The notes below the pieces were generated by a model. That model saw nothing but the letters and a program-made list of their open reading frames with translations. It was not told the origin of the DNA and searched no databases. Shown here piece by piece: positions 1 to 64,000 of a stretch of 64,000 nt of DNA. Made by a program: the position numbers and the translations under genes. This stretch comes from Ectothiorhodospiraceae bacterium 2226 (GTDB lineage Bacteria; Pseudomonadota; Gammaproteobacteria; GCA-013348725), in NCBI GenBank assembly GCA_013348725.1, contig CP054689.1:1972501-2036500 (forward strand), read 5' to 3'. Each line of letters opens with the position of its first letter. Within the stretch, counting starts at the first letter, position 1.

Positions 1-411
1 GTGGTGACGGTGCCCTGAGAGTTTGTGGAAATAGGTGGCGCGCGCGGGCCGGTCGGCGTGGCACTGAAAGCAGTCCACACGCACCCCCGTGAATACGTGG
101 CAACTGGCGCAGAAATGCTGGGGATCGCTGTAGCGCGGCGGCTCGTTGCCGCCCACCGGCTGCACGTGGCAATCGATGCACTCCACCAAGCTGTGGCGCG
201 CGCCGCGGATGCCGCCGTGCACCGTCTCGTCGCGGATGTGCAACAGGAACTTCGGGTGGTCGCGGCGCATCACGTCCGTCGGCTCCACGCACTCCTCTCC
301 GGCCGCCGGCGGCAGCTCGGGCAGGGTCACGCGGCTTTGGGCGGTGGCGGTCGCGAGTACGACACCCGCCGCCAGCACCCCGATGACGATCTTGGTGATC
401 CAGGATTTCAT
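1..411 (-). CDS. dsrJ: DsrJ, periplasmic triheme cytochrome c (3' end off the window)
   Basis: The frame opens at an ATG at 409-411 and is still open at base 1, giving 137 residues, close to the usual DsrJ length. It starts with an uncleaved-looking signal anchor (residues 5-23), and then shows three CxxCH haem sites at residues 78-82, 101-105 and 114-118. Cys41 in the EECVEP context probably matches the unusual cysteine haem ligand known in DsrJ. DsrJ is the periplasmic subunit of the DsrMKJOP transmembrane electron-transfer complex. It follows dsrL by 58 nt in the operon; dsrO and dsrP would be expected beyond the window. The call is firm because motif spacing, size and context all agree. 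Confidence 0.93.
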   Translation of the reverse strand, partial: MKSWITKIVIGVLAAGVVLATATAQSRVTLPELPPAAGEECVEPTDVMRRDHPKFLLHIRDETVHGGIRGARHSLVECIDCHVQPVGGNEPPRYSDPQHFCASCHVFTGVRVDCFQCHADRPARATYFHKLSGHRHH

Positions 412-469
412 CGGTCTCGCTTCCTCCCGTTTGTTTTACGCGCCCGAGGCAGGCGGCGCGCGGCACGGG

Positions 470-2413
470 CTACTCGCCCAATGCCATGTCGATGTAACCC
501 GTCGGGCAAACGTCCGCGCAGATGTGGCAGCCGATGCAGCGGGCGTAGTCGGTATACACGTAACGGCCCATGGTGCGCTCGCTCTTGGGGACCCGATGCA
601 CCGCATCCTGTGGGCAGTAGACCACGCAGTTGTCGCATTCGAAGCACATGCCGCAGCTCATGCAGCGTTTGGCCTCGGTCACCGCCTGCTGATCGTCCAG
701 GCCCTTCATGCGCTCCTCGAAGTTGCCGAGGACGGCGTCGCCGATGATGGGAATCTCGGTGCGCTTGAGGCGGGCCTCGTAGCCAAAGTGGCCCAGGAAC
801 AGCTTGTCCGACGGGATGATCTCGTGCTTGGAGCGGTCCTCGTAATTGTGCACCGCGAACTTCGCCTCGTTGGTGCCCCAGGCTTGGGAATGATCGTAGG
901 ACTCGGGCTCCAGGCCGGCTTCGCGCAGCTTGGAGAGGAGGTTGAAGTGGTGTTTGTCGACCTTGGGCCGCTTGCCGAGGTCTTTGTTGTCCAGGTAATG
1001 GCAGATGCTGTCGACCGCCACCGAGGCCTGGCCGATGGCGGTGGTGAGCAGATGCGGGCGCACGATGTCGCCGGCCGCGAAGTGACCGGGGCGGCCCTTC
1101 ACCTGATAGTGGGCGTCGGCGTCGATCAGGCCGCGGCCATTGTTCAGGGCCTCCAGGCCGACGAGGTCTCCGCTCTGACCGATGGCCGCCACGATGAGGT
1201 CGGCCTCGATGTCGAACTCCGAACCCTCGATCGGGGTGCTGCCGTCCTCCTGCAGGCGGATCACGCGCAGCGCCTTGGCCCGGCCGTTCTCGTCCTTGAT
1301 GACTTCCACCGGGCTCAGGCAGCCCTGCACGTCGACGCCCTCGCGCAGCGCGTCCTGCACCTCGTGCTCGGCGGCGGTCATGTTGTGCACCGGCGCGCGC
1401 GAGATCAGCATGACCTTGGCGCCGTTGCGCGTGGCCGATGCGGCCACGTCGTGCGCGGCGTGGCTCATGACCACGTACTCGGGCCGGTCGCTCTCGGTGA
1501 TGTTGGTGATATGGCCCAGGCGCCGCGCCACGGAGGCCACGTCGATGGAGGTGTCGCCGCCGCCGATGACCACCACCTTCTCGGACACGAGCTTCAGGCG
1601 GCCCTGATTGAAGGCCTCCAGGAAGGCGACGCCGGTCAGGCAGTTGGGCGCGTCGGCACCGGGCACCGGCAGGGGACGGCCGGACCAGGTGCCCACCGCC
1701 CACAGCACGGCGTCGAACTCCTGCTCGATGTCCTCGATATGGACATCCCGGCCGACGCGCACGCCCAAGCGGGTTTCCACGTCCATGTCGAGGATGCGCT
1801 TGATCTCGCCCGCGAGCACGTTGCGGGGCGTGCGATAGCCGGGGATGCCGTAGCGCATCATGCCGCCCAGCTCGGCCCGTTCGTCGAACACGGTGCACGC
1901 GTGGCCGCGGCGGCGCAGCTGGTACGCCGCGGCCAGGCCGGCGGGGCCGCCGCCGATGATGGCCACCTTCCTGCCGGTGGATTGTTCGGCGGGCGAGAAG
2001 GCGAAGTTGTGGGCGAGGGCATGGTCGCCGATGAACTGTTCCACCGCGTTGATGCCGACTTTGTCGTCCACCTGGTTGCGGTTGCAGCCCGCCTCGCAAG
2101 GCGCGGGGCACACACGGCCCATGATGGAGGGGAACGGATTGGCATCCGTGGAGCGGCGGAAGGCGTATTCCTGCCAACTCATGTCGCCTGCGGGCTTCTC
2201 GATACCGCGCACGATGTCCAGCCAGCCGCGGATATCCTCCCCCGAGGGGCAGCTGCCCTGGCAAGGCGGCGTCCGGTGCACGTAGGTGGGGCACTTGTGC
2301 GAGTGGTCAGCCTCGAAAATCTGCTCCTGCCAGCGCTTGACGCGGTGATCGCCGTCTTTGAAACGCCGGAAGGTCAGTTTCTTTTCTTGCATGTCCTCTG
2401 GCGACGTTGCCAT
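470..2413 (-). CDS. dsrL: DsrL, FAD- and Fe-S-containing NAD(P)H:acceptor oxidoreductase
   Basis: This 647-residue protein has the architecture of the glutamate synthase small subunit. An N-terminal cysteine cluster (CPTYVHRTPPCQGSCPSG) is followed by an FAD Rossmann motif (GGGPAGLAAAYQL) and an NAD(P)H-binding motif (GGGDTSIDVA). The C-terminus adds a two-[4Fe-4S] ferredoxin module (CMSCGMCFEC and CIGCHICADVCPTG). DsrL is essential for sulfur-globule oxidation in Allochromatium and is thought to take electrons from the reverse sulfite reductase and pass them to NAD(P)+. The start is the ATG at 2411-2413, preceded by GGAG. It lies 44 nt after dsrK and before dsrJ, the order seen in sulfur oxidisers. 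Its presence argues for the oxidative direction of the pathway. Confidence 0.95.
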   Translation of the reverse strand: MATSPEDMQEKKLTFRRFKDGDHRVKRWQEQIFEADHSHKCPTYVHRTPPCQGSCPSGEDIRGWLDIVRGIEKPAGDMSWQEYAFRRSTDANPFPSIMGRVCPAPCEAGCNRNQVDDKVGINAVEQFIGDHALAHNFAFSPAEQSTGRKVAIIGGGPAGLAAAYQLRRRGHACTVFDERAELGGMMRYGIPGYRTPRNVLAGEIKRILDMDVETRLGVRVGRDVHIEDIEQEFDAVLWAVGTWSGRPLPVPGADAPNCLTGVAFLEAFNQGRLKLVSEKVVVIGGGDTSIDVASVARRLGHITNITESDRPEYVVMSHAAHDVAASATRNGAKVMLISRAPVHNMTAAEHEVQDALREGVDVQGCLSPVEVIKDENGRAKALRVIRLQEDGSTPIEGSEFDIEADLIVAAIGQSGDLVGLEALNNGRGLIDADAHYQVKGRPGHFAAGDIVRPHLLTTAIGQASVAVDSICHYLDNKDLGKRPKVDKHHFNLLSKLREAGLEPESYDHSQAWGTNEAKFAVHNYEDRSKHEIIPSDKLFLGHFGYEARLKRTEIPIIGDAVLGNFEERMKGLDDQQAVTEAKRCMSCGMCFECDNCVVYCPQDAVHRVPKSERTMGRYVYTDYARCIGCHICADVCPTGYIDMALGE

Positions 2414-2457
2414 ACCTATTCTCCTGTGCAGGGCGCCGCGGCGCGGCGCGCGGTCAC

Positions 2458-3948
2458 TCAGTCTTTGGGGCCCAGTACGATCGCATCGCTCACCAGTTGG
2501 TGCACGCTGACGATCTGGTCCATGGTGAATCCGTAATAGGGCAGCACCTTGCTGAACTGGCTCTTGCAGATGGCGCAGATGGCGGCCAGATGGGTCACCT
2601 GATGCTGTTCCACGACATGCTTGAGCGCCTCCATACGCGGCATGGCACCCTTGACCCGCAGTTCGATCAGGTCATCGGTCAGCAGGCCGCCGCCGCCGCC
2701 GCAGCAAAACGTGCTCTCGCCGATGGTGTCCGCCGGCATGTCGTGAAAGTGATTGCAGGCGGCGCGGATGATGGCGCGCGGAATGTCGAACTGGCCGCCG
2801 GGCTTGTCGCCCATACGCGAGGCGCGCGCGACATTGCAGGAGTCGTGATAGGTGAGCACGCGGTGGTCGTTGGCCGACTTGTCGAGCGTCAGCGCGCCGC
2901 GTTGGATCAGATCGTAGGTGACCTCGCAGATATGCTGCGGCACCGGGTAGCGGGGATCCAGGAAGTCGAACGGTCCCGCCAAGGTGTTGAGGAAGCTGTA
3001 TGCCACCCGCCACGCGTGGCCGCACTCGCCGAATACGATGCGCTTGACGCCAAGGTCCAGCGCCGCCTGACGGATGCGCAGCGCGAGCTTGCGCATATTG
3101 TCGTAGCTGCCGATGAACATGCCGAAGTTGGCCGCTTCGGAGGCGTGCGAGCTGAGCGTCCAACTGATGCCCGCCTGGTGCAGCACCTTGGCGTAACCGA
3201 TGAGGCCATCCACGTGCGGTTCGGCGAAGAAATCGGCCGAGGGCGTGACCAACAACACCTCGGCGCCCTTCTCGTCCAGGGGAAAGCGCACGTCGACGCC
3301 GGTATCCTCTTTGACCTCTTCCTCGAGGCCCTCGAGGGTATCCCGCAGCGCGGGCTCCGGCAGGCCGAGGTTGTTGCCGATCTTGAACACCTTGCCGATG
3401 ATCTCGTTGCAGTACTTCTGGCCCTGCCCGACGGTGTCCATGATCTCGCGCGCGGCCATGGAGATTTCCGCCGTGTCGATGCCGTAGGGGCAGAATACCG
3501 AGCAGCGCCGGCACTGGGAGCATTGGTGGAAGTAGCTGTACCAATCGTCCAGCACCTCCTTGGTCATGTCCCGTGCCCCGACGAGCTTGGGGAAGTACTT
3601 GCCCGCCACGGTGTAGTAACGGCGGTAGACAGAGCGGAACAGATCCTGACGCGCCACCGGCATGTTCTTGGGGTCGGAGCTGCCGAGGAAGTAGTGGCAC
3701 TTGTCGGTGCAGGCGCCGCACTTCACGCACGAGTCCAGGAACACCCGCAGGCCGCGGTACTTGCCGACCAGTTCCCCCATCTTCTCGACCGCGACCTGCT
3801 CCCAGTTCTCGACCAGCTCGCCGGGAAAGCCGAGCGGGGTCTGGAAGTCGGGTTTGGCGACGTACGGCTTGCTGTGCGCCATCATCCCCACGCGCACGGG
3901 CGGGATGACCGGGTACTCCTTCAATTCGGGGACGTCGAAATCAGCCAC
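2458..3948 (-). CDS. dsrK: DsrK, heterodisulfide-reductase-like Fe-S subunit of DsrMKJOP
   Basis: The 496-residue cytoplasmic protein resembles HdrD. Two ferredoxin-type clusters lie at residues 74-84 (CVKCGACTDKC) and 143-153 (CSQCRRCSVFC). The C-terminal half has CCG-type domains, including a CCGGGGG stretch expected to hold the noncubane [4Fe-4S] centre that acts on the DsrC trisulfide or disulfide. With DsrM it forms the core module that exchanges electrons between DsrC and the quinone pool. The gene is 29 nt after dsrM and 44 nt before dsrL. The length and all cluster motifs are intact. Confidence 0.95.
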   Translation of the reverse strand: MADFDVPELKEYPVIPPVRVGMMAHSKPYVAKPDFQTPLGFPGELVENWEQVAVEKMGELVGKYRGLRVFLDSCVKCGACTDKCHYFLGSSDPKNMPVARQDLFRSVYRRYYTVAGKYFPKLVGARDMTKEVLDDWYSYFHQCSQCRRCSVFCPYGIDTAEISMAAREIMDTVGQGQKYCNEIIGKVFKIGNNLGLPEPALRDTLEGLEEEVKEDTGVDVRFPLDEKGAEVLLVTPSADFFAEPHVDGLIGYAKVLHQAGISWTLSSHASEAANFGMFIGSYDNMRKLALRIRQAALDLGVKRIVFGECGHAWRVAYSFLNTLAGPFDFLDPRYPVPQHICEVTYDLIQRGALTLDKSANDHRVLTYHDSCNVARASRMGDKPGGQFDIPRAIIRAACNHFHDMPADTIGESTFCCGGGGGLLTDDLIELRVKGAMPRMEALKHVVEQHQVTHLAAICAICKSQFSKVLPYYGFTMDQIVSVHQLVSDAIVLGPKD

Positions 3949-3977
3949 GGCCTTTCCTCCGTATCGTCGCGCTGCGC

Positions 3978-4718
3978 TCAGCTACCATCGCCCGACTGCA
4001 GACGGGCGGCCCAGGGTGCGAGGTGGCGTCGCTCGCGTGGGTTGTCGACCTGGTTACGGGTCGGGCTGAAGAACACCCCGGGTGCGTGCAGCAGCTTGCT
4101 AAACGGAAACACGATCATCAGCGCGGCGACCAGGGTGAGATGGATGAGCAGCATCGCGTCGGCGGGCAGGGGCTGCCAGTCGAAGTACATCAGGCCCAGC
4201 GTGAAGGCCTTGAGCGCCACGATATCGGTGTGCCATACGTACTTCATGAGCACCCCGCTCACGCCGATGGCGACCAAGAGGCCAAGCATGAGGTGATCGG
4301 ACGGCGAGGAGATGTAGCGCACACGATCCACCAGGATGCGCCGCGCCCACAGGCCGAACAGCCCGATGAGCATGGCCCACGCGGCATAGATGCCGAATGG
4401 CTGGATCCACACGACCCAGGTCCAGACCGGCTCCTGGAAATAGCGCAGATGGCGCAGCAGCACCAGGAGCAGGGCGGCGTGGAACAGCCAGCCGAACAGC
4501 CAGATCCATTTGTTCGCCTTGAACAGGCTGGAGAACAGCGTCACCTCGCGAAGCATGCGCAGCGCGACACCGCGGCGCGTGGTCGGCGCGGGCGTGGTCG
4601 GGATCTTCAACGGCGCCGGCGTGCGGGCGTAGAGAAAGATGCGATACCCGACGCCGGCCACGAATACCAGCGTAGCCAGATAGAACAGCACCGCGTAGAA
4701 AACGCTCAGGTACGACAT
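3978..4718 (-). CDS. dsrM: DsrM, cytochrome b membrane subunit of DsrMKJOP
   Basis: The 246-residue integral membrane protein belongs to the NarI-like cytochrome b group. It has a first hydrophobic segment at residues 4-27, and further segments around 70-90, 105-125, 145-162 and 185-205. Histidines in the membrane segments could bind haem b. It anchors DsrK and handles quinone. It starts 61 nt after dsrC, and that gap contains a strong terminator-like hairpin, so dsrM and the downstream genes are probably made at a lower level than dsrC. The C-terminal tail is short and soluble, as usual for the family. Confidence 0.92.
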   Translation of the reverse strand: MSYLSVFYAVLFYLATLVFVAGVGYRIFLYARTPAPLKIPTTPAPTTRRGVALRMLREVTLFSSLFKANKWIWLFGWLFHAALLLVLLRHLRYFQEPVWTWVVWIQPFGIYAAWAMLIGLFGLWARRILVDRVRYISSPSDHLMLGLLVAIGVSGVLMKYVWHTDIVALKAFTLGLMYFDWQPLPADAMLLIHLTLVAALMIVFPFSKLLHAPGVFFSPTRNQVDNPRERRHLAPWAARLQSGDGS

Positions 4719-4740
4719 CGCTGTCCCCTTTGGAGACTCA

Positions 4741-4774
4741 CGGAAAAGCGGGCCGGGCGCGAGAGCCCGGCCCG
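4741..4774 (-). terminator. Terminator-like hairpin between dsrC and dsrM
   Basis: A perfect 10-bp inverted repeat (arms 4749-4758 and 4765-4774, CGGGCCGGGC against GCCCGGCCCG) has a 6-nt loop. Read in the direction of transcription, it lies a few bases after the dsrC stop codon and is followed by CTTTTCCG. This is a plausible partial intrinsic terminator or 3'-end stabiliser. It would let dsrABEFHC transcripts end or be protected after dsrC while some read on into dsrMKLJ. The short T tract suggests partial rather than complete termination. Confidence 0.65.
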
Positions 4775-4779
4775 TGACG

Positions 4780-5112
4780 CTACACGCAGCCGGTCGGCTT
4801 GGGCAGGCCCGCGTATTTGCACGCCTGCTTCGCGGGCCCGTAAGGGAACAGCTCGTAGAGGTACTTGCTGTTGCCCTTGTCGGGACCTAGTTTCTTGCCG
4901 ATGGCCTTGGTCAATACGCGTACCGCGGGAGCGATCTGATACTCGTCGTAGTACTCACGCAGGAAGTTGATGACCTCCCAGTGATTGTCGGAGAGATCGC
5001 AGCCATCCTGCTTGGCCATCTCCGCTGCGATCTCGGCATCCCAGTCGCTCAGATTGGCCAGGTAGCCTTCCTCGTCGGTCTCGAGGGTTCTGCCATTCAC
5101 TTCAATCGCCAT
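4780..5112 (-). CDS. dsrC: DsrC, sulfur-carrier substrate protein of reverse sulfite reductase
   Basis: This is a full-length 110-residue DsrC with both functional cysteines. Cys109 is the penultimate residue (TGCV) and Cys98 lies in the ACKYAGLP motif eleven residues earlier. In the oxidative pathway DsrC takes persulfide sulfur from DsrEFH and presents it to DsrAB; the resulting trisulfide is resolved by DsrMK. It lies 47 nt after dsrH and ends just before a hairpin, consistent with separately tuned high expression. The cysteine-free paralogue at 10736-11077 makes a useful contrast. Confidence 0.97.
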   Translation of the reverse strand: MAIEVNGRTLETDEEGYLANLSDWDAEIAAEMAKQDGCDLSDNHWEVINFLREYYDEYQIAPAVRVLTKAIGKKLGPDKGNSKYLYELFPYGPAKQACKYAGLPKPTGCV

Positions 5113-5159
5113 CGTACGTTCTCCTCGGTAAAAGTGGACCTCGGGGGACGAGCCGCCCC

Positions 5160-5468
5160 TTACAACCAGGCCTGCACGTTGTCGTGCTCCGCGACCAAGT
5201 CCACGAAGCCGCCGTAATCCACGGGCTTGATCCCTTCCATGATGTGCTCCCGGCTCATGCCGCGCGCACGCACGTCCGGCTCGAGCACGAAGAGCCGGAA
5301 GCGTTTGGCGGCCTCGCTCATCTTGTCTTGCAGTGCGTTGTCTTTGCAGGCGGCATAGACGCCGTCCTCGATGAGCAAAATGGCACTCCCCTCGGCGGCG
5401 TGCGCGAGGCAGGTACCGAGCGCGTTGCGCTCGAAGGGCGACTTATTGATTGTGTGCAGCATGGTCAT
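5160..5468 (-). CDS. dsrH: DsrH, sulfur-transfer subunit (TusB-like)
   Basis: The 102-residue protein carries a conserved Cys at position 20 (ALGTCLAHA), the site implicated in DsrEFH persulfide handling. DsrH forms the cytoplasmic alpha2beta2gamma2 DsrEFH hexamer, homologous to TusBCD, which passes sulfane sulfur to DsrC. It is 12 nt after dsrF and 47 nt before dsrC. Size, cysteine position and neighbours agree with the family. Confidence 0.93.
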   Translation of the reverse strand: MTMLHTINKSPFERNALGTCLAHAAEGSAILLIEDGVYAACKDNALQDKMSEAAKRFRLFVLEPDVRARGMSREHIMEGIKPVDYGGFVDLVAEHDNVQAWL

Positions 5469-5480
5469 GACGGATCTCCC

Positions 5481-5873
5481 TCAAAAGCTGAGTACGACGT
5501 CCTGCTGTTCCATCAGCTCCACGATCTGCTCCCGGGTCACCACCTCGACCGGAACCACCAGATCCTCCGGCGTCAGCCCGCGCTGCGTGAGGGAGTCCTT
5601 CGCTACGTAGAGCTTCTCGACGTCGTAACCTTCCAGCGCCCGGTAAGTGGGTGAGAAATTCTTCATGCCGATGCCGCCCGTCTCCTGGCCCTTCTTGAGC
5701 TGGTAGACGCCGTCGTCCAGGAACAGCAGGCTGACGTCCTGATCAAACGCGGCCGCGATGAGCACGACCTCCAGCGATTCAAGGGCGTAGATCGTGCCGT
5801 AGGGCGCCTTGCGGTTGACGTACAGGAACCGCTTGACCGGTCCGCCGTCCTCTTCCTCCCAGGGTTCTGCCAT
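5481..5873 (-). CDS. dsrF: DsrF, structural subunit of DsrEFH (TusC-like)
   Basis: The 130-residue DsrE/F-fold protein contains the family phrase RKAPYGTIYALESLE near residue 21 and a typical LDDGVYQL segment. It has no cysteine at all, so it cannot carry sulfur itself and is expected to be structural within the DsrEFH hexamer. It sits 18 nt after dsrE and 12 nt before dsrH. The acidic N-terminus (MAEPWEEEDGG) is slightly longer than in TusC. Confidence 0.92.
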   Translation of the reverse strand: MAEPWEEEDGGPVKRFLYVNRKAPYGTIYALESLEVVLIAAAFDQDVSLLFLDDGVYQLKKGQETGGIGMKNFSPTYRALEGYDVEKLYVAKDSLTQRGLTPEDLVVPVEVVTREQIVELMEQQDVVLSF

Positions 5874-5891
5874 GATTCCCCCTAAGTTGTG

Positions 5892-6284
5892 CTAATCGCC
5901 GAACACGACCAGTCGGTCGGCCTGTATGCCCGCTTCGATGAGCTGCCCCAGCCCGGAGATGCGAAACCCAGGGGCGATATTGTTGCCGTCCTTGCCATGG
6001 CGCTTCGCCTCGCTCTCATCGAGAATGCCTCGACGCTGGGCGGCGGCGACGCACACCACCATATCCAGATTGTGCGCGGCGGCGAGCTCGGACCACAGAA
6101 CGCTGAGGTTCCGATCGTCCTGCGGCGGAACGCCATAGCGGGAGCCGTTGTAAACGCCGTCGTTGTAGAAGAAAACGCGGAAGATCTCGTGACCCTTCTC
6201 GAGGGCGGCCTTGGTGAACTGATAGGCAGTATCCGAGGCCTGGTGGGTGTACGGACCCTCGTTGACCAGTATCCCGAACTTCAT
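5892..6284 (-). CDS. dsrE: DsrE, persulfide-carrying subunit of DsrEFH (TusD-like)
   Basis: The 130-residue protein has its active-site cysteine at residue 78 in VVCVAAAQRRG, the same number as the essential Cys78 of the Allochromatium protein. DsrE receives sulfur from rhodanese/TusA-type donors and relays it to DsrC. The gene starts 12 nt after the dsrB stop, so translational coupling is likely. With dsrF and dsrH it is a marker for the sulfur-oxidising rather than sulfate-reducing Dsr pathway. Confidence 0.95.
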   Translation of the reverse strand: MKFGILVNEGPYTHQASDTAYQFTKAALEKGHEIFRVFFYNDGVYNGSRYGVPPQDDRNLSVLWSELAAAHNLDMVVCVAAAQRRGILDESEAKRHGKDGNNIAPGFRISGLGQLIEAGIQADRLVVFGD

Positions 6285-6296
6285 GGCGCCCCCGCT

Positions 6297-7373
6297 CTAG
6301 AAACGGATATGGGTCGAGGCGTTGAGGCTGCTGCGCGCCCCGCGCCAGTTGTCGACGTGGTAGGTGGTGAACGGCAGCCCGGTGACCTCGAAGAACCGCG
6401 GCCAGCCGATGCGCTCGATCCAGTCGTTGACGCGCTCCCAATCGCGCGCACCCTCCTGATAGGCCTTGAGGATGCGCTTGACGATCGCGGTGGCCTCCGG
6501 CCAACGCGGCGGATTGTTCGGGATGCCGGCGGCGACCAGTTTCTGGAAGGTCGGCTTGCCGCGGGCGTTGGAGTGGTTGCCGCCGACCCAGATGGCCAAC
6601 TTGGTGTGCTCGGGGTCGTTGATCTGCATCGGCGGGCAGGGCGGATAGCAGGCGCCGCAGCAGATGCACTTCTTCTCGTCCACTTCCAGCGAGGGCTTGC
6701 CGTTGACCAGCGCGGGGCGGATCGCCGCCACCGGGCAGCGCGCCACCACGGATGGGCGCTCGCAGACGTTGGACACCAGGTCGTGATTGATCTTGGGTGG
6801 CTTGGTGTGCTGCACGTTGATGGCAATGTCGCCCTGGCCGCCGCAGTTGATCTGGCAGCAGGAGGTGGTGATGTGCACGCGGTTGGGCATGCGGCAGGTG
6901 CGGAACTCGTCGATCAGTTCGTCCATCATCGCCTTCACCACGCCGGAGGCGTCGGTGCCGGGGATGTCGCAGTGCAGCCAGCCTTGCGTGTGCGAGATCA
7001 TGCTCACCGAGTTGGCGGTACCGCCCACCACAAAGCCGGCATCCTCGAGCGCCTTCACCAGCGGCTCTACCTTGGCGCCGTCGGAGACCATGTACTCGAT
7101 GTTGGACCGGATGGTGAAACGTACGTAACCCTCGGCGTACTTGTCGCCGATGTCGCACAGCTTGCGTAGCGTGAACACGTCCAGGATGCGCTGCGTGCCG
7201 GCCTTCACGGTCCAGATCTGGTCGCCGTGGTGGGAGACGTGGCGCAGCACACCGGGGCGCGGATGGTCGTGATACTTCCACTGCCCATAGTTGCGCCGCA
7301 TCACGGGGTGCATGTACTGGAAGCCGTCCGGACAGCCGGACTCAATCGGGGTACGCATATCCGCTAATGCCAT
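6297..7373 (-). CDS. dsrB: DsrB, beta subunit of reverse-type dissimilatory sulfite reductase
   Basis: The 358-residue subunit shows the sirohaem/[4Fe-4S] region around TTSCCQINCGGQGD and a ferredoxin domain with CICCGACYPPCPP. It pairs with DsrA as the alpha2beta2 enzyme that oxidises DsrC-bound sulfide sulfur to the sulfite level in the cytoplasm. A TAGGAGG ribosome-binding site precedes the ATG at 7373, in a 46-nt gap after dsrA. The length is normal for the family. Confidence 0.97.
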   Translation of the reverse strand: MALADMRTPIESGCPDGFQYMHPVMRRNYGQWKYHDHPRPGVLRHVSHHGDQIWTVKAGTQRILDVFTLRKLCDIGDKYAEGYVRFTIRSNIEYMVSDGAKVEPLVKALEDAGFVVGGTANSVSMISHTQGWLHCDIPGTDASGVVKAMMDELIDEFRTCRMPNRVHITTSCCQINCGGQGDIAINVQHTKPPKINHDLVSNVCERPSVVARCPVAAIRPALVNGKPSLEVDEKKCICCGACYPPCPPMQINDPEHTKLAIWVGGNHSNARGKPTFQKLVAAGIPNNPPRWPEATAIVKRILKAYQEGARDWERVNDWIERIGWPRFFEVTGLPFTTYHVDNWRGARSSLNASTHIRF

Positions 7374-7419
7374 GGGTGCTGCCTCCTATCGTTCTGTCTC
7401 AGGCGCCGGGTGCAGGATC

Positions 7420-8685
7420 TCAGACGGACGCCTGCTGTTTCGCTTCCAGTTTGCGCCGGTACCATTCTTCGGCCTGTTCGTCCCAGCCGTCGGTGCGCAC
7501 GTAGGAGCTTTGGCGCGGATGGGAAACCATGTGCGGGTCGACGTCCACGCCGATGCCCTCGAGGAAATTGACCAGACCGATGCGCTCGATCATTTCACCG
7601 CAGCGCTCATGCTCGAGGCCGTTCTCCGCCCAGAAGTCGATGATGTTCTCGGCCATCTCGGTGAGGCGCTGGTAGTCCTCTTCGGTCTCCATCTTCATGA
7701 AGGGCACGACTACGGTGCCCATCAGGTCGCCGATCTTGAGGGTGCGCTTGCCGCCAATCAGCACGGTGATGCCCTTGTCGTCGCCAGGCGAGAGCGCGGT
7801 GGGCATGACGTTCAGGCAGTGCATGCAGCGCACACAATCGTGGTCGTCGACGGTGAGGGTGTCGTCGTCGTTCAGGGTCATGCAGTTGGTGGGGCAGCGC
7901 GTGGTGACGTTGTCGATCACGTACTGTCGACCCTTGCGCGCCACGTATGCCTTGACCTCGTCCTGGTCGATCTTCATCGCGTCGCGCCAGGTGCCGATGA
8001 TGGCGAAGTCGGAGCGTTCGATGGAGTTCACGCAGTCGTTTGGGCAACCCGACACCTTGAACTTGAATTTGTAGGGCAGCGCCGGGCGGTGCACATCGTC
8101 GGTGAAGCGGTTCAGCAGCGAGCGGTGTATGGAGTGCTCATTGCAGCAGGACTGCTCGCAGCGCGCCGCGCCCACGCAGGACATGCCGGTGCGCACGCAG
8201 GGGCCGGCGCCGCCGAGGTCCCAGCCGTACTCGTTGATCTCGTCGAAGAAGTGCTGGGTGTTCTCGGTGGTGGTGCCGATGAACATGATGTTGCCGGTCT
8301 GGCCGTGGAAGGTCACCAGCCCCGAACCCCACTTCTCCCAGCTTTCGCCGAGCTGGCGGAGCATGTCGGTGGTGTAGAAATTGCCGGCCGGCGGCTGCAC
8401 GCGCAGGGTGTGGAATTCTTTGGATTCGGGGAAGGCCGCGCCGACTTCCGAGAAGCGCGGGATAATGCCGCCGCCGTAGCCGTATACGCTGACCGTGCCG
8501 CCCTTCCAGTAGCCCTTACGGGTTTCATAGGAGTGCTCGAGCTGACCCAGGAGCGAGTTGGCGACGCTTTGGATGCGTTCGTCGGGATGCTGATCACGCA
8601 GGCGCTTGATGCCGGAAATGAAGCTGGGCCAGGGGCCGTTCTCCAGCTCGTCCAGCATGGGCGTTTCGTGGACTTTCTTCGCCAT
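7420..8685 (-). CDS. dsrA: DsrA, alpha subunit of reverse-type dissimilatory sulfite reductase
   Basis: The 421-residue subunit carries the coupled sirohaem/[4Fe-4S] cysteines (SCVGAARCEQSC and SGCPNDC), followed by a ferredoxin domain (CVRCMHCLNVMP). It is the catalytic partner of DsrB. The ATG at 8683-8685 is preceded by AAGGAG. It is the first gene of the operon and faces a 375-nt region shared with a divergent sulfur-related unit. All catalytic motifs are intact. Confidence 0.97.
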   Translation of the reverse strand: MAKKVHETPMLDELENGPWPSFISGIKRLRDQHPDERIQSVANSLLGQLEHSYETRKGYWKGGTVSVYGYGGGIIPRFSEVGAAFPESKEFHTLRVQPPAGNFYTTDMLRQLGESWEKWGSGLVTFHGQTGNIMFIGTTTENTQHFFDEINEYGWDLGGAGPCVRTGMSCVGAARCEQSCCNEHSIHRSLLNRFTDDVHRPALPYKFKFKVSGCPNDCVNSIERSDFAIIGTWRDAMKIDQDEVKAYVARKGRQYVIDNVTTRCPTNCMTLNDDDTLTVDDHDCVRCMHCLNVMPTALSPGDDKGITVLIGGKRTLKIGDLMGTVVVPFMKMETEEDYQRLTEMAENIIDFWAENGLEHERCGEMIERIGLVNFLEGIGVDVDPHMVSHPRQSSYVRTDGWDEQAEEWYRRKLEAKQQASV

Positions 8686-9060
8686 GGCTAAACTCCTTGT
8701 TGAGATAGGGTCCGGTCAACGCGAGCCGGGACGATCAACGGTGGGCCCCGCGCACCAGGATCGATCGCATTCATGCGGCGGCCCGGCCGGTGCCCTGAGA
8801 CACGCCTTCATGGCGTGTCGACGCAGTGGTTCGTTCATGGAAGTCTATGAACAGCGGTGCACGGCGAACACCCTACCTAAGGGATGTTCGAGGTCGGCAG
8901 GGGATTACCCACAATGGGATATGAGCCTGCGTCGGCGCTGACACTAAACTATCGCGTCAGACATCCCAGTTGAGCGGTCGGGCGACTTCCCTGCGGCGCT
9001 GGTCCAGCGTTGCCGCGACACGCGCGGCGACCGCCGTCGACACACCGGGAGCGAGGGAGG
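8686..9060. promoter_or_regulatory. Divergent control region between dsrA and the dioxygenase/Cas6/RspA unit
   Basis: This 375-nt stretch has no convincing gene. It holds a perfect 8-bp inverted repeat (8799-8806 and 8812-8819, GACACGCC/GGCGTGTC, 5-nt loop). It also holds an 8-bp repeat with one G-T pair (8833-8840 and 8845-8852, GTTCATGG/CTATGAAC, 4-nt loop) and an imperfect CTGAC...GTCAG repeat near 8938-8962. These could be operators for a dsr regulator, or hairpins in the dsr leader RNA. I could not pick out a convincing sigma-70 promoter on either strand, so an activator-dependent promoter is possible. Confidence 0.6.
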
Positions 9061-9996
9061 ATGGCCACGGCAACGAAGCACACAGCCGCCGTCCGGCAGC
9101 GGCACGGCGGCCCGTTCGATTTGGACGACGAGCGTGCCTACCGGCGCTGGCGCGAGGCGAAGCTGCGCCGCTACCCGGCGCGTGCGGCGGATATCACTGT
9201 GCCGGTGCACGATGCGTGGCGGGTGAGCGTCGGCGAGCGGCGCGCGCTGGGCGCACTGCTCGCGAAGACGAACGTGGCTGTGGTTCGCCTGCCCCCTGAC
9301 CATCCCCTGGACCAAACGCTGGTGCGCGCGCTGGGAAGCCAGCTCGGCTTGCGCCGCCTGGATCGCAATCCCCAGGCGGGGGAGGACGGCGTCAGCCTAT
9401 TGTCGGCGCGGGACGAGGCGGGCGGGCCCGAGTTCATCCCCTATACCCGGCGTGCCTTGAGTTGGCATACCGACGGCTACTACAACACCGCGGCGCGCCA
9501 GGTCCGCGGCCTGATCATGTTCTGCGTCGAGCCCGCCGCCACCGGCGGTGACAACGCGCTGCTCGACCCCGAACTCGCCTATTTGTGGCTGCGCGACCAC
9601 GACCCCGCGCTGGTCGCGGCGCTGATGCACCCGCGCGCGATGACCATACCGGCGCACGAACAGGACGGTCGGGTGCTGCGCCCGGCGCGCAGCGGGCCCG
9701 TCTTCTCGGTCGATGAACGCGGCGCGTTGCACATGCGGTATACGGCCCGGCGCCATTCGGTCGCATGGCGCGACGACGCGCAGACCCGCTCGGCCGTGGC
9801 TTTCTTGCAGGGCATCCTGAGCGACGAGGGGCTTCCCCATCGGTTTCGGTACACGCTGCGCGCCGGGGAGGGCATCGTGTGCAACAACGTGCTGCACAAC
9901 CGCAGCGCGTTCGAGGACGACGCGGCGGAGGGGCGCGTGCGCCGAATGTATCGGGCGCGCTACTACGAACGCGTCGATGTCGGTGTGGCGGCCTAG
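9061..9996 (+). CDS. TauD/TfdA-like Fe(II)/2-oxoglutarate dioxygenase, substrate unknown
   Basis: The 311-residue protein has the 2-His-1-carboxylate iron site of this family: His136 and Asp138 in SWHTDGYYN, and a distal His279 in CNNVLHNR. An arginine near residue 295 probably binds 2-oxoglutarate. Enzymes of this fold hydroxylate and often desulfonate their substrates, but the substrate here cannot be read from sequence. I prefer the ATG at 9061, directly after a GAGGGAGG stretch, to an in-frame TTG at 9010. It is the first gene of a unit with an orphan Cas6 (6-nt gap), a DsrC-like protein and a small protein, divergent from dsrA. That suggests a role in organic or inorganic sulfur handling rather than taurine use; no taurine transporter is present. 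Confidence 0.8.
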   Translation: MATATKHTAAVRQRHGGPFDLDDERAYRRWREAKLRRYPARAADITVPVHDAWRVSVGERRALGALLAKTNVAVVRLPPDHPLDQTLVRALGSQLGLRRLDRNPQAGEDGVSLLSARDEAGGPEFIPYTRRALSWHTDGYYNTAARQVRGLIMFCVEPAATGGDNALLDPELAYLWLRDHDPALVAALMHPRAMTIPAHEQDGRVLRPARSGPVFSVDERGALHMRYTARRHSVAWRDDAQTRSAVAFLQGILSDEGLPHRFRYTLRAGEGIVCNNVLHNRSAFEDDAAEGRVRRMYRARYYERVDVGVAA

Positions 9997-10002
9997 GCGC
10001 GC

Positions 10003-10692
10003 ATGCTCTGGCAAGACGAAATCGAGGAGGACGGCGCCCCGGCATACGCCCCCGACGTCGTTGATCTGGTATTTCGCATCGAATGCCGGACGTTGCCCGT
10101 GGATCATGCGCACGCACTCAGCCGCGCGGTGCTGACCGCCTTGCCGTGGTTGGACAAGGAGCCGCGCGCGGGCATCCATACGGTGCATCCGGCGGCCTCC
10201 GGCAACGGCTGGTACCGACCCGAGGACCCGGGCGAGGGGCTGCTGCACCTGTCCCGGCGCACGCCGCTCATGCTGCGCCTGCCGCGCGAGCGCATCGAGG
10301 CCGCGCGCACCTTGTGCGGTCGGGTGCTGGACATCGACGGCCACCCGATGGCGGTAGGCGAGGCGCACGAGCGGCGCCTCGCTGCGCAGCCGACGCTATT
10401 CGCGCGCGCGGTGCTGCATCCGCCTGCGATGGCGGAGCTCGCGCTGGTCGAAAGCGTCGCCGAGCAGTTGCACCGCATGGGCATCGCCCCGCGCAAGATC
10501 CTGTGCGGCCGCCGCCACCGGCTTCGTACGCCCGCGCAGGACCTGCATGCATGCAGCGTGTTGGTGGCCGATCTGCAGCCCGCGGACGCCATCGAACTGC
10601 AGCGGCAGGGCATCGGCGAGGGCCGCCGCCTGGGCTGCGGCCTGTTCATCGGCCACAAAGGTGTGGCGCCCGTAAAACGACCGGACGATTAA
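10003..10692 (+). CDS. Orphan Cas6/Cmx6-family (I-MYXAN type) RNA endonuclease-like protein
   Basis: The 229-residue protein matches the Cmx6 form of Cas6. It has the N-terminal RTLPVDHAHAL segment (residues 29-39), a VLDIDGHPMAVGE strand pair near 108-120, and the diagnostic glycine-rich loop GIGEGRRLGCGLFIGHKG (residues 203-220). Cas6 proteins bind and cut small hairpins in CRISPR precursor RNA. No other cas gene and no repeat-spacer array is visible in the window. The gene is 6 nt after the dioxygenase and 43 nt before a DsrC paralogue, so it belongs to a sulfur-linked operon. Histidines at 35, 62, 82 and 218 could serve catalysis, but none is assigned. The family call is strong; the function in this setting is unknown. 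Confidence 0.85.
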   Translation: MLWQDEIEEDGAPAYAPDVVDLVFRIECRTLPVDHAHALSRAVLTALPWLDKEPRAGIHTVHPAASGNGWYRPEDPGEGLLHLSRRTPLMLRLPRERIEAARTLCGRVLDIDGHPMAVGEAHERRLAAQPTLFARAVLHPPAMAELALVESVAEQLHRMGIAPRKILCGRRHRLRTPAQDLHACSVLVADLQPADAIELQRQGIGEGRRLGCGLFIGHKGVAPVKRPDD

Positions 10693-10735
10693 TCGCCGCC
10701 GCGCATGCGGGCGCACGAGGAGAGGGAGGGGGAGT

Positions 10736-11077
10736 ATGAGCGTAGAAGTGGATGGCAAGTCCTTACCGACCAATGCCAACGGCTATCTCGACAACGTCGA
10801 GGACTGGAGCGAGACGGTGGCCGTGGCGATGGCTGCTAAGGAGGGTCTGGAGCTGACGCCGCGCCATTGGGATGTGATCAAGTATCTGCGCGAAGAGTAC
10901 TTCGACAACAACGGTAACCAGCCGAACACGCGCAGCATCGTGAAGGCCATGCAGGAGGCGTGGGACGACCGTTCGGTGGAGGCGCGCTCCCTGTACGAGC
11001 TATTCCCCCACGATCCCAGCAAACAGGCGGGACGGATCGCAGGGCTGCCCGAAAGCCGGCGCAAGGGCGGTTACTGA
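10736..11077 (+). CDS. RspA-type DsrC paralogue without redox cysteines
   Basis: The 113-residue protein belongs to the TusE/DsrC/DsvC family: it opens with the EVDGKSLPTNANGYL motif and keeps TPRHWDVIKYLREEYF and LYELFPHDPSKQAG. Both DsrC cysteines are absent: ACKYAGLP is replaced by AGRIAGLP, and the tail ends ESRRKGGY instead of GCV. It therefore cannot form the DsrC disulfide or trisulfide. Such forms have been called RspA and proposed as regulators, since DsrC has a helix-turn-helix-like region. A strong GAGAGGGAGG site precedes the ATG. It lies in the same unit as the dioxygenase and Cas6-like genes. A regulatory or decoy role is inference. Confidence 0.88.
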   Translation: MSVEVDGKSLPTNANGYLDNVEDWSETVAVAMAAKEGLELTPRHWDVIKYLREEYFDNNGNQPNTRSIVKAMQEAWDDRSVEARSLYELFPHDPSKQAGRIAGLPESRRKGGY

Positions 11078-11167
11078 ACCGACGCCGATACACCTTCGGA
11101 GATATGGAGGGCGGGCGTAGGCCGATGTAAGGTCTCTTCAAGCCCGCCGTTGCGAGGAGAGTTGATC

Positions 11168-11371
11168 ATGTCCGAGAAGCAAGAGCTGATCAAAAAGATG
11201 CTGGAGATGCAGAAGCGCTTCATTGCCTACGAGCAGGAGCACGGACTCGATCCCGAGGAGTATTACGTGCCCGCCGAGAATCATCCGCTGCACAACTACC
11301 GCCAGGAGTACAAGGAGGCGGCAATGAGGGTGGTGGAACTCGCGCACGCCGAGAAGGGTTCCCGCAGCTAA
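11168..11371 (+). CDS. Small helical protein of unknown function, 67 aa
   Basis: The reading frame from the ATG at 11168 follows a GCGAGGAGA ribosome-binding site 7 nt upstream. The product is strongly charged and predicted mostly helical (KKMLEMQKRFIAYEQEH, then YRQEYKEAAMRVVELAH), with a central LDPEEYYVP segment. It has no membrane segment and no cysteine. It ends the four-gene unit, 90 nt after the DsrC paralogue. I believe similar small proteins sit near dsr or DsrC-like genes in other sulfur oxidisers, but this is from memory. No function is assigned. Confidence 0.75.
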   Translation: MSEKQELIKKMLEMQKRFIAYEQEHGLDPEEYYVPAENHPLHNYRQEYKEAAMRVVELAHAEKGSRS

Positions 11372-11553
11372 GGATACCGCCGGGAGGTTCCTCGCGCGGG
11401 CTTCCCGAAGCGGCACATGGACGTGCACGCGCCGTCCCAACCCAGGTCGCCGCGGGCGAGCTTTTGGTTCGGGAACGCTTACCCCGCCCCACCCAGCCCG
11501 CAGCGACGTCATCCCGTTCCCGTTCGGTCTCGCGCGGCGCCTCGCCTCGTCCG

Positions 11554-14385
11554 TTAGAACGCGCCGCCCAGTGCCGCGTACACCTGGTTGCCGCCGCCCA
11601 CCTCCCGATCGAAGCCGTGCGCATAGCCCACGCGCACGCGCAGGCCCAGCCGATAGCCGGCGGTGACGTCGAGCACCGCCTCGGCGCCGGCGCCGGGATG
11701 CAGGCGACTCGGCCGCGCGTCGTCCCAGGTCGCGCCACCCTCGACGAACAACCGCCCGGACCAGCGGTGCAACCCCAGCGGCGGCGCCATGATGCCGCGC
11801 TCAACCAGTGCCAGCGGGAAGCGATACTCGACGCTCGCCAGGCTCATGCGACGCCCGCGCAACTCGGGATGGCCGTCGGCGTAACCGCGCAGACTATAGG
11901 AGCGGCGGTTGAACGCCGGACCGGTCGGGGTCAGCGTGTCCACCGCGAGATCGGAGCGCACTCCGCCCAGGGCGAACGGGCGCGGGGTGTCGGTGCCCCA
12001 ACCCTGTAGCGCGCGCAGCGCCAGCACGTGCGTGCCGCCGAGGTGCAGGTACTCGCGCCAGTCCAGCGTGTACACCTCGCCGCGGTAGTCGCTGTCGGCC
12101 ACGCTGTGCTCGGCCACCAGGCGCACACGGCGACCGTCCTGCTCGCTGATCGACAGGCGGAAGGCGTTGCTGTCGCGATAGTGCAGGGCGATGCCCACGA
12201 GGTCGTCGCGCAGATCGGCGCGCGGCGGCGCATCCTCGCCCAGGCGCCGGTCTTCGCTCAGCTCGTGCACCCCGCCGAGGTACAGGTTCCAGGCGTGGTA
12301 GAGGCGGGTGCGCGGCAGGCGCCAGGCGAGCGCCGCGCGGTGGTGGCGGCGCACGCGCTCGAACTCGCCGCCCTCGCGTAGGACCTCGTTGTAGCGGGCG
12401 TACGAGAGGAACCAGCGGTCGGAATAGACGTAGGCCAAGCTGCCGAGCAGGCTCTCGTCGCTGAGGTCCACCACCGGCTGCACCGCGTAGTAGTGAATGC
12501 CGAGGGGATCCAGTCCGAAGGTGAAGGCGCCGACCTCCTGCACGTCCTCGTCCAGCACCAGGTAGGGAAACCACAGCCGCGGGCGCAGTGCCGAACCGGG
12601 CCGATAGGCCTCCACCGGCGCGTCGGCCGCGGCCAAGGGCGGGGCGGCGCGCGGCGCCTCGGGTGGCGGTGGGGTCGGGCGTGCCGTGGGCGCTTCCAGG
12701 CGGTAGAGGTCGTAGCCCTGCGACCCGTAGCCGAGATAGTACAGGGCGCCGTCGGCGCCCTCGCTGGGCTGGAAGGCGCCCGTCTCGACCCGCGTCAGGG
12801 TTTCCAGCGCGCCATCGCTCAGGCGCAGACGGCGCAGGTCGTACACGCCGCCGTGGTCGGAGGTGAATAACACACTTTGGCCGTCGCGGCTGTAGCGCGG
12901 GTGCTGCACGTGGCGGCCGTCGTCGGTCAGGCGCCGCCAGGTCCCGTCGGCGAGGGTCAGTTCGTGTAGATCGCCGCCCGCGCCGCGCGCGCTGCGGCTG
13001 AGCAGCAGACGCTCGCCGTCGGGCGCGTAGTCGGGCTGGGCGAACAGCTCGCCGTCGACGCCGCGGGCCAGCACCGCCTGAAAGCGCCCGCGCGCATCCA
13101 GCCGATGCAGCTCGCTGCGTCCCGTCTCGAAGCGCACGGCGGCGATGGCGTCGCCGCTCGGGTGCCAGGCGGCATCGCGGTAGCGCGCGCAGTGCGTGAG
13201 GCGCTGTGGGCGGCGCGCGCCGTGGGCGAGCAGGTAGAGGTCGTAATAGACCCGGTACTCGCGACATACCTCAGGCTGCGCGATGAGGACGCCCGCCTCG
13301 GGGTGGACGCGAATGCGGGCGCCGTCGTTCAGCGCTGTCACCCGGGTCAGGCGGCCATCGGGGCTGCGGTGCATCAGCGCGGGCCGCCGTTGGCCGTCGG
13401 CGCGCACGAAGTACACCGAGCCGTCGGCCATGGCCTGCAGGTTGCCGCCCTGGCCGCGCCCGGCATAGCCACCCTCGGTGAGCGCCGCGCCCTCGCCCGG
13501 GCCGGCGGCGCGGATCGCGGCCAGTTGCGGTGCATAGCGTGCGTGCAGGTGGCGCTCGAATTCCGCCCACAGGGCCGGGAAGTCCTTGCCGAACACGCGG
13601 CGCGCGGTGCCGTTCAACTGAAACGGGATCAGTTGACCGCTGTAGGCGTGGATGAACGCGGCCACGCGCTCCGCGCCGTACTCGGCCTCCAGGAACTGGA
13701 AGAAATAGACCCCGTACAGATAAGGCACGGTGCCGGCCGGCCAGCTGGCGTTGGGCACGTTCACCTGAGCGAGCGGGCGCACCCCGTCGCGTACCTCGGT
13801 GCGCATCAGCATGTCGAACTCGGCGGCCTCGCCGCGGCCCGCGCCGTGGCCGTGCGTGCCCTCGTAATGGGTGGCCAGGCCCTCGATCAGCCAAGTCGGC
13901 TGGAACAGGTTGGGGAAGGTGAACAAATGGCGGCCGAACACGCCGCGCAGCGCCCGCGGGCCGGCGTGGGCGCGGTCCAGGTGCAGCACGTGGGCGTACT
14001 CGTGCGTGATCAGCGTGTCCAGCCACTGCGCGCGGTCCTCGGCTTCCAGGAAGGCGCCGGCCTCGGGCGGGCTGACCCACAGCAGCATGAGATTGTACGG
14101 ATAGGGTGTGGCAAGCCCGTTGGGGAAGTCGGAGGTGTCGGTCAGTACCACCTCGGTCTTCCCGATCGGCCGCCAGGCGAGGGGCTCCGTGAGGCGGCGG
14201 TGAACCGCTTCGGCGATGGCGCCCACCTCGCGCGCGAGGGCCTCCTCACCGTGAAAATGAATGCGAAAGTGATCGGTTTCCAGCGTGCGCCAATCGAGCC
14301 GCGGGTCCTGTGGCACGAAGGCGTGGCCGAGGGCGGTACAGGTCAGCAGTAGGCAGGCGCTCACGGCGCGCAGCAGGTGAACCAT
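11554..14385 (-). CDS. Outer-membrane protein with HExxH peptidase, beta-propeller and C-terminal barrel
   Basis: The 943-residue protein begins with a signal peptide (residues 1-22). A gluzincin-like metallopeptidase domain follows, with HEYAH at 128-132 and a downstream Glu168 in WLIEGLATHYEG as likely third zinc ligand. Residues 290-600 contain TolB/PD40-like propeller repeats (for example ARYRDAAWHPSGDAIAAVRF and HVQHPRYSRDGQSVLF). The last 300 or so residues look like an outer-membrane beta-barrel of the BamA/surface-antigen type, ending in a terminal phenylalanine. The protein probably sits in the outer membrane, with the peptidase in the periplasm or at the surface. Its substrate is unknown. 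It is a single gene, 52 nt after the minus-strand peptidase gene. Confidence 0.78.
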   Translation of the reverse strand: MVHLLRAVSACLLLTCTALGHAFVPQDPRLDWRTLETDHFRIHFHGEEALAREVGAIAEAVHRRLTEPLAWRPIGKTEVVLTDTSDFPNGLATPYPYNLMLLWVSPPEAGAFLEAEDRAQWLDTLITHEYAHVLHLDRAHAGPRALRGVFGRHLFTFPNLFQPTWLIEGLATHYEGTHGHGAGRGEAAEFDMLMRTEVRDGVRPLAQVNVPNASWPAGTVPYLYGVYFFQFLEAEYGAERVAAFIHAYSGQLIPFQLNGTARRVFGKDFPALWAEFERHLHARYAPQLAAIRAAGPGEGAALTEGGYAGRGQGGNLQAMADGSVYFVRADGQRRPALMHRSPDGRLTRVTALNDGARIRVHPEAGVLIAQPEVCREYRVYYDLYLLAHGARRPQRLTHCARYRDAAWHPSGDAIAAVRFETGRSELHRLDARGRFQAVLARGVDGELFAQPDYAPDGERLLLSRSARGAGGDLHELTLADGTWRRLTDDGRHVQHPRYSRDGQSVLFTSDHGGVYDLRRLRLSDGALETLTRVETGAFQPSEGADGALYYLGYGSQGYDLYRLEAPTARPTPPPPEAPRAAPPLAAADAPVEAYRPGSALRPRLWFPYLVLDEDVQEVGAFTFGLDPLGIHYYAVQPVVDLSDESLLGSLAYVYSDRWFLSYARYNEVLREGGEFERVRRHHRAALAWRLPRTRLYHAWNLYLGGVHELSEDRRLGEDAPPRADLRDDLVGIALHYRDSNAFRLSISEQDGRRVRLVAEHSVADSDYRGEVYTLDWREYLHLGGTHVLALRALQGWGTDTPRPFALGGVRSDLAVDTLTPTGPAFNRRSYSLRGYADGHPELRGRRMSLASVEYRFPLALVERGIMAPPLGLHRWSGRLFVEGGATWDDARPSRLHPGAGAEAVLDVTAGYRLGLRVRVGYAHGFDREVGGGNQVYAALGGAF

Positions 14386-14437
14386 GGTGTCGATCCGTTC
14401 GGCGCGCGGCGGCGCCTTGTTCTCGTTGGGGCGCGCG

Positions 14438-15508
14438 TCAGGATGCGGTGGCGCTGATCAGCTCGTGCACGAAGCGCAACTTGGTCTTGACCGGCCCGGT
14501 CAGCGCGAAGGGGTAGGCGTCTTCCAGCCCCATGCTGCGGTTCAAGGCGTTGAGCGCGGCGGCCAGCTGTTCCCAGCGCGCAAGCAGCACGTCGAAGTCG
14601 TCCTGGGCGGGCGTATCCGGCGTGGGCGGCGGCGGCACCGGCTCGCCGTGCAGCGCGAAGCCGCAGTGGAACGCGGTGTCCAGGCCGTCGACGATGTGCA
14701 GGTAGTGGGCCCAGGTCTCGGCCCAGTCCTCCCACGGGTGGGCGGAGGCATAGGCGCTGATGTAGCGCTCGGCCCAGTCCACCGGCGGCCCCTGCTCATA
14801 ATGGCGTCGCAGCGCCTCCTGGTACGGCGCGCGCTCGTCGCCGAACAGGGCCCGGTAGGGGGCGAGCCAGGACGTGTTCCACACCAGGCGCTGCCAATAG
14901 TAATGGCCGATCTCGTGGCGAAAGTGGCCGATCAGCGTGCGGTAGCGCTCGTTCATCTGCTCGCGCATGGCCTCACGGCTGCTCGGATCGGCCTCCGCCA
15001 GGTTGAGGGTGATGACCCCGTTCGCATGCCCGGTCAGCACCGGCTGCTCGCCCACCTCGTCGGAGAACTCCGCGCCGCTGCGGTCCTCGAGAAACTGAAA
15101 CGACAGCCCGGTGGCGGGATCCTCATCCCGTCCCACCACCGGCAGGCGCAACGCATGCAGGGTATGCAGCAGCCGACGCTTGGCCGCCTCGATGCGGTAC
15201 CAGCGCTCGCGGTTGGGTGCGGCGGAGAGGTTGGGGATCACCTGGCTCAGGCGGCAGGAGCGACACAGGGGCTGCGGGTCGTCCGCCGCCACCATCCAGT
15301 TGCACACGTGCTCGCGCGCATAGTTGATGCACTTGCGGTAGTGCTGCGGCCCGTTCGGCGTGGGCGCGCGCCACGTGCCCGGCGCCTCCTCGTCCAGCGC
15401 CACCAGTTCCCCGAGCTCGGGCAGATAGCCGAGGGTCGCGCCGCAGGCCAGGCACAGGGTGTTCTCGAAGTACACCGTATTGCCGCAGCGGCAGCGGAAG
15501 TTCTTCAT
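14438..15508 (-). CDS. Zinc-ribbon plus putative zinc metallopeptidase protein
   Basis: The 356-residue protein opens with a four-cysteine zinc ribbon ([18 protein letters not shown]). A second cysteine pair (CRSC) lies near residue 82. A peptidase-like domain follows with HEIGHYYW, an HExxH site, then a conserved [19 protein letters not shown] segment. This is the layout of the putative zinc-binding metallopeptidase family formerly listed as a DUF. It is cytoplasmic, with no signal peptide. The start is the ATG at 15506-15508, which overlaps the msrB stop by 4 nt (ATGA), so the two are translationally coupled. Its substrate is unknown; coupling to methionine sulfoxide repair hints at oxidative protein damage. 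Confidence 0.8.
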
Positions 15509-15909
15509 GCGCGCTTGGCGGGTTCGAACTCGAGCGCGGCCGAGTTGATGCAGTAGCGCAGCCCGGTGGGCGGCGGGCCGTCCGGGAAGACGTGGCCCAA
15601 ATGGGCGTCGCAGCGGGCGCAGCGCACCTCCGTGCGGGCCATGCCGAGGCTGCGGTCCTCGTGCGTCTCCACCGCATCGTCCCGCACCGGCGCCCAGTAG
15701 CTGGGCCAGCCGCTGCCCGAATCGTACTTGTGCTCGGCGCTGAACAGCGCGGCCCCGCAGGCCACGCAGCGGTAGGTGCCGGGCTCCTTGTGCTGGTAGT
15801 ACTTGCCGGTGTACGGGCGTTCGGTGCCCGCCTCGCGCGTGACGTGGTACTGCTCCTCGGTCAACGCCGCGCGCCACTCGGCCTCGCTCCTGCGTATCTT
15901 GTCGGTCAT
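15505..15909 (-). CDS. msrB: Peptide methionine (R)-S-oxide reductase MsrB
   Basis: The 134-residue enzyme reduces the R epimer of methionine sulfoxide in proteins. The catalytic cysteine is Cys120 in [12 protein letters not shown]. Four structural zinc cysteines lie at 48, 51, 97 and 100, and the substrate-site SGSGWPSYW motif is present near residue 64. No second resolving cysteine or selenocysteine is evident. It is the first gene of a two-gene unit with the zinc peptidase and is divergent from arfB. Confidence 0.95.
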
Positions 15910-15956
15910 GTCGCCTCCCGATGCTCGGCCGGATCGTGAACCGAATGTCTATTAAA

Positions 15957-15990
15957 GGCCTGAATCGATCCACCGTGGATCCCTCAGGCC
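15957..15990. promoter_or_regulatory. Long two-part hairpin in the msrB-arfB divergent region
   Basis: Nested inverted repeats form one extended stem: outer arms 15957-15963 and 15984-15990 (GGCCTGA/TCAGGCC) and inner arms 15967-15973 and 15975-15981 (GATCCAC/GTGGATC), with small bulges between. It could fold in RNA from either strand or act as an operator. It lies 48 nt upstream of the msrB start and about 150 nt upstream of arfB. Confidence 0.5.
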
Positions 15991-16075
15991 ACGCGCAGCG
16001 AAAAGCGTGGTTCTCGCGTCGCGACGTCATCCATGCATTAGGGCCCCCGCCAACGGCGGCACATCCTGTGCCGTG

Positions 16076-16110
16076 GGGAGCGCCAAATTGATCAGCGCTC
16101 CCTTATTATT
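16076..16110 (+). terminator. Terminator-like hairpin in the arfB leader
   Basis: An 8-bp perfect stem (16076-16083 and 16095-16102, GGGAGCGC/GCGCTCCC) with an 11-nt loop is followed by TTATTATT. It lies 35 nt upstream of the arfB start codon on the same strand. It may attenuate arfB transcription or end a short upstream transcript. Confidence 0.5.
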
Positions 16111-16137
16111 GCCGAAGCCCGCGCCAGAAGGATTGCC

Positions 16138-16560
16138 ATGATTTCCATCAACCACCAGATCGCCCTGCCGCCCGAGGAACTCGAGTTCCATTTCATCCGC
16201 AGTGCCGGGCCCGGCGGCCAGAACGTGAACAAGGTGGCGAGCGCGGTGCAGCTGCGCTTCGATGCCGCGCACAGTCCGTCCCTGCCGGAACCCGTCCGCG
16301 CGCGCCTGCGCAGCGTGGCGGGCCGGCGCATGAGTGCCGACGGGGTGATCGTCATCACCGCCCGCACCCACCGCAGCCAGGCGCGCAACCGCGATGAAGC
16401 CGTGCAGCGGCTCATCGCGCTGATTCAGCAGGCCGCCACGGCGCCCACCCGGCGCAAGGCCACCCGCCCGTCGCGCGCGCAGCGCGAGCGCCGCCTGGCC
16501 GACAAGCGTCGGCGCAGCGAGCGCAAACGGGCGCGGAGCTCGCCTGGGACGCATGACTAG
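16138..16560 (+). CDS. arfB: Alternative ribosome-rescue factor ArfB (peptidyl-tRNA hydrolase)
   Basis: The 140-residue protein is a codon-independent release factor homologue. It carries the catalytic GGQ at residues 26-28 (SAGPGGQNVNK) and a long, highly basic C-terminal tail (TRRKATRPSRAQRERR onward) that enters the empty mRNA channel of stalled ribosomes. It hydrolyses peptidyl-tRNA on non-stop ribosomes as a back-up to tmRNA. Length and domain layout match ArfB (YaeJ) rather than a full release factor. The gene appears monocistronic and has a structured leader. Confidence 0.94.
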   Translation: MISINHQIALPPEELEFHFIRSAGPGGQNVNKVASAVQLRFDAAHSPSLPEPVRARLRSVAGRRMSADGVIVITARTHRSQARNRDEAVQRLIALIQQAATAPTRRKATRPSRAQRERRLADKRRRSERKRARSSPGTHD

Positions 16561-16601
16561 GGCGCGTCCCGCACCCATTGATTTTCACGGCGTCAGCAGC
16601 T

Positions 16602-16656
16602 TAGGCTAGGTGCCTGCTTCAAGAAAGGGCGTCTGTAGCGGGTGCGGCCTAGCCTA
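16602..16656 (+). promoter_or_regulatory. Structured leader upstream of the binding protein and cyclase pair
   Basis: The 204-nt gap between arfB and the next gene contains a perfect 9-bp long-range stem (16602-16610 TAGGCTAGG and 16648-16656 CCTAGCCTA) enclosing 37 nt. A second short stem lies at about 16732-16748 (AGGCCCC/GGGGCTT). Paired and conserved-looking elements raise the possibility of a cis-acting RNA, but I cannot match it to a known riboswitch class. Confidence 0.35.
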
Positions 16657-16764
16657 GAAGGCCCGCGCCGGGTTTCAGGCGTTGGTGTCTGCCGGAGAAG
16701 GCGGACCCGCGCATGCGAACGAGGCCCCGGTGGGGCTTCGGCGCCGCCTGATAGGGGCACGCCT

Positions 16765-17655
16765 ATGGAAAGGTGGAGGGAGTCGACAGGAGCGCGGCGG
16801 GGGCTGCAGGCCGGTCACGCGCTAGGTGCCGCCTGCGCCCTAGCGCTTTGTCTTCTGCTGCTGTCTCCGTTCCCCGTCTACGGCCAAGCGGAAACGCACA
16901 CCGCGCCGCTGCGTTTCGGCGTGGTGCCGCAGCAGGTCCCGCGGCAGTCGGTGCGCAATTGGATGCCGCTGCTTCGCTACCTCGAGGCGCAAACCGGCTA
17001 CCCGCTGCAGTTCCAGACGGCGCGCGACATCCCCACCTTCGAACAGCGCCTGCTACAGGGCGAATACGATCTCGCCTATCTGAACCCTTACCACTACATC
17101 GTATTCAACGCGACCACCGGCTATCTTCCTTTGGCGCGGGAGAACGTGCCGCTGCAGGGTATCGTGGTGGTGCAGGCCGAGGCCGCGATACGCGATCTGA
17201 AGGACTTGCGCGGTACGACCATCGCGTTCCCGGGCCCGGGCGCCGTGGCCGCCACGCTGGTGCCGCGGGCCTACCTCGCGCGACTCGGCATCCCGCACGA
17301 GGCGCAGTTCGTCGGCTCGCACGATTCGGTCTACCGCGCGGTGGCGCGCGGTCTGTTCCCGGCCGGCGGTGGGATACGGCGCACCTACGAGGCCTTGGAT
17401 CCTGAGGTCAGTGGGCGCCTGCGCGTGCTGTGGAGTTCGCCGCCCCTTACGCCCCATCCGGTGGTGGTGCATCCCCGCGTCGAGGCCGAGGCAGTGGACG
17501 CGCTGCGGGCGGCATTGCTGCAGATGGGCAGCGACCCGGGGGGACGCGCAATCTTGAAAACACTCGGCTTTCAGCACTTTGAACCCGCCGAAGACGCTGA
17601 CTACGACGACGTGCGTGCGCTCGATCTCGCGTTGCCGCGCAAGTTGGGGAAGTAA
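16765..17655 (+). CDS. Orphan PhnD/SsuA-type periplasmic substrate-binding protein
   Basis: The 296-residue protein has an N-terminal signal peptide with a hydrophobic core (ALGAACALALCLLLLSPF) and likely cleavage near VYGQA. The mature part follows the phosphate/phosphonate-binding PhnD pattern: LRFGVVPQQ at the start, LLQGEYDLAYLNPYHY, then LKDLRGTTIAFPGPGAVAAT. No ABC permease or ATPase lies nearby. It is followed after 2 nt by a membrane diguanylate cyclase with a periplasmic domain, so it probably senses a ligand and modulates that cyclase rather than importing it. The ATG at 16765 is preferred to an upstream in-frame extension that lacks a signal peptide start. Confidence 0.8.
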   Translation: MERWRESTGARRGLQAGHALGAACALALCLLLLSPFPVYGQAETHTAPLRFGVVPQQVPRQSVRNWMPLLRYLEAQTGYPLQFQTARDIPTFEQRLLQGEYDLAYLNPYHYIVFNATTGYLPLARENVPLQGIVVVQAEAAIRDLKDLRGTTIAFPGPGAVAATLVPRAYLARLGIPHEAQFVGSHDSVYRAVARGLFPAGGGIRRTYEALDPEVSGRLRVLWSSPPLTPHPVVVHPRVEAEAVDALRAALLQMGSDPGGRAILKTLGFQHFEPAEDADYDDVRALDLALPRKLGK

Positions 17656-17657
17656 GG

Positions 17658-18971
17658 GTGTCCTTCCGGCTCAAGACGGTGCTCGGCATCGCGCTGATCG
17701 AAGCGGCGCTCTTGCTTGTGCTGATTGTCGTCAGCCTCAATTACCTACGGGTGTCCAACGAGCAGCAGTTCCTGACGCGCGCCGAGACCACCGCGCAGCT
17801 GTTCGCGACCACGGCCAAGGACGCGGTGCTGGTCACCGACGTGGCGCTGCTGGATACGCTGGTCGAGGAGGTGCTCACCAATCCCGGTGTGGTGTACGCG
17901 CGGGTGCTTGGGGCCGGGCGTGTGTTGGCCGAGGGCGGGGATCCGCGGGCGTTGGCACAGGCCCGCGCGGCCAACCGCTCGGTACGCGATGCGGACGACG
18001 GAGTGTACGACGTGCACGCCGAGTTGGCCGCCGACGGCGAAACCTATGGTCGCGTCGAGCTCGGCCTGACGGTGGCGCCGATCCAGGCCGTGCTGCGCGA
18101 TGCCCGCAACCACGCGCTCTCCATTGCCGGTGTCGAGATGGTGCTGGTGGCTTTTTTCTCGCTGGTACTGGGTACCTACCTCACGCGCCAGCTCGGCGCC
18201 CTGCGCAGCGCTTCGCAGCGTGTGGCCGAGGGCGATTTCACTTCGCGGATCCCGGTGCAGGGCCGCGACGAACTCGCTCAGACGGCGTCGGCTTTCAACG
18301 CCATGGCCGCGCGCCTGCAAGAGGCGGGCGAGCAGCGGGCCCGCGCCGAGGAGGCCCTGCGGGCGCTCAACGAACAGCTGGAAGAGCGCGTGCGGGCGCG
18401 CACCGAGGAACTGGCCGAACTCAATCGCCAGCTGCATCACCGCGCCTTGCACGACGGCCTCACCGGTCTGCCCAACCGCAGCCTGTTTCACGATCGGCTG
18501 CACACCCAACTGGCCGCCGCCGAACGCAACGAGAGCCGTTTCGCCGTCGCGCTGCTCGATCTGAACCGCTTCAAGCAGATCAATGACGCCGAGGGGCACG
18601 CGGTGGGGGACCGCGTGCTGCAGGCGATCGCGCGGCGTCTGAGCGCCGTGCTGCGCGACGGCGACACCGTGGCGCGCCTCGGCGGCGACGAGTTCGCGCT
18701 GATTCTCCCCGCGGTGGTCGACGCGGAGGGTGCGCGCACCGCCGGCAGCCGCCTGCTGGCGGCGCTGTCGGCGCCGTTGCACGTCGCCGAACGGGATCTG
18801 CTGCCCGGCGGTAGCGTCGGCATGGCGCTGTATCCCGATCACGGGCACGAGCCGGAGCTCCTGCTGCGTCATGCCGATACGGCAATGTATCAGGCGAAGT
18901 TCGCCGGCACCGGGTTTGCCCTGTACCGGCCATTGCCGGCGCCGGTGGACGACGACGAGGCGCAGGCCTAG
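17658..18971 (+). CDS. Membrane-bound HAMP-GGDEF diguanylate cyclase
   Basis: The 437-residue protein starts at a GTG 2 nt after the binding-protein stop. It has a transmembrane helix at about residues 8-28, a periplasmic sensor region to about 150, and a second helix near 155-175. A HAMP segment, a coiled coil (EQLEERVRARTEELAELNRQL) and a complete GGDEF domain with RLGGDEFAL follow. It should make cyclic di-GMP in response to a periplasmic signal, probably relayed by the upstream binding protein. The residual sequence after its stop codon is a broken EAL domain, so the ancestral protein was a GGDEF-EAL hybrid. The GGDEF site itself is intact. Confidence 0.9.
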   Translation: MSFRLKTVLGIALIEAALLLVLIVVSLNYLRVSNEQQFLTRAETTAQLFATTAKDAVLVTDVALLDTLVEEVLTNPGVVYARVLGAGRVLAEGGDPRALAQARAANRSVRDADDGVYDVHAELAADGETYGRVELGLTVAPIQAVLRDARNHALSIAGVEMVLVAFFSLVLGTYLTRQLGALRSASQRVAEGDFTSRIPVQGRDELAQTASAFNAMAARLQEAGEQRARAEEALRALNEQLEERVRARTEELAELNRQLHHRALHDGLTGLPNRSLFHDRLHTQLAAAERNESRFAVALLDLNRFKQINDAEGHAVGDRVLQAIARRLSAVLRDGDTVARLGGDEFALILPAVVDAEGARTAGSRLLAALSAPLHVAERDLLPGGSVGMALYPDHGHEPELLLRHADTAMYQAKFAGTGFALYRPLPAPVDDDEAQA

Positions 18972-19308
18972 CGGCGGGCTCTGAGCGAGGGGCAGTGGAC
19001 GTTGCGCTATCAGCCGCGCGGGGGTGATCGACACCTGGAGACGCTCGATGTCCTGGGCGTGCGTGTGGTGTTGGGACGATGTGCGCGCGCTGCAAGCGAT
19101 GCAGTGGCGCGCCCTGGTTCAGGAGGCTCACCAGGCCGGCCTGGTGACGGTCGCCAAGGCTGTGGAACGAGTGCGGGAGTGGGAGCCGCTACGGGCCGTG
19201 GGCCGCCACGCGGCACAGGCTTATTACGTCGGTCCCCCGGCGCCGGCCGAGAAGGCATTGTTGCTCCTGGCGGTGGGCGCCGCCTCGCCCAAGGCCTCGC
19301 GCGCGTAG
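18972..19308 (+). pseudogene. Decayed EAL-domain remnant downstream of the diguanylate cyclase
   Basis: Immediately after the cyclase stop codon, the same frame continues RRALSEGQWTLRYQPR, the standard opening of an EAL domain. It then reads ETLDVLGVRVVL, resembling the segment before the DDFGTG motif. A frameshift near 19070 moves the reading to the frame that continues ALVQEAHQAGLVTVAKAVE and then HAAQAYYVGPPAPAE, resembling the EAL C-terminal VVAEGVE...AQGYLFGRPLPAE pattern. Most of the core, including the EAL signature, is deleted. The 3' end overlaps the convergent glycosyltransferase gene by about 85 nt. Confidence 0.75.
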
Positions 19309-20357
19309 TCGGCGAGCTGCGCCGCGCGGTGCGCGGCCGTGTGTTCGGCCAGCACGCGGCGGCGAGCGGCCTCACCGATGCGCTGCCGCTCGTCGTCCGC
19401 GATTCGCCGCAGGTAGTCGCGCACCTCGCCCGACTCGCGCGCCACCAGGATCTCGCGCCCCGGCGTGAACAGCGTGTCGAGCCCGGCCCACCAGTCGCTG
19501 ATGATCGGCGTGGCGCAGGCGGCCGCCTCGAACAGGCGCACGCTGGGTGCATAGCCCAGGCGGACCATGTCCGCGCGGGTGATGTTGAGCGTGTAGCGCT
19601 GCGCGTTATAGAACGCCGGGTGCTCGGCCGGCGGCAGGTGCTCGGTACGCGCCACGTTGGCCGGCCAGGCGATGTCGGCCGGGTAGAGAGGGCCGGCGAC
19701 GATCATGCGTAGCGCCGTATCGGCGCGCGCCGGCGTGAGCAGCAGGCGCTCCAGCGGCGGTTGCCGGTCGGCGCTGTAGGTGCCCATGTAGCCGAGGTCC
19801 CAGCGCAGCGGCAGCGCCTGTGGCGTGTAGGCCTCGGCGTCCACCGAGCAGTACAAGGCGCGCGCGCGCGGCGCGCGGTAGTGCCGTTCCAGGTGCGTGA
19901 GCGTCGGGCCGCCGGTGAACGACAGGTAGATCCCGTAGCCCGGGATCAGCGCCGGAGAGAGATACTCGCAGGCGCCGCGCTTCAGGGCCGCCAGCGTGAC
20001 CGGTGTATCGATGTCGTAGAACGCCACCAGCCCGCGCGCCTCGCGCTGCGCCCAGCGTCCCACCTCAATGCCGTCCGGTACGTAGGAGCCGACCACCACC
20101 ACGTCGGCGTCGCGTACCGCATCGGCGTAGCGGTCCTTGAGCTCCTCGAGGCTGTCGTACAGCCGCGTCTGCCCGTAGGGTGGCGCCGGCAGGTCGCGCT
20201 GCGCGGCATACCAGGGCATGTCGCGCTCCAGGAACAGCACGCGGTGCCCTTGGGCGCACAGCTCGCGCACCAGGCCACGGTAGGTGGTGGCGTGCCCGTT
20301 GCCCCAGGAGGAGGTGATCGACAGGCCCAGGATGACCCAGTTCAGTGCACCGCTCAT
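19224..20357 (-). CDS. CgeB-like glycosyltransferase, first of three paralogues
   Basis: The 377-residue protein has two Rossmann-like halves of the GT-B fold. It begins WVILGLSITSSWGNGHATTYR, and has a C-terminal block (RLFEAAACATPIISDWW, then GREILVARESGEV) typical of CgeB/YkvP-type glycosyltransferases. It ends with a RRRVLAEHTAAHRAAQL segment shared with the next gene. The donor and acceptor are unknown. Its start overlaps the previous stop by 4 nt (ATGA). It is the last gene of the glycan operon, and its 3' end runs into the decayed EAL remnant. Confidence 0.8.
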   Translation of the reverse strand: MSGALNWVILGLSITSSWGNGHATTYRGLVRELCAQGHRVLFLERDMPWYAAQRDLPAPPYGQTRLYDSLEELKDRYADAVRDADVVVVGSYVPDGIEVGRWAQREARGLVAFYDIDTPVTLAALKRGACEYLSPALIPGYGIYLSFTGGPTLTHLERHYRAPRARALYCSVDAEAYTPQALPLRWDLGYMGTYSADRQPPLERLLLTPARADTALRMIVAGPLYPADIAWPANVARTEHLPPAEHPAFYNAQRYTLNITRADMVRLGYAPSVRLFEAAACATPIISDWWAGLDTLFTPGREILVARESGEVRDYLRRIADDERQRIGEAARRRVLAEHTAAHRAAQLADYAREALGEAAPTARSNNAFSAGAGGPT

Positions 20358-21460
20358 GCGCCGCCCACCGCGGTCCCGCTAACGCCCGCCGCCGAGCGGC
20401 CGTCGAGTAGCAGCTCGAGTTGCGCCGCGCGGTGGGCGTAGGTGTGCTCGGCCAGCACCCGGCGCAGGGCGGCCTGGCCGAGTGCGCGGGCGCGGCGCGC
20501 GTCCAGCGCGTCGAGGTGTTCGGCCACCTCGAGCCCGCTGCGCGCCACCAGCACCTCGCGGCCGGGCTCGAAGAAATACTCGATGCCCTCCCAGTGGTCG
20601 GTGATCAGGCAGGCGCCCGCGCCCGCCGCCTCGAACACCCGGGTGGCGGGTGAGTAGCCGTAACGCGCCATGCTCTCGCGGCTGATGTTCAGTACCGCGC
20701 GCGGGGTGCAGTTGAAGGCATTGTGGTCGCGCGTATAGACGTGGCCGAGGTAGCGCACGTTGTCCGGCCGCGCTTTGTCCTCCCAGCCGCTGCCGCCGAG
20801 CAGAAAGCGCTTGTGCGGGAGGCGCGTGGCGCAGGCGAGGAAGAAGTCCTCCACACGCGCCTCGCGATCGGGTAGTCGGTTGCCGAGGAAGCCGAGGTCG
20901 GCGGTGTAGCGCAGATCGGGAGCCACTGGGTAATGAGTGCTCGGGTCCAGCGCGTTGTAGATCGGCGTGCAGCTGCGCGCCCCGAGGGCCTCGTACGCCG
21001 CGCTCACGGGACGGCCGCCGCCATAGGTCAGCACCAGATCGTAGCGCGGAATCAGGGCGCGGAACGGGTTGTCCGGGTCGGCATGGATCGAGTCCAGCGT
21101 GGCGGGGGCGTCCACGTCCCAGAACGCGACCAGGCAGCGCTCATGGCGCAGCGCCAACACCGCGCGTTCGAGGTAGGCATCGAACACGCCGACGCCGCTC
21201 GCCTTGACGATCAGGTCGGCGGTCGAGGCCTCTTGCAGGGCACTGTCCACCTCGGCCGTCCCCTCGGCGGCATAGACCACCACGCGCGCCCAATCCGGGT
21301 CGGGCATGTCGCGGTGCTGCTGGCGCTCGAAGGCGTCGGGCTCGTAGAAGGTGATGGCGTGGCCGCGCGCGGCGAGCGCGCGCAGCATGCCGCGGTAATA
21401 GGTGGCGGCACCGTTCCAATACGCCGATACCAGGCTGGAGCCGAAGAAGGCGATGCGCAT
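20354..21460 (-). CDS. CgeB-like glycosyltransferase, second paralogue
   Basis: The 368-residue protein is clearly related to the preceding and following genes. It begins MRIAFFGSSLVSAYWNGAAT, and its C-terminal donor-site block reads RVFEAAGAGACLITDHWEG, then GREVLVARSGLEV. The RRVLAEHTYAHRAAQLE tail matches its downstream neighbour almost residue for residue. It is soluble, with no membrane segment. It lies 3 nt after one paralogue and overlaps the next by 4 nt. Confidence 0.8.
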   Translation of the reverse strand: MRIAFFGSSLVSAYWNGAATYYRGMLRALAARGHAITFYEPDAFERQQHRDMPDPDWARVVVYAAEGTAEVDSALQEASTADLIVKASGVGVFDAYLERAVLALRHERCLVAFWDVDAPATLDSIHADPDNPFRALIPRYDLVLTYGGGRPVSAAYEALGARSCTPIYNALDPSTHYPVAPDLRYTADLGFLGNRLPDREARVEDFFLACATRLPHKRFLLGGSGWEDKARPDNVRYLGHVYTRDHNAFNCTPRAVLNISRESMARYGYSPATRVFEAAGAGACLITDHWEGIEYFFEPGREVLVARSGLEVAEHLDALDARRARALGQAALRRVLAEHTYAHRAAQLELLLDGRSAAGVSGTAVGGA

Positions 21461-21463
21461 GGC

Positions 21464-22576
21464 TTAAGCACTCGCGCGCCGTCGCGCCTTGCCGATCAGT
21501 TCGGCGTGGATGGCCAGCAGTTCGTCCACCCGGTGCGCGCAGGTGTGGCGCGCGCGGATGGTCGCGAGACCATTGGCGGCCAGGCTGTGGCGCAGGTCCG
21601 CGTCGGCCATCAAGTTGGCGAGATGGGCCTGCATCTGGTTGCCGTTGCCGGCGACGAGGTAATCCTCGCCGGCCCTGAACAGCCCCTCGCTGTCCTCCCA
21701 CGGCGCGCTGACCAGCGGGATGCCACAGGCCATCGCCTCGAACGGCCGGATGGTGGGAATGCCCGGCAGGACACGCGCGTACGGCCGCCGCGGTACGTGG
21801 ACGGTGGCGCGGTAGCGCGCGAACACCTCGGGGGCGCAGTAGTTGGGCAGCCAGCCACGGTAGGCGATGCTGGCTGCGCTGAGCGCGAGGCGCGCGCGCT
21901 CGGGGTAGCGTACCCCGTACACCGTGGCGCGCAGGCGCAGGGCCCAGATCGGCGTGAGCAGATACTCGGCGAGCTCGGCGCTGCGCTCCTCATCGCCCCA
22001 GTTGCCGATCCACACCACGTCGCCGAGCTTGTCCACATCCGGCATCGGCTTGAACAGGCGCGTATCCGCCGCCTCGTGCCACACCCAGGCGTGCTGCGTC
22101 CAGCCGGCGTCCTGGTAGAGATCACGCAGCACCTGGCCGAAGGCGAGCACGCCGTCGTAGTCGCGCAGGTCGTAGGCATCCATCGCGCGCCGGTCGGTCA
22201 CCGCGCGGTGGTGGGTATCGTGGAACAACAGCCGGTAGCGGCGGGTGCGCGCGCGGTGGCGGCCGATGCGCGCCACCAAGTCATGTTCGTTCCACTCGTG
22301 CACCAGCACCAGGTCGGCGCCGTCGAGCGCGACGTCCAGGTCCAGCGTCGCCGGATCGTAGCGCAGGCTGCGCAGCCGTGGATAGGCGGCCTGGAAGTCG
22401 TCCAGCGCCGCGGGATGCTCCTTCAGCAGGCAGCGCACGCTCCAGGCGTCGGCCGGTTCGTAGATGCGCACGTCGTGCCCGCGCGCGAGCAGTTCGCCGG
22501 CGACGCCGCGCAGAAAGTGCGCGTTGCCGTGGTTCCAGTCGGAGACCAGCGAGTGGTAGAAGAACACTATCCGCAT
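21464..22576 (-). CDS. CgeB/GT-B-type glycosyltransferase, third paralogue
   Basis: The 370-residue protein starts at the ATG at 22574-22576 (MRIVFFYHSLVSDWNHGNAH), in line with the N-termini of its two neighbours. It has the C-terminal block IRPFEAMACGIPLVSAPWED and the RHTCAHRVDELL tail. It is more diverged than the other two paralogues. Its start overlaps the end of the GT4 gene by 10 nt. It probably adds one sugar in the same pathway; specificity cannot be told. Confidence 0.78.
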   Translation of the reverse strand: MRIVFFYHSLVSDWNHGNAHFLRGVAGELLARGHDVRIYEPADAWSVRCLLKEHPAALDDFQAAYPRLRSLRYDPATLDLDVALDGADLVLVHEWNEHDLVARIGRHRARTRRYRLLFHDTHHRAVTDRRAMDAYDLRDYDGVLAFGQVLRDLYQDAGWTQHAWVWHEAADTRLFKPMPDVDKLGDVVWIGNWGDEERSAELAEYLLTPIWALRLRATVYGVRYPERARLALSAASIAYRGWLPNYCAPEVFARYRATVHVPRRPYARVLPGIPTIRPFEAMACGIPLVSAPWEDSEGLFRAGEDYLVAGNGNQMQAHLANLMADADLRHSLAANGLATIRARHTCAHRVDELLAIHAELIGKARRRASA

Positions 22577-23736
22577 GCCTGTTTCCTTTCCGTGGTGATC
22601 AGGTCGGCGTAAAGCCGTAGGTAGCCGGCGCCCATGGCGGCGCGGCTGTAGCGTTGGGCGCGCACCAGCGCGGCGCGCGCCATCGTCACGCGGGCGGCCG
22701 GATCGTTCATCAAGGCGGTCAGCGTGTAGGCCAAGGCGGCGGGGTCGTCGGGCGGCACGAAATGCGCTGCGCCTGACCACAGCTCGCGCAGGCTGGGGAT
22801 GTCGCCCAGCACCAGCGGGCAGCCCGACAGCGCCGCCTCCAGGGCGGACAGCCCGAACGGCTCGTAGCGGGCGGGCAGGGCATAGATGCCGGCCTCGCCC
22901 AGCCAGCGCGCGAGCATGACGGGCGGTAGCGCGCCGAGCGTGCGCAGGTGTGCGCAGGGTGCCGTGCCGCCGTCGGGCGATTCGGTGTCACCGGCGACGT
23001 AGACCGGCCAGGGCAGGCTGGGCGCCACCTGCGCCAGCGCGGCGATGTTCTTGGCCTCGTCCCACAGCCGCCCGGCCGCCATCACGTAGGGCCGCTTGGG
23101 GCGGGGGTGGAACAGTCGGGCGTCGCGCCCGTTGTGGATCACGCGCCGGGTGCGCGGGGCATGGCCCGGCCGCAACCGGCGGCGGCGCTCGAAGGCGCCG
23201 TAGTAGCGCTCCAATGCGTCGAGCATCGCCGCAGTGGGGGCGACCACCGCCTGCGCGCCGCGCAGCCCGGCGCTGACCTTGGCGCGGTAGCGCGTCCACT
23301 CCGCCGGCGCGCTCTCGCCCTTCACCGCCTGCCACCAGGACAGCACGCAGGAGTGCGCCACCACGACGGCGGGCCGCCCCCAATCGAGCGCCCCGTGCGC
23401 ATAGCCGTTCAGGTGCACGAGGTCGACGTCGTGCGCCTCGGCCAGCCCGCGCAGCCAACCGCCCGCCTGCGCCACGTCCTCCCAGGGCGCCTCCATCCAC
23501 TCCAGCCGATACGGCCGATGGTGCAGCCGCAGCCCGGGGATGCGTCCCGCCGCCTCGCGCTGCTCGGCGCTCGGGGCCGGTCCCATGGCCGCCAGTTCCA
23601 CCGCCACGCCCGCCTCGCCCAACAGCGCGCCGAGCTCCAGTGCGTAGGTCCACACGCCGCCGACGGCGTCGGTGGTCATCAATACGCGGCGCGGGCGCGG
23701 ATGCGGCGGGCGGCGGTCGAAGGCGTGCATGTGCAT
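22567..23736 (-). CDS. GT4-family glycosyltransferase
   Basis: The 389-residue protein is a GT-B glycosyltransferase of the GT4 type. It has the N-terminal VLMTTDAVGGVWTYALELG and the C-terminal donor-site pattern with two glutamates spaced as E-x7-E (YEPFGLSALEAALSGCPLV). A phosphate-loop-like segment, MAAGRLWDEAKNI, lies between. I chose the ATG at 23734-23736, 2 nt after the radical SAM stop, over a longer upstream extension that would overlap that gene. It transfers a sugar from a nucleotide donor to an unknown acceptor. Confidence 0.85.
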   Translation of the reverse strand: MHMHAFDRRPPHPRPRRVLMTTDAVGGVWTYALELGALLGEAGVAVELAAMGPAPSAEQREAAGRIPGLRLHHRPYRLEWMEAPWEDVAQAGGWLRGLAEAHDVDLVHLNGYAHGALDWGRPAVVVAHSCVLSWWQAVKGESAPAEWTRYRAKVSAGLRGAQAVVAPTAAMLDALERYYGAFERRRRLRPGHAPRTRRVIHNGRDARLFHPRPKRPYVMAAGRLWDEAKNIAALAQVAPSLPWPVYVAGDTESPDGGTAPCAHLRTLGALPPVMLARWLGEAGIYALPARYEPFGLSALEAALSGCPLVLGDIPSLRELWSGAAHFVPPDDPAALAYTLTALMNDPAARVTMARAALVRAQRYSRAAMGAGYLRLYADLITTERKQACG

Positions 23737-23738
23737 GG

Positions 23739-25040
23739 CTAGCGGTGACGCGCGGGGCGTGCCTCGAGTTCGGTCAGGGGACGCGGGCGCTGCTCCTGGA
23801 TGTCGCTGAAGTGGTCGAACAGGCCGAGGTAATGGTCCACCGCCCGCTCCCAGGCCCGTTCGTCGGGCGCGCCCCACAGCCGTCGGTAATCCGGCGAGCC
23901 CGGGTAAGGGAACAGCGGCACCGGCTCGTTGGCCCACACGCCCGCCTGCTGGAGTTCCTCGCGCCAGGCCTGTACCGCCTGCGGGTCATCCACGCCGCTC
24001 TCCATCAGGGTGGCCTGCACGAACGGCACGCTGCACTTGGCGTGCACCAGGCGACGGGTGAGGTCCGCGGTGTCCAGCTTGCAGCGCTTGGCGAGCAGGT
24101 CGCGCCCGGCGCTCGAGATGCTCTCCACGCCCGCTTCGATGGACACACAGCCCGCCTCGCCCAGCAGGTCCAGCATGTCCAGGCCCCACAGATCGATGCG
24201 CGTCTGCACGCCGAACGTCACGGGGCGCCGGACCAGCGCCTGCAGCAGTTCGCGGTTGGGCAGGAAGATCTCGTCCACGAAGTACACGTACTCGACGCCC
24301 TGGGCGATGAGGCCGTCCAGTTCCTCCAGCACCACCGCCAGCGGGCGGCGCCGGTAGCGGTCGCGGTAGTTGTCCTTGGCGCAGAAGGTGCAGCTGTAGG
24401 GGCAGCCGCGCGAGGCCTCGAGTTCCGCGCCCGGACCCTGCGGCGCCACGTCGAAGCGGTGGTGGTGATGGGCGTGCCGGCGCACGTAGGCCGCCGGCCA
24501 GTGCAGCGCGGGCAGTGCGCCCATATTGGCGGCGGCCGGTCCGCCTTGCACATGCACGCGTTCGCCGCGCCAATAGGCCAGGGAGTTGACCTGGTGCCAG
24601 CGCTCGCGCGGCGTGCGCGCGAGTTCGGCCAACACCTCTTCGCATTCCCCCAGCACCACGGCGTCCACGCCGAGCTTCGCGAGCGTGGGGCCGGGCGTGG
24701 TGGAGGCGTGCGGGCCTACCGCCACCCAGGTGCCGCCGAGCGCGCCGAGGTCCTGCACCGTCTCCTGCGGGACGCGCAGCTCGGGCGGCGCGCAGCGCCA
24801 GAACAAGTAGCTCGGCGCGGTGGTGACCACCGTCATCTCCGGCGCGAAAGCGGCGACGCGCCCGCGCAGCGCGTCGCGCGTGAGTCCTTCCATGTGGGCG
24901 TCGATCAGTTCGACCTCATGGCCCTCGCGCTCCAACAGGGCGCGGGCGTAGCCATACTCCAGCGGCAGGTGGGGTTCCTGGCAGCCGAAGTAAATGCTGC
25001 CCGTGAAGCTCCAGTTCGGATTGACGAGTGCGATCTTCAT
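23739..25040 (-). CDS. B12-binding-domain radical SAM enzyme in a glycan operon
   Basis: The 433-residue protein has an N-terminal cobalamin-binding-like domain (KIALVNPNWSFTGSIYFG; then VAVGPHASTTP). The radical SAM domain has the CxxxCxxC cluster CPYSCTFC. The family often methylates unactivated carbon or phosphorus, or rearranges carbon skeletons. It overlaps the GH-epimerase gene by 4 nt (ATGA) and precedes the GT4 gene by 2 nt. Similar proteins occur, as I recall, in oligosaccharide cassettes of Rhizobiales that mix radical SAM, glycosyltransferase and epimerase genes. A sugar-modifying role is therefore likely but not shown. The start is the ATG at 25038-25040. Confidence 0.85.
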   Translation of the reverse strand: MKIALVNPNWSFTGSIYFGCQEPHLPLEYGYARALLEREGHEVELIDAHMEGLTRDALRGRVAAFAPEMTVVTTAPSYLFWRCAPPELRVPQETVQDLGALGGTWVAVGPHASTTPGPTLAKLGVDAVVLGECEEVLAELARTPRERWHQVNSLAYWRGERVHVQGGPAAANMGALPALHWPAAYVRRHAHHHHRFDVAPQGPGAELEASRGCPYSCTFCAKDNYRDRYRRRPLAVVLEELDGLIAQGVEYVYFVDEIFLPNRELLQALVRRPVTFGVQTRIDLWGLDMLDLLGEAGCVSIEAGVESISSAGRDLLAKRCKLDTADLTRRLVHAKCSVPFVQATLMESGVDDPQAVQAWREELQQAGVWANEPVPLFPYPGSPDYRRLWGAPDERAWERAVDHYLGLFDHFSDIQEQRPRPLTELEARPARHR

Positions 25041-27064
25041 AGCATCCCCTCGCTGGCGACGCGCTGAGCGGCGGCCCCGAAGCGCGTCTCCAGCAGCCAG
25101 TTGTAGAGTTGTTTGACGCCCGCGGCGGGGGCGATGGTCGGCCGCCAGCCCGTGGCCGTCTCCAGGGCGCGCGTATCGGAGGCGTAATAGCGTTGGTCGC
25201 CGGGGCGCCATCCGGCGTGCGTCACCGGCGGGCGCTGGCCGTGCAGGCGACCGATGAGCTCGATCAGCTCACGCAGGCTGAGCGTGTGGCGCGCCCCGCC
25301 GCCGATGTTGAACGCCCGCCCGCGCAGCGCGTCGATGCGCCCGCGCACCGCGAGCAGCGCCTGTACCAGGTCGTGCACATGCAGCACGTCGCGCACCTGC
25401 TTGCCGTCGCCGTACACGTTGAGCGGGGTCCCCTTGATGGCGCTGATGAGAAAGTGCGCCACCCAGCCCTGGTCTTCGGTGCCGAACTGGTGCGGGCCGT
25501 ACATGCAGCTCATGCGCAGCACGGCGGTGGGCAGGCCGTAGGTGCGGCCGTAATCGATCACGTATTGGTCGGCGGCGCCCTTCGAGCAGCCGTAGGGGCT
25601 GTGAAAGTCGAGCGACCGCTCGTCGATGCCGTGGGCGCGTATGGACGGGTCGGCCGGCAGGTAGCGGGTGTCCTCCTCGACCAGCGCGAGGTCGCGCAGG
25701 CCGCCGTACACCTTGTTGGTCGAGGTGTATATCAGCGGCACCGGGGTCGGCTGGGCACGCAACGCCTCGAGCAGATTGAGCGTGCCGCGCGCGTTGACCT
25801 CGAAGTCGTCCACCGGATCGTGCAGGCTGGTGGTGACCGCGGTCTGGGCGGCAAGGTGAAACACGCTGCCGACGCTCTGCACGCAGTCGCGCACCGCGTA
25901 GCGATCGCGCAGATCGGCAACCGCGACCTCCACGCAATCGGGATAACGCTCGCGCAGCCAGGCCAGATTCTCTTCCACCCCTGCGCGGGAGAGGTTGTCG
26001 AGGATGCGCACCGGGTGGCCCTGTTCGCACAGGAGCGCGGCGAGGTTGGTGCCCACGAACCCCGCCCCGCCGGTGATCAGCGTCGGCGCGTCGGCGCGCC
26101 GCGCGCGTTTGGCCGCGGGTCGGGTGAGGGCGTCGACCCGCCGCACGGAGGGCAGTCCCCCGTCGGCCCACACGCGCGCCAAGAGTTTCGGGCGGCCGTC
26201 GGCGCGCTGGATGCCGAAGTGGTACTCGCGCTCGTCGGTGTGAAAGCCGTCCACCGTCGGGCGGCTCTCGTGCAGGTCGTAGGCGCCGTACCAGTACAGG
26301 CGTTCGGCGGGCGCCTCCAAGGCGCGCAGAAAGGCCTGCAGTTGACCGAACTCATCGTGGCGCCACGTGGAGTAGCCGGCTTCGGTGATCCACACGCGCG
26401 CGTGCGGCGCGCGCCGCGCGAGCACGGCCTGCAAGCTTTCGACCGCCGGCGCCCAGCCCTCCCAGCCGCTGTACTGCCAGGTACCGGGGAAGCCATGCAG
26501 ACCGACGGCATCGACGTAAGGCAGCAGGCCGTAGTCGGCGATCAGGTTGAGCCACTCCGGGTCGGCGGGGCACATGCCGCCGAGCACGACGCGTTTACCG
26601 CGCTGCTGCGCCCAGTAGGCCGCACCGCCGACCATGTGCGCGAACCGCTCCCAGCCGGGATCGAGCCCCCAGTCCCATTCGCTGAGGTTGGTGGGCTCGT
26701 TCCACAGTTCCACCCACTCGAAGGCTTGGCCGTAGCGGGTGATCATCACGTCGAGGAAATCCGCGTAGGCCTTGGGATCGCGCGGCGGCGCGCTGGTGCG
26801 CGGGGCGATGCCGAGCGATGGCGGGGTGTAGAGGAAACAGGGCAGCAGCTCCACCTCACGGCCGAGGCGCGGCAGCAGCCACGCATACCACTTCTCGCCC
26901 TCGCGGGTATGACAGTCGGCCCAGGAGACGCCGGTGCGCAGGTGCTCGACGCCCCAACGGCGCAACTGCTCCAGGGTCTGCTCGACGCGCTCGTGCTCGC
27001 CCGGTTGGAACCACTCGAGGATGCCCAGCGTGGGAACGGGCGCGGGCCGTGCGGGCGGCGTCAT
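25037..27064 (-). CDS. Fusion of clan-A glycoside hydrolase-like domain and NAD-dependent sugar epimerase
   Basis: Residues 1-310 form a TIM-barrel glycosidase-like domain with both catalytic carboxylates of clan GH-A: Glu123 in ELWNEPTN and Glu228 in VWITEAGYS. After a basic linker, residues 330-675 are an extended SDR with the NAD motif TGGAGFVGTNL, the Ser/Thr site YTSTNKVYGG and the catalytic YGCSK. This half most resembles CDP-paratose 2-epimerase (SPYGCSKGAADQYVIDYGRTYG; GKQVRDVLHVHDLV). Having both catalytic machines intact in one cytoplasmic chain is unusual. The start at 27064 overlaps the upstream epimerase stop (ATGA), and the end overlaps the radical SAM start. It may trim or rearrange a glycan made by its neighbours. 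Confidence 0.85.
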   Translation of the reverse strand: MTPPARPAPVPTLGILEWFQPGEHERVEQTLEQLRRWGVEHLRTGVSWADCHTREGEKWYAWLLPRLGREVELLPCFLYTPPSLGIAPRTSAPPRDPKAYADFLDVMITRYGQAFEWVELWNEPTNLSEWDWGLDPGWERFAHMVGGAAYWAQQRGKRVVLGGMCPADPEWLNLIADYGLLPYVDAVGLHGFPGTWQYSGWEGWAPAVESLQAVLARRAPHARVWITEAGYSTWRHDEFGQLQAFLRALEAPAERLYWYGAYDLHESRPTVDGFHTDEREYHFGIQRADGRPKLLARVWADGGLPSVRRVDALTRPAAKRARRADAPTLITGGAGFVGTNLAALLCEQGHPVRILDNLSRAGVEENLAWLRERYPDCVEVAVADLRDRYAVRDCVQSVGSVFHLAAQTAVTTSLHDPVDDFEVNARGTLNLLEALRAQPTPVPLIYTSTNKVYGGLRDLALVEEDTRYLPADPSIRAHGIDERSLDFHSPYGCSKGAADQYVIDYGRTYGLPTAVLRMSCMYGPHQFGTEDQGWVAHFLISAIKGTPLNVYGDGKQVRDVLHVHDLVQALLAVRGRIDALRGRAFNIGGGARHTLSLRELIELIGRLHGQRPPVTHAGWRPGDQRYYASDTRALETATGWRPTIAPAAGVKQLYNWLLETRFGAAAQRVASEGML

Positions 27065-28182
27065 AGGGCCAGCCCCCGCGCCTTGAGCTCCGCGCGGGCC
27101 TGCGCCACGCGGTCCACCGCCACCTCGCCCTCGACCCATTGCGCGAGTTCCGCCAGTCCCTCATCGAAGGACTTGCGCGGGCTGTAGCCGAGCAGGTCGC
27201 GGGCGCGCGCGATGTCGGCAAAGCAGTGGCGGATGTCACCCGTGCGAAACTCGCCGGTGATCTCGGGCACCACGTCCTCGCGCCCCAGCACCCGGGCCAG
27301 GCGCTCGGCCACCTCGGCGACGGTGTAGTGCTGCCCGCTGCCCACGTTGAACACCCGACCCGGTGCCTGCGCAGATTCCAGCGCGAGCCGCAAGGCTTGC
27401 ACCACGTCGGAGACGTGCACGAAATCCCGCTGCTGGCGTCCGTCTTCGAAGATCAGGGGTGGGTTGCCGTTCTGCAGACGCGAGGCGAAGATCGCGAGGA
27501 CCCCCGTATAGGGATTGGACAGCGCCTGGCGTGTGCCGAATACGTTGAACAGCCGCAGGGCCGCCGTGGGGATGCCGTAGGCCTGGCCCACCATCAAGCA
27601 CAGGCGTTCCTGGTCGTACTTCGACAAGGCGTAGACCGACGACAGCGCGGGCGGTTTCTCCTCCGGCGTGGGGATCGGGCGCAGTGAGCCGCTGCCGTCC
27701 GGGGCGGACAATTCCCACTGACCGACACGCAGTTGGTCCAATTGGCGCTCGGCGCCGGGCACCGGATCGCCTTGCGGGTCGAGGTACTGACCCTCGCCGT
27801 AGATACTCATGCTCGAGGCCACCACCAGGCGTTCGATGGGCCGTTCGATGAGCGCCTCGAGCAGCACGCCCGTGCCGCGCGTGTTGACGTCCAGGTAATC
27901 GGCCACCTGGTACATGCTTTGCCCGACACCCACCAGGGCGGCAAGGTGAAATACGGCGTCCACACCGTCCAGCGCCGTGCGCACCGCCTGCGGGTCGCGC
28001 ACGTCGCCGATCTGCAGTTCGACGTCGTCGTTCAAGTAGCCCGGGGGGTGGGCGTCGGCGCCGTGGACTTGCGGCGAGAGGTTGTCCAGTACGCGCACGC
28101 GGTAGCCGCGTGCCAGGAGATCGTCGGCCAGGTGCGAGCCGATAAAACCGGCGCCCCCTGTTATGAGAACGTGTGTTGCCAT
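27061..28182 (-). CDS. NAD-dependent nucleotide-sugar epimerase/dehydratase
   Basis: The 373-residue extended SDR has the glycine motif TGGAGFIGSHLADD near the N-terminus, VASSMSIYGEG carrying the catalytic serine, and YALSKYDQE as the YxxxK site. The insertion between these two resembles dTDP-L-rhamnose 4-epimerase-type enzymes. It probably converts a nucleotide sugar for the glycosyltransferases downstream. The ATG at 28180-28182 is preceded by GGAAGGAG. It starts the tightly coupled seven-gene run that ends at 19224. Confidence 0.88.
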   Translation of the reverse strand: MATHVLITGGAGFIGSHLADDLLARGYRVRVLDNLSPQVHGADAHPPGYLNDDVELQIGDVRDPQAVRTALDGVDAVFHLAALVGVGQSMYQVADYLDVNTRGTGVLLEALIERPIERLVVASSMSIYGEGQYLDPQGDPVPGAERQLDQLRVGQWELSAPDGSGSLRPIPTPEEKPPALSSVYALSKYDQERLCLMVGQAYGIPTAALRLFNVFGTRQALSNPYTGVLAIFASRLQNGNPPLIFEDGRQQRDFVHVSDVVQALRLALESAQAPGRVFNVGSGQHYTVAEVAERLARVLGREDVVPEITGEFRTGDIRHCFADIARARDLLGYSPRKSFDEGLAELAQWVEGEVAVDRVAQARAELKARGLAL

Positions 28183-28280
28183 CAGTGCTCCTTCCGTGAG
28201 CGAGTCAACGTCCGTGTTGGCGGGGCCCATCCTGGGCTCCGGTCGGGAGGCGCTGGCCGGCCTCCCTGGGCAGGCGCCGT

Positions 28281-28997
28281 TTACAGCGGCTGCGCTGCCG
28301 GTCTCAGAACCAAGCGGTTGAGCGCCACCTCCCGTGGCCGCGTCAGCGCGTACAGCACCGCGTCGGCTACGTCCTCGGCGGCCAAGGCACCCCATCCGAT
28401 GGTCGCCGGTGTCGGTCCGTGTCCGGCGTCGAAAAACGGCGTGTCCACGACGCCCGGCGCGACGCTCAGCACGCGCAGCTGCGGTTGCACCTCCAGGCGC
28501 AGGGTCTCGCCGATCATGTCCAGCGCGGCCTTGCTGGCGCCGTAGACCGCGCCGTAGGGATAGGCGTGGCGCGCGGCGACCGAGGACATCAGGACGATGT
28601 CGCCTTCCGCGCGCGCGAGCATGTCGGGCAGGAAGGCGCGCAGGACGCGCAACACCCCGACCACGTTCAGGTCGAACAGCGCGGCCCATTTGGCCGGGTC
28701 ACCCTCGGCGAGACGTTCGTGCAGATGAGCGCCCGCGCACGGGGCCAGCACCGCGGGGGTGTCGAAGTTCGATCGGATCCACGCGTACAGCGTGTCGATA
28801 TGGTCCGGGTGGGTGACGTCGATGCGGCGGTGGTGTATCGCGGGGGGCAGGTCGATCGGCGTCTGCACGTCGGCCACCACCACGCGCATGCCGGCGCCGT
28901 GTAGCGCCAGCGCCAGTGCCCGCCCGATGCCCGAGGCGCCGCCGGTAATCAACGCGACCTGCCCGTCGAGGCGGGCGTTGTCCCCTCCGTGGGTCAT
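28281..28997 (-). CDS. Classical short-chain dehydrogenase/reductase
   Basis: The 238-residue protein has the TGGASGIG cofactor motif, an MSSVAARHAYPYGAVYGASKAA active site with Ser, Tyr and Lys, and a normal SDR length. An Asp after the second strand (VVADVQ) favours NAD(H). The usual NNAG motif is replaced by APCAG. It lies 98 nt upstream of the epimerase and on the same strand, so it may belong to the glycan operon. Its substrate is unknown. Confidence 0.85.
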   Translation of the reverse strand: MTHGGDNARLDGQVALITGGASGIGRALALALHGAGMRVVVADVQTPIDLPPAIHHRRIDVTHPDHIDTLYAWIRSNFDTPAVLAPCAGAHLHERLAEGDPAKWAALFDLNVVGVLRVLRAFLPDMLARAEGDIVLMSSVAARHAYPYGAVYGASKAALDMIGETLRLEVQPQLRVLSVAPGVVDTPFFDAGHGPTPATIGWGALAAEDVADAVLYALTRPREVALNRLVLRPAAQPL

Positions 28998-29047
28998 CCT
29001 TCCCCCTCAGTACACGCTGCTACTGACCATAGCACAGGGCATTAGCA

Positions 29048-29062
29048 GCTGCTGCTGCTGCT
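29048..29062. repeat. Short (GCT)5 tandem repeat
   Basis: Five copies of GCT lie in the 119-nt gap between the kinase and SDR genes, upstream of the SDR start. It is a simple-sequence tract that could vary in copy number by slippage. No function is evident. Confidence 0.6.
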
Positions 29063-29116
29063 ACGGGGCATGCGCTGGCCGGCGTTAGCCGGGCCAACTG
29101 CCTGAGCGAAAGAGAA

Positions 29117-32100
29117 TTAAAGGGGGTGTGAGGGGGCGGTGCGCACCAGGTGCTCGAGCACGTCGAAGCTGGCCGGTTTGAGCACGTGGTGGTCGAAGCC
29201 GGCACTCTGGGTGCGCTGCGCCATCTCTTCCTGACCGTACCCGGTGAAGGCGACCAGCGACATGGGCCAGTCGGGATGGCGCGCCCGCAGTCGCCGTGCC
29301 ACCTCGAAGCCGTCCATGCCGGGCAGGCCGACGTCGAGAAAGACGATTTCCGGGCGAAACTCGGTGGCGCATGCCAGCGCCTGTTCGCCGTCGGTGGTAA
29401 GCCGTACCTCGTGGCCCATGGCCGACAGGAGCATGACCAGCGACTCTCCCACGTCCGCGTTGTCGTCCACCACCAGCACGCGCCGGGTGTCTGCCGTAGC
29501 GGGCTGCGCCGCGTCGCCGCTCGGCGCGCCCCGCGCCGGAGCGAACAGCGGCAGGCGGACCATGAACTCGCTGCCGGCGCCGAGCCCGGGACTGCTGGCG
29601 GTCACGTCGCCGTTATGCATCTCCACCAGGGTGCGTACCAGGGTCAAACCGAGGCCGAGCCCGCCCTCGCTGCGATCCAGCGAGCGCTCGCCCTGCGAGA
29701 AGAGGTCGAAGATACGTGGCAACAAGTCTTCGCCGATGCCGATACCCGTGTCGCGCACCCGGATCACCGCCCACTCGCCGTCGCGCTCGCCCCGTATCCG
29801 AATCGAACCGCCGTCCGGGGTGTACTTGGCGGCGTTGTTCAGTAGGTTGCCCAGCACTTGTACCATGCGTGTGGCGTCGGCCTCGACGGTCAGTTCCCCG
29901 TCGCAGATATCGACCTGCAGCCTGTGCCCGTGAGCCTCGATGAGCGGCCGGCTCGCCTCCACCGCGCCCTGTACCAGATCCTCCAGCGCTAGCGCCTGCT
30001 TTTGCAGTGCGATGCGCCCGCGGGTGATGCGCGCGACGTCCAGCATGTCGTCGACCAGGCGGGTGAGGTGATCGCCTTGGCGGGCAATGATGTCCAGACC
30101 CCAGCGCGTGGTGTCGTCCAAGGTCTCACGCCGCATGCGCAGCAGTTGCACCGCGTTCTGGATGGGGGCCAGCGGGTTGCGTAACTCGTGAGCAAGCATG
30201 GCAAGAAACTCGTCTTTGCGTTTGTCGGCCACCGCGAGCTGCTCGGCCTGTTCGCGCAGCGTCGCCTCGAGCCGCATGTGGTGGGTAATGTCGACCATGG
30301 CGCCGGTAATGCCGATGATGTCGCCGCGCGCGTTACGAACCGGTTCCACGGTCAGGTCGTAATAGTGGTCGCTGCGCTCCTCGCTGACGCGGATCTCCTG
30401 GCGCAGGCTGGCGCCGGTGTCCAGCACGCGCCGCTTGAGGGCCTCTATCTGAGCGGCATCTTCGGCCGCCATGATGTCGGCATCGCGCCGCCCCAGCACC
30501 ACGCGGCCGCGGCTGAGGTGCCCATTGGGGTCGTGCAGCCAGGTGTAGCGCAGCTCGCGGTCCTGGTTGAAAACCACCACCGAGGTGCTCTTGAGGGCCG
30601 TGAGGAAGCGCTCCTCGCTGAGCCGCAGCGCCTGCTCGACCTGCTTGCGCGCGGTCACGTCGGTGCAGATACCGGCCATGCGCAGCGGGCGTCCGTCCTC
30701 GTCGTAGAACACGCGGCCCTTGTCCTCCACCCAGCGCACCGTGCCCTCGCGCGGCATCAACCGGTACTCGGTGAGGTAATCCTCGCGCCCCTCGACCGCC
30801 TGCTCGAGCGCCCAACGCATCGGCGCGCGATCCTCCGGGTGCACGTGCTGGAGGAACTCGTCCAGGGTGCCGCGGAGCCCGCCCGGCCGCAGACCGTAAA
30901 TCGATTCGATCTGACACGACCAGTCCAGGCGTCCGCTGGGTATGTCCCAGTTCCACGTGCCGACCTGCGCCGCCTCCAGAATGAAGCGGAGATTCTCCTC
31001 GCTGTCGCGCAGTGCGTGTTCGGCGCGCGTACGGTCGGCCAGTTCGCGCTGCACCGCCTGGTGGAGCAGGGCGTTGTCCATCGCCAGCGCGGCGCGCCGC
31101 CCGAGCTCTTCCACGAACTGCACGTCCTGTTCGCCGAATGCCGGACTGGTACCGGCACGCACCACCGTGAGGACGCCCAGGGTCCGGCCGCGTGCGCGCA
31201 GCGGCACGCTGATGTAGGAGCGGATGTCGAGGGCGCGCAAGGCGCGCAGGTGCGCCTCGTCGTGTGCATAGCTCGCCAGAAGCTCGTCAGTGAGCTGTGC
31301 CTGCCAATGGGTGCGTCCCGAATGCAGCGCCGCGGCGGCGCCGCCGATGGCCTGCGGGCCGGCCGGATAGCGGCGCGAGATTTCGTACACCGACGCCACT
31401 TTGGCGGGATCGATGTGGCGCACGGCCAAACGGTGCAACTCATCGTCCTCGACCAGGTCGACCGCGCACCAGTCCGCCACGCGCGGTACCATCAAGTCCG
31501 CCGCCTTGATGAGGATGGCTTCGTACTCCAGCGAGGAGGTCAGTTCGACATTGGCGTCGGCCAGAAAGCGCAGCGCCTGCTCCCGTTCGGCGAGCGCGGC
31601 CAGCGCCTCCTCCAACTCGCGTCGTGTGGCCTGCTCGCGTTGATACAGGGCCAAGCGTTCGCGCTCGACATTGCGCTGACTCGTTTGGTCGCGCGTTACC
31701 GCGAGCACGTTGTGAATGGCGCCGTCCTCGGAGCGTTCGGGCACCAGACGTGACTGAAAGTAAACCGGCCCTTCAGGGCCGGCATATTCGAACTCGATGT
31801 TCACCTCGCGCCCGCGCGCGAAGACCTCGTCGAGCGCGGCTTCCCAAACGTCGCAGAGGTCACCGGGCAGTCCCATCTCGCGCACGCTCTTGCCGACGCA
31901 GCCGCTGCTGGGGATCTTGGTGTAGGCGGTCACCGCGCGGTTGACGTATACGTGACGGTACTGGCGGTCGAAGCGCGCGACGATGTCGGGCGTATTCTCG
32001 ATCAGGGTGCGCAGGGCTTGCTCGGCGCGCCGGCGCAGGATGAAGTGGCCGATCTCGCGCCCCGCCTCGTCCATCATGTCGAGCAGCGTCGGGTCCACCT

Positions 32101-33346
32101 CGACCGGATGGCGGCGGTAGAACTCCAGCACGCCCAGGCATTCGGCCTCGCTCTGAATGGGGAACGCGGCGCCGGTGTGCAAGCCCGCCACCGCGGTCTC
32201 GCCCGCGAAGGGAAAGTGCGGGTCCTCGCCGAGATCCTGAACGATGCACGGCGCCTGTGTGGCCCACGCGCGGCCCGCGATACTCTGCCCGGCGCGCAGG
32301 CGCACGCCGCGCATGATGCGCCCGAAGTTGTCCAGTGCACCGTCGGGTTCGTGCACCGCCACCACCGGGGTCAGCACGCCCTGGGTCGACTCCACGCGCC
32401 ACAGCACCGCATACCGAGCGCCCATGCACGCCATCAGGATGTGCAGCAACTCGGCGCTGACGGCGCGCAGGCTGTGCGCGTGCGCGAGCAGTCGGGTAAT
32501 CGCGTGCTGCGCCTCCCGATAGCGCCGCGATTGGCGCTCGGCGCTGACATCCTGCAGGACGCTGTTGATGCCGATCACGCGCCCGTGCGCGTCCCACAAG
32601 GGATGGAGACTCATCAGCCAGCGGCGGGGCAGGCCCTCCCTTTCCCAGGACACCTCGAGCTCCGTGTCGAGCACCGGTTCACCGCTCGTCAGCACCTGCC
32701 GATAGTAGGGTTCCAGGCACGGCGCGAGCGCGGGCGCGATCTCGTCCAGGCGGCGCCCGGCGTGTGCCTGCGGCGCGAGTCCGGAAAGCGCCGCGACGCG
32801 CGCGTTGACCCGCTGCAGGCGCAATCCGGCGTCGACCACGAACTGGGCGGCGGCAGTCGAGGGGTATGGTGCCGGCGCTTCCTGCACCGTTCCGGGGGCG
32901 GGTAGCACCGCGGTGAGGCCGGAAAAGGCCAGCACGGCGCACAACAGCTCGCCGTCGGCCCCGATGACGGCGTGACCGGTGCACAGGCACTCGTAACGGA
33001 TGCCGCTGCGCCGGTGCGTGATGCGGTAAGGCTGCTGGGTGAACTGCTCGCCGCGCAGCAGGCGCGCGAAGGGCCATTCGTCGGCGGAAAGCGGGCTGTC
33101 GTCCGGGCGGCGCAGTTCCAACTCGGCCGCGAGCGTGTGTAGGTGAAGCGGATCATCGCTCAGCCGCGCCAGTTGCCGCACCTGCGCGCTGATGGTCAGT
33201 ATGCGGCCTGCCCCGTCGGCCACGATCAGCCCAGGGGTATCCCGTGCGGCGCCGGCGGTCACCGTGACGTCTGCACAATCCCTCGAAAATGCCGCGTCCC
33301 AAGCGTCTAAATGCGCGTCGGCCGCGTCTGCGTGTCCTGTCGCCAT
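29117..33346 (-). CDS. Large soluble PAS/GAF hybrid histidine kinase with receiver domain
   Basis: This protein of about 1409 residues has no clear membrane helix. In order there are two PAS domains (to about 285), a GAF domain (about 290-440), a PAS, a second GAF (about 610-760) and two further PAS domains (PAS/PAC type, ending near 1015). The HisKA domain contains KDEFLAMLAHELRNPLAP, then an HATPase domain (NLLNNAAKYTPDGG; GEDLLPRIFDLFSQ) and a C-terminal receiver (RRVLVVDDNADVG; FLDVGLPGMDG) follow. No DNA-binding output is attached, so it probably ends in a phosphorelay. The ATG at 33346, 17 codons inside the longest frame, follows GGGGGGAG and is preferred. It is closely similar in kinase and receiver parts to the protein at 48499-50853. 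Confidence 0.88.
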   Translation of the reverse strand: MATGHADAADAHLDAWDAAFSRDCADVTVTAGAARDTPGLIVADGAGRILTISAQVRQLARLSDDPLHLHTLAAELELRRPDDSPLSADEWPFARLLRGEQFTQQPYRITHRRSGIRYECLCTGHAVIGADGELLCAVLAFSGLTAVLPAPGTVQEAPAPYPSTAAAQFVVDAGLRLQRVNARVAALSGLAPQAHAGRRLDEIAPALAPCLEPYYRQVLTSGEPVLDTELEVSWEREGLPRRWLMSLHPLWDAHGRVIGINSVLQDVSAERQSRRYREAQHAITRLLAHAHSLRAVSAELLHILMACMGARYAVLWRVESTQGVLTPVVAVHEPDGALDNFGRIMRGVRLRAGQSIAGRAWATQAPCIVQDLGEDPHFPFAGETAVAGLHTGAAFPIQSEAECLGVLEFYRRHPVEVDPTLLDMMDEAGREIGHFILRRRAEQALRTLIENTPDIVARFDRQYRHVYVNRAVTAYTKIPSSGCVGKSVREMGLPGDLCDVWEAALDEVFARGREVNIEFEYAGPEGPVYFQSRLVPERSEDGAIHNVLAVTRDQTSQRNVERERLALYQREQATRRELEEALAALAEREQALRFLADANVELTSSLEYEAILIKAADLMVPRVADWCAVDLVEDDELHRLAVRHIDPAKVASVYEISRRYPAGPQAIGGAAAALHSGRTHWQAQLTDELLASYAHDEAHLRALRALDIRSYISVPLRARGRTLGVLTVVRAGTSPAFGEQDVQFVEELGRRAALAMDNALLHQAVQRELADRTRAEHALRDSEENLRFILEAAQVGTWNWDIPSGRLDWSCQIESIYGLRPGGLRGTLDEFLQHVHPEDRAPMRWALEQAVEGREDYLTEYRLMPREGTVRWVEDKGRVFYDEDGRPLRMAGICTDVTARKQVEQALRLSEERFLTALKSTSVVVFNQDRELRYTWLHDPNGHLSRGRVVLGRRDADIMAAEDAAQIEALKRRVLDTGASLRQEIRVSEERSDHYYDLTVEPVRNARGDIIGITGAMVDITHHMRLEATLREQAEQLAVADKRKDEFLAMLAHELRNPLAPIQNAVQLLRMRRETLDDTTRWGLDIIARQGDHLTRLVDDMLDVARITRGRIALQKQALALEDLVQGAVEASRPLIEAHGHRLQVDICDGELTVEADATRMVQVLGNLLNNAAKYTPDGGSIRIRGERDGEWAVIRVRDTGIGIGEDLLPRIFDLFSQGERSLDRSEGGLGLGLTLVRTLVEMHNGDVTASSPGLGAGSEFMVRLPLFAPARGAPSGDAAQPATADTRRVLVVDDNADVGESLVMLLSAMGHEVRLTTDGEQALACATEFRPEIVFLDVGLPGMDGFEVARRLRARHPDWPMSLVAFTGYGQEEMAQRTQSAGFDHHVLKPASFDVLEHLVRTAPSHPL

Positions 33347-33696
33347 GCCAGCTCCCCCCAACCAGGTGGCGGCGTTGGCATGGTAGCCACAGTTCACGCC
33401 GACCGGGAAGGAATCCTCGAACGTCCCAGCGTACCGCGCCCGAGAGAGGGCGTAAAGCGGGCGGCGTTTACGGAGTTTCGGTCTACAGGAAAACCCTTAC
33501 GACAAGCGTCCAATGAATCTCGTGTAGTACAAGGTCGGGGTGAACCCGCCTGGATTCCTCAGACGAAGCAAAGCGCAAAGCGCTTTGCTTCATGATTCCT
33601 CGATGATGCGGCGTCCGGCTTATGCAGCTTGGTGGCGGCCGCTGTGGATTTCACTGGCGAGCGGGTTTCATCGAGAGTGGCCGGCGGCGTCGGCCT
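33347..33696. promoter_or_regulatory. 350-nt intergenic region with two inverted repeats
   Basis: No gene is supported here. A perfect 11-bp hairpin lies at 33565-33575 and 33581-33591 (GAAGCAAAGCG/CGCTTTGCTTC, 5-nt loop). It is downstream of the MFS gene on the minus strand and may mark the transcript end, though no T tract follows. A 6-bp repeat (33451-33456 and 33467-33472, CGTAAA/TTTACG) lies about 105 nt upstream of the kinase start and could be an operator. The base composition is slightly less GC-rich than its neighbours. Confidence 0.5.
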
Positions 33697-35034
33697 TCAC
33701 GGGCGGCCGCTGCCGGCCTGCGGGGCGCTGGCCGATGCGCGTGCCAGCGCCCGTGCCTGGCGCTGATCGACGCGTGCGAGCAGCAGTGCGCCGATGGCGA
33801 ACAGCGCCAGCACCGACAAGATGGAATGCCGCGGGCTGTCGGTGATCGCGGCGACAGTGCCGATGAGCAGTGGCCCGAGCACCGCGGCAAACTTACCCAT
33901 GATGTTGTAGAAGCCGAAAAACTCGGCGCTCTGCTGCCGTGGGATGAGGGTGCTGTAGTAGGAGCGCGACAGCGCCTGTACGCCGCCTTGCACGCAGCCG
34001 ATTGCCGCGGCGAGCACGTAGAACTCCCAGGCGTGTTGGATGAAGTAGGCCCACACCACGACTCCGGCGTAGACGCCCAAGGCGATGTAGATGCCGGTCT
34101 TTGCGCCGAGGCGCTGCCCCAGTTTGCCGAACACCAGCGCCATCGGGAAGGCGATGAACTGCACCAGCAGCAGGGCCAGGATCAGGTCCTCGCGCCCGAA
34201 CCCCAGGCCGTAGCCGTAATCCGTGGCCATGCGGATGATGGAGTGCACCCCGTCGATATAGAACCAGTAGGCGATCAGGAACAGCATCACCATGCGCAGG
34301 CGCCGTACCTCGCCGAAGGTCGCGCGCAGCCGCTGCCAGCCGGCGCGCAGCGCGCCGACCCCCCGCACCCGATCCGGCGTCGCCGGTTCGGGTACCCAGA
34401 TGAATAGCGGCACGCAGAACACCGCCCACCACAGCGCCACCAGTAGAAAGCTCACCCGCACCGCGGTCGGTGCATCGGGCAGGCCGAAGGCGTCCGGGTA
34501 CAGCGTCATCAGGACCACGAGCACGAACAGCAGGCCGCCGCCGAGGTAGCCGTAGGCGAAGCCGAGCGCGGAGACGAAGTCGACCCGCCCGCGCGGGGCC
34601 ACGGTGAGCAGCAGCGCGTCGTAGAACACGCTGCTGCCGGAGAAGCCGAGCATCGCCAGCACATAGATGGCGGCCGCCAGCACCCACTGCCCCTGCTGCA
34701 CGAAGTACAGCGCGGTGCTCATGGCGATGCCGAGCAGCGTCGCCAGCAGCAGCAGGGTCTTCTTGCGCCCCGCGCGGTCGGCGGTGGCGCCGAGCAAGGG
34801 CGCGACCAGGATGACCAGGGCGCCGCTCACCGAATTGGCGACCCCCAGCCAAAAGGTGCCGTCCGTGGCGCTGAGGTCCGCGCCCCAATACTCGTTGAAA
34901 AAGATTGGGAAGAAGCCGGCCATGACCACCACGGCGAAGCCGTTGGTGGACCAGTCGTACAGCGCCCATGCGACCACCCGGCGCCGCGTGAGGCGGTGGC
35001 CGGCGCGCCGTGCGGCCGGCGTGCGGGGCGCCAC
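33697..35034 (-). CDS. MFS transporter of the UMF1/Atg22-like family
   Basis: The 445-residue protein has about twelve hydrophobic segments and the N-terminal signature WALYDWSTNGFAVVVMAGFFP seen in the Atg22/UMF1 group. It also has an MFS loop motif (GATADRAGRKK) and a conserved PRQQSAEFFGFYN segment in the second half. The substrate is unknown. It starts 12 nt after the acyl-ligase/acyltransferase fusion, and this pairing recalls LplT-Aas, where an MFS flippase delivers lysophospholipid to an acyltransferase. That link is inference. Confidence 0.85.
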   Translation of the reverse strand: MAPRTPAARRAGHRLTRRRVVAWALYDWSTNGFAVVVMAGFFPIFFNEYWGADLSATDGTFWLGVANSVSGALVILVAPLLGATADRAGRKKTLLLLATLLGIAMSTALYFVQQGQWVLAAAIYVLAMLGFSGSSVFYDALLLTVAPRGRVDFVSALGFAYGYLGGGLLFVLVVLMTLYPDAFGLPDAPTAVRVSFLLVALWWAVFCVPLFIWVPEPATPDRVRGVGALRAGWQRLRATFGEVRRLRMVMLFLIAYWFYIDGVHSIIRMATDYGYGLGFGREDLILALLLVQFIAFPMALVFGKLGQRLGAKTGIYIALGVYAGVVVWAYFIQHAWEFYVLAAAIGCVQGGVQALSRSYYSTLIPRQQSAEFFGFYNIMGKFAAVLGPLLIGTVAAITDSPRHSILSVLALFAIGALLLARVDQRQARALARASASAPQAGSGRP

Positions 35035-35046
35035 GCGGCGCCCGCC

Positions 35047-37776
35047 TCAGGGCGCCAGGCCGGCGACGCGCGCGCGCAGCGCTTGCGCCACTTCGTCGTG
35101 CTCCGCGGCGCCGGCGCCGAGATCGGCGGGCCGGGTGGTGGCGCCGATGATGACGCGCAGGGGGTGCAGGCGGGGCCAGCGCCGGCCGCGCGGCCAGGCC
35201 TGATAGCCGCCTTCGATCCACACGGGAATGACCGGCACCTCCTGCGCCTGCAGCAGTAGGGCGATGCCGGCCTGGAAGGGCCGCAGCTCGCCGGTGGTGG
35301 AGCGTTCGCCTTCGGGAAACCACACCAGGATCTTGCCCCGGCGCAGCGCGGCGGCGGCGTAGGCGAGGCTGGTCAAGGGACCGTGCGCCGGGTCCACCGG
35401 CAGCACCTGCGCGGCGCGGCTGAATGCGCGCACGAGGGGGTTGCCGAACATCAGCCCCGCGAAGCCGCCCCAATAGGTGTCGGCCAGGCGCGGCCCCAGC
35501 GCCGCGCCCAGTGCCGGGGCGTCGAGATAGCTGAGGTGGTTGGGCGCGAGGATGTACGGGCCCCGCGCCGGTAGGCGCTCCAGTCCCTCGACGCGCAACC
35601 GGAACAGCGCGCGCAGCGCCAGCCGGTTGAGGCGTGCGAGCACGGCGCGTAGCAGGCGCAGCAGCGGCCCCGGCGGGCGCAGCAGGGCCAGCCGGCGCGC
35701 ATCCAGCAGCCGCTCGGGGTCGCGCAGTGCCGCCACCGGGTCCTGTCCGCCGGCGCCCTCGCCGGCCTCCACCACCTCCCGCAGCAGGTCGCGCACGGTC
35801 TCGATACGTCCGATCGCCTCGTCGTCCAGGTTGACGCCCAGGCGCTCGCCCAGCTCCAGGGTGAGGTTGAGCCAGGCCATGGAGTCCACGCCGAGATCGA
35901 ACTGCGGGCTGACGTCGGGCGTGAGGCGCACCTCGGAAAAGCGCTCGGCCAACCAGTCCCAGGTGCGGCGCGCGGCCGGCTCCTGGAGGATCTGCTGATC
36001 TTCGGGCGCGAGCTTCTCGATCGGCACCGGACCGGGGCTCTCCTGCTGACGCCCGCCGTGGCGCTCGATGTCCTCATACAGCGCCTCGAGGTGGTGGCGA
36101 CGCAGTTTGCCGAGCCGCGTACGGGGCAGCGCATCGTGGCTGATGACATAGCGCGCGATACGGTGATGGGAGGGTAGATCGCGGGCGGCCGCCTCGGCGG
36201 CGGCGCGCATCGCGCGCTCGAGTTCCTCGTCCGAGGTCCCGCGGCGGGCGCCGGGGTCGGGCACCAACACCGCCACCAGCCGGTCGCCGCGGGCGAGCAC
36301 GCCCGCCTCGCGGACCGCCGGCTGCGCCGCCAGACGCTCTTCCACGCGTTCGGGGTTGATGTTCTCGCCGCCCGACAACACGATCATCTCGGAGCCGCGC
36401 CCCACCAGCGTCAGGTAGCCTTGCGCGTCCACGTGACCGAGATCGCCGGTGCGGAACCAGCCGTCGTCGGTGAACACCTCGCGCGTCTTGTCGGGGCGGT
36501 TGCGGTAACCGGCGAACACGTTCGGGCCACGCGCCTGGACCTCGCCGTGCGTCTGGCCCTCTGCCGGGGGCGCCACGCGCAGCTCCACCCCGGGCAGGGC
36601 CCGGCCGGGGCTCTCGGGGCGGCCGCTGCCGGGCGGGTTATAGGTGAGGATCGGCGAGGTCTCGGTCAGTCCATAGCCGCTCGCGACCTGCCACCCGAGT
36701 CCCTCGAGCTTCCAGGCGAGCTCGCCGTCAAGCGCCGAGCCGCCCGAGGCCACCATGCGCAAGTGCGGTGCGAAGCGCCGATGTAGGAAGGCGAACAGGC
36801 GCCGGCCGATGGAAATACCCAGATAACGGCGCAGCCAGATCGACAGCCGCAGCAGGGCGCGAAACACCCGCAGCAGCACCGGATTGGCCGCGCGCAGCCG
36901 ACCCTCGATGGCGTCGAACAGGGCCTGGTACAAGCGCGGCACGCCGACGATGACGCTCACCCGGCCGGCCTGCAGGGCGCGCAGGATCTGCGGCCCGGTC
37001 AGCGAGTAGGGCAGCACCATGGCCGCGCCGAGCGCGAGCGGCGCGAGCAGACCGATGGCGAAGGGATAGACATGATGCAGCGGCAGGGGTGAGAGCAGCC
37101 GGTCGCTGGGGTAGGCGAGGTTCTGTGCCAGCAGCGCCCGTAGATTGCTCATCAGGTTCGCATGGGTGAGCGGCACGCCCTTGGGCGCGCCGGTGGTGCC
37201 CGAGGTGTAGAACAGCGCCGCCGGCGCGTCCGGCGCCACCGCCGGCAGCTCCTCCGGCGCTGCCGCCTGCCAGTGCCGCCATGAGCGCGTATCCTCCGGC
37301 TCGCCGTCGAGCAGGATCAGCGTCGCGTCGCGTGGCGCCTCATCCAGTGCCGTCAAGCGCTCGGCGAGTGCGCGGGTGGTGAAGATCCACTGCACGCCGC
37401 TGTCCGCCAGCACCCCGCCCAGCTCCTCGTCGCCGAGCTGCGCGTCGAGCGGCATGGTCACCGCCCCCGCCTCGGCCACCGCCAGGCAGGCGATCAGCCA
37501 GGCGGGCGAATTGGGCGCGAACAGCATCACGGGGGTCTGCGGCTGCAGACCGCGCGCACACAGCCCCGCGCCCAGGCGGCGGGCCTCCTCGGCCAGGGCG
37601 CGGAAACTCAGGTCTTCGCTGCCCTCCCGGCTCATTTGGACCACCGCCGGTCGATCGCCGTGGCGCATCAGGCCGCGCACCAAAGCCTGCAGCGTGTCGG
37701 GCACCTCGATGGAGGCGGGCTTCTGCGCGGCGCGGCGGGCGTTGTTGGACGCCGTAGGTAAGGCCTCGCTGTCCAT
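35047..37776 (-). CDS. Acyl-activating ligase / carrier protein / PlsC acyltransferase fusion
   Basis: The 909-residue protein has three parts. Residues 1-570 are an AMP-forming acyl ligase (FYTSGTTGAPKG phosphate loop; SGYGLTETSP; GWFRTGDLG). Around 600-690 is an acyl-carrier domain with the phosphopantetheine serine in FDLGVDSMAW. The last 200 residues are a PlsC-type acyltransferase with the H-x4-D motif NHLSYLD and the WFPEGERS motif. A fatty acid could be activated, held on the internal carrier and passed to a lysophospholipid or other acceptor without leaving the protein. Bacterial Aas has ligase and PlsC parts but no such internal carrier. It forms a unit with the MFS gene downstream. 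Confidence 0.9.
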   Translation of the reverse strand: MDSEALPTASNNARRAAQKPASIEVPDTLQALVRGLMRHGDRPAVVQMSREGSEDLSFRALAEEARRLGAGLCARGLQPQTPVMLFAPNSPAWLIACLAVAEAGAVTMPLDAQLGDEELGGVLADSGVQWIFTTRALAERLTALDEAPRDATLILLDGEPEDTRSWRHWQAAAPEELPAVAPDAPAALFYTSGTTGAPKGVPLTHANLMSNLRALLAQNLAYPSDRLLSPLPLHHVYPFAIGLLAPLALGAAMVLPYSLTGPQILRALQAGRVSVIVGVPRLYQALFDAIEGRLRAANPVLLRVFRALLRLSIWLRRYLGISIGRRLFAFLHRRFAPHLRMVASGGSALDGELAWKLEGLGWQVASGYGLTETSPILTYNPPGSGRPESPGRALPGVELRVAPPAEGQTHGEVQARGPNVFAGYRNRPDKTREVFTDDGWFRTGDLGHVDAQGYLTLVGRGSEMIVLSGGENINPERVEERLAAQPAVREAGVLARGDRLVAVLVPDPGARRGTSDEELERAMRAAAEAAARDLPSHHRIARYVISHDALPRTRLGKLRRHHLEALYEDIERHGGRQQESPGPVPIEKLAPEDQQILQEPAARRTWDWLAERFSEVRLTPDVSPQFDLGVDSMAWLNLTLELGERLGVNLDDEAIGRIETVRDLLREVVEAGEGAGGQDPVAALRDPERLLDARRLALLRPPGPLLRLLRAVLARLNRLALRALFRLRVEGLERLPARGPYILAPNHLSYLDAPALGAALGPRLADTYWGGFAGLMFGNPLVRAFSRAAQVLPVDPAHGPLTSLAYAAAALRRGKILVWFPEGERSTTGELRPFQAGIALLLQAQEVPVIPVWIEGGYQAWPRGRRWPRLHPLRVIIGATTRPADLGAGAAEHDEVAQALRARVAGLAP

Positions 37777-37800
37777 GGACCCCTCCTTGGTCTATAGGGT

Positions 37801-37831
37801 TGCACTGCCTGAAAAAAATACTAGCAGTGCA
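37801..37831. promoter_or_regulatory. Inverted repeat in the divergent promoter region
   Basis: An 8-bp perfect repeat (37801-37808 TGCACTGC and 37824-37831 GCAGTGCA) with a 15-nt A-rich spacer lies 24 nt upstream of the acyl-ligase start. The arrangement fits a dimeric repressor operator better than a terminator. A TATAAA at 37873-37878 faces the plus-strand gene, but no matching -35 is clear. Confidence 0.45.
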
Positions 37832-37936
37832 CCTGCTGATCCTGCGCGCGCGCCTGCGCGGTGGCCCTCGGCTATAAATGTAGGGACACTCACGCTGTGG
37901 CTGTCGAATCCCGGCCCCGGCCCACGCAGGTGAACC

Positions 37937-39526
37937 ATGGACTGGAACGCCACCCCCCGCCCGTACTGGATGGACCGCGCCCCGCCGCCGGATTTACCGC
38001 CGTTGGAGAGCGACGTGTACGTGGACGTGGCCGTGGTGGGCGGGGGCCTGGTCGGCCTGACCTGCGCCTACCTGCTCAAGCGCGCCGGCTACACGGTGGC
38101 GGTGGTGGAAGCGGGCCGGCTGGGCGCCCTCACCAGCGGCGCCAACACCGGCAAGGTCACGGTTCAGCACGGCCTGCTGTACGCGCCCCTGGAGCAGAAG
38201 CTGGGGCCGGAGGCGGCCTGGTTGTATGCCGAGGCCAACCAGACCGCCCTGCAGCACATCGAGCGTGTGCAGGCCGAGGAGGGCATCGCCTGCGACTTCG
38301 AGCGGGTGCCCGCCTACCTGTGCGCGCCGGCGGGCGACGCCGCCGACGCGCTGACCGCCGAGCATGCGGCGGCGCGCCGTGCGGGGCTGCCCGTGACGCT
38401 GCTGCCGGGCGCACCGCTGCCAGTGCCTATCCGCGCGGCACTGCGCCTCGACGGGCAGGCGCAATTCCATCCCCGTAAGTACCTGCTCGGCCTCGCCCGG
38501 CTGATCCCCGGCGGCGGCTGCCACGTGTTCGAGCGCAGCCGGGTATTGAGGGTGGAGGACGGCCAGCCGGGACGCCTGGTGTTGGGGCGCGGCTCGGTCA
38601 CGGCGGGGGACATCGTGCTTGCCACCCACCTGCCGCTCGGCGAGCGTGGCGGCTTGTTCCTCAAGGCCTTTCCGCGGCGGCACGTTGCGCTGGCCGCGCG
38701 CCTGGATCCCGCGGCGAGCGAGGCGCTCATGACGGACGAGGCACGCGGCATGTTCTTGTCCGTCGAGTCCCCCGGCTGGTCGCTGCGCATTCATCGCGAG
38801 GGCGACACGGTCTCGCTGATTGCGGTCGGCGAGGGCTTCAAGACCGGCCACGGCGAGCCGCGCGCGCGTTTGGAGCGCCTGGCGCGGTTCGTTGAGGCCC
38901 ATTTCCCCGTACAGGCCATCACTCACTGGTGGGGGGCGCAGGACTTTCATTCCGCCGATGGCGTGCCGTATGTGGGGCGGCTGGGGCCGCGGGAACACGT
39001 CTACGCGGCCACCGGCTTCGGTGGCTGGGGCCTGACCGGCGGCACCGCCGCTGCGCTGATGATCACCGACGCGATCCGGGATCGGCCGAATCCCTGGGCG
39101 GCGCTGTTTGACGCCACGCGCGTCAACGCGCGTGTGGCCGCGCGCGACTTGCTACGCGAGAACCTCGATGCCACGCGCGAGTGGCTCGGAGGACGCTTGA
39201 CGCGCCGGCCGCCGCGCAGCCCGGAGGAGCTGGCGCCGGACGCCGGAGCGTTGATGCGCGTGGCGGGGGAGACCTGCGCGGTCTACCGGGACGCGCAGGG
39301 CGCGCTGCACGTGTTGTCGCCCGTCTGCCCGCACCTCGGTTGTTACGTGACTTGGAACGGCCTGGAGCGCAGCTGGGACTGCCCCTGCCACGGTTCGCGC
39401 TTCGACGCGCGCGGCGCGGTGCTCGAGGGCCCGGCGGTGCAGGGGCTGCGCCCGCGCACGGCGAGCGGCGGCCGCCGCGGCGCGTCCGAGGACCCGGGTG
39501 AAGCGGACGCGGAGCGGACCCCGTGA
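37937..39526 (+). CDS. FAD-dependent oxidoreductase (DAO fold) with C-terminal Rieske domain
   Basis: The 529-residue protein has an N-terminal FAD motif (VAVVGGGLVGLTCAYLLKRAG) of the D-amino-acid/glycine oxidase type and the conserved ATGFGGWGLTGGTAAA near the end of the flavin domain. A Rieske [2Fe-2S] domain, with CPHLGC and CPCHGS, lies near residues 430-500. This pairing is known in a family of oxidases whose substrate is mostly undefined. There is no export signal. Its stop overlaps the start of the next gene (GTGA), so the two are coupled. Confidence 0.88.
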   Translation: MDWNATPRPYWMDRAPPPDLPPLESDVYVDVAVVGGGLVGLTCAYLLKRAGYTVAVVEAGRLGALTSGANTGKVTVQHGLLYAPLEQKLGPEAAWLYAEANQTALQHIERVQAEEGIACDFERVPAYLCAPAGDAADALTAEHAAARRAGLPVTLLPGAPLPVPIRAALRLDGQAQFHPRKYLLGLARLIPGGGCHVFERSRVLRVEDGQPGRLVLGRGSVTAGDIVLATHLPLGERGGLFLKAFPRRHVALAARLDPAASEALMTDEARGMFLSVESPGWSLRIHREGDTVSLIAVGEGFKTGHGEPRARLERLARFVEAHFPVQAITHWWGAQDFHSADGVPYVGRLGPREHVYAATGFGGWGLTGGTAAALMITDAIRDRPNPWAALFDATRVNARVAARDLLRENLDATREWLGGRLTRRPPRSPEELAPDAGALMRVAGETCAVYRDAQGALHVLSPVCPHLGCYVTWNGLERSWDCPCHGSRFDARGAVLEGPAVQGLRPRTASGGRRGASEDPGEADAERTP

Positions 39527-40134
39527 GGCGCCGCCTGCCGCGTCATGTGGGGCTGATCCCGGACGGCAACCGGCGCTGGGCGCAGGCACGCGGCCTGGCG
39601 CGGGAGTGGGGCTACGCCTCCGGCATCGCCCCGGGCCTCGCGCTGTTCGAGCAGTGCCGCGCGCTGGGGATCGAGGAGCTGTCCGTGTACGGCTACACCA
39701 AGGACAACTGCAAGCGGCCCGGCGCTCAGAAGGCGGCCTTTCGCGCCGCCTGTGTCGAGCTGGCGCTGGAGCTGGAGCGCCGCGGTGCGGCCCTGCTGGC
39801 GGTGGGCGACGAGTCATCCGCGCAGTTTCCGCCCGAGCTGCGCCGGTTTCGCCGCCGCAGCGCCGGCGACGTCAAGGTCAACCTGCTGGTCAACTACGGG
39901 TGGGACTGGGACCTCGGCGGGTTGCGCAACGGTGACTTGCGCTCGCGCGACGTGCCGCGCCTGGACCTCATCGTGCGCTGGGGCGGCGGTCGGCGGTTGA
40001 GCGGCTTTCTGCCGGTGCAGGCCGTGTACGCGGACTTCTATGTGGTGGACGATTACTGGCCGGACTTTCGTCCCACGCAGTTCCACGCCGCACTAGACTG
40101 GTTCGAGAACCAGGACCAGACCCTCGGCGGCTGA
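39523..40134 (+). CDS. Short, atypical cis-prenyltransferase (UppS-like)
   Basis: The 203-residue protein is a homologue of undecaprenyl diphosphate synthase, about 40 residues shorter than normal. It keeps the catalytic PDGNRRWA and KRP motifs, NYGWDW in place of NYGGR, and the VYADFYVVDDYWPDF block. In the RxGGExR motif the metal-binding glutamate is replaced (RWGGGRRLSGF), and the glutamate of AYAELYF is aspartate. It may make a shorter prenyl chain, use another acceptor or be catalytically altered. It starts at a GTG overlapping the FAD-Rieske stop. It is unlikely to be the main UppS, which normally lies with cdsA and dxr. Confidence 0.8.
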   Translation: MRRRLPRHVGLIPDGNRRWAQARGLAREWGYASGIAPGLALFEQCRALGIEELSVYGYTKDNCKRPGAQKAAFRAACVELALELERRGAALLAVGDESSAQFPPELRRFRRRSAGDVKVNLLVNYGWDWDLGGLRNGDLRSRDVPRLDLIVRWGGGRRLSGFLPVQAVYADFYVVDDYWPDFRPTQFHAALDWFENQDQTLGG

Positions 40135-40208
40135 GGGTCGCCCCCGATGCCGGCTCCGTCCGGCGCCCCCCACATGGACGTGCCGGCCTGGCCGGGTAGG
40201 GAGCTCTC

Positions 40209-41354
40209 ATGAACGCAGCGCAGCAGATGTTCCGGGTCGGGATCAGCGGCTCGTACGGCGGCCTCAACCTGGGCGATGAGGCCATTCTGCAAAGCATCAT
40301 TACCCAATTGCGCCGCACGCTGCCGGTGGAGATTACCGTGTTTTCGCGCAACCCCGAAGATACCCTGGCGCGTCATCGGGTGGAGCGCGCCGTGCCGGCC
40401 CGGCGCCTGTCGCGCAGCGAGGCGCAGGCGGAGGTGGAGCGGCTGGATCTGTTGATCGTCGGTGGCGGCGGGATTCTGTTCGACGCCGAGGCCAAGGTGT
40501 TCCTGCGTGAGGCCCTGCTCGCCCATGAACGCCAGGTCCCGGTCATGGTCTACGCCGTGGGGGCCGGTCCGCTGCGCGACCCGGCGGCACAGCAGGCTGT
40601 GCGCGAGGCGCTGATCCCGGCCGCCGTGGTCACGGTGCGCGAACTGCGTGCCCGCGCCGTGCTGGAGGAGGCGGGGGTACACCGCGAGATGCGTCTCACC
40701 GCCGATCCGGCCTTCTTGTTGGAGCCCGAAGCGCTGCCCGAGGGTGCCCTCGAGCGCGAGGGGCTGGAGCCGCAGCGGCGCTATATCGGCATGTCGGTGC
40801 GCGAGCCCGGCGTGGCGGCGCCCGATATCAGCGAGGAGCATTATCAGGGGCTGCTCGCCAATGCGGCCGACTACATGGTGGACCGCTTCGATGCCGACGT
40901 GGTGCTGGTGCCGATGGAGCCGGGCATGAAGGATACCCAGCAGTGCCACGCGGTCGTGGCGCGTATGCTGCGGGCGCAACGCGCCACGGTGCTCAAGGGC
41001 AGCTACACCTCCGCGCAGATGCTCACTTTGATGGGCCGCTTCGACATGGCGGTGGGCATGCGCTTGCATTTCCTCATCTTCGCCGCGCTGCAGGGCGTGC
41101 CCTTCGTCGCGCTCCCCTATGCCTCCAAAGTGGAGGGCTTTCTCGAGGAGATGCAGATCGAGATGCCGCCGCTCGAGCTGGTGAACGCGGGCCGCCTGCT
41201 GGCGCACATCGACCAGAGTTGGGATCGACGTCGTTCTTTGCAGACGCGCATCCGGCGTAGCCTGCCCGCACTGCAGCGTCGCGCTCTGGAGAGCAATGCG
41301 CTGGCGACCCGGCTGCTAAGCGCGCGCTTGGTGCGTGCGCCGACCGGCATCTGA
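40209..41354 (+). CDS. Polysaccharide pyruvyl transferase family protein (CsaB-like)
   Basis: The 381-residue protein has the family features: an N-terminal GISGSYGGLNLGDEAIL motif, a GGGGILFD loop, and the C-terminal MRLHFLIFAALQGVPFVALPYASKV block. Family members transfer pyruvate from phosphoenolpyruvate to cell-wall or capsular sugars as a ketal. It lies 74 nt after the UppS-like gene, which would fit a lipid-linked surface polymer pathway. No acceptor is identified. Confidence 0.85.
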   Translation: MNAAQQMFRVGISGSYGGLNLGDEAILQSIITQLRRTLPVEITVFSRNPEDTLARHRVERAVPARRLSRSEAQAEVERLDLLIVGGGGILFDAEAKVFLREALLAHERQVPVMVYAVGAGPLRDPAAQQAVREALIPAAVVTVRELRARAVLEEAGVHREMRLTADPAFLLEPEALPEGALEREGLEPQRRYIGMSVREPGVAAPDISEEHYQGLLANAADYMVDRFDADVVLVPMEPGMKDTQQCHAVVARMLRAQRATVLKGSYTSAQMLTLMGRFDMAVGMRLHFLIFAALQGVPFVALPYASKVEGFLEEMQIEMPPLELVNAGRLLAHIDQSWDRRRSLQTRIRRSLPALQRRALESNALATRLLSARLVRAPTGI

Positions 41355-41436
41355 GGCCGCTGGCGCCCGGCGCGGCGATCCGGCTCCGGCCCCAGGAAGG
41401 GGGCCCGTCTTGCCACCGACAGGGAGGTCGATCTTT

Positions 41437-42882
41437 TTGCCTGCACTAGCGCGCCCCAAACACCTGCAGCACATCCAACTGCCGCCACGCCGTGCCGTGG
41501 TGGGCGGCGAGGCCGACGTCCTCGTGGTCGGTGGCGGTCCGGCCGGCATCGGCGCCGCCATCGGCGCGGCGCGCGCCGGCGCGCGCGTGGTGCTGGCCGA
41601 GCGCTACGGGTTCTTCGGCGGCAATGCCACCGCCGCGCTGGTGATGCCCCTGATGTCCTTCCACACCTTCCGGCCCCCGGTCGACAAGCCGCAGGAGATG
41701 ACGCTGCTGCCTACCGACCACGGCCCCGGCGACCCGGTGGTGGCCGGCGTGTTGGCCGAGTTGCAGCAGCGCCTGGTCGACGCGGGCGGTGCGGTGCCGC
41801 CGACCCTGGCGACCGGCTATGTGGTGCCGTTCGATCCCGAGGTCTTCAAATCCGTGGTGCTCGACATGCTCGACGAGGCGGGGGTGGAGTTCCTGTTGCA
41901 CGCCCTGGCGGCGGAGGTCGTGGCGCCCGAGGGCCACGTGGAGGGGGTGGTGTTCGAGACCAAGTCGGGCCCGGTGGTGATCCGCGCCCGCTGCGTGGTG
42001 GACTGCACCGGCGACGGCGACGTGGCAGCACGCGCGGGCGCGCCCTTCGACATCGGGCGCGAAGAGGACGGGCTGTGCCAGCCCATGACGCTGATGTTCC
42101 GCATGATCGAGTTCGATCGCCTTGCGTTCGGCGACTACCTGCGCGACAACCCGACCCAGTGGCGCGGCGTGCACGGCCTGTGGGACCTGGTGCGCGCCGC
42201 CACCGAGGCGGGTGAGCTCGATCTCGCGCGCGAGGACATCCTGTTCTTCGCCACGCCGCACCCGCGTGAGGTGAGCGTCAACAGCACGCGCGTCACCGGC
42301 GTGTTCTCCACCGACGTGTGGGACCTGACCCGTGCGGAGTGGCTCGCCCGGCGCCAGATGCGCCAGATCGTCGACTTTCTGCGCAAGCGCGTGCCCGGCT
42401 TCGAGAATGCCTACAACGCGCAAAGCGGGGTGAACATCGGGGTGCGCGAGGCGCGCCGGGTGCGCGGCGACTATCAGCTCACCGTGGACGACGTCCTCAG
42501 CGCGCGCAAATTCCCCGATGTGATCGCGCGCGGCTCCTACCCGGTGGATATCCACAACCCCAACGGCAGCGGCACCATCCTCAAGCGCGTGCCGCCCGGG
42601 GACGCCTACGACATCCCCTTGCGCTGCCTGCTGCCGCAGGGCGTGGAGGGACTGCTGGTGGCCGGGCGCTGCATCTCCGGCACCCACGAGGCGCATTCGT
42701 CCTACCGGGTCATGCCCATCGTCATGGCCACCGGCCAAGCGGCCGGCGTATGTGCCGCGCTGGCCGCGGCGGGCGACACCACGCCGCGGGCGTCGGACGT
42801 GGCCGAGATCCAGGAGGAACTGCTGCGCCAGGGCGCGAACCTCGGGGCGGTTCGCACTCAGGGGGCGTCGGTGGCGCGTTGA
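41437..42882 (+). CDS. FAD-dependent oxidoreductase (FAD_oxidored family)
   Basis: The 481-residue protein opens with an FAD dinucleotide motif (DVLVVGGGPAGIGAAIGAARAG). It has the conserved RYGFFGGNATAALV segment with its glycine pair, DCTGDGDVAARAG in the middle, and GLLVAGRCISGTHEA near the end. This is the usual layout of the FAD_oxidored (PF12831-type) proteins. The substrate is unknown. The start is uncertain: I favour a TTG at 41437, 9 nt after GGAGG; longer upstream forms overlap the pyruvyltransferase gene. Confidence 0.82.
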   Translation: MPALARPKHLQHIQLPPRRAVVGGEADVLVVGGGPAGIGAAIGAARAGARVVLAERYGFFGGNATAALVMPLMSFHTFRPPVDKPQEMTLLPTDHGPGDPVVAGVLAELQQRLVDAGGAVPPTLATGYVVPFDPEVFKSVVLDMLDEAGVEFLLHALAAEVVAPEGHVEGVVFETKSGPVVIRARCVVDCTGDGDVAARAGAPFDIGREEDGLCQPMTLMFRMIEFDRLAFGDYLRDNPTQWRGVHGLWDLVRAATEAGELDLAREDILFFATPHPREVSVNSTRVTGVFSTDVWDLTRAEWLARRQMRQIVDFLRKRVPGFENAYNAQSGVNIGVREARRVRGDYQLTVDDVLSARKFPDVIARGSYPVDIHNPNGSGTILKRVPPGDAYDIPLRCLLPQGVEGLLVAGRCISGTHEAHSSYRVMPIVMATGQAAGVCAALAAAGDTTPRASDVAEIQEELLRQGANLGAVRTQGASVAR

Positions 42883-43017
42883 AGCCGCTTCACACGTTGC
42901 TAGAGTGTAAAGAATGAGCCTCAGCCCGCCGTCGTTCATTCCCGGCGTTGGGCCCAAGGCTGTGCGTCGCGGTGATCCCATGGACGCTCCGCCCGAACCA
43001 GGCGGCAAGGAGGCGGC

Positions 43018-43419
43018 ATGCGGTTCGAGGAGTTTCTCGATGCGGTGGAGCGGCGGGGCCGGCTTGCCTCGCGGGAAGAGGCATTGCGTGTCACCCGCGC
43101 CACACTCGAGACCCTCGCCCATCGGCTGGGCGGCGGCGCGGTCTGCGGGTTGGCGGGACAGTTGCCGTCCGAAATCACGCAGCTGTTGACGCATCCGAGC
43201 GGCGAGCCGGGCGAAGCGTTCGGCGCGGACGAGTTCCTGCGGCGCGTTTGCGAGCGCGCCGGAGCGGATCGCGCGCAGACCGAGCAGCACGCGCAGACGG
43301 TGCTTGCGGTGCTGCGCGCGGCCGTGGGGCCCGCCGAGCGGAGTGCGCTCCTCGCGCGCTTGCCGACCGACTACGGCCGCCTGTTCGATGACCGCTGGAC
43401 GCGGCGGCCGGCGCCCTGA
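43018..43419 (+). CDS. DUF2267 protein
   Basis: The 133-residue helical protein matches DUF2267: an RATLETLAHRLGGGAVCGLAGQLP segment in the first half and TVLAVLRAAVGPAERSALLARLP in the second, two similar repeats of the family. The ATG at 43018 is preceded by AAGGAGG. The function is unknown; in many bacteria the family lies among stress and phosphoribosyltransferase-type genes, as here. Confidence 0.85.
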   Translation: MRFEEFLDAVERRGRLASREEALRVTRATLETLAHRLGGGAVCGLAGQLPSEITQLLTHPSGEPGEAFGADEFLRRVCERAGADRAQTEQHAQTVLAVLRAAVGPAERSALLARLPTDYGRLFDDRWTRRPAP

Positions 43420-43447
43420 GCGGCCCGCGATCGCCCCTCTGTCCGCC

Positions 43448-44146
43448 ATGCCCACAGCCCTCGTCACCGGCAGTAACCGCGCCATCGGCCTGGAATGGAC
43501 TCGCCAGTTGGCGCAGGAGGGCTGGCGGGTCCATGCGACTTGCCGGCGTCCGGCGGAAGCCCATGACCTGCATGTCCTGCGCCAGGCGCATCCGGCGGTC
43601 AGCGTGCATCGCCTCGACGTCACGCGTGCCGAGGACGTGCAGGCGGTGGTGGCGGAGCTGGCGGACGAGCCGCTGGACCTGCTGGTCAACAATGCGGGCA
43701 TCTACTTGGAGAAGTACGCCCCGGCCGCGCTCGGCGGGCTGCGCTACGACGATTGGCTGCACACCCTGGCGGTGAACGCGTTGGGGCCGGTGCGGGTGAC
43801 TGAGGCGCTGCTCGAGCCGTTGGCGCGGGCGACGGAGGCGGTGGTCGCGGTGCTCACCAGTCACATGGGCAGCATTGCGGAGATCCCCGGCGCGGATAGT
43901 CCCTACTACCGTTCCAGCAAGAGCGCGCTCAACGCCGCCATGAAGGGGCTCTCATTCGCCCTGCGCGAGCGCGGCATCAAGTTGCTGTTGGTGCATCCGG
44001 GGTGGGTGCGCTCGCGCATGGGCGGTTGGGACGCGCCGCGTACCCCGGCCGAGGCCGTGGCCGACATGCGCCGATTGCTGCAGCGCCTGTCGTGGGCGGA
44101 CAGCGGCGTGTTCTTGCGCTATGACGGCAGCCGTATCCCATGGTGA
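43448..44146 (+). CDS. SDR-family oxidoreductase
   Basis: The 232-residue protein has TGSNRAIGLEW as cofactor loop, NNAGIYLE, an SHMGSIAEIPGAD segment holding the active-site serine, and YRSSKSAL as the YxxxK site. It resembles C-factor-like short SDRs. I chose the ATG at 43448, because the longer frame overlaps the DUF2267 gene. The substrate is unknown. It is 28 nt after DUF2267 and 15 nt before a phosphoribosyltransferase gene, forming a likely three-gene unit. Confidence 0.85.
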   Translation: MPTALVTGSNRAIGLEWTRQLAQEGWRVHATCRRPAEAHDLHVLRQAHPAVSVHRLDVTRAEDVQAVVAELADEPLDLLVNNAGIYLEKYAPAALGGLRYDDWLHTLAVNALGPVRVTEALLEPLARATEAVVAVLTSHMGSIAEIPGADSPYYRSSKSALNAAMKGLSFALRERGIKLLLVHPGWVRSRMGGWDAPRTPAEAVADMRRLLQRLSWADSGVFLRYDGSRIPW

Positions 44147-44161
44147 GGGAGGCGCCGGGTG

Positions 44162-44806
44162 ATGAACGCCCTGTTCGCTGACCGCGCCGCCGCGGGGGTT
44201 CAGCTCGCGCGCGCGCTCGCCCATCTTCAGGGGCGGCCGGGACTGCTGCTGTTGGCGCTGCCACGCGGCGGGGTGCCGGTGGCCTACCCTGTCGCGCAGG
44301 GCCTCCACGCGCCGCTCGACGTGCTGTTGGTGCGCAAGCTGGGCATGCCGGGACAGGAGGAGTTAGCGGTCGGCGCCATCGCCAGCGGCGGGGCGCGCGT
44401 GCTCAACCCCGAGGTCGCGAGTTGGGTGGACCCCGCCGCGCTCGCGCGTATCGAGGCGCGCGAACGGGCCGAGCTGCTGCGCCGGGAGCGGGCATTTCGC
44501 GGCGACCGTCCGCCGCTGGACGTGGCCGGCCGCACGGTGATCGTCATCGACGACGGCGCGGCCACGGGCGCCACCTTGCGCGCTGGGCTGGCGGCGCTGC
44601 GCGGGCAAGGCCCCGCACACTTGGTGGCAGCCATCCCGGTGGCGCCTCCCGAGACCGCGGAGGTGCTGGCGAAGGAGGCGGACGAGTTGATTTGCCTGCA
44701 CACGCCGCGCCATTTCTACGGCGTCGGGCAGTGGTATGGCGACTTCGGCCAGACCAGCGACGATGAGGTGCGCGAGCTGCTCGAACGCGCCCGCGACGGT
44801 GCGTGA
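44162..44806 (+). CDS. Phosphoribosyltransferase-fold protein
   Basis: The 214-residue protein has the PRPP-binding loop VIVIDDGAATGATL and an N-terminal LLALPRGGVPVAYPVA segment typical of the standalone phosphoribosyltransferase-like family often found in stress gene clusters. The substrate base is not evident. The ATG at 44162 follows GAGGGAGG; a GTG one codon earlier is possible. It lies with the DUF2267 and SDR genes. Confidence 0.85.
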   Translation: MNALFADRAAAGVQLARALAHLQGRPGLLLLALPRGGVPVAYPVAQGLHAPLDVLLVRKLGMPGQEELAVGAIASGGARVLNPEVASWVDPAALARIEARERAELLRRERAFRGDRPPLDVAGRTVIVIDDGAATGATLRAGLAALRGQGPAHLVAAIPVAPPETAEVLAKEADELICLHTPRHFYGVGQWYGDFGQTSDDEVRELLERARDGA

Positions 44807-44850
44807 CGCCGCCGGAAATTATTTCGACTCATACGACCGACACCTGGCGC

Positions 44851-44864
44851 GCTGCCGCGGCAGC
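44851..44864. promoter_or_regulatory. Perfect 14-bp palindrome upstream of the MetOD1 gene
   Basis: GCTGCCGCGGCAGC lies 75 nt before the start codon of the MetOD1/GGDEF-EAL pair. It may be a dimeric operator; there is no loop, so a terminator is unlikely. Confidence 0.4.
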
Positions 44865-44939
44865 AGCCGTTGACCGGCGAACGCCGATCCGTTTAACTGG
44901 GCGGCGGCCGTGACCCACCGTCTTAGGAGCTAGTTGGCC

Positions 44940-45464
44940 ATGGATTCAGAAGAACTGGTACGCCAGGCAGACCTGCCGTTGAACCGCGACGCGTTTATGC
45001 GTCAGCTCATCCGCATCCTCTCGGGGGCGCTCGAGGACGTCGTTGGCCTGCAAGAAGCCCGGGGTTTCATCACCCTGGTGGGGCAGGAGATGGGCGAGCA
45101 GCTGGACGCCGACTATCGGCGCGCGCTGTCCCTGCCGCGGCTGGAGCGCGAACAGGTGGCGGCGGTGCTGGTCGACCTGAAGCGGCGTATCAAAGGCGAC
45201 TTCTACATCATCTCCCAAGACGACGAGAAGATCGTGCTCGGCAATCGCGCCTGCCCGTTCGCCGACGAAGTGCAGGACCGCGAGTCGCTGTGCATGATGA
45301 CCTCCAATGTCTTCGGCACTATCGCGGCCGAGAACCTCGGGTACGCCAAGGTCGTGCTGGACGAGACCATCGCCCGCCGGGATCCCGAGTGTCGCGTGGT
45401 GCTCTACCTCACACCCAGCGCCGAAGCGACTGCGGCGCCGGGTGACGAGTATTTCCAAAGCTGA
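44940..45464 (+). CDS. Methanogen output domain 1 (MetOD1) protein
   Basis: The 174-residue protein consists of an N-terminal helical part and a domain with the CPF...[13 protein letters not shown] pattern of the MetOD1 output family. Cysteines at about 117 and 128 lie in that motif. It has no sensor domain of its own. The ATG at 44940 follows TAGGAG. The stop is directly abutted by the ATG of the next gene (TGAATG), so it probably works with that cyclic di-GMP enzyme, as a sensor or partner protein. Confidence 0.82.
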
Positions 45465-47552
45465 ATGGACGCCCTCGCGCAGATAGGGTTGGCGGACGCC
45501 GTGCCGGAGCCGCTGGTGCTGATCGATCTCGAAGGCAAGGTGCTCGACCTGAACGCCGCGGCGCGGCGGATCACGCGCCTGGAGCCGGGCGTGCGGCTGG
45601 AGGACGCCGTGGAGGATGAAGATTCCCACACGCGCGCCCTGGTGCGTCGCTGGGCTCGTGCCGCGGCGAGCATGCCGGCTACCGTCAAGTGGCGCGGGCA
45701 GGGCGCGCGCGGGCTGAATTGGACCGCGGTAAGGGTGCCCGGTGTGCTGGGGAAGCCCAGCGGGGTGTTGCTGCGCGGCGCCGGCCGCCTGGTGGGCGTG
45801 GGCCGGTTTCTGCAACTCGCGCGTGAGCTCGAGAAGCAGCGCGACGCCCTGCGCGCGCTGCACGCCAGCCGCGCGGCGCTGAGCCTCAGCCACGCCAAGC
45901 TGGCCGTGACGCTGGAGAGTATCGGCGACGCGGTGATCACCACCGACATCGAGGGCCGCGTGGACTTCGTCAACCCGGTCGCCGAGCAACTCACCGGGTG
46001 GAGTCCGGCCGAGGCGATCGGGCGTCCGCTGTCCGAGGTGTTCAGCATCATCAACGAGTTCACCCGCAAGCCGGCGCCCAATCCGGTCGCGGCCTGCCTT
46101 GCCGAGGGACGTACCGTGGGGCTGGCGAACAACACCGCCCTGATCGCGCGGGACGGGTCCGAGTACATCATCGAGGACTCCGCGGCGCCGATCCGCGCGC
46201 CCGACGGCACCCTGCTGGGGGCCGTGCTGGTGTTTCGCGATGCCACCGGCGCGCGCCTTGCGCGGCGCCAACTCGAGTACCTCGCGCATCACGATACGCT
46301 CACCGGCCTGCACAACCGTTACTACTTCGAGCAACAGGTGGAGCAGGCCCTGCATCTGGCACGGCGCGCGGCGCGACGCTACGCCATGTTGTATATCGAC
46401 CTCGACCGCTTCAAGGCCATCAACGACACCGCGGGGCACTCGGTCGGCGACGAGGTGCTGTCGGAGATCGGTCAGCTGTTCGCGCGCCGGGCGCGCCGCG
46501 GCGACGTGCTGGCGCGGCTGGGCGGAGACGAGTTCGGGCTGTTGTTGGCCGACGTGGATGCCGGTGCGGCGCTGGCCGCCGCCAAGTTGTTGCTGCAAGC
46601 CTTGGCCGAACACAGCTTCAGCTATCGTGAGCGGCGGTTTCGCATCGGCGCCAGCATCGGCGTCGCGCTGGTCGATCCCGCGTTCACCTCCACCGCCGAG
46701 GTACTGCGCCGGGTGGACATCGCCTGTTATGTGGCCAAGCACAGCGGCCGCAACCGCATCCACCTCTACGACCCCGCCGACGAGGGCCAGATGGACGGCT
46801 TGGGCGAGTTACACCGGGTGAGCGAAATCAAGGACGCGCTGGCCCACCAGCGCCTGGAGTTACATTTCCAGCCGATCGTGCCGCTGCACCCGAACGAGCA
46901 GGCGCGCGCCTTCGAGGTGTTGGTGCGCTTGCGGTCGCGCGACGGCCATCTAATGCTGCCGGGTCGGTTCCTTCCCACCGCGGAGCGCTACGGGCTGATG
47001 CCGAGTGTGGACCGCTACGTCGTCGAGAATACCTTCCGCTTGTTGGACGACCTGCACCGCACCGGTGAGGAGGCTCGCTTCAGTGTGAACCTGTCCGCCA
47101 CCTCGCTGGGGGACCCGGAGTTGCTCGAACTCATCAAGCGGCGCTTGCGGGAGTCGGACGTCGCGCCCGGCTCTCTGATCTTCGAGATCACGGAGACCGC
47201 GGCGGTGACGCACATGGACAAGGCCGGCGTGTTCATCCAGGACCTGCAGGCCCTGGGTTGCGGCTTCGCCCTGGACGATTTTGGGACCGGATTCTCGTCG
47301 TTCGCCTATCTCAAGTACTTACCGGTGGATCACGTCAAGATCGACGGCGTGTTCGTGCGTGACGTGGTGACCAATACCGTCGACCGACAGATGGTGCGCT
47401 CCATCAATCAGATCGCCCACGCCCTCAACAAACGCACGGTGGCCGAGTTCGTGGAGAGCGAGGACGTCCTCGACTGCCTGCGCGAGGTGGGCGTGGACTA
47501 CGTACAGGGCTACCACACCGGTCGCCCCGCCCCCTGGGCGCACTACGCCTGA
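45465..47552 (+). CDS. PAS-GGDEF-EAL cyclic di-GMP protein
   Basis: The 695-residue soluble protein has a degenerate PAS at the N-terminus, a second PAS (about 140-265; SIGDAVITTDIEGRV), a GGDEF domain with the intact site RLGGDEFGLLL, and an EAL domain. In the last, the signature reads FEVLVR rather than EALLR, but FEITETA, DDFGTGFSS and VKIDGVF are present. It may both make and break cyclic di-GMP, with the PAS controlling the balance. It is translationally coupled to the MetOD1 gene. Confidence 0.9.
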   Translation: MDALAQIGLADAVPEPLVLIDLEGKVLDLNAAARRITRLEPGVRLEDAVEDEDSHTRALVRRWARAAASMPATVKWRGQGARGLNWTAVRVPGVLGKPSGVLLRGAGRLVGVGRFLQLARELEKQRDALRALHASRAALSLSHAKLAVTLESIGDAVITTDIEGRVDFVNPVAEQLTGWSPAEAIGRPLSEVFSIINEFTRKPAPNPVAACLAEGRTVGLANNTALIARDGSEYIIEDSAAPIRAPDGTLLGAVLVFRDATGARLARRQLEYLAHHDTLTGLHNRYYFEQQVEQALHLARRAARRYAMLYIDLDRFKAINDTAGHSVGDEVLSEIGQLFARRARRGDVLARLGGDEFGLLLADVDAGAALAAAKLLLQALAEHSFSYRERRFRIGASIGVALVDPAFTSTAEVLRRVDIACYVAKHSGRNRIHLYDPADEGQMDGLGELHRVSEIKDALAHQRLELHFQPIVPLHPNEQARAFEVLVRLRSRDGHLMLPGRFLPTAERYGLMPSVDRYVVENTFRLLDDLHRTGEEARFSVNLSATSLGDPELLELIKRRLRESDVAPGSLIFEITETAAVTHMDKAGVFIQDLQALGCGFALDDFGTGFSSFAYLKYLPVDHVKIDGVFVRDVVTNTVDRQMVRSINQIAHALNKRTVAEFVESEDVLDCLREVGVDYVQGYHTGRPAPWAHYA

Positions 47553-47562
47553 GCCGCGCGCG

Positions 47563-48444
47563 CTAGTCGGCGGCCGGCGCATGCGCGTCCCGCGCGAGAC
47601 AGACGAATAACTGGTCGGCGCCCGCCGGCGTGCCGCGGTCGAGATAGAGCGCGTGTAGTCGAAAACCGCGCGCGGGATGCAGGGTGGGGCCTGTCGTCAG
47701 CGTCCCGAAACGCTCGCCGCCAATCAGCACCTGCGCCTGGGTGAGGTAGAGGCGGTCCACACTGTCCCCCGCCAGCAGGGTGTGCAGCACCCGCGCACCG
47801 GCGATGGAGTAGATGCGCCGAAATCCGGCCTCGCCCAGGGCCCGCCGCAGAGCGGCCCCCTCCACGTTCTTGCGGCCGGCGCGCAGTACGCGGATACCTG
47901 CGGCCTGTAGAGCGCCGGCGCGGCGGGCGTCGGCGGCCCGGGCGGTGACCACCACGAGCGGGCCCGGATAGTGCGCCCGCAGCGCGTCGGCCGGGATGTC
48001 GAGTTCCCGGCTGATCACCGCCACGGCGGGGTGCCGGGGCAGGCCATGCGCCGCCCGCCAGGCGGCCAGGTCGACGTGCTGCGCCTCGTCCACCCCGAGC
48101 AGGCCGATGTGGCGCCCCGCCGCCACCGCGCGCAGGTGACGCGCCGTGGTCAGTACCACGTCGGCCTGCGCGGCCAGTTCCTGGTACAGGCGCCAGTCGC
48201 GCGCATTGGCCAGCGTGGGCGGGACCTCGCGGCGCCCGCTGTGCGGGTCGCGATGGTAGATGCGCCCGTCCGCGCTGAGGATGAAATTGGTGTATACAAA
48301 GGGGCGGGTCGCGCTGCCCAGGCGGTGCAAGGCGTGATCGAGATACAGGCCGCGCAAGGGGCGCGTCACGCTCGGCAAGGGGTAGAGGCGCAGTACGTCG
48401 TCCACGGGGGCGAAGCTCTCCTCGGCCTGAAGTTGCTTGTGCAA
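47563..48444 (-). CDS. RibD C-terminal-domain (DHFR-fold) reductase-like protein
   Basis: The 293-residue protein carries the reductase half of RibD without the deaminase half: PFVYTNFILSADGRI near residue 48, DVVLTTARHLRA, and a LAGDSVDRLYLTQAQVLIGG block. It is probably an NADPH-dependent reductase but not the main riboflavin enzyme. It converges with the GGDEF-EAL gene (10-nt gap) and diverges from the second hybrid kinase. Confidence 0.8.
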   Translation of the reverse strand: MHKQLQAEESFAPVDDVLRLYPLPSVTRPLRGLYLDHALHRLGSATRPFVYTNFILSADGRIYHRDPHSGRREVPPTLANARDWRLYQELAAQADVVLTTARHLRAVAAGRHIGLLGVDEAQHVDLAAWRAAHGLPRHPAVAVISRELDIPADALRAHYPGPLVVVTARAADARRAGALQAAGIRVLRAGRKNVEGAALRRALGEAGFRRIYSIAGARVLHTLLAGDSVDRLYLTQAQVLIGGERFGTLTTGPTLHPARGFRLHALYLDRGTPAGADQLFVCLARDAHAPAAD

Positions 48445-48498
48445 GCGTAGTGGAACGCATACTCCCGGCGGGTGGTGCGTGATGGAGCGGTCAGAATA

Positions 48499-50853
48499 AT
48501 GACATTAGCGCGTGACGACGGCTTTATGCTGGCGGGGGACTGGCTGCCGGAGCCGGTATTGCTCATCGACGGACAGGGCATCCTGATCGACGCCAACGGC
48601 GCGGCGCGGGCGTACTTCGGCGAGGCCCGGTTGCGCTCGGGGGGGCGCTTGCATGCCCTGCTGGCCGACGCCGAGCGTTTGGAGCCGCAGTTGGAGCGGT
48701 GGCGGCGGACGCGGACGCCGATGCCCGTCACGCTGCCCTGGCTTAGCGCCGAGCGCCAGGTCTGGGCCTGGCAGGCCCGCCTGGTGCAGGCCGGCGGCGA
48801 ATCGCGCGACGTGCGTATTCTTTTGCGCGCCTCGCCGGCCAGTGCGCCGAGCCGATTCTTCGCCCTCAACCGGGAGCTGAACGTCGAGCGGCGCGCGCGC
48901 CGCGAGTTACAGGTGCGCCGCGCGGAGCTGGCCGAGCGGGAGGCGCGCGTGCGCGCCACGTTGGGTGCGGCGGGGGTGGGTACCTGGGAGTGGGACATCG
49001 ACGCCGGCCGCGTGACGTGGTCGCCGGAACTCGAGGAGGCGCATGGGCTCGCGCCCGGCAGCTTCGGCGGCACGGTGTCGGATGCGCTGGCCGACATCCA
49101 TCCCGAGGATGCGCCGCGGGTCACGGCGGCGATCGAGCGCGCGCGGCGGGGCCTGAGCGACTACGAGGTGGAGTACCGCATCGTGCGGCCCGACGGGCAG
49201 GTGCGGTGGGTGGAGGCCAAGGCGCATGTGACCCGCGACCCCGAGGGCAACGCCCTCCGTTTGAGCGGGGTATGCATGGACGTCACGGCGCGCAAGGAGG
49301 CCGACCTCGCGCGGCGCGAGAGCGAACGCCGTTTCCGGGTGATGGCCGATGCCGCGCCGGTGATGATCTGGTTGGCGGGCACGGACCGTCTGCGCAGTTA
49401 CTTCAATCGGGGGTGGCTCGAGTTCACCGGCCGCCCGCCGATAAGCGAGGCGCAGGGCGGTTGGACGCAGGGGGTCCATCCCGAGGATCGCGCGCGCTGC
49501 GACGCCGAGTACCGCCGCGCCTTCGAGGCGCGGACACCGTTCAAGGTCGAGTATCGGCTGTGCCGCCACGACGGCGTGTACCGTTGGGTGCTGGACCACG
49601 GCATTCCGCGCTTCGACACCAACGGCTCCTTCGCCGGCTACATCGGCAGCGCAATCGACATCACGCCCCGGCGCGAGATGGAACACGCCCTGCGCGAGCA
49701 GGCCGACCGGCTGGCCGAACTCGATCGGCGCAAGGATGAGTTTCTCGCCATGCTGGCGCATGAACTGCGCAATCCCCTAGCGCCCATTGCGGCGGCGGCC
49801 CAGTTGCTGTCGGCCAAGGCGCGCGATTCCGCGTCCGTGGAGTGGGCCGCGCAGATGATCACACGCCAGACGGCGCACCTCGCGCACCTGGTGGACGACC
49901 TGCTGGACGTGGCGCGCATCACCCGCGGGCGGGTCACCCTGCAGCGTCAGGTGGTGGCCCTGGGGGAGGTGGTGGAGCGCGCGCTGGAAACCGCGCGGCC
50001 GCTGATCGAGGGCAACGCCCACCGGGTACACCTTACGCTGCCCGACGAGCCACTGTATGCCGACGCCGACCCGGTGCGGCTGGTGCAGGTGGTTGGCAAT
50101 CTGCTGAATAACGCCGCCAAGTACAGCGAGCCTGAGCGACGCATTTGGGTCACCCTGGCGCGGGAGGAGGGCGCGGCCGTGCTGCGCGTGCGGGATGAGG
50201 GTAGCGGCATCGAGCCCGACATGCTGCCGCGCGTGTTCGATCTGTTCGCCCAGGCGCAGGACACCCTGGCCCGCTCGCGCGGCGGGATGGGGCTGGGTCT
50301 GACCCTGGCGCGTCGGCTGGTCGAGCTGCATGGGGGTAGCATGGACGCTCACAGCGAAGGCGCGGGCAAGGGAGCCGAGTTCGTCGTGCGCCTGCCGGTG
50401 CTGGTCGATACCGGCGCCGCTGCCGCGCGCGAGGCAGCGGGCGAGGACCGCAACGCAGTTCAGGTGCCGCGTCGGGTGCTGGTGGTGGACGACAACGACG
50501 ACATCCGCGAGGCCCTGGCAGCCTTGCTGCGCGAGGCGGGCCACACGGTCGACGCGGTGGACGGCGGACCCGCGGCGCTCGAAGCGGTGCGCCGCCGCAT
50601 GCCGGATATCGTCTTCCTCGACATCGGTCTGCCTGAGATGGACGGCTATGAGGTCGCCGCGCGGCTGCGCGCCGAGCATGGCGCGCGGCCGTATCTGGTG
50701 GCCTTCTCCGGCTATGGTCAGGCGCAGGACATTGCGCGTGCCAAGGCGGCCGGCTTCGACCATCACCTGCTCAAGCCGGGCACCTTCGAGCGCGTCGAGG
50801 CGCTGATCGCCCAGTGCCCGGTGGCGCCCGTGACCTCCACGTCCGAAACCTGA
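48499..50853 (+). CDS. PAS hybrid histidine kinase with receiver domain
   Basis: The 784-residue soluble kinase has a short N-terminal PAS-like part, then two PAS/PAC domains (about 150-265 and 275-395). The HisKA domain has RRKDEFLAMLAHELRNPLAP, and an HATPase domain (NLLNNAAKYSEPERR; GGMGLGLTLARRLVELHGG) and a receiver (RRVLVVDDNDDIRE; FLDIGLPEMDG) follow. Kinase and receiver parts closely match the larger protein at 29117-33346. The two may be paralogues that share a phosphotransfer partner. I prefer the ATG at 48499 to upstream GTG options. Confidence 0.88.
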   Translation: MTLARDDGFMLAGDWLPEPVLLIDGQGILIDANGAARAYFGEARLRSGGRLHALLADAERLEPQLERWRRTRTPMPVTLPWLSAERQVWAWQARLVQAGGESRDVRILLRASPASAPSRFFALNRELNVERRARRELQVRRAELAEREARVRATLGAAGVGTWEWDIDAGRVTWSPELEEAHGLAPGSFGGTVSDALADIHPEDAPRVTAAIERARRGLSDYEVEYRIVRPDGQVRWVEAKAHVTRDPEGNALRLSGVCMDVTARKEADLARRESERRFRVMADAAPVMIWLAGTDRLRSYFNRGWLEFTGRPPISEAQGGWTQGVHPEDRARCDAEYRRAFEARTPFKVEYRLCRHDGVYRWVLDHGIPRFDTNGSFAGYIGSAIDITPRREMEHALREQADRLAELDRRKDEFLAMLAHELRNPLAPIAAAAQLLSAKARDSASVEWAAQMITRQTAHLAHLVDDLLDVARITRGRVTLQRQVVALGEVVERALETARPLIEGNAHRVHLTLPDEPLYADADPVRLVQVVGNLLNNAAKYSEPERRIWVTLAREEGAAVLRVRDEGSGIEPDMLPRVFDLFAQAQDTLARSRGGMGLGLTLARRLVELHGGSMDAHSEGAGKGAEFVVRLPVLVDTGAAAAREAAGEDRNAVQVPRRVLVVDDNDDIREALAALLREAGHTVDAVDGGPAALEAVRRRMPDIVFLDIGLPEMDGYEVAARLRAEHGARPYLVAFSGYGQAQDIARAKAAGFDHHLLKPGTFERVEALIAQCPVAPVTSTSET

Positions 50854-50874
50854 GTTGCCGGTTTCGGCGCGCGT

Positions 50875-51597
50875 CTAGCTCCGCCGCGCTGCCGGTTCGA
50901 CCAACAGCTCCACGCGCAGCGGCAGGTGGTCGGAGGCCACCCGCGCCAAGCGGCTTTTGCAGACCTCCGCGCCCCGCACCAGCGCGGCCGGGCGTACCCA
51001 GATGCGGTCCAGGGAAAGCAGCGGCCAGCGGGCCGGGAAGGTGCGCATGTCGGTGCGGTGCCCGAAGCGTTTGTGCAGCCGGTGCAGGCGCGGGCTCCAC
51101 GGCCACCACTCGTTGAAGTCCCCCATGACCACCAGCGGCTCGGGACGGGGTTCGTGCACCAGGTCCTCGAGCTTGCTGATCTGCCGGTCGCGCTCACGCC
51201 AGGACAGCCCGAGGTGCAGGTTCAGCACCCGTAGCCGGTGGCCGCCGAGTTCGAGGTCCACGTCCAGGATCCCGCGCGGTTCGCGCCGTGCCACGCTCAC
51301 GTCGTGCCGCCGGATGTCGGCGACATCGGCGTTAGTGAGCAGCACGTTGCCGTAGTGGCCGTCGGTACGGAAGAAGGTCGGGCCGGGGATGGCGGCCATG
51401 CCGGTGGCCTCGGACAGGAAGTTGAGCTGGTGCTGGTCGGGTTCCCCGCTGAACACCGTCTCCACTTCCTGCAGGCCCACGATGGGCGCGCGCAACTCGC
51501 GAATGACCTGCGCGACGCGGGCCGGGTCGCGCCGGCCGTCGCGCCCGATGCAGCGATGGACGTTGTAGGTCGCCACGGCGACCTGGATGCGGGCCAT
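50875..51597 (-). CDS. Endonuclease/exonuclease/phosphatase (EEP) family hydrolase
   Basis: The 240-residue protein shows the EEP fold motifs: ATYNVHRC at the start, GLQEVE with a metal-binding Glu, NLHLGLS, VVMGDFNEW with the Asp and Asn, and SDHLPLRVEL near the end with the catalytic His. It lacks a signal peptide. It lies 64 nt after a phospholipase D-like gene, a common pairing, so a role on phospholipids or headgroups is possible, but nuclease activity is equally possible. Confidence 0.85.
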   Translation of the reverse strand: MARIQVAVATYNVHRCIGRDGRRDPARVAQVIRELRAPIVGLQEVETVFSGEPDQHQLNFLSEATGMAAIPGPTFFRTDGHYGNVLLTNADVADIRRHDVSVARREPRGILDVDLELGGHRLRVLNLHLGLSWRERDRQISKLEDLVHEPRPEPLVVMGDFNEWWPWSPRLHRLHKRFGHRTDMRTFPARWPLLSLDRIWVRPAALVRGAEVCKSRLARVASDHLPLRVELLVEPAARRS

Positions 51598-51661
51598 GGA
51601 GTTCTCCAGCCGGTTTGTTGGTGTTGTTCTTGAGTCGCGCGCGTGGCGCGCGGCGCGGCGC

Positions 51662-53788
51662 TCAGGCGGTCTGTTTGTCGGGTTGGCCGCCCAACCAGCG
51701 GCGTACCAGCAGCAGCGCCGCGACCACCAGCACGCCGACCACGATGGCGGCCACCAGCGTGCCCAGGCCAGGGTCGCGAATCGCGGCCTCGATGCGGTCG
51801 ATGAACACCGCGAGCGCCAGCAGCCCCGGCACCATGCCGATGGTGGTGCCGATCAGGTAATCGCGAAAGCGGATGTGCGAGGCGCCGGCCACCAGGTTGA
51901 TAATCAAGAACGGCGCCACCGGCAGCACACGCACGGTGATCATCATCAGGATCCCGCGCTGGCCGAGCTTCTCGCTCAGGTCGCGAATGCGCGCACCGGC
52001 GAAGCGGCGTACGAAATCGCTGCCGCCCCAACTGCCGATGGCGTAACCGGCCGAGGCCGAGGCGAGCGAACCCGTGAGCGCGTAGGTAAACCCCAGGAAG
52101 GGGCCGAAGATCAGCACGGTGACCGCCACCAGGGCGGTCAGGGGAACCGCCACCACCCCCAGCACCACGAACGCGCCGATGACCGCCGCCGGCGCGAGCG
52201 GATGGCCCTGCACGGCGCTTAGCCACGCCTGCATGGCTTCGAAATCCACGTAATCGGCCAGCGGTGTCCAGCGCCACAGCGCAGCCAGAGCGAGCACCCC
52301 GGCGATCAGCAGCGCGAAGCCGAGCCCGCGCCTTTTGCCGGTGCGACGTTGATCCTGGGGAAGCATGGTGGCGGTGACCTCTTCCGGAGCGAGCGGATGG
52401 TGCGGATCGACGATGTCGTCCTCCGGGACCTCACGGTCCCAGTCGGGCGGTACTTCGTAGTCTAGTGGGGCGAGGGTGCGCTCGCCGCGGCGCAGGCGCT
52501 CCACGGTCTGGATGAGCGAGCCTTCGCGGTGCAGGGTGCGCGCCACCTCGTCCGTCTCGACGCCGAGGTGCTCGGCGAGCAGGTCGTTGCGCAAGTCGGC
52601 GATCCGCCCGCGCAGCACCTCCTGTTCGGGCCGCGCCTCGATGGCGAGGTCGCATTCGCTGTCGAGCCCCATCGAGCGGTTGGAGAGGTTGGCCGAGCCG
52701 ATGCGCGCCAGGCGGTCGTCCACGATGGTGACCTTGGCGTGCACCTTGAAGCATTGGTCGCCGAGCTCCGGTACCACCGGATGGTAGAGCCGCAGCCGAC
52801 CGTGGCGATCGGCCCGCGTCAGGCGCCGCAGCAGCCGCGCGCGCAGCACGTCCATGGTGTGTTGCTCCATCCAGCCGAGCGAGTGGCGAGGCAGCACCAT
52901 GACGATTTCGGGCCCGTCCTCGCGCTGCAGGCTCTCGGTGAGCGCCAGTTCGATCAGGCGCGAGGTGAAGTACTGGTTCTCGAAGTAGATCCAGCGGGAG
53001 GCGCGGGCAATGGAGTCGCTGAACAGGCGCTCGACCTCGCGGATCTCCGCGTCCCCGCCGTACACCGCCTGCGTACGGGCGATGGCGACCTCCACGTCTT
53101 CGAACCACGGCGGATAGTCCGGCGGCCAGGGATCCCCCGTGGTCAAGCGCCGCGGGGCCTTCAGGCGCTGCCCGGTGGCCCTCTCCCAGCGCGCGCGCGC
53201 CAGGTCCCCCAAGGCACGCGCGGCCTCGCCGTCCACCATGATCTGCACGTCGTGAAACGGCTGGTAGTGGACGCCCGCCGGATCGGTGCGCCGCGGATCG
53301 TGGCCCAGGTGCGCGCGCGTGTCCCAGCGGCATTTGCTGATATCCAGGCCGCCGGAGAAGGCGACCTTGTCGTCGATCACGATCACCTTCTGGTGGTGGG
53401 AGGCCCCGAAGGGGTGTCGGTTGTCCACCCGGTAGGTGAGGCGCCGGCGCGCGCGCCAGGACAGCCGCCAGCCCGCCAGCAGCTCCCGCTCCATGGCGTA
53501 GATCAGCGCGAAGTCCCACATCAGGATGCGGATCTGCAGCTTGGGATTCTGCGCCAGCGCCTGGGCCAGCACCTCGGCCAGCGGCGTATCGGGCGTGCCG
53601 CGGCTGGTGCAGGGCAGCGCGGTCTGGGTGTTGATCTCCCAGCCCAGCAGCATGACCGAGCGCTCGGCCCGCTCCAGGGCCTGACAGAAGGCGTGATAGA
53701 AGGCGTCCGCGTCGATCAGCGGTGTGACGCGCGCGGCACGTTCGATGCGCCAGCAATTGCGGCCCATCTCGAGTATCGGTTGGTCCAT
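51662..53788 (-). CDS. Phospholipase D / cardiolipin synthase-like protein fused to a VTT (DedA-like) membrane domain
   Basis: The 708-residue protein has two HKD sites: HHQKVIVIDD near residue 131, and VHAKVTIVDD near 370 with the following GSANLSNRS. After about residue 500 comes a membrane domain of the VTT/SNARE-associated type, with hydrophobic segments and FGPFLGFTYALTGSLASASAGY. It probably acts on phospholipids at the membrane. I chose the ATG at 53788 (MDQPILEMG), preceded by an AAGGAG further upstream; an extended form begins at 53848. It diverges from the TonB-receptor promoter. Confidence 0.85.
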   Translation of the reverse strand: MDQPILEMGRNCWRIERAARVTPLIDADAFYHAFCQALERAERSVMLLGWEINTQTALPCTSRGTPDTPLAEVLAQALAQNPKLQIRILMWDFALIYAMERELLAGWRLSWRARRRLTYRVDNRHPFGASHHQKVIVIDDKVAFSGGLDISKCRWDTRAHLGHDPRRTDPAGVHYQPFHDVQIMVDGEAARALGDLARARWERATGQRLKAPRRLTTGDPWPPDYPPWFEDVEVAIARTQAVYGGDAEIREVERLFSDSIARASRWIYFENQYFTSRLIELALTESLQREDGPEIVMVLPRHSLGWMEQHTMDVLRARLLRRLTRADRHGRLRLYHPVVPELGDQCFKVHAKVTIVDDRLARIGSANLSNRSMGLDSECDLAIEARPEQEVLRGRIADLRNDLLAEHLGVETDEVARTLHREGSLIQTVERLRRGERTLAPLDYEVPPDWDREVPEDDIVDPHHPLAPEEVTATMLPQDQRRTGKRRGLGFALLIAGVLALAALWRWTPLADYVDFEAMQAWLSAVQGHPLAPAAVIGAFVVLGVVAVPLTALVAVTVLIFGPFLGFTYALTGSLASASAGYAIGSWGGSDFVRRFAGARIRDLSEKLGQRGILMMITVRVLPVAPFLIINLVAGASHIRFRDYLIGTTIGMVPGLLALAVFIDRIEAAIRDPGLGTLVAAIVVGVLVVAALLLVRRWLGGQPDKQTA

Positions 53789-53869
53789 CAACCCTGTTCC
53801 TGCTCCTTGATCCCCTACCAGCATGGTCGGCCATGCGACGCTTCGCAATTTGGCTCACCGTTAAGCGTG

Positions 53870-53898
53870 TTGACAACGATAATCGTTATCACTACGAT
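53870..53898 (+). promoter_or_regulatory. Sigma-70 promoter with overlapping Fur box for the TonB receptor
   Basis: A perfect -35 (TTGACA, 53870-53875) and a -10 (TACGAT, 53893-53898) are separated by exactly 17 nt. Positions 53872-53890 match the 19-bp Fur-box consensus at 16 of 19 bases (GACAACGATAATCGTTATC) and cover the spacer. Iron-bound Fur would block RNA polymerase here, so the downstream receptor and probably the exbB-exbD-tonB genes should be induced by iron limitation. Confidence 0.85.
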
Positions 53899-53944
53899 CT
53901 GCGTCCAGTTCATCGAGGTTCACGATCAGGGGGTAAGCGTTCGT

Positions 53945-56011
53945 ATGAGTCCGTCCTTTCCGCGGCGCACGCTCGCCGCCAGCATTGCCTTGCTGTGCGC
54001 GCCGTCCTTGGCGTTTGCACAAAGCGCCTTGCCACGTATCGACGTGATCGGCGGCGGCGAAGCCGTGGAACGCACGCCGGGCTCGGCGCAGGTGATCCAG
54101 GCGGAGACCCTGGAGCGCGATCAGCCGGTCTCGACCCAGGATGCGCTGCGTCGGGTGTCGGGCATCAACGTGGTGGAGACGGACGGCTACGGCTTGTTTC
54201 CACGCATCGGGGTGCGCGGGCTGAATCCCGACATGAGCAAGAAGGTGCTGCTGCTCGAGGACGGCGCGCCGATCGCGCTGGGCCCGTACACCGATCCCGC
54301 CGCCTACTACAGCCCCCCCGTGGAGCGCATGGAACGCATCGAGGTCCTGAAAGGCAGCGGCTCGCTGCGCTACGGTCCGTCCACCATCGGCGGGGCGATC
54401 AACTACGTCACCAAGGACCCGTCGCTGGAGCCGGGCGGCGCCGTGACCCTGCGTGGCGGCTCCGACGCCTTCGGCAGCCTGATGCTCGACTACGGCGGCA
54501 CCTGGGATAACGCCTCGGCGAGTGTCAGTCTGCTGCGCAAGCAGGGCGATGGCTGGCGCGAGAACAGCCAGTTCGAGACCAACGATCTGGTACTCAAATC
54601 CGGCTTCGGCATGGGCCCCGATCAGTTCCTCGGCTTCAAGTTCACCTACTACGACAGCGATCAGCAGGCGACCTACCTGGGGCTCACGCAGCGCGAGTTC
54701 GAGGAGAATCACCTACAGAACCGCGCCGAGAACGACTGGATCAACGTGCGCCGGTACAGCTTCGACGTGAACCACGAGTGGCAGCTCAGCCCCCACCTGA
54801 CCTGGCGCACGCTGGTGTACACCAACCAGGCCGACCGCGACTGGTGGCGGCAGAGCTTCGCCTTCGACGCGGCGAGCGGTTACAACGAGCTGCAGGACGA
54901 GAACGCCGGGCGCCTGCGCAACTTCCGCGTCGGCGGCATCGACACGCGCCTGGAGGTCGCCCACCAGACCTTCGGTGTCGACAACGAGCTGGACCTCGGC
55001 GTGCGCCTGCACACCGAGACCCTGGACAACCAGCGCGTGGACGGCGCGAGCGCCACCGCGCGCTCGGGCACCATCCGCGAGGACGACGTGCGCCGCGCCG
55101 ACGCCGCGGCGGTGTTCGCACAGAACCGCTTCAACCTCACCGAGCGCTGGGCCGTCACCCCGGGGATGCGTGTGGAAACCTACGAGCAGCGGCGCACCAT
55201 TCACCGCTGGGATGGCATCGACCAGAACACGGCGTCGGCCAGCCGCAACACGGAGGTGATTCCGGGTGTCGGCACCACCTACCGCCTGGCCGACGCGACC
55301 ACGGTGTTCGCCGGCGTGCATCGCGGCTTTGCCCCGCCGCGCGTACAGGACGCCATCGCCAATGACGGCGAGGCGGCCGACCTGGAGGCCGAGCGCAGCA
55401 CCAACTACGAGATCGGCGTGCGCGGCCAACTCGACCGCGTGCGTTATGAGGTGGCCGCATTCCGCTACGACTTCACCAACCAGCTGGTGCAATCCAGCGA
55501 GGCGGGCGGCACCGCCGCCACGCAGCTGACCAACGCGGGTGAGACGCTCAACCAGGGCATCGAACTCAGCGCCGGTCTGCCGCTGTTCGGCGGCCTGGCC
55601 TTCGACGTGAACTACACCTGGGTGGCCGACGCCAAGCTGACCAGTACGCGCATCATCGGCGGCGTGGATCGTGAGGGTAACCGTCTGCCGTATGCGCCCG
55701 AGCACCTGCTCAACGCGACCCTGTCGTACACCCAGGGCCCGTGGAGCGGCGCGGTGCAGGCGAGTTACGTCGGCGAGCAGTACGCCGACTTCGAGAACAC
55801 CGAAGCGCCCACGGCCGACGGCCGTCGCGGCCTGATTCCCTCCTATACGGTGTGGAACCTCAGCGCCGGGTATCAGGTGAGCGGCGACACGCGCCTGTTC
55901 GGCACCGTCAAGAATGTGTTCGACGAGAAGTACATCGCCTCCCGCGCGCCGCAGGGCATTTTTCCCGGTATGGCGCGCCAGGTGATGGTGGGCCTGGAGA
56001 GTCGGTTCTAG
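53945..56011 (+). CDS. TonB-dependent outer-membrane receptor (FecA-like)
   Basis: The 688-residue protein has a signal peptide (cleavage near AFAQS) and a plug domain (PGSAQVIQAETL; RVSGINVVETDGYG; GSLRYGPSTIGGAIN). A 22-strand barrel ends in QVMVGLESRF, with a terminal aromatic residue. It resembles FecA/ferric siderophore receptors. No regulatory N-terminal extension for a FecR-type sigma system is seen. It takes up an iron chelate using energy from the ExbB-ExbD-TonB genes that follow. Fur control is supported by the promoter upstream. Confidence 0.92.
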   Translation: MSPSFPRRTLAASIALLCAPSLAFAQSALPRIDVIGGGEAVERTPGSAQVIQAETLERDQPVSTQDALRRVSGINVVETDGYGLFPRIGVRGLNPDMSKKVLLLEDGAPIALGPYTDPAAYYSPPVERMERIEVLKGSGSLRYGPSTIGGAINYVTKDPSLEPGGAVTLRGGSDAFGSLMLDYGGTWDNASASVSLLRKQGDGWRENSQFETNDLVLKSGFGMGPDQFLGFKFTYYDSDQQATYLGLTQREFEENHLQNRAENDWINVRRYSFDVNHEWQLSPHLTWRTLVYTNQADRDWWRQSFAFDAASGYNELQDENAGRLRNFRVGGIDTRLEVAHQTFGVDNELDLGVRLHTETLDNQRVDGASATARSGTIREDDVRRADAAAVFAQNRFNLTERWAVTPGMRVETYEQRRTIHRWDGIDQNTASASRNTEVIPGVGTTYRLADATTVFAGVHRGFAPPRVQDAIANDGEAADLEAERSTNYEIGVRGQLDRVRYEVAAFRYDFTNQLVQSSEAGGTAATQLTNAGETLNQGIELSAGLPLFGGLAFDVNYTWVADAKLTSTRIIGGVDREGNRLPYAPEHLLNATLSYTQGPWSGAVQASYVGEQYADFENTEAPTADGRRGLIPSYTVWNLSAGYQVSGDTRLFGTVKNVFDEKYIASRAPQGIFPGMARQVMVGLESRF

Positions 56012-56141
56012 CGTCTCCCGTTGGCAGGTCCCCCTCAGGGGCTTGACCGCGGTGCCCCGGGGCTTGCGGTCCTGTTGGTTTTCAGACGCTCCGCTGGGGC
56101 GTTTGCTCAATAGCCCCCGCGAGGGGGCGGAGGATAAGCGC
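56012..56141 (+). promoter_or_regulatory. Hairpin-rich leader before exbB
   Basis: This 130-nt gap contains several GC-rich stems: CCCC/GGGG at 56031-56041, GACCGC/GCGGTC at 56045-56050 and 56066-56071, and GCCCCC/GGGGGC at 56113-56128. The last lies directly before the GGAGG ribosome-binding site (56129-56133) of exbB and could limit its translation. Stems just after the receptor gene may attenuate read-through. Confidence 0.5.
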
Positions 56142-56810
56142 GTGCGACTCTATGAACTGTTGCAGCTGGGCGGCCCCGTCATGCTGGTGCTGCTCGCCCT
56201 GTCGGTCCTGGCCACCGCGATCGTGCTTTATAAACTCGCTCAGTACGCGGCGCGCGGTGTCTGGCACGGCGGTTCCACGCGCGCCGCGCTCGATCAGTTG
56301 GCGCACGGCGAGGCCGAGGCGGCGCACGCGCGGCTGGCCGCGGGCCGCGGTCCGCTCGCCGTGACCACTGCGGCCGCCCTGCGCTGCGCGGCCGACCGGC
56401 GCCTGAGCAACGCCCAGGTGGAGGCCGAGATCGCCCGCGTGGGCACCGCCCAGGTGCGCGAGCTCGAAGGCGGATTGCGTGCGCTGTCGGCCATCGCGCA
56501 CCTGAGCCCGCTGCTCGGTCTGCTCGGCACGGTGTTCGGCATGATCCGCGCCTTCATGCAAGTGGAGGGCGCGGGCCCGCGCGTCGACCCCTCGCTGCTC
56601 GCGGGCGGCATCTGGGAGGCCCTGCTGACCACCGCGTTCGGGCTCACCATCGCCATTCCCGCCATGGCCGCGTTCTACTTCCTGGAAGGCGCGGTGGATC
56701 GCGTGCGCGCGGCGATGAAGGACAACGTGGTGCGGGTGCTCATTTACCACGGGCGTCAGCCCGCGGCCCAGGAGGTCGAACCGCAGGCGCAGGAAGACTA
56801 TGCAGTTTGA
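56142..56810 (+). CDS. exbB: ExbB/TolQ-family proton channel protein
   Basis: The 222-residue membrane protein has three helices (about residues 10-32, 115-137 and 160-185). It has the MotA/TolQ/ExbB pattern LRALSAIAHLSPLLGLLGTVFGMIRAF and GGIWEALLTTAFGLTIAIPAM. With ExbD it uses proton flow to energise TonB. It starts at a GTG after GGAGG. Its position between a Fur-controlled receptor and tonB favours ExbB over TolQ. It overlaps exbD by 11 nt. Confidence 0.88.
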   Translation: MRLYELLQLGGPVMLVLLALSVLATAIVLYKLAQYAARGVWHGGSTRAALDQLAHGEAEAAHARLAAGRGPLAVTTAAALRCAADRRLSNAQVEAEIARVGTAQVRELEGGLRALSAIAHLSPLLGLLGTVFGMIRAFMQVEGAGPRVDPSLLAGGIWEALLTTAFGLTIAIPAMAAFYFLEGAVDRVRAAMKDNVVRVLIYHGRQPAAQEVEPQAQEDYAV

Positions 56811-57201
56811 AGGCCGGCGGCGGATCCGCACCCACCTCGACATGGCGCCGCTGATCGACGTCGTGTTCCTGCTGTTGGTGTTCTTTCTGCTCACCAGCAC
56901 CTTCATGGTGCAGGAAGCGGTGGAACTGCGCCTGCCGAGCGCCACCACGGCTGCGCCGGTGGAGCGCCAGCCCCTGCACGTGGCGGTGACCGAAGCCGGT
57001 GAGCCCCATGTGGATGGCGAGGTGCTGAGCCTCCAGGCGTTGGAGGCCCTGGTGCGTGCCCGTGTAGCCGAGGACCCTGAGCTTGCGGTGATGCTGCAGG
57101 CCGATGCGCGCCTCTCGGTACAGGGCATCATGGACGTCATGGACCGCCTGCGCGCGGGCGGCGCCCGCCGGCTCGGTGTCGCCACCGTGCGTGCCCGCTG
57201 A
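56800..57201 (+). CDS. exbD: ExbD/TolR-family protein
   Basis: The 133-residue protein has an N-terminal transmembrane helix with the conserved membrane aspartate in MAPLIDVVFLLLVFFLL, then a periplasmic domain. It completes the ExbB-ExbD proton-motive unit. The start lies inside the 3' end of exbB, and tonB follows after 3 nt. Confidence 0.9.
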   Translation: MQFEGRRRIRTHLDMAPLIDVVFLLLVFFLLTSTFMVQEAVELRLPSATTAAPVERQPLHVAVTEAGEPHVDGEVLSLQALEALVRARVAEDPELAVMLQADARLSVQGIMDVMDRLRAGGARRLGVATVRAR

Positions 57202-57204
57202 GGC

Positions 57205-57894
<690 letters not shown>

Positions 57895-57925
57895 GGGGGA
57901 GGGCGGCGCCGCCGGCGCGGCGACC

Positions 57926-58351
57926 TCAGAACGGTTTCACCACCGCCAGGAGCACCACCGCCACCAGGATCAGCACCGGAAACTCGTTGAACCAGCGGTA
58001 CCACACGTGGCTGCGGCGGTTGCGATCCTGGCGAAAGTCGCGCAGCAGCACGCCGCACCAGACATGGTAGGCGATCAGCACCGCTACCAGCGCGAGCTTG
58101 GCGTGCAGCCAGCCCATGTGCGCGTAGGCCGCCCAGGCATAATCGATCAGCAGCCATACCCCCAGCGCCACGGTGACGACCGCGCTGGGCGTGGCGATGC
58201 CGTAATAGAGCTTGCGCTCCATGACCTTAAAGCGCTCGACGCCGACGCGGTCGTCGGCCTGCGCGTGATAGACGTACAGGCGGGGGAGATAGAACAGGCC
58301 CGCGAACCAGGTCACCATGGCGACCACGTGCAGGGCCTTGACCCAGAGCAC
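57926..58351 (-). CDS. hemJ: Protoporphyrinogen IX oxidase HemJ
   Basis: The 141-residue integral membrane protein has four helices. It keeps the conserved His8 (MLWVKALHVVAMVTWFAGLFYLPRL) and the Lys of GWLHAKLAL, both important in HemJ. It converts protoporphyrinogen IX to protoporphyrin IX in haem synthesis. It begins 1 nt after the TlpA-like gene, so the two form a unit; thiol-redox and haem genes often go with cytochrome maturation, which the Dsr cytochromes need. Confidence 0.88.
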   Translation of the reverse strand: MLWVKALHVVAMVTWFAGLFYLPRLYVYHAQADDRVGVERFKVMERKLYYGIATPSAVVTVALGVWLLIDYAWAAYAHMGWLHAKLALVAVLIAYHVWCGVLLRDFRQDRNRRSHVWYRWFNEFPVLILVAVVLLAVVKPF

Positions 58352-58352
58352 G

Positions 58353-58883
58353 TCAGCGGCCGCTCAAGGCGGCCTGCTGCGCGCCGCCGGGGATCATGCT
58401 CGCGATCAGCGCCCGCACGTGGTCGGTGTCGAACTCGCCGATGCGCTGGTGCACGATGCGCCCGTTGGGGTTGATCAGGAAGGTGGTGGGCGTGAGCTTC
58501 ACGTCACCGAAGGCGCGGGCGACCTCGCCGGTCACGTCCAGCGAAATGGCGTAGGGGAGCTCCCACTGGCCCACCAGTTCGACCACGCGGTCGGGCGGGT
58601 CGTAGTGCATGGCAACCCCCACCACCTCCAGCCCGTGTGGCTGGAACTCTTGATACAGGTCGATGAGGTGCGGGATCTCCTTGATGCAACCGGGGCAGGT
58701 AGTGGCCCAGAAGGTTACGATCATGGGCCCGTCATGCGCGGCCGTCTGCAATTCGCGCCCGTCGAGGGTCTTGAGGGTTACCGCCGGGGCATCTTTCAGC
58801 CCGTCGGGCATGAACCAGATGGCGCCCAATGTGCCCAGCAGTACCAGGGCGAACAGCCCGATGAGGAGGTCCTTGGTTTTCAT
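58353..58883 (-). CDS. Membrane-anchored TlpA/ResA-type thiol-disulfide oxidoreductase
   Basis: The 176-residue protein has one N-terminal helix (residues 5-27) and a periplasmic thioredoxin fold with the active site CPGC (WATTCPGCIKE). It also has the cis-proline loop LTPTTFLINPNG. It probably reduces disulfides, for example in apocytochromes before haem ligation. The start is the ATG at 58881-58883; a longer upstream form lacks a membrane-anchor start. Confidence 0.88.
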   Translation of the reverse strand: MKTKDLLIGLFALVLLGTLGAIWFMPDGLKDAPAVTLKTLDGRELQTAAHDGPMIVTFWATTCPGCIKEIPHLIDLYQEFQPHGLEVVGVAMHYDPPDRVVELVGQWELPYAISLDVTGEVARAFGDVKLTPTTFLINPNGRIVHQRIGEFDTDHVRALIASMIPGGAQQAALSGR

Positions 58884-59030
58884 GGTGTCATTGTTGGTAG
58901 TCGGCTCGCGCCATTGGACCCGTGACGATGGGCTGAGTTCACGAATGAGCCTCGCCGTGCTTTCGCTCGCCGGCGCCAACTCTTATCATGGGTCGGCATT
59001 ATATCGGATACGACAGGTCGGGACGCACGC

Positions 59031-60068
59031 ATGATCAAGGCAGGCATCGTCGGCGGTACGGGCTACACGGGCGTCGAGTTGTTGCGCCTGCTCGCCGCTC
59101 ACCCCGAGGTGGAGCTCGCGGCCATCACCTCACGCTCCGAGGCGGGCACCGCCGTGGCTGACATGTTCCCCAACCTGCGTGGCCATGTCGACCTCGCCTT
59201 CACCGCCCCCGACGAGGCGGCGCTCGAGACGTGCGACGTGGTGTTCTATGCCACGCCCAACGGCATCGCCATGCAGGGTGTATCCGCGTTGCTGGAGGCC
59301 GGGGTGCGCGTGATCGATCTGGCCGCCGATTTCCGCATCAAGGACATCGCCGAGTGGGAGCAGTGGTACGGCATGACGCATGCGTCGCCCGAGCTGGTGG
59401 CGGAGGCCGTCTATGGCCTCCCCGAGGTCAATCGCGAGGCGATACGTGGCGCACGCCTGGTGGCCAATCCGGGCTGCTACCCCACCGCCGTGCAGCTTGG
59501 CCTGCTGCCCTTGCTCGAGGCCGGTCTGGTCGAGCCCGATAGCCTGATCGCCGACTGCAAGTCGGGCGTGAGCGGCGCGGGGCGCAAACCGGCGGTGGGC
59601 ACGCTGCTCTGCGAGGCCAGCGAGAACTTCAAGGCCTACAGCGTCGGCGGTCACCGGCACTGGCCGGAGATCATGCAAGGCCTGCGCGCGGCGGCGGGCG
59701 ACGCCGTGGATCTCACCTTCGTGCCGCACCTGACACCGATGGTGCGCGGCATCGAGGCGACGCTGTATGCGCGTCTGCGTGAGGACGCCTCGCAGGCGGA
59801 TCTGCAGCGGGTCTTCGAGGCGCGTTACGCGGCAGAAGCGTGCGTCGATGTGATGCCCGCCGGATCCCATCCCGAGACGCGCAGCGTGCGCGGCAGCAAC
59901 CTGTGCCGCCTCGCGGTGCATCGCCCGCGCGGTGCGCGTACGGTGGTGGTGCTGTCGGTGATCGACAACCTGGTCAAGGGCGCAGCGGGCCAGGCGGTAC
60001 AGAACATGAATCTGATGTTCGGGCGCGACGAGACGGTCGGGCTCGACGCCATCGGGACCTTGCCCTAG
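59031..60068 (+). CDS. argC: N-acetyl-gamma-glutamyl-phosphate reductase
   Basis: The 345-residue enzyme catalyses the third step of arginine synthesis. It has the N-terminal NADPH motif [17 protein letters not shown], the catalytic Cys149 in ANPGCYPT and the conserved GGHRHWPE histidine site. It is type 1 by length. Divergent from tlpA-hemJ, it is directly followed by the DUF6776 gene. A TTATAT at about 59000 may be its -10 element, but no clear -35 is seen. Confidence 0.95.
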
Positions 60069-60866
60069 ATGTTGCGCCGCGGCTCGAAGCCACCGCCCCC
60101 GGCGCCGCGCGCCCGCGTGGTGTGCGTGCGGGCACCGTGGCTGCTGCCCGCGGCGTTCGGCGCCTTGATCGCGGTGGCGCTGGTGGCGGCTTGGGCCTCG
60201 TATGAAGCGGGCCGCGAGAAGGGAATCTCGCAGGCGGGCACCTTGGCCCACGACTATGCCCAACTCGTCAAACGCTATGATGCGGCGCAGCGCGCGCACG
60301 CCGCGCTGCGCGAGGAGAAGACCGTGTTGGTGCGCAGTGGCGAGATCGAGCGCGAGGCCCAGCAAGAGGTGGCGCGCATGATGCGTGACCTGCAGGCCGA
60401 GGTGCTCGAGTTGCGCGAGGAACTGGCCTTCTACCGCGGCATCGTGTCGCCGACCGAAGGCGAGCGCGGCCTACGCCTAAAGGCGCTGCGCCTCGAGCCG
60501 ACCCCCAACGAGCGGCTGTGGCGTTATCGGGTGATCCTCACCCAGGTGTTGCAGAACGATTCGGCCGTTGCCGAAGGCAATGTCAGCCTTCAGGTGCACG
60601 GGCTGCAGGACGATGAACCGCGTGTGCTGGCGCTCGGCGCGCTTTCCGAGAAGGGGGTCAAGGAAGTACCCTATCGCTTCCGATACTTTCAGAATCTCGA
60701 TGGCGAGTTGCTGCTGCCGGCCGGGTTCTTGCCGCTGCGTGCCGAGGTGCAGGTCAAGCCCAGGCGCCGGGGCAGCGAGCCGCTCGTCAGAACCTTCGAC
60801 TGGCCCTCCGAGGAGGATCCCGAACATGTGGGCAAAGAGCAAGAGACCTTCCACGGGCACCATTGA
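60069..60866 (+). CDS. DUF6776-type membrane-anchored coiled-coil protein
   Basis: The 265-residue protein has one transmembrane helix (about residues 24-44), a long coiled coil (EIEREAQQEVARMMRDLQAE, then LELREELAFYRG) and a C-terminal beta-rich domain (YRVILTQVLQNDSAVAEGNVSL). This fits the uncharacterised DUF6776 family common in gammaproteobacteria. Its start abuts the argC stop, and its end overlaps the bactofilin start by 41 nt. A role with the bactofilin in cell-envelope structure is plausible. Confidence 0.8.
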   Translation: MLRRGSKPPPPAPRARVVCVRAPWLLPAAFGALIAVALVAAWASYEAGREKGISQAGTLAHDYAQLVKRYDAAQRAHAALREEKTVLVRSGEIEREAQQEVARMMRDLQAEVLELREELAFYRGIVSPTEGERGLRLKALRLEPTPNERLWRYRVILTQVLQNDSAVAEGNVSLQVHGLQDDEPRVLALGALSEKGVKEVPYRFRYFQNLDGELLLPAGFLPLRAEVQVKPRRRGSEPLVRTFDWPSEEDPEHVGKEQETFHGHH

Positions 60867-61251
60867 CACCCTAATCGGGCCTGACACGCGTCTGGAGGGC
60901 GATGTGGTGTTCTCCGGCGGTCTGCACGTCGACGGCACGATCCACGGTAACGTCACCGCCGACGGCGATAATGCCACCCTGACCCTCAGCGAGGGCGGGG
61001 TGATCATCGGCGAGGTGCGGGTGCCGAGCGTGGTGCTGAACGGGCGCATCGAGGGCGATGTGCACGCCGGGCATGTAGAACTGGCCACCCGCTCCCGGAT
61101 CGCCGGCAACCTATACTACCGGGTGATTGAAATGGCCATGGGCGCCGAGGTGAACGGGAGCCTGGTGCACCGGGGCGAGCGCGACGAGGCGCGCGAGCCG
61201 GCGCGTCTGACCGCGACCCGGGTGCTGGAGGCGGCCGAGGAGAATTCTTGA
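60826..61251 (+). CDS. Bactofilin
   Basis: The 141-residue protein has the right-handed beta-helix pattern of bactofilins (TRLEGDVVFSGGLHVDGTIHG; GEVRVPSVVLNGRIEGDVHA; TRSRIAGNLYY). Bactofilins polymerise into cytoskeletal filaments that localise cell-envelope enzymes. The ATG at 60826 is preceded by GAGGAGG and lies inside the DUF6776 gene, which supports co-translation. Confidence 0.93.
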   Translation: MWAKSKRPSTGTIDTLIGPDTRLEGDVVFSGGLHVDGTIHGNVTADGDNATLTLSEGGVIIGEVRVPSVVLNGRIEGDVHAGHVELATRSRIAGNLYYRVIEMAMGAEVNGSLVHRGERDEAREPARLTATRVLEAAEENS

Positions 61252-61276
61252 CCATTTCGCTCGGGTAAGGGATAAT
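61248..61276 (+). promoter_or_regulatory. Sigma-70-like promoter for erpA
   Basis: TTGACC (61248-61253) and GATAAT (61271-61276) are spaced by 17 nt, giving a good sigma-70 match. It overlaps the bactofilin stop codon and lies about 78 nt upstream of the erpA start. Confidence 0.65.
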
Positions 61277-61353
61277 TTCGGGCCATTATGGCTCAGCCCG
61301 CCGGCCAGCCCGCTGGCGGTTGGCCGACACGCCTACACAGGGAGAACGACCGA

Positions 61354-61704
61354 ATGAGCACTGCGACCGAGATGCCGAGTCCGCTCAACTTTACGGACAG
61401 CGCGGCGACCAAGGTGAAGGATTTGATCGCCGAGGAGGGCAATCCGGAGCTGATGCTGCGCGTGTTCGTGACCGGTGGCGGCTGCTCCGGGTTCCAGTAC
61501 GGCTTCACCTTCGACGAGACCGTCAACGACGGTGACACGCGCGTCGAGAAGAACGGCGTGGTGCTGTTGATCGACCCGATGAGCTATCAGTACCTCGTCG
61601 GCGCGGAGATCGACTACAGCGAGGGGCTGGAGGGGGCGCAGTTCGTGATCCGCAACCCCAATGCCCAGACCACTTGCGGTTGCGGTTCCTCCTTCTCCGT
61701 CTGA
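61354..61704 (+). CDS. erpA: Iron-sulfur cluster insertion protein ErpA
   Basis: The 116-residue A-type carrier has the three cluster cysteines Cys44 ([10 protein letters not shown]), Cys108 and Cys110 ([11 protein letters not shown]). It delivers [4Fe-4S] clusters to apoproteins. The ATG at 61354 lies after CAGGGAGAA. It is transcribed from its own promoter. The many Fe-S proteins of the Dsr system are likely clients, by inference. Confidence 0.95.
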
Positions 61705-61709
61705 CGACG

Positions 61710-61757
61710 TATAATCCTCCCGAAGAATAACCTCTGCCGGCGCCTCGAGCGCCGGCA
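61710..61757 (+). promoter_or_regulatory. TATAAT element and hairpin between erpA and gltA
   Basis: A perfect -10 TATAAT lies at 61710-61715 with no good -35. A perfect 9-bp hairpin (61735-61743 TGCCGGCGC and 61749-61757 GCGCCGGCA, 5-nt loop) follows, then TTCCGTTCTG. The hairpin may end the erpA transcript or lie in the citrate synthase leader. Confidence 0.5.
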
Positions 61758-61824
61758 TTCCGTTCTGCTCCCGCGAGGCGGCGACGCGCCTCCCGCGCCG
61801 AGCAGTCACTTGGAGAGACCCGAC

Positions 61825-62976
61825 ATGAGCGAGTACCTGCCCGGGCTGGAGGGCGTCCCGGCCACCAAGTCCAACATCTCCTTCATCGACGGAGATGCGG
61901 GTGTCCTCGCTTATCGCGGCTATCCGATCGAACAACTCACCCAGTACAGCAGCTTCGAGGAAGTCGCGCTGCTGCTGCTGGACGGCCAACTGCCGAGCGG
62001 CGCGGAACTGCGTCTGTTCGACCAGGAACTGCGCAAGAACCGTCGGGTGAAGTACAACATCCGGTCGATGATGAAGGCGCTACCGCCGTCGGGGCACCCC
62101 ATGGAGATGCTGCAGACGGCGGTGGCGAGTCTCGGCATGTTCTATCCCGGCAGCGAACGCCTCACCAGCGGCGGGGATCTCGACTACGTGCACGACATGA
62201 CGGTCAAGATCATCGCGCGCATGCCGGTGATCGTCGCCATGTGGGAGCATCTGCGCAACGGTTACGACCCCATCGAACCGCGCGCCGATCTGTCGTATGC
62301 CGAGAACTTTTTGTACATGCTCGACGGTCGGGAGCCGGATCCCTTTCTGGCGCGCGTCCTCGACGTCTGTCTGATCCTGCACGCCGAGCACACCATCAAC
62401 GCCTCCACCTTCGCCGCCCTGGTGGCCGGCTCCACCCTGGCGAGCCCGTACAGCGTGATCGCGGCGGCTATCGCGACCCTCTCCGGGCCGCTGCACGGCG
62501 GCGCCAACGAACGCGTGGTCGAGATGCTGCAGGAGATCGGTGCGCCGGACGCGGTTCCCCGCTGGCTGGACGAGCAACTGGCCGCCAAGCGCAAGATTTG
62601 GGGCTTCGGGCACCGGGAATACAAGGTCAAGGATCCGCGCGCGACCATCCTCCAGGGGCTAATGGAGAAGCTCATCGCCCACCGCGGGGGGAAGGTGAAT
62701 CCGCTGTTCGAGATCGCGCAGCGCCTAGAGCAGGAGGCCGAGGAAAGGCTGGCGGCCAAGGGTGTGTATCCGAACGTCGACTACTACTCAGGGATTCTCT
62801 ACACGGAGATGGGTATCTCGAGCGACCAGTTCACCTCCTTGTTCGCGGTCGCCCGTTGCGCCGGTTGGTTGGCGCATTGGCGCGAGCAGCTCGATGACAA
62901 CCGCATCTTCCGCCCCACCCAGGTGTACACGGGCGAGCCCCACCGCGATTACATACCGCTCGACCAGCGACCCTGA
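61825..62976 (+). CDS. gltA: Citrate synthase, short form
   Basis: The 383-residue enzyme condenses acetyl-CoA and oxaloacetate in the TCA cycle. Catalytic residues are visible: His189 in AEHTINAS, His224 in GPLHGGANE, His263 in FGHREYK and Asp319 in NVDYYSG. It is shorter than the NADH-inhibited hexameric type of enterobacteria (about 427 residues) and resembles dimeric/short forms; 2-methylcitrate synthase is an alternative, but no prp genes are near. The ATG at 61825 follows GGAGAG. Confidence 0.9.
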   Translation: MSEYLPGLEGVPATKSNISFIDGDAGVLAYRGYPIEQLTQYSSFEEVALLLLDGQLPSGAELRLFDQELRKNRRVKYNIRSMMKALPPSGHPMEMLQTAVASLGMFYPGSERLTSGGDLDYVHDMTVKIIARMPVIVAMWEHLRNGYDPIEPRADLSYAENFLYMLDGREPDPFLARVLDVCLILHAEHTINASTFAALVAGSTLASPYSVIAAAIATLSGPLHGGANERVVEMLQEIGAPDAVPRWLDEQLAAKRKIWGFGHREYKVKDPRATILQGLMEKLIAHRGGKVNPLFEIAQRLEQEAEERLAAKGVYPNVDYYSGILYTEMGISSDQFTSLFAVARCAGWLAHWREQLDDNRIFRPTQVYTGEPHRDYIPLDQRP

Positions 62977-62982
62977 TCGGAC

Positions 62983-63000
62983 GGCCGCTCGAACGCGGCC
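62983..63000. terminator. Hairpin between convergent gltA and anmK
   Basis: GGCCGC (62983-62988) and GCGGCC (62995-63000) form a 6-bp stem with a 6-nt loop in the 24-nt gap. It may serve both convergent genes as a terminator, but there is no T tract. Confidence 0.4.
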
Positions 63001-64000
63001 TCAGGGCCAGTACACCCCCCCAAGCACGACGGGCTGTGCCGCGCCGGTGACGCTCGGCAGGTTTCCCGGCCGTCGTGCCAGGCGTTCGCGCGCCAGCCAC
63101 GCAAAGGCCACGGCCTCGACCCACTGAGGGTGCAGCCCCACCGTGGCCGTGGACGCTACCGAGCGCGGCGCAAGTTGCCGTGCCAGGCTGCCCATCAGGG
63201 TGTCGTTCGCGGCGCCGCCCCCGCACACGAACACCTCTTGCGTCTCCGGTGCGTGCGTCTCGATGGCGCGTGCGATGGTGCGCGCTGTCAGTTCGGTGAT
63301 GGTCGCCTGCACATCCTCGGGCGCCAAGGCTTCCCGCCCGTCGAGTACCTCCGTCAGCCAAGCCTCGTCAAAGGTCTCGCGTCCGGTGCTCTTGGGCGGC
63401 GGGGCGGCGAAATAGGGGTGGGCCAGCAGGGCGTCGAGGAGTGGCGTCTGCACTTGCCCGCCAGCTGCATAGCGCCCGTGCGGATCGTACGGCTGCTGCC
63501 AGCTGCGCTGCGCCCAGGCGTCGAGCAACACGTTGCCTGGGCCCGTGTCGAAGCCGAGCACGGCGGCGTCGGGATCGGCGGGCAGCAGCGTGACGTTGGC
63601 CATGCCGCCGATGTTGACCACGGTGCGGGCTCGCCCCGTGGCGCGCCACAGCGCGGCGTGAAATGCGGGTACGAGCGGGGCGCCCTGACCGCCGGCGGCC
63701 ACATCACGCCGGCGCAGGTCGGCCACCACCGGGATGCCGGTGCGGTGACACAGTACGTTGGGGTCGCCGATCTGCAGGGTGTAGCGTTCCTGCGGACAGT
63801 GGCGCAGGGTTTGGCCATGGCTGCCGATGGCGCGCACCGAAGCCGCCGCCACGTTTGCCGCGGCCAGCAGGCCCAGACAGGCCTCGGCAAATCGCTCGGC
63901 CAGGGCGACGTCCGCCGCGGCGCAGCGCGCCAGCTCGTCGGGCCCCGGGACCATCAATGCCTTCAGGTCAGGGCGCAGATCGTCCAGCGGCACGCGATGC
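63001..64000 (-). CDS. anmK: Anhydro-N-acetylmuramic acid kinase (5' end off the window)
   Basis: The visible 333 residues are the C-terminal nine-tenths of AnmK: IGSHGQTLRHCPQ, VVNIGGMANVTLL, GFDTGPGNVLLDAW and VCGGGAANDTLM all match. The frame is still open at base 64000, so the N-terminal GLMSGTS segment is beyond the window; the GTG inside is not a start. AnmK phosphorylates and opens anhydroMurNAc in cell-wall recycling. It converges with gltA. Confidence 0.95.
   Translation of the reverse strand, partial: HRVPLDDLRPDLKALMVPGPDELARCAAADVALAERFAEACLGLLAAANVAAASVRAIGSHGQTLRHCPQERYTLQIGDPNVLCHRTGIPVVADLRRRDVAAGGQGAPLVPAFHAALWRATGRARTVVNIGGMANVTLLPADPDAAVLGFDTGPGNVLLDAWAQRSWQQPYDPHGRYAAGGQVQTPLLDALLAHPYFAAPPPKSTGRETFDEAWLTEVLDGREALAPEDVQATITELTARTIARAIETHAPETQEVFVCGGGAANDTLMGSLARQLAPRSVASTATVGLHPQWVEAVAFAWLARERLARRPGNLPSVTGAAQPVVLGGVYWP

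Follow-up and report, generated by a model that had tools for sequence, protein, structure and literature searches.

A CRISPR-family RNA enzyme appears to have been co-opted for sulfur metabolism in gammaproteobacteria

Nearly every gammaproteobacterium that oxidizes sulfur with reverse Dsr carries one Cas6-family protein. Elsewhere such RNA-processing proteins serve CRISPR immunity; here the protein sits without CRISPR beside the sulfur genes, so it seems that sulfur metabolism has adopted an RNA enzyme of immunity. By sequence comparison, the protein belongs to one clade, is present in single copy, and is co-inherited with dsrAB, usually in a unit TauD-(S60)-(T235)-Cas6-DsrC paralogue-(P67) that is divergent from dsrA.

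Results

A four-gene unit diverges from dsrA

We analyzed 64,000 nt of Ectothiorhodospiraceae bacterium 2226 (GCA_013348725.1, CP054689.1 positions 1,972,501-2,036,500, forward strand), here called the window; the genome is a single contig of 2.96 Mb. A sequence-only reading of this DNA had described a four-gene plus-strand unit at 9061-11371, with gaps of 6, 43, and 90 nt, that diverges from dsrA and encodes members of the TauD, Cas6/Cmx6, and DsrC families. On re-checking, the coordinates were exact, dsrA lay on the minus strand, and the family calls agreed with the scores for PF02668, for PF09559 and TIGR02807, and for PF04358. The unit and, on the opposite strand, the dsrABEFHCM genes are as follows.

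9061..9996, plus strand: TauD/TfdA-type Fe(II)/2-oxoglutarate dioxygenase (PF02668, 71 bits; intact HxD...H...R motif)
10003..10692, plus strand: Cas6 (PF09559, Cas6/Cmx6 type) of a CRISPR-independent clade (profiles, AF2 model, fold match)
10736..11077, plus strand: cysteine-free DsrC paralogue ("RspA-like"), with C-terminal RKGGY replacing the Cys arm (PF04358, 117 bits)
11168..11371, plus strand: P67, a two-helix protein of 67 aa without a known family (homologues in 66 loci; model pLDDT 93.5)
7420..8685, minus strand: dsrA, reverse dissimilatory sulfite reductase alpha (TIGR02064, 632 bits)
6297..7373, minus strand: dsrB
4780..6284, minus strand: dsrE, dsrF, and dsrH, plus the true dsrC, which keeps both C-terminal Cys
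3978..4718, minus strand: dsrM

TauD residues H153, D155, H296, R311, and R315 (numbered from the ORF that starts at 9010) lie in columns that are at least 90% conserved among 91 homologues. The DsrC paralogue had been described as cysteine-free, and the protein indeed contains no Cys and ends in RKGGY; it lacks the two C-terminal Cys, one of them penultimate, that define a DsrC sulfur carrier. Of 102 such paralogues, 93 lack Cys throughout their last 16 residues, and the penultimate Cys survives in 2. P67 matched no Pfam or NCBIfam family in a profile search. Its model is a helical hairpin, and a fold search against the PDB gave no significant match. Most relatives have a further small gene, S60, separating TauD from Cas6; the window genome lacks it.

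The Cas6 protein retains the features of an RNA protein

The Cas6 protein scored above the curated cut-offs of both PF09559 (202.2 bits; cut-off, 26.7) and TIGR02807 Cas6/Cmx6 (114.6 bits; cut-off, 98.85). Its AF2 model (pLDDT 89.7) predicts the Cas6 fold, with two ferredoxin-like halves, and the top structural matches of the model were Cas6 structures, the first being the type I-B CAST Cas6 8fcj_B (Z 24.7; rmsd 2.1 over 198 residues). The glycine-rich loop, previously called intact, is present near the C terminus as G203, G205, G211, and G213, each at least 98% conserved among 122 homologues. Two candidate catalytic histidines, H35 and H59, are found in 121 and 114 of these 122 homologues, respectively. 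H35 is invariant in seven CRISPR-family relatives; H59 is not, yet 8fcj_B has His at that position. K165, a candidate catalytic lysine, is conserved as well. The conserved glycine loop, His, and Lys are typical of an RNA protein, and together with the predicted fold they fit a putative RNA endonuclease or RNA binder. The dN/dS between close pairs was 0.03-0.21, which points to purifying selection.

In a phylogenetic tree, one branch (SH-aLRT 99) separated dsr-linked from CRISPR-linked Cas6 proteins, the latter being a small sample, mostly cyanobacterial (plasmids), plus 8fcj_B. Positions specific to the dsr-linked clade are W3, an SGNGW insertion at 66-70, R86, E145, K165, and a PHKG end. A weak hit in Fertoeibacter (L053) was rejected, as there was no Cas6 ORF at the site. 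The Cas6/Cmx6-family gene of Gloeobacter morelensis plasmid pGMOR1 (L160) was put in the CRISPR group by family, and its 6.6-kb stretch shows no cas neighbors; it lies beside a PAPS-reductase-family gene and is possibly a further non-CRISPR use.

The Cas6 loci lack CRISPR components

The sequence-only reading had reported neither another cas gene nor a CRISPR array. A profile search of the window genome found one PF09559 protein and no match to Cas1 or DevR/Cas7; the Cas3 core profile gave only matches below the cut-off, as it also did in control genomes. Homologues of cas3, cas8, cas7, cas5, cas1, and cas2 were absent from every examined Cas6 locus near dsr, whereas CRISPR-linked controls were positive. 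Similarly, neither the window nor any examined Cas6 locus near dsr yielded an array in our scans, which did find arrays in two controls (L161 and L163), so the reported absence of an array holds within that scope. The type I-MYXAN component set (Cas3, Cas8/Cmx8, Cas7, Cas5, Cas1, and Cas2) is not assembled at the window locus, and the cas gene searches gave no complete I-MYXAN locus elsewhere in the genome. The presence of PF09559 is independent of Cas1, which was found in 50 of 117 genomes with PF09559 and in 86 of 252 without it (odds ratio, 1.4; p 0.13). The other 67 of the 117, among them the window genome, had no Cas1 match. Independence from Cas1 and the lack of cas genes and arrays at the loci strongly support the recruitment of this Cas6 outside CRISPR, as the sequence-only reading had supposed.

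Cas6 co-occurs with dsrA

We compared the distributions of PF09559 and dsrA (called at E < 1e-30) among 369 genomes of the class. PF09559 was found in 117 and dsrA in 118: 110 genomes had both, 7 had Cas6 only, 8 had dsrA only, and 244 had neither (Fisher p 1.5e-74; odds ratio, 479, for a sample from one class, whose lineages are not independent). PF09559 gave a single match in 116 of the 117 genomes, the exception being a protein split into two fragments. The one-sided cases are weak: most come from incomplete genomes, from short contigs, or from the ends of contigs. Among the seven genomes with Cas6 only (loci L078, L119, and L140-L144), six have the unit near a contig end or on a short contig, and in the seventh (G317) DsrAB adjoins the unit. 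On the other side, dsrA is at a contig end in G206, G109, and G210; G122 has T235-S60-TauD on the dsr contig, at the contig end; and the remaining dsrA-only genomes are 55-88% complete.

Three families (f2, f32, and f107) include genomes with and without dsr, and Cas6 tracks dsr in each. Cas6 lies far from dsr in several genomes (e.g., G108 and G324), and five genomes of only 1.0-1.1 Mb (G038, G141, G254, G286, and G350) retain Cas6 with no Cas1 match. Co-occurrence, synteny, and retention when unlinked or in reduced genomes strongly support the functional tie of Cas6 to Dsr sulfur oxidation that had been suggested from the window.

The unit is conserved in other sulfur oxidizers

The four genes had been read as one unit in a single genome. 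Our gene-neighborhood survey found the order conserved in other sulfur oxidizers, and the TauD-Cas6-DsrC paralogue-P67 arrangement is a conserved unit. The full order dsrAB< TauD> S60> Cas6> DsrC-paralogue> P67> was found in 32 loci. Another 20 loci have T235 in the unit and no detected P67, and 8 more such loci also lack a detected TauD. Three deeper-branching loci (L137-L139) have Cas6 itself divergent from dsrAB, and the paralogue and TauD lie downstream of it. The other loci are truncated or have a rearranged order. S60 (about 62 aa, with a conserved DVKPPFPDTPxDWE) occupies the TauD-Cas6 gap (e.g., in L076 and L081), which in many loci also holds T235 (about 235 aa). Neither S60 nor the scanned N-terminal part of T235 matched a Pfam or NCBIfam family. 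Terminator-like hairpins occur 3′ of P67 in many loci.

A predicted two-site operator lies between dsrA and tauD

The dsrA-tauD gap of the window contains a predicted promoter and two dyads, as follows.

8840..8849, minus strand: predicted -10 box of dsrA, reading CATAGACTTC on that strand (consensus CCTAGACTTC)
8870..8887, no strand: operator element 1, ACCCTACCTAAGGGATGT (consensus ACCCTACCcATGGGGTGT), with its center near -44 of the predicted dsrA start
8905..8922, no strand: operator element 2, TTACCCACAATGGGATAT (consensus CTATCCC-N4-GGGATAG)

This arrangement at 8840-8922, a -10-like box and two dyads at fixed spacing, is nearly unique to the dsrA-tauD gap. The -10-like box is exactly 30 bp from element 1 in 34 of 39 loci having the motif. 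In 50 of the 51 loci with both dyads, 14-17 bp lie between them, and the center of element 2 is about 33 bp from that of element 1 in most loci (35 bp in the window). With one core mismatch at most, element 2 was found in 56 of 88 dsrA-tauD gaps; first-order Markov shuffles gave an expectation of 1.8. The exact palindrome occurs 13 times in 16 genomes, 10 of them in the dsrA-tauD gap, and reversed-pattern controls gave zero. Related sites also lie 5′ of P67, including in units unlinked from dsr. Since the spacing of the -10 box is fixed relative to element 1, the dyads would be centered near -44 and -77 relative to the dsrA start, positions that would suit an activator.

With its look of a 6- to 7-bp stem and a tetraloop, CTATCCC-N4-GGGATAG was also considered as a hairpin substrate of Cas6. 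However, stem deviations to G.T (24) and A.C (27) showed no strand bias of wobble pairs. Because the wobble asymmetry is absent and the spacing is fixed, we rejected the hairpin; the two-dyad element behaves as a predicted DNA operator. According to PMC5944118, citing Grimm et al. 2010, A. vinosum DsrC reportedly binds DNA upstream of the dsr cluster; the DsrC paralogue is thus a candidate operator binder.

Candidate RNA substrates of Cas6

No Rfam family matched in the window, and the gap between Cas6 and the paralogue showed no excess RNA structure. The predicted leader of dsrA (z -0.84) was no more structured than the next 45 nt (-0.74), and a hairpin there was discarded as a candidate. The dsrC-dsrM gap, about 4719-4779 in the window, has a strong GC-rich hairpin in most loci (mean z -3.5), which perhaps stabilizes dsrC mRNA. 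We rejected it as a Cas6 substrate: in 10 loci that bear Cas6 it is absent or weak, and some loci that lack Cas6 have it. These searches found no conserved hairpin specific to Cas6-dsr loci. The sequence-only reading had suggested that Cas6 was recruited to process or bind a cellular RNA in control of sulfur oxidation. The recruitment and the tie to dsr stand; the RNA role and the control are still conjectural, the searches having yielded no substrate.

dsr loci outside the class

Of 299 genomes sampled across the phylum, 52 have dsrA. Four of these are inside the class, all with Cas6; none of the 48 outside it has PF09559. Five of the outside loci that we fetched have dsrABEFHCM clusters, and TauD-S60 is divergent from dsrA in four of them. 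These loci, which seem to be alphaproteobacterial, have no Cas6, no DsrC paralogue, and no exact operator palindrome. Because they have TauD-S60 without Cas6 or the paralogue, TauD-S60 may be the older companion of reverse dsr, with Cas6 and the paralogue added in this class. In L170-L172, TauD-S60 is followed by a gene for a CysG-like siroheme synthase. Many of the remaining outside loci have no dsrEFH nearby and are probably reductive types.

Discussion

We propose that a Cas6-family RNA protein left CRISPR, became a fixed dsr accessory, and acts on RNA of the dsr regulon, tuning dsr together with the DsrC paralogue; we regard the chances of this proposal as evenly balanced. A single recruitment event would have brought Cas6 into a module that controls dsr. 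The protein would still bind one particular cellular RNA and probably cut it, the likeliest candidate being a dsr-regulon transcript. The cysteine-free paralogue may be a sensor or a DNA-binding partner at the two-site operator, and the two proteins would tune dsr expression to sulfur supply. We infer the RNA target, the cleavage, the partner interaction, and the regulatory sense. The more specific claim, that a domesticated Cas6 endoribonuclease is a post-transcriptional regulator of the reverse Dsr operon across Gammaproteobacteria, acting with the paralogue, is plausible and falls a little below an even chance. The working of dsr without Cas6 in other classes counts against our proposal.

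The main rival is a maturation module, in which Cas6, TauD, S60, and the DsrC paralogue help to assemble or modify sulfite reductase or siroheme and Cas6 is a protein scaffold or the binder of a minor RNA. The conserved active-site residues of TauD are consistent with it, as are the CysG-like gene that follows TauD-S60 in the alphaproteobacteria-like loci, themselves without Cas6, and a CysG homologue that three Thioalkalivibrio loci have at a distance of about 4-5 kb. However, no CysG lies close to the unit in the other loci searched, a shared operator suggests regulation, and the conserved Cas6 residues are those of an RNA protein. We consider this explanation unlikely, though the strongest of the alternatives.

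It is more doubtful still that the unit serves tRNA, in a scheme where Cas6 binds or trims a tRNA and both the dioxygenase and the DsrC/TusE paralogue belong to a modification pathway related to TusBCDE. DsrEFH and DsrC are homologous to TusBCD and TusE, whose sulfur goes into tRNA 2-thiouridine (PMC3397948), but the paralogue has lost the sulfur-carrying cysteines, and the presence of Cas6 tracks dsrA rather than a general need of tRNA.

Processing of crRNA in trans, for arrays elsewhere in a split system, is suggested by the family itself (TIGR02807 defines the Cas6 of type I-MYXAN) and by the 50 Cas6 genomes with Cas1, but it is contradicted by the independence from Cas1 (67 of 117 genomes, including that of the window, and the reduced genomes have no match), by loci free of cas genes and arrays, and by co-occurrence with dsrA, and we think it very improbable. 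Equally hard to credit is a functionless Cas6 carried with dsr by linkage alone: linkage to dsrA is usual, but the low dN/dS, the residue conservation, and the retention of Cas6 when unlinked and in 1.0- to 1.1-Mb genomes all argue against a relic.

If confirmed, the proposed role of Cas6 in dsr control would clearly exemplify the conversion of a CRISPR RNA nuclease into a metabolic component, one that is common across a group important to the sulfur cycle, including genomes of reduced, symbiont size. It would also offer a handle on the regulation of dsr, which is poorly understood. An "I-MYXAN Cas6" annotation in a dsr genome should not count as evidence of CRISPR. We found no paper linking Cas6 with dsr in a literature search that covered few subscription journals. 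Genome papers mention extra DsrC-like proteins near dsr without remark on Cas6 (PMC5944118 and PMC10892978).

Three known systems bear comparison with the unit. In the TusBCDE relay of tRNA 2-thiouridine synthesis, the likeness lies in the neighbors, DsrEFH-DsrC being homologous to TusBCD-TusE; in contrast, the paralogue of the unit cannot carry a persulfide at the usual Cys. We know of no part played by Cas6 or TauD in the Tus relay. Within the DsrC/TusE/DsvC family, the window paralogue shares profile and length with the Cys-less members, which are said to have been called RspA by Venceslau and colleagues in 2014. Unlike DsrC itself, it has lost both redox Cys, has a conserved RKGGY end, and is encoded directly after Cas6. 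With the Cas6/Cmx6 of type I-MYXAN and the Cas6 of type I-B CAST, the dsr-linked Cas6 shares the PF09559/TIGR02807 family, the fold, and the glycine-rich loop, and its DH motif, where helix 1 begins, recurs in the plasmid relatives. It differs from CRISPR-linked Cas6 in being only about 25% identical, in having its own clade-specific residues and no cas genes or array nearby, and, compared with I-MYXAN Cas6, in a presence that tracks dsrA.
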